Source: Synergistota bacterium | GTDB taxonomy: Bacteria; Synergistota; JAGHAJ01 | Assembly: GCA_021161545.1 (NCBI GenBank) | Contig: JAGHAJ010000145.1 | Location: forward strand, 1-15,688 | Length of the DNA stretch: 15,688 nucleotides | Direction of reading: 5' to 3' | In this document: piece by piece, positions 1 through 15,688 of the stretch | How positions within the stretch are numbered: the first letter of the stretch is position 1 | Layout of the letters: each line of letters begins with the position of its first letter | Notes under the pieces: generated by a model | Seen by the model: only the letters and a program-made list of their open reading frames with translations | Told to the model about the DNA's origin: nothing | Databases searched by the model: none | Translations under genes and position numbers: made by a program

Positions 1-541
1 GAAAGGCAAGCTCCAGATAGTAAATAACCATCGGAAAGTAAAACAGCAAAAATCCAGACAATTGACCACCAAATATCTTTGCTCTATGGTAAGGAAAGAA
101 TGTAAAAATCACAGCACCAACAAAGGCTGAAAACCTATCTTTTGTGTAAAGGTAGAGCAAAAGATATGAAAAAAGTCCCGAAAGTAGAAAGGAAATTACC
201 ACAAGTGCATTATAGCCTGCCGCAACAGAGATAAGAAGAGAAAAGGGTATGGTAACAGCAGAAAAAGGCAGGACATAATAGCCACCAGCACGAATCTCAT
301 TACTTATATTGAATGTGTATGGGTCTGTAAACCAGGGTATGTGCCCAACCACCGCCTCCTTTAGCAACCAGAATATGTAATAAACCTGAAGGGAATCGCT
401 CTGGAAAACCTTTATAATCCTGTGCACATCCGCATAAACGGAAAAAGGTATGCTGTCACTAAAGTGCAGAAAAACCGGATACATGGATACCACCGTAATA
501 GAAACAAAAGCAATAACAATTAACCGCTTTTTAACTCCCAT
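1..541 (-). CDS. GT-C-like integral membrane protein, N-terminal part (cut by left edge)
   Basis: An open frame starts at ATG 541 and runs 180 codons without a stop to the window edge, so the C-terminus is missing. The start has a good ribosome site, AAGGGG, six bases upstream. The protein begins MGVKKRLIVIAFVSITVV, a first membrane segment or signal anchor. A polar loop follows with GHIPWFTDP near residues 64-72, then several hydrophobic helices containing YNALVVISFLLSGLFSYLL and FTFFPYHRAK. This arrangement (loop with a W/F-x-D-P element, then YN...LLSGL...YLL, then FxPYRxAH-like) is typical of large uncharacterised polytopic membrane proteins related to GT-C glycosyltransferases and YfhO. 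Such enzymes take sugar from polyprenyl-phosphate donors on the outer face of the membrane. The substrate cannot be told. It lies 273 bases downstream of the 973-residue GT-C gene and has its own candidate promoter, so it may be a separate transcript. Confidence 0.75.
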   Translation of the reverse strand, partial: MGVKKRLIVIAFVSITVVSMYPVFLHFSDSIPFSVYADVHRIIKVFQSDSLQVYYIFWLLKEAVVGHIPWFTDPYTFNISNEIRAGGYYVLPFSAVTIPFSLLISVAAGYNALVVISFLLSGLFSYLLLYLYTKDRFSAFVGAVIFTFFPYHRAKIFGGQLSGFLLFYFPMVIYYLELAF

Positions 542-814
542 ATCCTACCCCTTACCACAAAGAGTCATCCTATTTCTGCTTCACTCTTACTGTAAAGAAC
601 CAACTTTGAAGCTCGAACATTCATACACTAATCATTATACCAACTCATCTATCAAACACAACAAGAACTTCTCCTAACCCATGATATTTACCCTGAAGAA
701 ATGCTCTCTTCCCGCAGACACCTCATACCAGTGGTTTAACAGGAAAACTATTGCTCGCTCAAAGGAAAATCACAACCTTCCTCATGAAAAGCACCTTTTA
801 TTGAGCTACAAAAC
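542..814 (-). other. Intergenic region between two GT-C genes, with coding-like scraps
   Basis: This 273-base gap holds the extended -10 promoter and no clear factor-independent terminator. An 8-codon ORF (785-759, MRKVVIFL then TGA) sits behind an AAGGTG ribosome-site-like motif; its residues resemble the first strand of many glycosyltransferases. A separate frame stays open for about 31 codons roughly between 775 and 683. These may be decayed gene remains or chance; I could not identify a family. Confidence 0.3.
634..642 (-). promoter_or_regulatory. Extended -10 promoter candidate for the leftmost gene
   Basis: On the minus strand the sequence TGGTATAAT reads as TG-n-TATAAT, an exact extended -10 element of the main sigma factor. 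The -35 region is poor: only TTGTGT at 16-base spacing. That is tolerated by extended -10 promoters. Transcription would start near 627 and leave a leader of about 86 bases before ATG 541. Confidence 0.45.
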
Positions 815-3736
815 CTATCTTAACATAGCAGACAGCTCATCCACTTTTCCACCAAATATCTTAAAAAGCTCAGCCTTATTCAACTTCTTAGCAGAATTTG
901 CCAGTGCACCATAAAGTTTCAACTCCATATCCAAGAGCGTTCTTCTGTAATCAGGCATCACCTTCACACCTCCGAAGTAAACAGGAATGCCCCCTTCATA
1001 GTGAAATCGCAGTTCAAAGCCATCTATGGAAAGCGGTGCATAAAAGTCAAGCTCTATCAGATTCCATCCATCCTTAAGGTTTTTAACCTTAATAACCTTC
1101 CTTTCACCCTTTCCGTAGAAGTTCCACAAAAAGTGGTGTATAACATCTACCGCACCGATGCTGGTATCTGTGTCATCAACAATGTTACCCCTCACTGGTT
1201 TTATAAAGAAGTATACCTTATACCAGCCTCTGTGGAACAGACCACCATTAACATAACCCTGTGTCCAAATTTTCGCCCACTTCCCTCTCTTCGAAGGAAC
1301 AAATTCCACAACCTTATCACCAGACTCATATGGGTAAATCACCTTTCCTCCAAGCATGCCAATCTTCTCAAAATCTTTTACATGGTAAAAGAGCTCATTC
1401 CAGTATACCAACTGAGGGCTTACTCTCATACATTTCTCATAATCCTCTAACCAGCTTGAATCAACATTTCTTAAAGAAAGTCCATATATCTCTTCCCAAA
1501 ACCTTCCATAGCGATTCTCTGCCTCCTTCCATACCTTAAGAACGTGTTTATAATCTTTAAGATTGTAGTAAGCTCGAATGAGATTAGCATAATCACCCGG
1601 AGTGGCATTTCCACCAGCAACCACTTGCTTAAGAAGATTAGATGCTTCTTTATACCTGTTGAACTTTAGTAAGTATTCTGCTATATCCCTCTTTTTGGTG
1701 AGGATTCTTACAACAAAAGGTTTTCCAGAAAGAGTCTCAAATTTGAACTCATAAAAATACTTAAAGAATGGGTACCTCCTTGCTGGCTTAACCACAAGCA
1801 ACCTATCCCTGTGCTTCCTTACATCCCATGAAGGTCCAAGATCAACTTCTTTATAAAAATCACCGTTCTCAACGGCTACTTTTCCCACACCATAGAACAA
1901 TAATCCAACCTGTCTTACTGGTTCAGGTGAGACTATAGTTACCCTTCCGGTTTCCCACTCTCTGCAAAGTATCGTATCCTCATCTTGATTGACATCTCTC
2001 TCACTGTAAAATACAACCCGTGAACTTCTCAACCCTCTATAAACAAATCCCGGCTGGCGAACGCTGGGAAGTATATCTACATAATCAGACTTGAATATGT
2101 GAACATCTGTATTCCACATGTTCAAGAACATGGTAGCAAAGCTTTTAACAGGTATATAATGACACTTTTTAATCAGTTTTTTATCAATGTTTTCATCGTA
2201 ATTCACTCTTTCATCAGTTATTATGTAGCCTTTTAACCCACATCCAGGAAACATACCGCAACCTATTACCCTATAACCTCTATTAACAAAAGATGGAGGT
2301 GCTCCAACCTGCATGTACACTTTCGAGAAAGAAGGAACATTGTTATACCACCACCTTCTCGCAAGAGCTCTCGTTTCACCCAAGTAAAACATATATCTCG
2401 TTACCATACCATCATAAAAAGAAGGCAATAGTAGAATAAATCCAATTGTTGCAACCCCTACAAACTTCACCACTCTGGAATTATTGATACAAGACAATTT
2501 TCCCCACACAACAGAGAGAAGATAACCGACGCACAGGTAAACATAGGGTAGAATGCCTACCGTATCACGCGGACGCTCATAGTAAGGTTTGTATACCACC
2601 ATTGCCAAAAAGTATAGTATCACGTACAAAAGGAGCAAGAAACTTTCTGGATGTTTCTTTCTATTACAGTATAGTAAAACCATAGAAAAAAGCATTATAA
2701 TAAGATATGCAAAGTTCACAATATTCCTGAAGCTATAAAACTTCCACTGCTCATCGAGCCCTATTCCCATACCAAAGAGCGAAGCCACAAAGCCTTTCAT
2801 ACCTGCCCAATATACCAGCGGGTTCAAATATTTATGGAAAAACTCAGAGCTAAAGACACTGCTGTGGAGTCCAGCTGTTGCATGGTGTACAGTAGAACTG
2901 TGGTGGTGTAAAGCAAGTCCAACATAGTGATGAATATGTTGTGGATTGAAAATGCTTAACAATCGCAAAAACACGTCACTTGGATAAAAGAATAAACTAG
3001 GGGACCCTATACCAAACCCTACCAAAGAGAAAAATACCAATAACCATAGGTGTCCACTAAACACAGCTTTCAATTTGCTCTTTTTACCGGCAAAATGCAC
3101 ATAAATGCCAATCAAACCTATCACACCAGTATATATCTCACAGGAAGTAGCTATACCGGTAAATATACCAAACAAAATGTAATCTATAAGTTTATGCCTC
3201 TCATGTATCCTCAGAGCAAACAGAAACGCAAGAGTAGAAAATGCCACAGCAGGTACTGCCCCATGTGCTACTTTGGCATACATGATAAATTGCGGAGTAT
3301 TCACGAGCAGTAAAGCTGAAAAGACCCCTATCCATATATTCCTGAAGAGCTTTTTCCCCATAATGGCAGTAGTAAGAACAGCAACAACTCCCCATGTGAC
3401 GGTCATTATTCTCAGGAAAAACACAATACTCCAGTAATTCATGGCCCATCGTGAACCATCCAATCCATGAAAATTACACACAAAAACTCTTAATAAGAGA
3501 TACACATAGTAATCTAAGGTAACTGCACCCATCTTAACAACATTGCAAATATTACTCGCTTCTCTAAATGGATTAGAAAGAAGTGCATTAAAATAACCAA
3601 ACTTTCCAAACACATCCGGATGGGAAACGATGAACGGCATACCGTAGAAGACATTCGAAGATAAAACATAAAAGGCATATACTACCAAACCACTGAGTGC
3701 TGTAATCTCAAGAAACTTGATCTTACTACTTTGCAT
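815..3736 (-). CDS. GT-C family membrane glycosyltransferase with TPR-like and beta-rich C-terminal tail
   Basis: A 973-residue protein. Residues about 10-440 are a polytopic membrane domain of the PMT/ArnT (GT39/GT83-like) GT-C type. TM1 is followed by an outer loop with H39-P40-D41, where relatives carry the catalytic HPDE-like acidic motif; here the following residue is Val. After the last helix comes GETRALARRWWYNNVP, matching the DTRTLAxxWIExNIP segment usual in these proteins. An outer loop at about 263-299 is very rich in histidine. Residues about 450-680 look mostly extracytoplasmic. About 680-760 reads as TPR-like helix pairs (YKEASNLLKQVV, YANLIRAYYNLKDYKHVLKVW). About 795-945 is a predicted beta-sandwich with aromatic and glycine-rich strands, then a helical tail. 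The family moves sugar from a polyprenyl-phosphate donor outside the membrane. ATG 3736 is backed by AGGGGGTGA, 21 bases after the upstream GT4 stop, so it is the last gene of that operon. Donor, acceptor and the role of the tail are unknown. Confidence 0.8.
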   Translation of the reverse strand: MQSSKIKFLEITALSGLVVYAFYVLSSNVFYGMPFIVSHPDVFGKFGYFNALLSNPFREASNICNVVKMGAVTLDYYVYLLLRVFVCNFHGLDGSRWAMNYWSIVFFLRIMTVTWGVVAVLTTAIMGKKLFRNIWIGVFSALLLVNTPQFIMYAKVAHGAVPAVAFSTLAFLFALRIHERHKLIDYILFGIFTGIATSCEIYTGVIGLIGIYVHFAGKKSKLKAVFSGHLWLLVFFSLVGFGIGSPSLFFYPSDVFLRLLSIFNPQHIHHYVGLALHHHSSTVHHATAGLHSSVFSSEFFHKYLNPLVYWAGMKGFVASLFGMGIGLDEQWKFYSFRNIVNFAYLIIMLFSMVLLYCNRKKHPESFLLLLYVILYFLAMVVYKPYYERPRDTVGILPYVYLCVGYLLSVVWGKLSCINNSRVVKFVGVATIGFILLLPSFYDGMVTRYMFYLGETRALARRWWYNNVPSFSKVYMQVGAPPSFVNRGYRVIGCGMFPGCGLKGYIITDERVNYDENIDKKLIKKCHYIPVKSFATMFLNMWNTDVHIFKSDYVDILPSVRQPGFVYRGLRSSRVVFYSERDVNQDEDTILCREWETGRVTIVSPEPVRQVGLLFYGVGKVAVENGDFYKEVDLGPSWDVRKHRDRLLVVKPARRYPFFKYFYEFKFETLSGKPFVVRILTKKRDIAEYLLKFNRYKEASNLLKQVVAGGNATPGDYANLIRAYYNLKDYKHVLKVWKEAENRYGRFWEEIYGLSLRNVDSSWLEDYEKCMRVSPQLVYWNELFYHVKDFEKIGMLGGKVIYPYESGDKVVEFVPSKRGKWAKIWTQGYVNGGLFHRGWYKVYFFIKPVRGNIVDDTDTSIGAVDVIHHFLWNFYGKGERKVIKVKNLKDGWNLIELDFYAPLSIDGFELRFHYEGGIPVYFGGVKVMPDYRRTLLDMELKLYGALANSAKKLNKAELFKIFGGKVDELSAMLR

Positions 3737-3757
3737 AAATTCACCCCCTAATAAGTA

Positions 3758-4939
3758 TCAAACTCCCAAATTCCATGAATACTCCTTTACCAACATCTTA
3801 CTGACTTCAATTATCCTTCTGGTTATTATCTCATCTGAAAACCTCTCCAAAACCATCTTCCTACCTTTTATCCCCATCTTCATACGCAGTTCGGCATCAC
3901 ATAAAAGCCTTTCAACAGCATCTGCCAGAGCATTCACATCCTTTGGAGGAACCAAAAAACCATTTTCACCATCAACTACAGTTTCTTTGCATCCAGGGGC
4001 ATCAGTAGTAACCACAGGTTTACCCATTGACATAGCCTCAAGGACCGTTCTTGGTATCCCTTCTCTATAATAACTTGGAAGCACATATATATCCGTGACA
4101 AAAAGTATCTCCCTCACATCATCCCTTTCCCCAAGAAACTTTATGAAAGATACTTCCCCATATTCCTTGAGTGTTTCCAGAGGAATACTATCAGGACTCC
4201 CGTCATATTCTCCACCAACTACCAGAAATACAGTCTCCTCGTGTCTTCTATGTAACTCCCTTGCCATTTGTAGAAATTCCAATATCCCTTTACTCTTCAG
4301 CAGTCTTGCTACTACAGTCACCACTATATTTGCTTCAGAAATGCCCAATTCTTTGCGAACCTCCTCCACATGTTCAATATTTGCATTCTCAGTAGAAAAG
4401 AAACACGTATCTACCCCTGTTCCGCTGATAATTATTGCTTTTTGGGTATCAAAAAGGGAAAGTAGTTCCTTAAAGTCATCCTCGTTCTGAAAGATAACTC
4501 TGTCAGCAATTCTAAAAGCCAGTGAATATAAAATCCGAGACAAAAACCTCAGTAGCTTAACTTTTAAAGTATTCCCTATATACAGATAACCCAATCCTGT
4601 CACACAATTAACAATAACAGGAATACCTGTCATCCACCCGGCTATTGCACCATAAACATTGGGCTTTATAGTAAATGTATAAACTATGTTAAATCTTTCT
4701 CTTTTAAATATTTTATACACAGCGTATATTGTGGAAATAGCCGACAAAGGGTTCAAACTCCTCCTGTTCATGCGGTAATTCATTACTTTTATACCAGCTT
4801 CCCTCAGCTTATCACAATACTTACCTTCAGGTATTATTGCATAAACATCAAAACCCTCATTCTTAAGTGCCTTCATCCATGAAAGCCTGAATAGATACAG
4901 GTTCCAATCAAGATGCGATAAGAACGCTATTTTTACCAT
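3758..4939 (-). CDS. Glycosyltransferase family 4 (PglA/CapM-like)
   Basis: A retaining GT-B fold enzyme of about 393 residues, normal for GT4. The N-terminal acceptor domain starts VKIAFLSHLDWNLYLFRLSW. The C-terminal nucleotide-sugar domain has VVARLLKSKGILEF, FLGERDDVREIL and the E-x7-E signature REGIPRTVLEAMSMG near residues 295-305, followed by GKPVVTTDAPGCKETVVDG. This wording (SYYREGIPRTVLEAMSMGKP) is typical of the PglA/CapM group, which add HexNAc-type sugars to undecaprenyl-diphosphate intermediates; the exact sugar is inferred only. No membrane helix is obvious, so it should act on the cytoplasmic face. A GTG at 4948 is in frame, but ATG 4939 has GGAG eight bases upstream and gives the standard N-terminus, so I chose it. 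It is separated by 82 bases from the upstream GT4 and by 21 from the downstream GT-C gene. Confidence 0.87.
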   Translation of the reverse strand: MVKIAFLSHLDWNLYLFRLSWMKALKNEGFDVYAIIPEGKYCDKLREAGIKVMNYRMNRRSLNPLSAISTIYAVYKIFKRERFNIVYTFTIKPNVYGAIAGWMTGIPVIVNCVTGLGYLYIGNTLKVKLLRFLSRILYSLAFRIADRVIFQNEDDFKELLSLFDTQKAIIISGTGVDTCFFSTENANIEHVEEVRKELGISEANIVVTVVARLLKSKGILEFLQMARELHRRHEETVFLVVGGEYDGSPDSIPLETLKEYGEVSFIKFLGERDDVREILFVTDIYVLPSYYREGIPRTVLEAMSMGKPVVTTDAPGCKETVVDGENGFLVPPKDVNALADAVERLLCDAELRMKMGIKGRKMVLERFSDEIITRRIIEVSKMLVKEYSWNLGV

Positions 4940-4947
4940 TCTGTCCA

Positions 4948-4951
4948 CTCC
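4948..4951 (-). promoter_or_regulatory. Ribosome binding site deciding the GT4 start
   Basis: GGAG lies eight bases before ATG 4939 and overlaps the competing in-frame GTG at 4948, which has no well-placed site of its own. This supports ATG 4939 as the start. Confidence 0.55.
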
Positions 4952-5018
4952 ATACTTCTCGGTAATGTCAAGTCAACTCATCCACCTTCTATTTCATCTG
5001 TTTCTCACGTGTCTCCTC

Positions 5019-6155
5019 TCAGTGACAGAGAGTTCTATATATTTCCTCATACCGCTTTACCACCTCAGATATAGAAAAATTCTCCATAATACGCTTTCGA
5101 GCTCTAAACCCAAGTTGCTTGCGATCTTCTTTGCTCATGTCTAAAAGACTCTCAATTGCCTCAGCTAATGAAGAAGCATCCTTAGGCAAAACAACCCTTC
5201 CGGTATCATCAACAATTAACGCAGAGTCTCCAACATCCGTGACAACACATGGAACTCCACACGCCATTGCCTCACCTATCACGTTTGGGAATGCCTCTCC
5301 AGAAGAAGAAGAAACAAAAACATCAAGAGACGCCATTATACGGGGGATATCCTCCCTCTCCCCAAGTATATGAAAACACTTCCGTAAATCAAATTTATCA
5401 ATCAACGTAGCTATTTCCTTATTCTTCCATGTAACGTCACGTCCACACATTAAAAAATGGACATCAAAACCATCTTCACATATCTTGCTCGCAGAAGTAA
5501 TAAAATTCTTGTGGCCTTTCATGGGATGAAATCTCGCTATCATTCCAACCAAAACGGTGTCTTCCGACACTCCCAATTCATTCCTTACTGAGATACGCGC
5601 TTGAGTATCTGGCTTAAACACCTTCGTATCAAACCCATTAGGAACAACAACCATCTTCGTAGAATCATACCCCAATGAGGCATGCACCTTTAAAGATGCA
5701 TTTGAACAGCATATAATCTTATCTGGCACCCACCTCGACAACCAAGCACAAAGCTTTGCAACCAATACAGTCCTCCTTTTAATAACATCTATATCAAGGT
5801 TACTATGATGAATACCCCACACCACATGAATCCTACCCATAATCTTAGCAATCACACCGCCAATAAGGTCTGCATGATACATCCACGTCTGAACTATGTC
5901 CGGTTGCCAATCTCTCAAAAACCTTGCCAGTTTCACAACTCCAGCCAGAGATGGCACTCCCCTTTTCATACCAAGGCTCAACACTGGGACCCCTAACTTT
6001 TCTATCTTCGCCCCCAACATCCCAGCTTCCATCATAGAGACCACACTCCACAAAAATTCATCACTATTCGCCTCTTTAAGTAGCTTATAAAGCATCACTT
6101 CTGCTCCGCCAACATCAAGATCAGTAATAATATGAGCAATCTTTATCTTCTCCAT
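5019..6155 (-). CDS. Glycosyltransferase family 4
   Basis: A GT-B fold, retaining glycosyltransferase of 378 residues. The N-terminus IKIAHIITDLDVGGAEVML is the classic GT4 opening with the GGAE turn. It continues with PDIVQTWMYHADLIGGVIA and VWGIHHSN. The donor domain has VVVPNGFDTKVFKPD, VGMIARFHPMKGHKNFI and the E-x7-E signature SSGEAFPNVIGEAMACGVP near residues 283-300. It should transfer a sugar from a nucleotide donor to the growing lipid-linked repeat in the cytoplasm; the sugar cannot be read from sequence. ATG 6155 overlaps the TGA of the preceding dehydrogenase remnant in TGATG, so the two are translationally coupled. A GTG at 6158 is also in frame but the ATG fits the AGG-containing ribosome site better. 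The next gene is another GT4 82 bases downstream, so it lies mid-operon. Confidence 0.87.
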   Translation of the reverse strand: MEKIKIAHIITDLDVGGAEVMLYKLLKEANSDEFLWSVVSMMEAGMLGAKIEKLGVPVLSLGMKRGVPSLAGVVKLARFLRDWQPDIVQTWMYHADLIGGVIAKIMGRIHVVWGIHHSNLDIDVIKRRTVLVAKLCAWLSRWVPDKIICCSNASLKVHASLGYDSTKMVVVPNGFDTKVFKPDTQARISVRNELGVSEDTVLVGMIARFHPMKGHKNFITSASKICEDGFDVHFLMCGRDVTWKNKEIATLIDKFDLRKCFHILGEREDIPRIMASLDVFVSSSSGEAFPNVIGEAMACGVPCVVTDVGDSALIVDDTGRVVLPKDASSLAEAIESLLDMSKEDRKQLGFRARKRIMENFSISEVVKRYEEIYRTLCH

Positions 6156-6490
6156 CACAACCTGCCATCCACAAACCTCGCATCAAAAAAACCCTTAACA
6201 TCATAAACGACACAAGCACCGCTTCCCCTGAGTCTCCGAATGTCGATTTCTCTGAACTTATCATGTGCCACCGTTAGTACAACAGCATCATAAACATTAA
6301 GGTAAAGTCCCTCTATATTAATAAGCTCTATACCGTAATTATGCATGACATCCTCAACATTAGCAACAGGATCATATACATCCATATCATACCCCACACT
6401 ATCAAAAACCCTTCCAAACTCCACTGCTAACGGTAATCCAACATACCCTAATCCTACAACACAAATACACAACCCATTAGATCCTTCCAA
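6155..6490 (-). pseudogene. Nucleotide-sugar (UDP-HexNAc/UDP-glucose type) dehydrogenase with in-frame internal deletion
   Basis: The ORF encodes 111 residues where this family (WbpA, WecC, TviB/VipA) has about 420. Residues 7-35 are its N-terminal NAD-binding start, ICVVGLGYVGLPLAVEFG then VGYD. At about residue 36 (near 6385) the protein jumps to the C-terminal UDP-binding domain: DVYDPVANVEDVMHNYGIEL, YDAVVLTVAHDKF and CVVYDVKGFF, ending in DGRL as full-length members do. About 300 residues are absent, including most of the Rossmann domain, the dimer helix and the catalytic cysteine, so it cannot oxidise a UDP-sugar. The frame is intact across the junction and the start is well marked: TTG 6490 with AAGGAGG seven bases upstream. 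Its stop overlaps the next GT4 start. It may simply be a remnant kept as the operon head for translation of the GT4 genes, or a small stable protein with another role. Confidence 0.85.
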
Positions 6491-6497
6491 ATCATAC

Positions 6498-6504
6498 CCT
6501 CCTT
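6498..6504 (-). promoter_or_regulatory. Strong ribosome binding site for the TTG start of the dehydrogenase remnant
   Basis: A full AAGGAGG stands seven bases before TTG 6490. An ATG at 6496 is out of frame and only two bases from the site, and would give just 13 codons. The placement supports the unusual TTG start and continued translation of the remnant. Confidence 0.6.
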
Positions 6505-6537
6505 ATCCGATGTAGTACTACTCTCAAAAACACATAA

Positions 6538-6566
6538 ATTCCATCCTATCCCAAGGTATAGGTCAA
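6538..6566 (-). promoter_or_regulatory. Candidate promoter for the dehydrogenase-remnant/GT4/GT4/GT-C operon
   Basis: On the minus strand TTGACC (6566-6561, five of six to the -35 consensus) is followed after 17 bases by TGGAAT (6543-6538, four of six to the -10 consensus). The start site would fall near 6531, about 40 bases before TTG 6490. Position and spacing are good, but the -10 is weak. Confidence 0.35.
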
Positions 6567-6787
6567 CTGAATTACTTCCTGAGAATAGCTTTGAAAAAAA
6601 CTTGGACCCTTACTACAAACCTACCGTAACTATTCCCTTCTCCTTTTTAACATATCAACCCGGCAAAACCTACTTATCCATAATTCCCTAAGGTCAAAAC
6701 GTTTACTCCTCTATAGAAAACCACACACCACTTTTCATACATAGACCAAAGTCAGGATAAGCACTCCATAAAGAATCAAAAATGCAT

Positions 6788-7954
6788 CTATAACTCATCG
6801 ATATTAAGCACCGCATTTTCTTTAGGGTTCATACTCAAAGTCCTCAAAAACTTAGTTCCATAGTAAAATAGTTCTCCAATTAAAATTTTCCCACTGTCAT
6901 CCTGCCACAAATCATCATAAGCATCGGCCTTTGAAAAGATATGATACAAATTAAATTCTCCCCTTACTAAACCCACTAAAAACGCTATAATACTACCCGC
7001 TATCCATTTGACTTTTACTCCTTTTCTATAATCAAGTACAGGTTCAATATCGCCATCTTTCAAAATCTTATATACCAGATAAGGGAAATCCACACCAGCT
7101 ATATATGAGAGCGCCAACGAACCCCAAAACCTTGGGTTAATCTCTATAAACCATCCTTGCCTTCGCTTTTCATTATACTTAAACTCGACCATGGCTACGC
7201 CATTCCAGTTTAAGTATTTCAAAATTTGATAAGCATAGTCCTCAAGTAAGGAATTTTCAAAGCTTTCTCTTAGAGTACTTGTGCCGCCAGTGGAAATCTT
7301 CTCTTGAATCCTCCTGTGGGTGAATTTAGCCCTTAATTCACCTTTATTAAAAAGTAAAGAGACACCATAGCCTATCCCATCTACTTTTTCCTGAACAACA
7401 AAATTCCCTATATCTTTCTCAAACTTCTTAACCTCATCTTCATTTCTTGGATAGAAAACTCCCTTAGCGCTATTAGTGTTTAAATATTTTATAACAATAT
7501 TTCCATCATAATACCGAAAAAAGTGGAGTACATCATCTATACTTTTGGCATAAACAGTTTCCGGTATCGGAATACCTAACATCTTAGCGAGCATAGAACT
7601 GCTGTCTTTTTTATGCGCAATTTTTATTTTCTCAAAATTAGGAAGTAAACTCTTTATATTGTTCTTTTCTAACAAATACTGATACTTACTAACCAGAAAG
7701 CTCTCTTCATGAATTGGTATAACATATTGTATGCCTTCCTTAAGACAATATGAAACAATAAAATCAATGAATTTTTTAGGATTTACATAAAAATTTGGAT
7801 AGCAAAAAGTTTTATAAGTAAATTTAGAAAATCGATTCATTGTGATTTTGCTCATATCACCAACAAAAGTTTTTATACCTTTTAAAGCCAGACTTCTATT
7901 CACAATATACGCTACACGATTCCATCCATAAGTAATAAGTGCTTTATCTTCCAT
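6788..7954 (-). CDS. ATP-grasp domain ligase (carboxylate-amine ligase type)
   Basis: A 388-residue protein with the layout of ATP-grasp enzymes found in polysaccharide and natural-product loci. An N-terminal preATP-grasp Rossmann-like part (ALITYGWNRVAYIVNRSLALKGIKTF, then QYVIPIHEESFLV) is followed by the DK-like element AHKKDSSSMLAKMLGIPIPET, ATP-binding strands IVIKYLNTNSAKGVF and FVVQEKVDGIGYGVSLLF, and the metal-binding signature WFIEINPRFWGSLAL near residues 267-281. Such enzymes join a carboxylate to an amine (or other nucleophile) through an acyl-phosphate; decoration of the glycan with an amino acid is an inference. ATG 7954 has AAGGTGA upstream. It lies 138 bases after the deacetylase gene and 297 before the dehydrogenase remnant, so it may be transcribed alone. 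Its DNA is much more AT-rich than the assembly genes (one 60-base line at 7621 is 20% GC), which suggests a different origin. Confidence 0.75.
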   Translation of the reverse strand: MEDKALITYGWNRVAYIVNRSLALKGIKTFVGDMSKITMNRFSKFTYKTFCYPNFYVNPKKFIDFIVSYCLKEGIQYVIPIHEESFLVSKYQYLLEKNNIKSLLPNFEKIKIAHKKDSSSMLAKMLGIPIPETVYAKSIDDVLHFFRYYDGNIVIKYLNTNSAKGVFYPRNEDEVKKFEKDIGNFVVQEKVDGIGYGVSLLFNKGELRAKFTHRRIQEKISTGGTSTLRESFENSLLEDYAYQILKYLNWNGVAMVEFKYNEKRRQGWFIEINPRFWGSLALSYIAGVDFPYLVYKILKDGDIEPVLDYRKGVKVKWIAGSIIAFLVGLVRGEFNLYHIFSKADAYDDLWQDDSGKILIGELFYYGTKFLRTLSMNPKENAVLNIDEL

Positions 7955-8062
7955 TGTCTCACCTTCTACTCTGACTATACTAACATGTCACCTCATTAAA
8001 ATATACATCTTAGCATAAATTATTTTATTACAGAGTGCAGGATTTCGGTCAATTCCACAGCA

Positions 8063-8068
8063 ATTATA
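8063..8068 (-). promoter_or_regulatory. Possible -10 box for the ATP-grasp gene
   Basis: An exact TATAAT on the minus strand lies about 110 bases before ATG 7954; no good -35 box stands 16-18 bases upstream. An alternative pair, TTGACC (8052-8047) and AATAAA (8029-8024) with a 17-base spacer, is closer to the gene. In DNA this AT-rich either match may be chance. Confidence 0.25.
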
Positions 8069-8092
8069 TACATCGCATCATCACATGCACAT

Positions 8093-8818
8093 TCACCTTT
8101 TTAAACTCCTCATTAACCAATATAGCTTTTCAAAGATAACATTAATAACATTCATGAAGTAAGTTTTGTTATAATTTAACTTTTTTAAATCTATAAAACT
8201 TTCTCTATTTTCTCTTATAAATTTCTCTAAATCTTTAAATTCATCTTCACCCATTTCATTCGGATGAAAACAAGCAGTCCATACTCCAAAAGGAAATTTT
8301 CTAAACCTCCAAACCTGCTGAGGAATCCACCTAAACCCATATTTTTCAAAAGGAAACAAAGCAATTCTATCATTAATAATCTTTATTGTTGTATGCTCTT
8401 TAATTGCCTTTAAGGTATTACTATCAAATGTATGTGATGGTGCAACCCATATATTACACTTGATATCTTCTCTTTGGAAAACTGCCCATCCTTTTTTTAT
8501 TCTTTCCGCCTGTTTCTCATATGGTAAACCTGCAAACTCTGAATGCTTATTAAAAGGGACTAATCCACCTTCACTTGTAATATATACATGCTCATAACCA
8601 TGCAAAGCAATATACCAACCTTTCTCTTGCCAATTTCTAACCCTTTGCCAAAAACTACTATCAAATTCATCTTTTTCTTGTTTTGGATCTTTATTGTTCG
8701 GTATAACGGCAACAACCGGTCTAATATTATATTTATCACATAGCTCTTCTACCTTCATCCATCTTCTTTTATCCATCGTTGGGCAAGCATCATCAAGTCT
8801 TAAAATATACTTAGCCAT
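8093..8818 (-). CDS. Polysaccharide deacetylase-like protein (DUF2334 type)
   Basis: A 241-residue protein of the NodB/polysaccharide-deacetylase superfamily, closest in wording to the DUF2334 group. It opens directly with the catalytic-metal strand KYILRLDDACP (D9, D10), has the metal-binding HGYEH motif (H73, H77) in IALHGYEHVYI, then VAPSHTFD (126-132) and a late FHPNEMG (H185). These match the DD, H-x3-H, RxxP/APxH and late-His positions of metal-dependent de-N-acetylases. There is no signal peptide or clear membrane segment, so a cytoplasmic role acting on a sugar intermediate or glycan precursor is likely. ATG 8818 is preceded by AGGTGAAGG. The sequence is lysine- and asparagine-rich and very AT-rich (the 8161 line is about 17% GC), like the ATP-grasp gene downstream and unlike the flippase upstream. 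The pair may have been acquired together. The exact substrate is unknown. Confidence 0.8.
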   Translation of the reverse strand: MAKYILRLDDACPTMDKRRWMKVEELCDKYNIRPVVAVIPNNKDPKQEKDEFDSSFWQRVRNWQEKGWYIALHGYEHVYITSEGGLVPFNKHSEFAGLPYEKQAERIKKGWAVFQREDIKCNIWVAPSHTFDSNTLKAIKEHTTIKIINDRIALFPFEKYGFRWIPQQVWRFRKFPFGVWTACFHPNEMGEDEFKDLEKFIRENRESFIDLKKLNYNKTYFMNVINVIFEKLYWLMRSLKR

Positions 8819-8826
8819 ACCTTCAC

Positions 8827-8959
8827 CTAAAACAGAATCCGTAATAAAATATGCAAATCCTCAGCTACATCAAGAACCCACCATAAAGTATCTTGCACCT
8901 TTGGGAAGCACCTCCACTATCTTGTTACACACTTTAACTCTCCATCTATCCTCTATTTC
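8827..8959 (-). pseudogene. Possible frameshifted remnant of a SAM-dependent methyltransferase
   Basis: Between the flippase and deacetylase genes a 29-codon stretch (8959-8870) is open and reads CNKIVEVLPKGARYFMVGS before TGA. The overlapping next frame then reads VLDVAEDLHILLRILF up to TAG at 8827. Joined, they resemble motif I of class I methyltransferases, which in intact proteins runs KILEVLPKGARVLDVGCGxG. The fragment lacks the rest of the fold, has no start and crosses a frameshift. The resemblance is short and could be chance. Confidence 0.3.
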
Positions 8960-9043
8960 CTAAACTTAGTTAAGTCATTATTCTGTATTATCTACAACTC
9001 CCCATTAGTCCGCTTTTCCTCATACCTATAAAAACTTAAAACT

Positions 9044-10552
9044 CTAAAAATTGTACTCTACCTTAAATCTCTTTCTTACCTCTGTAAACCAGAGGCTACC
9101 ACGCTTATTCAAGAACATAAGCAAGAAAATAAACAAAACAACTCTAAATGCTAACATTATAACAAGAACGATATAGCTGCTCAACATAAAACTACTAATT
9201 AAAGTATCAAAAAAGAGTAAAACACAAAAAACAAGTGTTGCAACCACCAAAGAAGTTACCATAGATTTTACGTTGAACTTCGTTTTCTGCTTCCTAAGCA
9301 AGACCAAAATAGAAACCACACCTATTGTAGAAAGACCAATACCAAGATCAAAAACAAGCATTTCATAATTCGAGTTAAAAAGGAAAGAAAGAGAACCTGT
9401 AGTTAAAGCCCCTAACAAACATATTACACTCACATAAGGAAAGAAAAACAAACCATCTAATACACTTCTTACCACTATGAATGCAAGATACAAAAAGGAA
9501 AAAAGAACTACCAAATATACTCCATCAACTGCTGGTAAATATGTAACTCCGAAAAGTACTATCACCACATATTTAGACAACCCGTAAAACATTGCAACTA
9601 TTATAGATACAAACGAAAAAAGAAAATCTAACACCACTTGAATGCTGTAATTTACATCATCCAAACTGTCATTCCTCACAAGTTCAGCAAACCTTGGTAG
9701 AAGCAGAATCCTGATAGGAACAACAAGCAATTCCATCAATCTTAATATAGATATGCTTATTCCAACATAACCTGCATACACCAGAGACAGTCTATGTGAG
9801 GCAACAACAACCGGGATTCCAAAAATCAGCGCCAGCAGCAGGCTTGAAGGAATACGAGAAACTCCATAAATAAGAAACTCTTTCAAAGTGGCATACCAAC
9901 CACGTATATTTGACAAAAAGCCGAAGTTCAGCCCATTCCTTATAAAAAAAAGAGTTATGAAAAATTCTCCTACAGCGTAAAACCAAAAATAGTAGAACAA
10001 TATGTTTGCATAGCTACCATTTAACATCAGCCAAAGTGAGATAATTACTACAATTGGAAGTGAATAATAGAAGATCTGCATTTCATTAGCTGAACGCATA
10101 TCCTTCCTACCACGAAACAAACTATAACCTGCAAGGTAAAAACCATATCCAAACATAAAAAAAGAAAGTGGTAGCATGAGATCTGCATAATCAGGTTTCC
10201 CAAATAACAATTCAGACAATCCAGACCTAAAGATGTATCCACACGTAAGTATACTCAGAGAAGCTATACTTATAGCCATAAGAGCGAAGGAAAACAATTC
10301 ACTCTCCCCTTCGCTTTTATAACTCACATATCTCGCCAAACTTTCATTTAATCCCAAAGTTACCACAGGTGAAAGCAATCCAACTACCCTTCTTATAACC
10401 ATGAATACACCGAAATACTCTTTGTCCAAAGCTAAGGCCATCAACTTCAAAAGGATTAACAGCAGAAAAAGGACTGCCACCTGCGTGACAAATGTATAAA
10501 ACAAATCCCTCACAAATTTAGATGCTGTTAAGCTTACACCAAATACGCGCAT
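9044..10552 (-). CDS. wzx: Wzx-type polysaccharide flippase (MOP superfamily)
   Basis: A 502-residue, highly hydrophobic protein with about 12-14 predicted membrane helices, the usual size for Wzx/RfbX and related MOP-family exporters. The N-terminus shows the family pattern: a short basic lead, a first helix, then KLMALALDKEYFGVFMVIRR and PVVTLGLNESLARYVSY, equivalent to the LGxxxYGxxxxxxS...LGLxxAxxRY segment of flippases. A further typical basic loop is LFRGRKDMRSANEMQ. It should move the undecaprenyl-diphosphate-linked repeat unit across the inner membrane. An in-frame GTG at 10558 is too close to AAGGA to use it; ATG 10552 has that site seven bases upstream, so I start there. It follows the polymerase gene by 72 bases and the same strand and composition place it in the assembly operon. 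Confidence 0.85.
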   Translation of the reverse strand: MRVFGVSLTASKFVRDLFYTFVTQVAVLFLLLILLKLMALALDKEYFGVFMVIRRVVGLLSPVVTLGLNESLARYVSYKSEGESELFSFALMAISIASLSILTCGYIFRSGLSELLFGKPDYADLMLPLSFFMFGYGFYLAGYSLFRGRKDMRSANEMQIFYYSLPIVVIISLWLMLNGSYANILFYYFWFYAVGEFFITLFFIRNGLNFGFLSNIRGWYATLKEFLIYGVSRIPSSLLLALIFGIPVVVASHRLSLVYAGYVGISISILRLMELLVVPIRILLLPRFAELVRNDSLDDVNYSIQVVLDFLFSFVSIIVAMFYGLSKYVVIVLFGVTYLPAVDGVYLVVLFSFLYLAFIVVRSVLDGLFFFPYVSVICLLGALTTGSLSFLFNSNYEMLVFDLGIGLSTIGVVSILVLLRKQKTKFNVKSMVTSLVVATLVFCVLLFFDTLISSFMLSSYIVLVIMLAFRVVLFIFLLMFLNKRGSLWFTEVRKRFKVEYNF

Positions 10553-10624
10553 AAACACATCCTTTATACTCGCCTGATACTAACCTTTAACTCTTCATCA
10601 ATTTAAATCCTTAAATCAAACGAA

Positions 10625-12841
10625 TTACTTCAACCACTTCACTACACCAACACCTACACCCAACTCTCTTGAATCATGAGATATTCCGGTTTTCTCAGGC
10701 ACAAAAACTCTATTAACCCTTAAATGAACCCTTACTATCTTAGAGGCATCCTTTATCCTATAGCGCCATATATATACCCTCTTGCTGTCAGTTATAGTAA
10801 GGGTCCCTGCAGGTGTCCCATTCACGGATATATCAACTCTTAAAGGATTTGAAGCACTCACATCAGGTCGAGGAGCAAAAAATGACAGCACTATCACCTT
10901 TCCCTTCTTACGAAGTTCTATATATGCCTCCCTTTTAGTCCATCTAAACACCTTTATGGGAGAAGAAGTCCTCTCCCATCTGTAAAAACCCCACGAATCA
11001 AGCCAGCCAAAGCGCTTTTTCTCACTTTCGAGTGAAAGTCCTCCAACAGATAGGTTAAACACATTACTTATCATAAAAGCAATAACAGCTATTAGTATAA
11101 TTTTCTTCCAGTAGGACGAAGAACATTTCCATCTGTTTATCAAATACGCTGACAGGACACCAAAAGCAGCCACAGGGAAGAAATAACTCCAATACAGGCG
11201 CTCAAATCTCAGACTTAAATTCACCAAGCTACCAAGAGCAAACACAAGCAAAAACAGGATAACCGTCCACATACCTACACTTTTATTATCCTCAAATTCC
11301 TTAGCATAAATATTGTAAGAGATCATGGATAGTGCAATTATAAGCCATAAAGCATACCCAACCTGAAAAGAGCCATTGGGAGATATAAAAAGAAGATAGA
11401 GCAGGTTTCCCACTACACCAGCAGAAATACAGACCAGAAATCCTAATCCTTTATCAAAAATGCCCTTTTTTATCAGAGAAAGCCCCATTCTGACAAATTC
11501 CCACCACATCCAGATAAAGAATACAAAGCCGATAATCCCAAGCTCTGCAAGGAAAGTGGCATACTGCCCTCCCATATCAGTAAAATCCCAATGCCCAAAT
11601 CTGGTACCAATCAGGCTATTTGCACATCTGGTATAATTGTGAAGTTCATATACAGAGGTATGTAAACCAACACCACTCAAAGGATAGTCCCTTAACATGG
11701 AGATAGCCGCAGCCCACAAAAACGACCTGAATATATCCACCCCTCTGCCGCACAGCATATTATTGCTACTTGCAATCACTTTCCTCAACAAGGTGGGCAT
11801 ACCTCTATAAGAAATGTACCCGTGCTTTTGCATGTATGGAAGAGCTACCAGCGATACAGACACAACCACTAAGAGCACCGTCACCGTTAACACCACAGAC
11901 TTTCTACTAAACTTCTTCCTCAAGAGTACATACAGACAAAACGCCACACCAAGCGCAACAGTGAGAAGGGCACTCCTTGAAGATATACCTATAAACAACA
12001 AATCTACCACCGCAACCCCCCACAAAACAAAAAACAGAAACCTTAGAAGCACATGCCTAAAATATACTGCCGCAGAGAGAAAAAAGAACGACAGAATAGC
12101 CGTGGTTTGTGGGAAGATATTAGATGGTTTTGAAAACCTATAGCTGACACCCGTCTTGACAGAGATAATCTCTAAGACAACAGCTACAGAGGAAGAGAGT
12201 GCAAACAAGATTACTGCATTTCTTAAAAACTGCTTATCCTCAGCGAATCTGTCATATAGTATAAACACCATAAGGATGCCAGATACATAATACCACATAT
12301 AGACAACAGAAAAAATCATGACTTCATTTGCACGACTACCATAAACATTTACAATTGCATCCCTGTAAAACGGACGAAAGAGGTCAAATCCTGAGTACTT
12401 TAGAATCACGAAAAACATAGACACTAAGAGAATTAGTGCAAACCCCACCATAGGATAAAACGGTTTTATCTTCCCTCTGACATTCTCAAAGGAAAAGGCA
12501 AACCTACCCCGCAATGTTGAGCTAAGCACATAACCAGATAGATATCCAAGAAACATAATAGATGTGGGAGAAACATACGAGTGGAGTTTCACATAGGAAA
12601 AAAGGAGTATAGAAATGGGTATGCTCATTACAAACAGGTAGGTGGTTTTCTTCAAATCCAGAAGAGCACCAACAAAAAATATACCATAGGTAAGACCCAC
12701 CTTTAGAGCCATCCACTTGCTGTAAACTGGCACCGACCAGACCCTTACCCACCACCACGAGAACCACAACAAAACAACCAAAGTAACGATATTCAACAAA
12801 ACGGTCCACCTGCTACCAAAATCTAAACGACCACCCCACAC
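10625..12841 (-). CDS. O-antigen polymerase/ligase-fold protein (Wzy-like) with C-terminal soluble domain
   Basis: A 738-residue polytopic protein. The membrane part has the Wzy_C (O-antigen ligase/polymerase) pattern: GISSRSALLTVALGVAF, then a large outer loop opening RSFLWAAAISMLRDYPLSGVG near residue 371, and a later FLAELGIIGFVFF near residues 430-442. In WaaL-type ligases a conserved HN stands where this protein reads GGQYATFLAELG, which argues for a polymerase rather than a lipid A-core ligase. Beyond the last helices, residues about 634-738 form an extracytoplasmic beta-rich domain with VDISVNGTPAGTLTI, VRVHLRVNRVFVP and SRELGVGVGVVKW; an extension of this kind is unusual for Wzy, which is normally 400-450 residues. 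The frame continues upstream to 12907, but GTG 12841 shares one base with the TAG stop of the transferase gene (TAGTG) and has AAGGAGG upstream, so I chose it. It should join repeat units at the outer face of the inner membrane. Confidence 0.8.
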   Translation of the reverse strand: MWGGRLDFGSRWTVLLNIVTLVVLLWFSWWWVRVWSVPVYSKWMALKVGLTYGIFFVGALLDLKKTTYLFVMSIPISILLFSYVKLHSYVSPTSIMFLGYLSGYVLSSTLRGRFAFSFENVRGKIKPFYPMVGFALILLVSMFFVILKYSGFDLFRPFYRDAIVNVYGSRANEVMIFSVVYMWYYVSGILMVFILYDRFAEDKQFLRNAVILFALSSSVAVVLEIISVKTGVSYRFSKPSNIFPQTTAILSFFFLSAAVYFRHVLLRFLFFVLWGVAVVDLLFIGISSRSALLTVALGVAFCLYVLLRKKFSRKSVVLTVTVLLVVVSVSLVALPYMQKHGYISYRGMPTLLRKVIASSNNMLCGRGVDIFRSFLWAAAISMLRDYPLSGVGLHTSVYELHNYTRCANSLIGTRFGHWDFTDMGGQYATFLAELGIIGFVFFIWMWWEFVRMGLSLIKKGIFDKGLGFLVCISAGVVGNLLYLLFISPNGSFQVGYALWLIIALSMISYNIYAKEFEDNKSVGMWTVILFLLVFALGSLVNLSLRFERLYWSYFFPVAAFGVLSAYLINRWKCSSSYWKKIILIAVIAFMISNVFNLSVGGLSLESEKKRFGWLDSWGFYRWERTSSPIKVFRWTKREAYIELRKKGKVIVLSFFAPRPDVSASNPLRVDISVNGTPAGTLTITDSKRVYIWRYRIKDASKIVRVHLRVNRVFVPEKTGISHDSRELGVGVGVVKWLK

Positions 12842-14265
12842 TAATAAGCCCCCTCCTTCTTTATAACCACAGCTACAGTCTTCAAGATTATAACAAAATC
12901 TAACCACAAAGACCAGTTTAGAGTGTACCAGACATCAAGGGCTATTCTAAAATTGTAGTCAGCATCACTACGACCACTAACTTGCCACAAGCCAGTTATA
13001 CCGGGCTTAACCTTAAAGTAAAAGGCAGCTTTTTCTCGATAATATTTCTCTATCTCTTCTTGTACGACAGGCCTTGGCCCTACCAAACTCATATCTCCCT
13101 TCAAAACATTAAATATCTGTGGTAATTCATCCAAAGATGTCTTTCTCAAGAAATTTCCAATTCTCGTCACTCTCGGGTCATCCTTAAGTTTAAACGAGGT
13201 CTCCCACTCCTTACGAATATCAGGATTAGAATCCAACAACTCTTTTAACCTTTCAGGAGCATCCTTATACATGGTGCGAAGCTTGATACATCCAAATTTC
13301 TTTCCATTTTCTCCAACTCTTTCATGAATAAAAAAAGCACCTCCCCTACTATCCAAAACTATTAACAACGACAGCACACCTAACAAAGGTAGTGTAACAG
13401 GAAGTGTCAATGCAACTAATCCCACATCAAACAGCCTTTTAGCCCTTTTCCTCCAAACCGAAAAAAGTTTGTTTTTGGTATGTATAACAAACAAACCCTC
13501 ATAAAAAAAGTAGTGAAGCTCGGAATTCAGAGTAGGTATACCACCCATTTCAGGCACAACATATACATCTGGTGCTATTTCACTCACTTCCTCGTATAGT
13601 TTCCTCACGTTGTCCAATCCTAAAGATGGTATCGCAATAAACACCACCTTTGCACCAGTATTATCTATCACATGCTTAATATCCTTGAGTCCACCAAGCA
13701 CAGGCACACCCTCTACACTTTCCTTGACATTATCATCCAAAAAACCAACCACTCTATATCCCATTACCTTCTCCCTTTTCAATCCCAGCAGCAATCTCCT
13801 GCCGGCTCTACCAGCCCCCATAATCAGAGCACTTTCAACCCATACATTCCTACTTATAAGAAACATCTTTCCGTAATATCTTATCAAAGGGAAAAATAAC
13901 AACAACAGGAAAAACATTGCCAAAATGGTAAGACGGGACACCTGAGAAGACATCTTCCCGAGGGCAACAATACTAAAAACCACAACAACAAACATTGCAC
14001 TCACTTTCCACAACTTTGCAAATTCATCCCAGAAATACAACCTTCTCGTATATAACCCTTCAATGGCAACAAATAAAACAAACAACACAGGCACCCACCA
14101 CATACGAAGATAATTCCTGAGTATGTAGCTCCCAGCAGCAGGTAAATCCTCAAAATATAAAGGAAAGACATAAACCCTTAACAGAAACGCCACAAAGAGA
14201 ACTATGTAAAAAACCAGCAAATCAAAAACAAAAAGCCCCAACTTGCCCTTAACTTTCTGGCGCAC
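12841..14265 (-). CDS. wbaP: Undecaprenyl-phosphate sugar phosphotransferase (WbaP/WcaJ family)
   Basis: A 474-residue initiating enzyme, the normal length of WbaP (about 476). Residues 1-130 hold about four membrane helices. A CoA-binding-like Rossmann domain follows, with LIMGAGRAGRRLLLGLK near residue 147 and VVGFLDDN. The catalytic bacterial sugar transferase domain runs from about 275: RAKRLFDVGLVALTLP, FFIHERVGENGKKFGCIKLRTM near 310-332, TRIGNFLRKTSLDELPQIFN, MSLVGPRPVV near 395 and FKVKPGITGLWQVSGRSD. It transfers a hexose-1-phosphate (galactose or glucose in characterised relatives) to undecaprenyl phosphate, the first step of repeat-unit assembly. The start is GTG 14265 with GGAGGTGA just upstream. 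It is translationally coupled to the polymerase at TAGTG. The exact sugar cannot be decided, so the gene symbol marks the family only. Confidence 0.9.
   Translation of the reverse strand: MRQKVKGKLGLFVFDLLVFYIVLFVAFLLRVYVFPLYFEDLPAAGSYILRNYLRMWWVPVLFVLFVAIEGLYTRRLYFWDEFAKLWKVSAMFVVVVFSIVALGKMSSQVSRLTILAMFFLLLLFFPLIRYYGKMFLISRNVWVESALIMGAGRAGRRLLLGLKREKVMGYRVVGFLDDNVKESVEGVPVLGGLKDIKHVIDNTGAKVVFIAIPSLGLDNVRKLYEEVSEIAPDVYVVPEMGGIPTLNSELHYFFYEGLFVIHTKNKLFSVWRKRAKRLFDVGLVALTLPVTLPLLGVLSLLIVLDSRGGAFFIHERVGENGKKFGCIKLRTMYKDAPERLKELLDSNPDIRKEWETSFKLKDDPRVTRIGNFLRKTSLDELPQIFNVLKGDMSLVGPRPVVQEEIEKYYREKAAFYFKVKPGITGLWQVSGRSDADYNFRIALDVWYTLNWSLWLDFVIILKTVAVVIKKEGAY
12852..12858 (-). promoter_or_regulatory. 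Ribosome binding site deciding the polymerase start
   Basis: AAGGAGG, extended by three more G, lies ten bases before GTG 12841 and within the last codons of the transferase gene. It supports the downstream GTG rather than the 22-codon longer frame overlapping the upstream gene. Confidence 0.55.
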
Positions 14266-14358
14266 TATTTCACCTCCAAACTCCCGGTGCAGGAAGGCAA
14301 CTCACTTCCACTAAGAACTATCATTTTTAACAACCGGTTTTTCACCAAAAAAAGAGTA

Positions 14359-14373
14359 TGATAAATCTTATCA
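14359..14373. repeat. Small AT-rich inverted repeat upstream of the transferase gene
   Basis: TGATAA-ATC-TTATCA is a perfect 6-base inverted repeat with a 3-base centre. It lies about 95 bases upstream of GTG 14265, where an operator could sit. It is short and AT-rich, so chance is not excluded. Confidence 0.3.
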
Positions 14374-14381
14374 AATACATT

Positions 14382-14405
14382 TTAATAGCGATAGGAAGCT
14401 ATTAA
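14382..14405. repeat. Perfect 8-bp inverted repeat spanning the GT2 stop codon
   Basis: TTAATAGC and GCTATTAA form a perfect 8-base stem around an 8-base loop. The stem includes the TAA stop of the GT2 gene. No T-run follows on the minus strand, so it is not a standard factor-independent terminator; it could pause transcription or protect the mRNA end. Confidence 0.45.
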
Positions 14406-15316
14406 TCCTGCTTCCACCAATCCCTATGCATACTTAACCTTTTCACCAAACTTATGGGTAACTTATCGTAATTATAACCTAACCTGTATCCAATAAACTT
14501 AAACATACTCCAAAAAAACGACTTAGGAATTAAATAGTAACATCCATTGCCCAGCAAAAACTTTATTTCAGAGAAAAGGTATTTTCTACCCTCACCTGTA
14601 GCTTTACCGAAAGTATCAAGCAACCATTTTTCCTTCTTATGAAACACTCCGATATCAAAATACCTTTTAAATTCTTGCATAATGGAATAATTATGAGAGT
14701 GATAAACTTTTGCTTCTGCCACATAAGCCACTTTATACCCTTTTAAAAGCATTTTCGCCACTGCATAAGAATCTTCACCAACAATTAACCTATTCTTAAA
14801 CCAACCAATTTCTTCTAAAGCCGATTTGCGATACGCAGCAAAAGAATTTGAACAAAAACAAGTTTTTAAACCATATTTACTCTTGTCTTTTAAGCTCCTC
14901 ACATAAGACTTTTCAGGATAATTAAAAATCCTTAAATGTCTTGCAAAAGGAGTCGCATTAGGATATGGAATCTGTCTTCCATAAGCTGCACCTATTTTTT
15001 CATCTTTATAAAAGGGCTTAATGATATTTTCTATTGCATACTTGTTGTAAGGTAAAGCATCTTGTGTTAAGTAAATTAAAATCTTTCCTCCTGCAAATTT
15101 TGCTGCTTTGGTACGCGTTCCTCCGTGATCAAATTCTTGTTTTGGAATAGTTATTACTTTGGCACCAAATGACTTAGCTATTTCTATAGTATCATCTGTT
15201 GAAGAAGAATCTATAATTATAATTTCCTCACACTTCATTGTTTGCTGCTCTAAAGCTTCCAGCAGCTCTTTTAAACACTTTGAAGCATTATAGGTTGGAA
15301 TAATTATAGAAATCAA
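14402..15316 (-). CDS. Glycosyltransferase family 2, rhamnosyltransferase-like
   Basis: A 304-residue GT-A fold inverting glycosyltransferase. It opens [20 protein letters not shown] and has IIIIDSSSTDDTIEIAKSF (D36, D41-D42 for the nucleotide). The stretch EFDHGGTRTKAAKFAGGK (61-78) followed by LTQDALP (83-89) is the hallmark of the rhamnosyltransferase-like GT2 subgroup, as are AYGRQIPYPNATPFARH and NSFAAYRKSALEEIGWF. It probably adds a deoxyhexose such as rhamnose from a nucleotide donor to the lipid-linked repeat; the sugar is inferred from family habit only. There is no signal peptide. The only usable start is TTG 15316, whose last two bases are the first two of the upstream GT4 TGA stop (TTGA). 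The best ribosome-site match, GGAGG, is about 13 bases away, so translational coupling is likely. The gene is AT-rich compared with the assembly module downstream (the 14461 line is about 28% GC). Confidence 0.85.
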   Translation of the reverse strand: MISIIIPTYNASKCLKELLEALEQQTMKCEEIIIIDSSSTDDTIEIAKSFGAKVITIPKQEFDHGGTRTKAAKFAGGKILIYLTQDALPYNKYAIENIIKPFYKDEKIGAAYGRQIPYPNATPFARHLRIFNYPEKSYVRSLKDKSKYGLKTCFCSNSFAAYRKSALEEIGWFKNRLIVGEDSYAVAKMLLKGYKVAYVAEAKVYHSHNYSIMQEFKRYFDIGVFHKKEKWLLDTFGKATGEGRKYLFSEIKFLLGNGCYYLIPKSFFWSMFKFIGYRLGYNYDKLPISLVKRLSMHRDWWKQD

Positions 15317-15688
15317 CTTTCTCTTAAGACCTCCTCAAATACCTCTAAAATTTGCTTTGCTGTCTTTTCCCAGCTAAATAATTTCACTCTTTCAAATCCT
15401 TTTCGAACCAGCTCCTTTTGCAAATTCTCATCACTTAATACAGTACGAATCCCCAGTGCGATGTCTTCAACATCATAAGGATCAACATAATAAGCAGCAT
15501 CCCCGCAAACTTCAGGAAGACTTGCAACATTTGAAACAATAACAGGTGTCCCACAAGCCATAGCCTCAAGCGGAGGGAGACCAAAACCTTCAAATTTAGA
15601 AGGCAATACAAAAACTTGTGCTCTGTTATACCATTTCACAAGTTCCTCATCCGATACATAACCAGTAAGTATTATATCTTTCCTATTA
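15313..15688 (-). CDS. Glycosyltransferase family 4, C-terminal part (cut by right edge)
   Basis: The frame is open from the window edge; the first complete codon is at 15687-15685. It reads [20 protein letters not shown], then [20 protein letters not shown] and [20 protein letters not shown]. This is the nucleotide-sugar half of a GT4 enzyme with the E-x7-E signature in [11 protein letters not shown] and the GYVSDEEL strand found in mannosyltransferase-like members. About 125 residues are present of an expected 350-400, so the N-terminal acceptor domain lies outside the window. A GTG at 15639 is internal to the gene, not its start. The stop overlaps the TTG of the GT2 gene, so the two form one transcription unit. 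Donor sugar unknown. Confidence 0.88.

Follow-up and report, generated by a model that had tools for sequence, protein, structure and literature searches.

The contig that we analysed (15,688 nucleotides, or 15.7 kb, hereafter the window) carries a tviB gene that has lost its middle three quarters while preserving its reading frame. What is left is an ORF of 111 aa, internal to the contig, at 6490..6155 on the reverse strand, with a TTG start and a TGA stop. Pfam, phmmer, and NCBIfam identify it as an in-frame remnant of a TviB-type UDP-HexNAc 6-dehydrogenase. We think that it is probably an enzymatically dead stump, left by an in-frame internal deletion, whose translation still feeds the glycosyltransferase gene that follows on the same strand (GT4, 5019..6155, identified by Pfam), and that it has stayed tidy through this effect and through the recency of the deletion. 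This is ordinary gene decay and not a new kind of system.

The two halves of the ORF match a single family. When the ORFs of related loci were searched with phmmer, residues ~8-38 matched the N-terminus and residues ~31-111 the C-terminus of single homologous ORFs of 404-491 aa, a two-match pattern seen in each intact TviB-type homologue. The best NCBIfam model for the remnant is TviB (NF011729), which matches it in two stretches with 53.5 bits. This is below the cut-off of 592 bits for full-length members, as are the intact TviB of the phylum, which score 417-495 bits. Since both ends are best matched by this model, and given the gene order described below, the ORF descends from the TviB family. 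The C-terminal part matches PF03720 with 37.1 bits (cut-off of 30, E = 4e-9), over model positions 28-102 of 103 only. Such a match, together with the presence of both ends of one enzyme in the right order and frame, shows that the ORF did not arise by chance, and we could also rule out two independent short genes.

The N-terminal part, delimited by alignment to intact TviB N-termini, comprises residues 7-37 (LCICVVGLGYVGLPLAVEFGRVFDSVGYDMD; 6380..6472 on the reverse strand) and corresponds to the first beta-alpha-beta unit of the NAD-binding Rossmann domain. PF03721 (187 positions) is thus represented by no more than its first ~31 residues, and had no match in the remnant at E <= 0.001. The C-terminal part, residues 38-111 (6158..6379, same strand), runs from the second strand of the UDP-binding domain to its end. 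The original prediction of a UDP-binding C-terminus was therefore right about the domain but not about its completeness, since PF03720 is matched from position 28 of 103. The deletion junction was placed at 6380..6388 on the same strand by the overlap of the two phmmer matches and by a comparison of distances, and its codons D35-M36-D37 fit either parent segment. In 21 intact homologues, 305-331 residues (mostly 318-319) separate the joining points, compared with 5 in the remnant, which means that ~313 residues, or ~940 bp, are missing with the frame kept. This bears out the initial reading of the sequence as a dehydrogenase N-terminus joined in frame to a ~75-residue C-terminus, with ~300 residues lost.

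According to the alignment, the missing part includes what follows in the NAD domain, the entire central domain, the catalytic segment (GLVGGHCIGVDPYY in homologues), and the beta-alpha unit that opens the UDP domain (TFKENxPDxRNS), whose place is now taken by the N-terminal beta-alpha unit. The central domain with the catalytic cysteine region (PF00984, GGHCIGVDPYY) has no match in the window, and its sole match in the genome is on another contig (C178). Compared with TviB/WbpO-type UDP-N-acetylglucosamine (galactosamine) 6-dehydrogenases (NF011729; PF03721-PF00984-PF03720), the remnant shares the first ~37 and last ~75 residues, the motifs GLGYVGLP, VYDP, TVAH, VVYDVKG, and VDGRL, and the genomic setting, a surface-polysaccharide cluster in which the same GT4 lies downstream, as it does in relatives, but differs by the absence of the regions listed above. 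In this enzyme family, oxidation is not known to be possible once the catalytic cysteine region is lost. With the catalytic centre gone, the product of the remnant would not be able to act as the enzyme. The loss of both catalytic and substrate regions, i.e., of parts required for the ancestral function, is what is expected of a pseudogene.

To place the stump in its context, we used 185 genomes of the phylum, including its own, where the nearest relatives share only the phylum with the source. Only 3 of the 184 remaining genomes contained a close homologue of GT4 (45-50% identity), and each of these three has a TviB gene on the same strand, 1.3-2.9 kb upstream of it. The order is TviB, GT4, epimerase, and GT4a in one genome (G154); TviB (cut by the contig end), methyltransferase, GT4, epimerase, and GT4a in another (G150); and TviB (with an internal sequence gap), TviC-type epimerase, and GT4a in the third (G069). 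Considering this systematic presence of TviB upstream of GT4, the stump is most likely the cluster's own tviB and not a stray fragment, and its gene order points to descent from a tviB native to this polysaccharide cluster. Between the stump and GT4 there is no counterpart of the epimerase that the relatives have between TviB and GT4a. The closest epimerase-like protein in the genome (40% identity) is encoded on contig C59 and is not part of a recognisable glycan cluster. In this respect G069 resembles the Vi-type order tviB-tviC-glycosyltransferase, with TviB, a TviC-type epimerase, and a GT4a homologue in a row, whereas the window differs from it. A cluster elsewhere in the phylum (L086, 8317-14569, G059:C79) has DUF2334, an intact TviB, and GT4 genes resembling those of the window.

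The translation signals of the remnant, as originally predicted, are all present in the sequence. A Shine-Dalgarno (SD) motif, AAGGAGG (6504-6498, reverse strand), precedes the TTG at 6490 by 7 nt, and its anti-SD energy of -11.6 kcal/mol ranks among the strongest found at the gene starts that we examined in the window. The stop of the remnant and the start of GT4 overlap by 1 nt in TGATG (6157-6153) on this strand. The use of the ATG at 6155-6153 as the start of GT4 is backed by the N-termini of the relatives (MPDKIRLTHVITGLNVGGAEN), and it is preceded by a weak and distant SD match only (-6.3 at spacing 16). Several other genes of the window also have weak SDs, and therefore this weakness alone does not prove that GT4 depends on the upstream ORF. 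A stop/start overlap on one strand is the arrangement of coupled gene pairs, and strict coupling was observed in 13 of 14 overlapping pairs tested by Huber et al. (PMC6728339). The pair studied here resembles those with termination-reinitiation at TGATG/ATGA in its 1-nt overlap, strong upstream SD, and weak downstream SD; it differs from them in that the upstream ORF is a gene remnant and in that coupling is inferred. Together, these signals and the published pairs suggest that GT4 is likely translated by ribosomes that read the stump. If GT4 is translated in this way, the frame would remain open even if the peptide itself were useless.

The region directly before the SD of the stump (6505..6787, reverse strand) is the longest intergenic gap in the window and may hold a leader or a promoter. 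We found no gene in it, as its three-frame translation is full of stops, no Rfam RNA element in these 283 bp, and no convincing promoter, the matches being at chance level.

How old is the deletion? The stump keeps 26 of the 31 positions conserved in the family (12/15 in the N-terminal part and 14/16 in the C-terminal part), which is the same as, or slightly below, the number in most intact enzymes and near their lower edge. Its mean identity to the family is 0.43, within the range of intact members (0.39-0.50), and its terminal branch is the second longest of 23. The number of retained sites and the identity suggest a recent deletion, remaining constraint, or both. Decay of tviB is not rare in the phylum: of about 17 copies, 3 others are broken, with in-frame stops in G008 and G004 and a frameshift in G057, although sequencing errors may account for some of them. 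None of the others among these about 17 TviB-type genes is an in-frame stump with both translation signals. The two genes with stops (L056, G008:C71; L070, G004:C5) each have a single in-frame TAA and come from members of one family (f3). The frameshift-split TviB (L042, 2716-3985, G057:C18) is followed by an intact epimerase and preceded by repeated sequence that translates as HPEERSDEGSG-like peptides. A comparable situation is known from the pneumococcal cps3 cluster, with its truncated pgm and region I pseudogenes (PMC3182177), where a sugar-nucleotide gene is also reduced and its neighbours are intact. That case involves a 3' truncation, a stop codon, and degenerate regions, whereas here a single in-frame internal deletion left both ends.

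We can now put forward the explanation that we favour. A single internal deletion of ~940 bp would have joined codon ~36 to the codon ~75 before the end, in frame, leaving a product that, deprived of its catalytic region, would be unable to oxidise sugar. The mRNA would still be translated through the stump, and the terminating ribosome would restart at the overlapping ATG to produce GT4. The need for an open frame to make GT4, with a recent date of the deletion, would then account for the tidy stump, and the case suggests how a dead gene may be held open by the gene downstream. An argument against this reading is that one deletion in three preserves the frame by chance. Hence, the anatomy (the strong SD, the weak SD of GT4, TGATG, and the precedent of PMC6728339) fits the proposal in the original prediction that the remnant is kept for driving the translation of the operon, but a recent and neutral in-frame deletion explains the open frame equally well. 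A young pseudogene without function, open merely because its deletion was recent and in frame, seems to us a distinctly less probable account. It agrees with the conserved positions that are kept, which indicate that little time has passed or that constraint remains, with an identity still in the range of intact enzymes at the end of a rather long branch, and with the other broken copies of the phylum. It is weakened by TGATG and the strong SD, since these make an effect on GT4 translation likely, be it selected or not.

A role for the peptide itself is an alternative that we regard as improbable. In this scenario, the 111-aa chimera, made of the GxGxxG beta-alpha unit and the UDP-binding half, would be kept because it binds a nucleotide, a nucleotide sugar, or a partner. 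The deletion cut both Rossmann-like domains at their second beta strand, and SVGYDM of the N-terminal domain was joined to MDVYDP of the C-terminal one. As these strands are equivalent, tblastn aligns residues 6-111 of the remnant in one piece with the 112 C-terminal residues encoded by a full-length tviB gene, with the beta-alpha unit of the N-domain replacing the lost one. The product could thus fold as a single chimeric domain. With a mixed alignment of both types of pieces, AlphaFold2 gave a model with pLDDT 81, pTM 0.75, and a merged strand at 34-39, which VIA-align superposed on the C-domains of UDP-sugar dehydrogenases (4xrr: Z 9.7, rmsd 2.7, 107 residues; 3g79: Z 7.9, rmsd 2.4, 101 residues). 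This fold is imposed by the alignment, and the prediction from the sequence alone has a pLDDT of 37. GxGxxG and most conserved residues of the C-domain are retained, but there are no catalytic residues. In intact genes, the DNA at the joining points was no more similar than expected (run of 4.0, compared with 4.3 at random), and we thus saw no repeat or local similarity there that might have caused the deletion. The coincidence of the strands would then be either luck or a sign that foldable products are kept. By our own estimate such an equivalence would occur by chance in a few per cent of cases, a judgement made, like the observation of the equivalence itself, after the fact. If the chimera folds, it would be a natural test of whether a single deletion can merge two Rossmann-like domains from the same enzyme. 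That this collapse of an internally repeated fold gave birth, in one step, to an expressed nucleotide-binding mini-protein with a role, e.g., in binding a UDP-sugar or a former partner, is a reading to which we give very little credence.

The comparative data also argue against a widespread mini-dehydrogenase family. There is no similar short ORF among the related loci, where all are full length, or among the PF03720 matches listed for the 185 genomes of the phylum. The short PF03720 frames among these listed matches are one frameshift (G057) and otherwise apparent contig ends. We considered whether one-piece tblastn matches in plasmid tviB genes could be mini-genes, and the one examined (Caballeronia, a 1278-bp CDS) is full length and matched through its C-domain. 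The remnant had no match in phage sequences, and our search of the literature found nothing comparable on natural in-frame minis of this enzyme. Hence, the suggestion that a mini-protein has a role gains some ground from the predicted single-domain fold but we found no relative with the same mini-gene.

Even less probable, in our opinion, is an assembly artefact or a minority variant, where the population would have a full-length gene that the assembler bridged or where a deletion variant was assembled. The genome is indeed a draft, with 288 contigs and 82% completeness. However, the join is exactly in frame and inside a 15.7-kb contig, and the junction has only a few ambiguous codons and no long repeat able to collapse the assembly.

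The loss of this enzyme has implications for the glycan. The original prediction that uronic acid must come from another gene, or that the glycan has changed, is supported as far as the draft allows. We found no intact TviB elsewhere in the draft, although it could be missing from it given the completeness of 82%, and contig C178 encodes the only intact nucleotide-sugar dehydrogenase, a UDP-glucose 6-dehydrogenase. UDP-HexNAcA has thus probably been lost from the glycan of this cell, and the remnant is a record of this probable disappearance of an acidic sugar from a surface glycan, in a lineage for which no close relatives have been sequenced. The window is a Wzx/Wzy-type polysaccharide cluster, with a WbaP-type initiating transferase, Wzy-like and Wzx-like proteins, several glycosyltransferases, an ATP-grasp protein, and DUF2334; besides the stump, no sugar-nucleotide synthesis genes were recognised on the contig. 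The dehydrogenase of C178 belongs to a second glycan cluster (L041, 1722-3979, G000:C178), where the genes after it encode a UDP-xylose-synthase/4,6-dehydratase-like protein and an acyltransferase-like protein.
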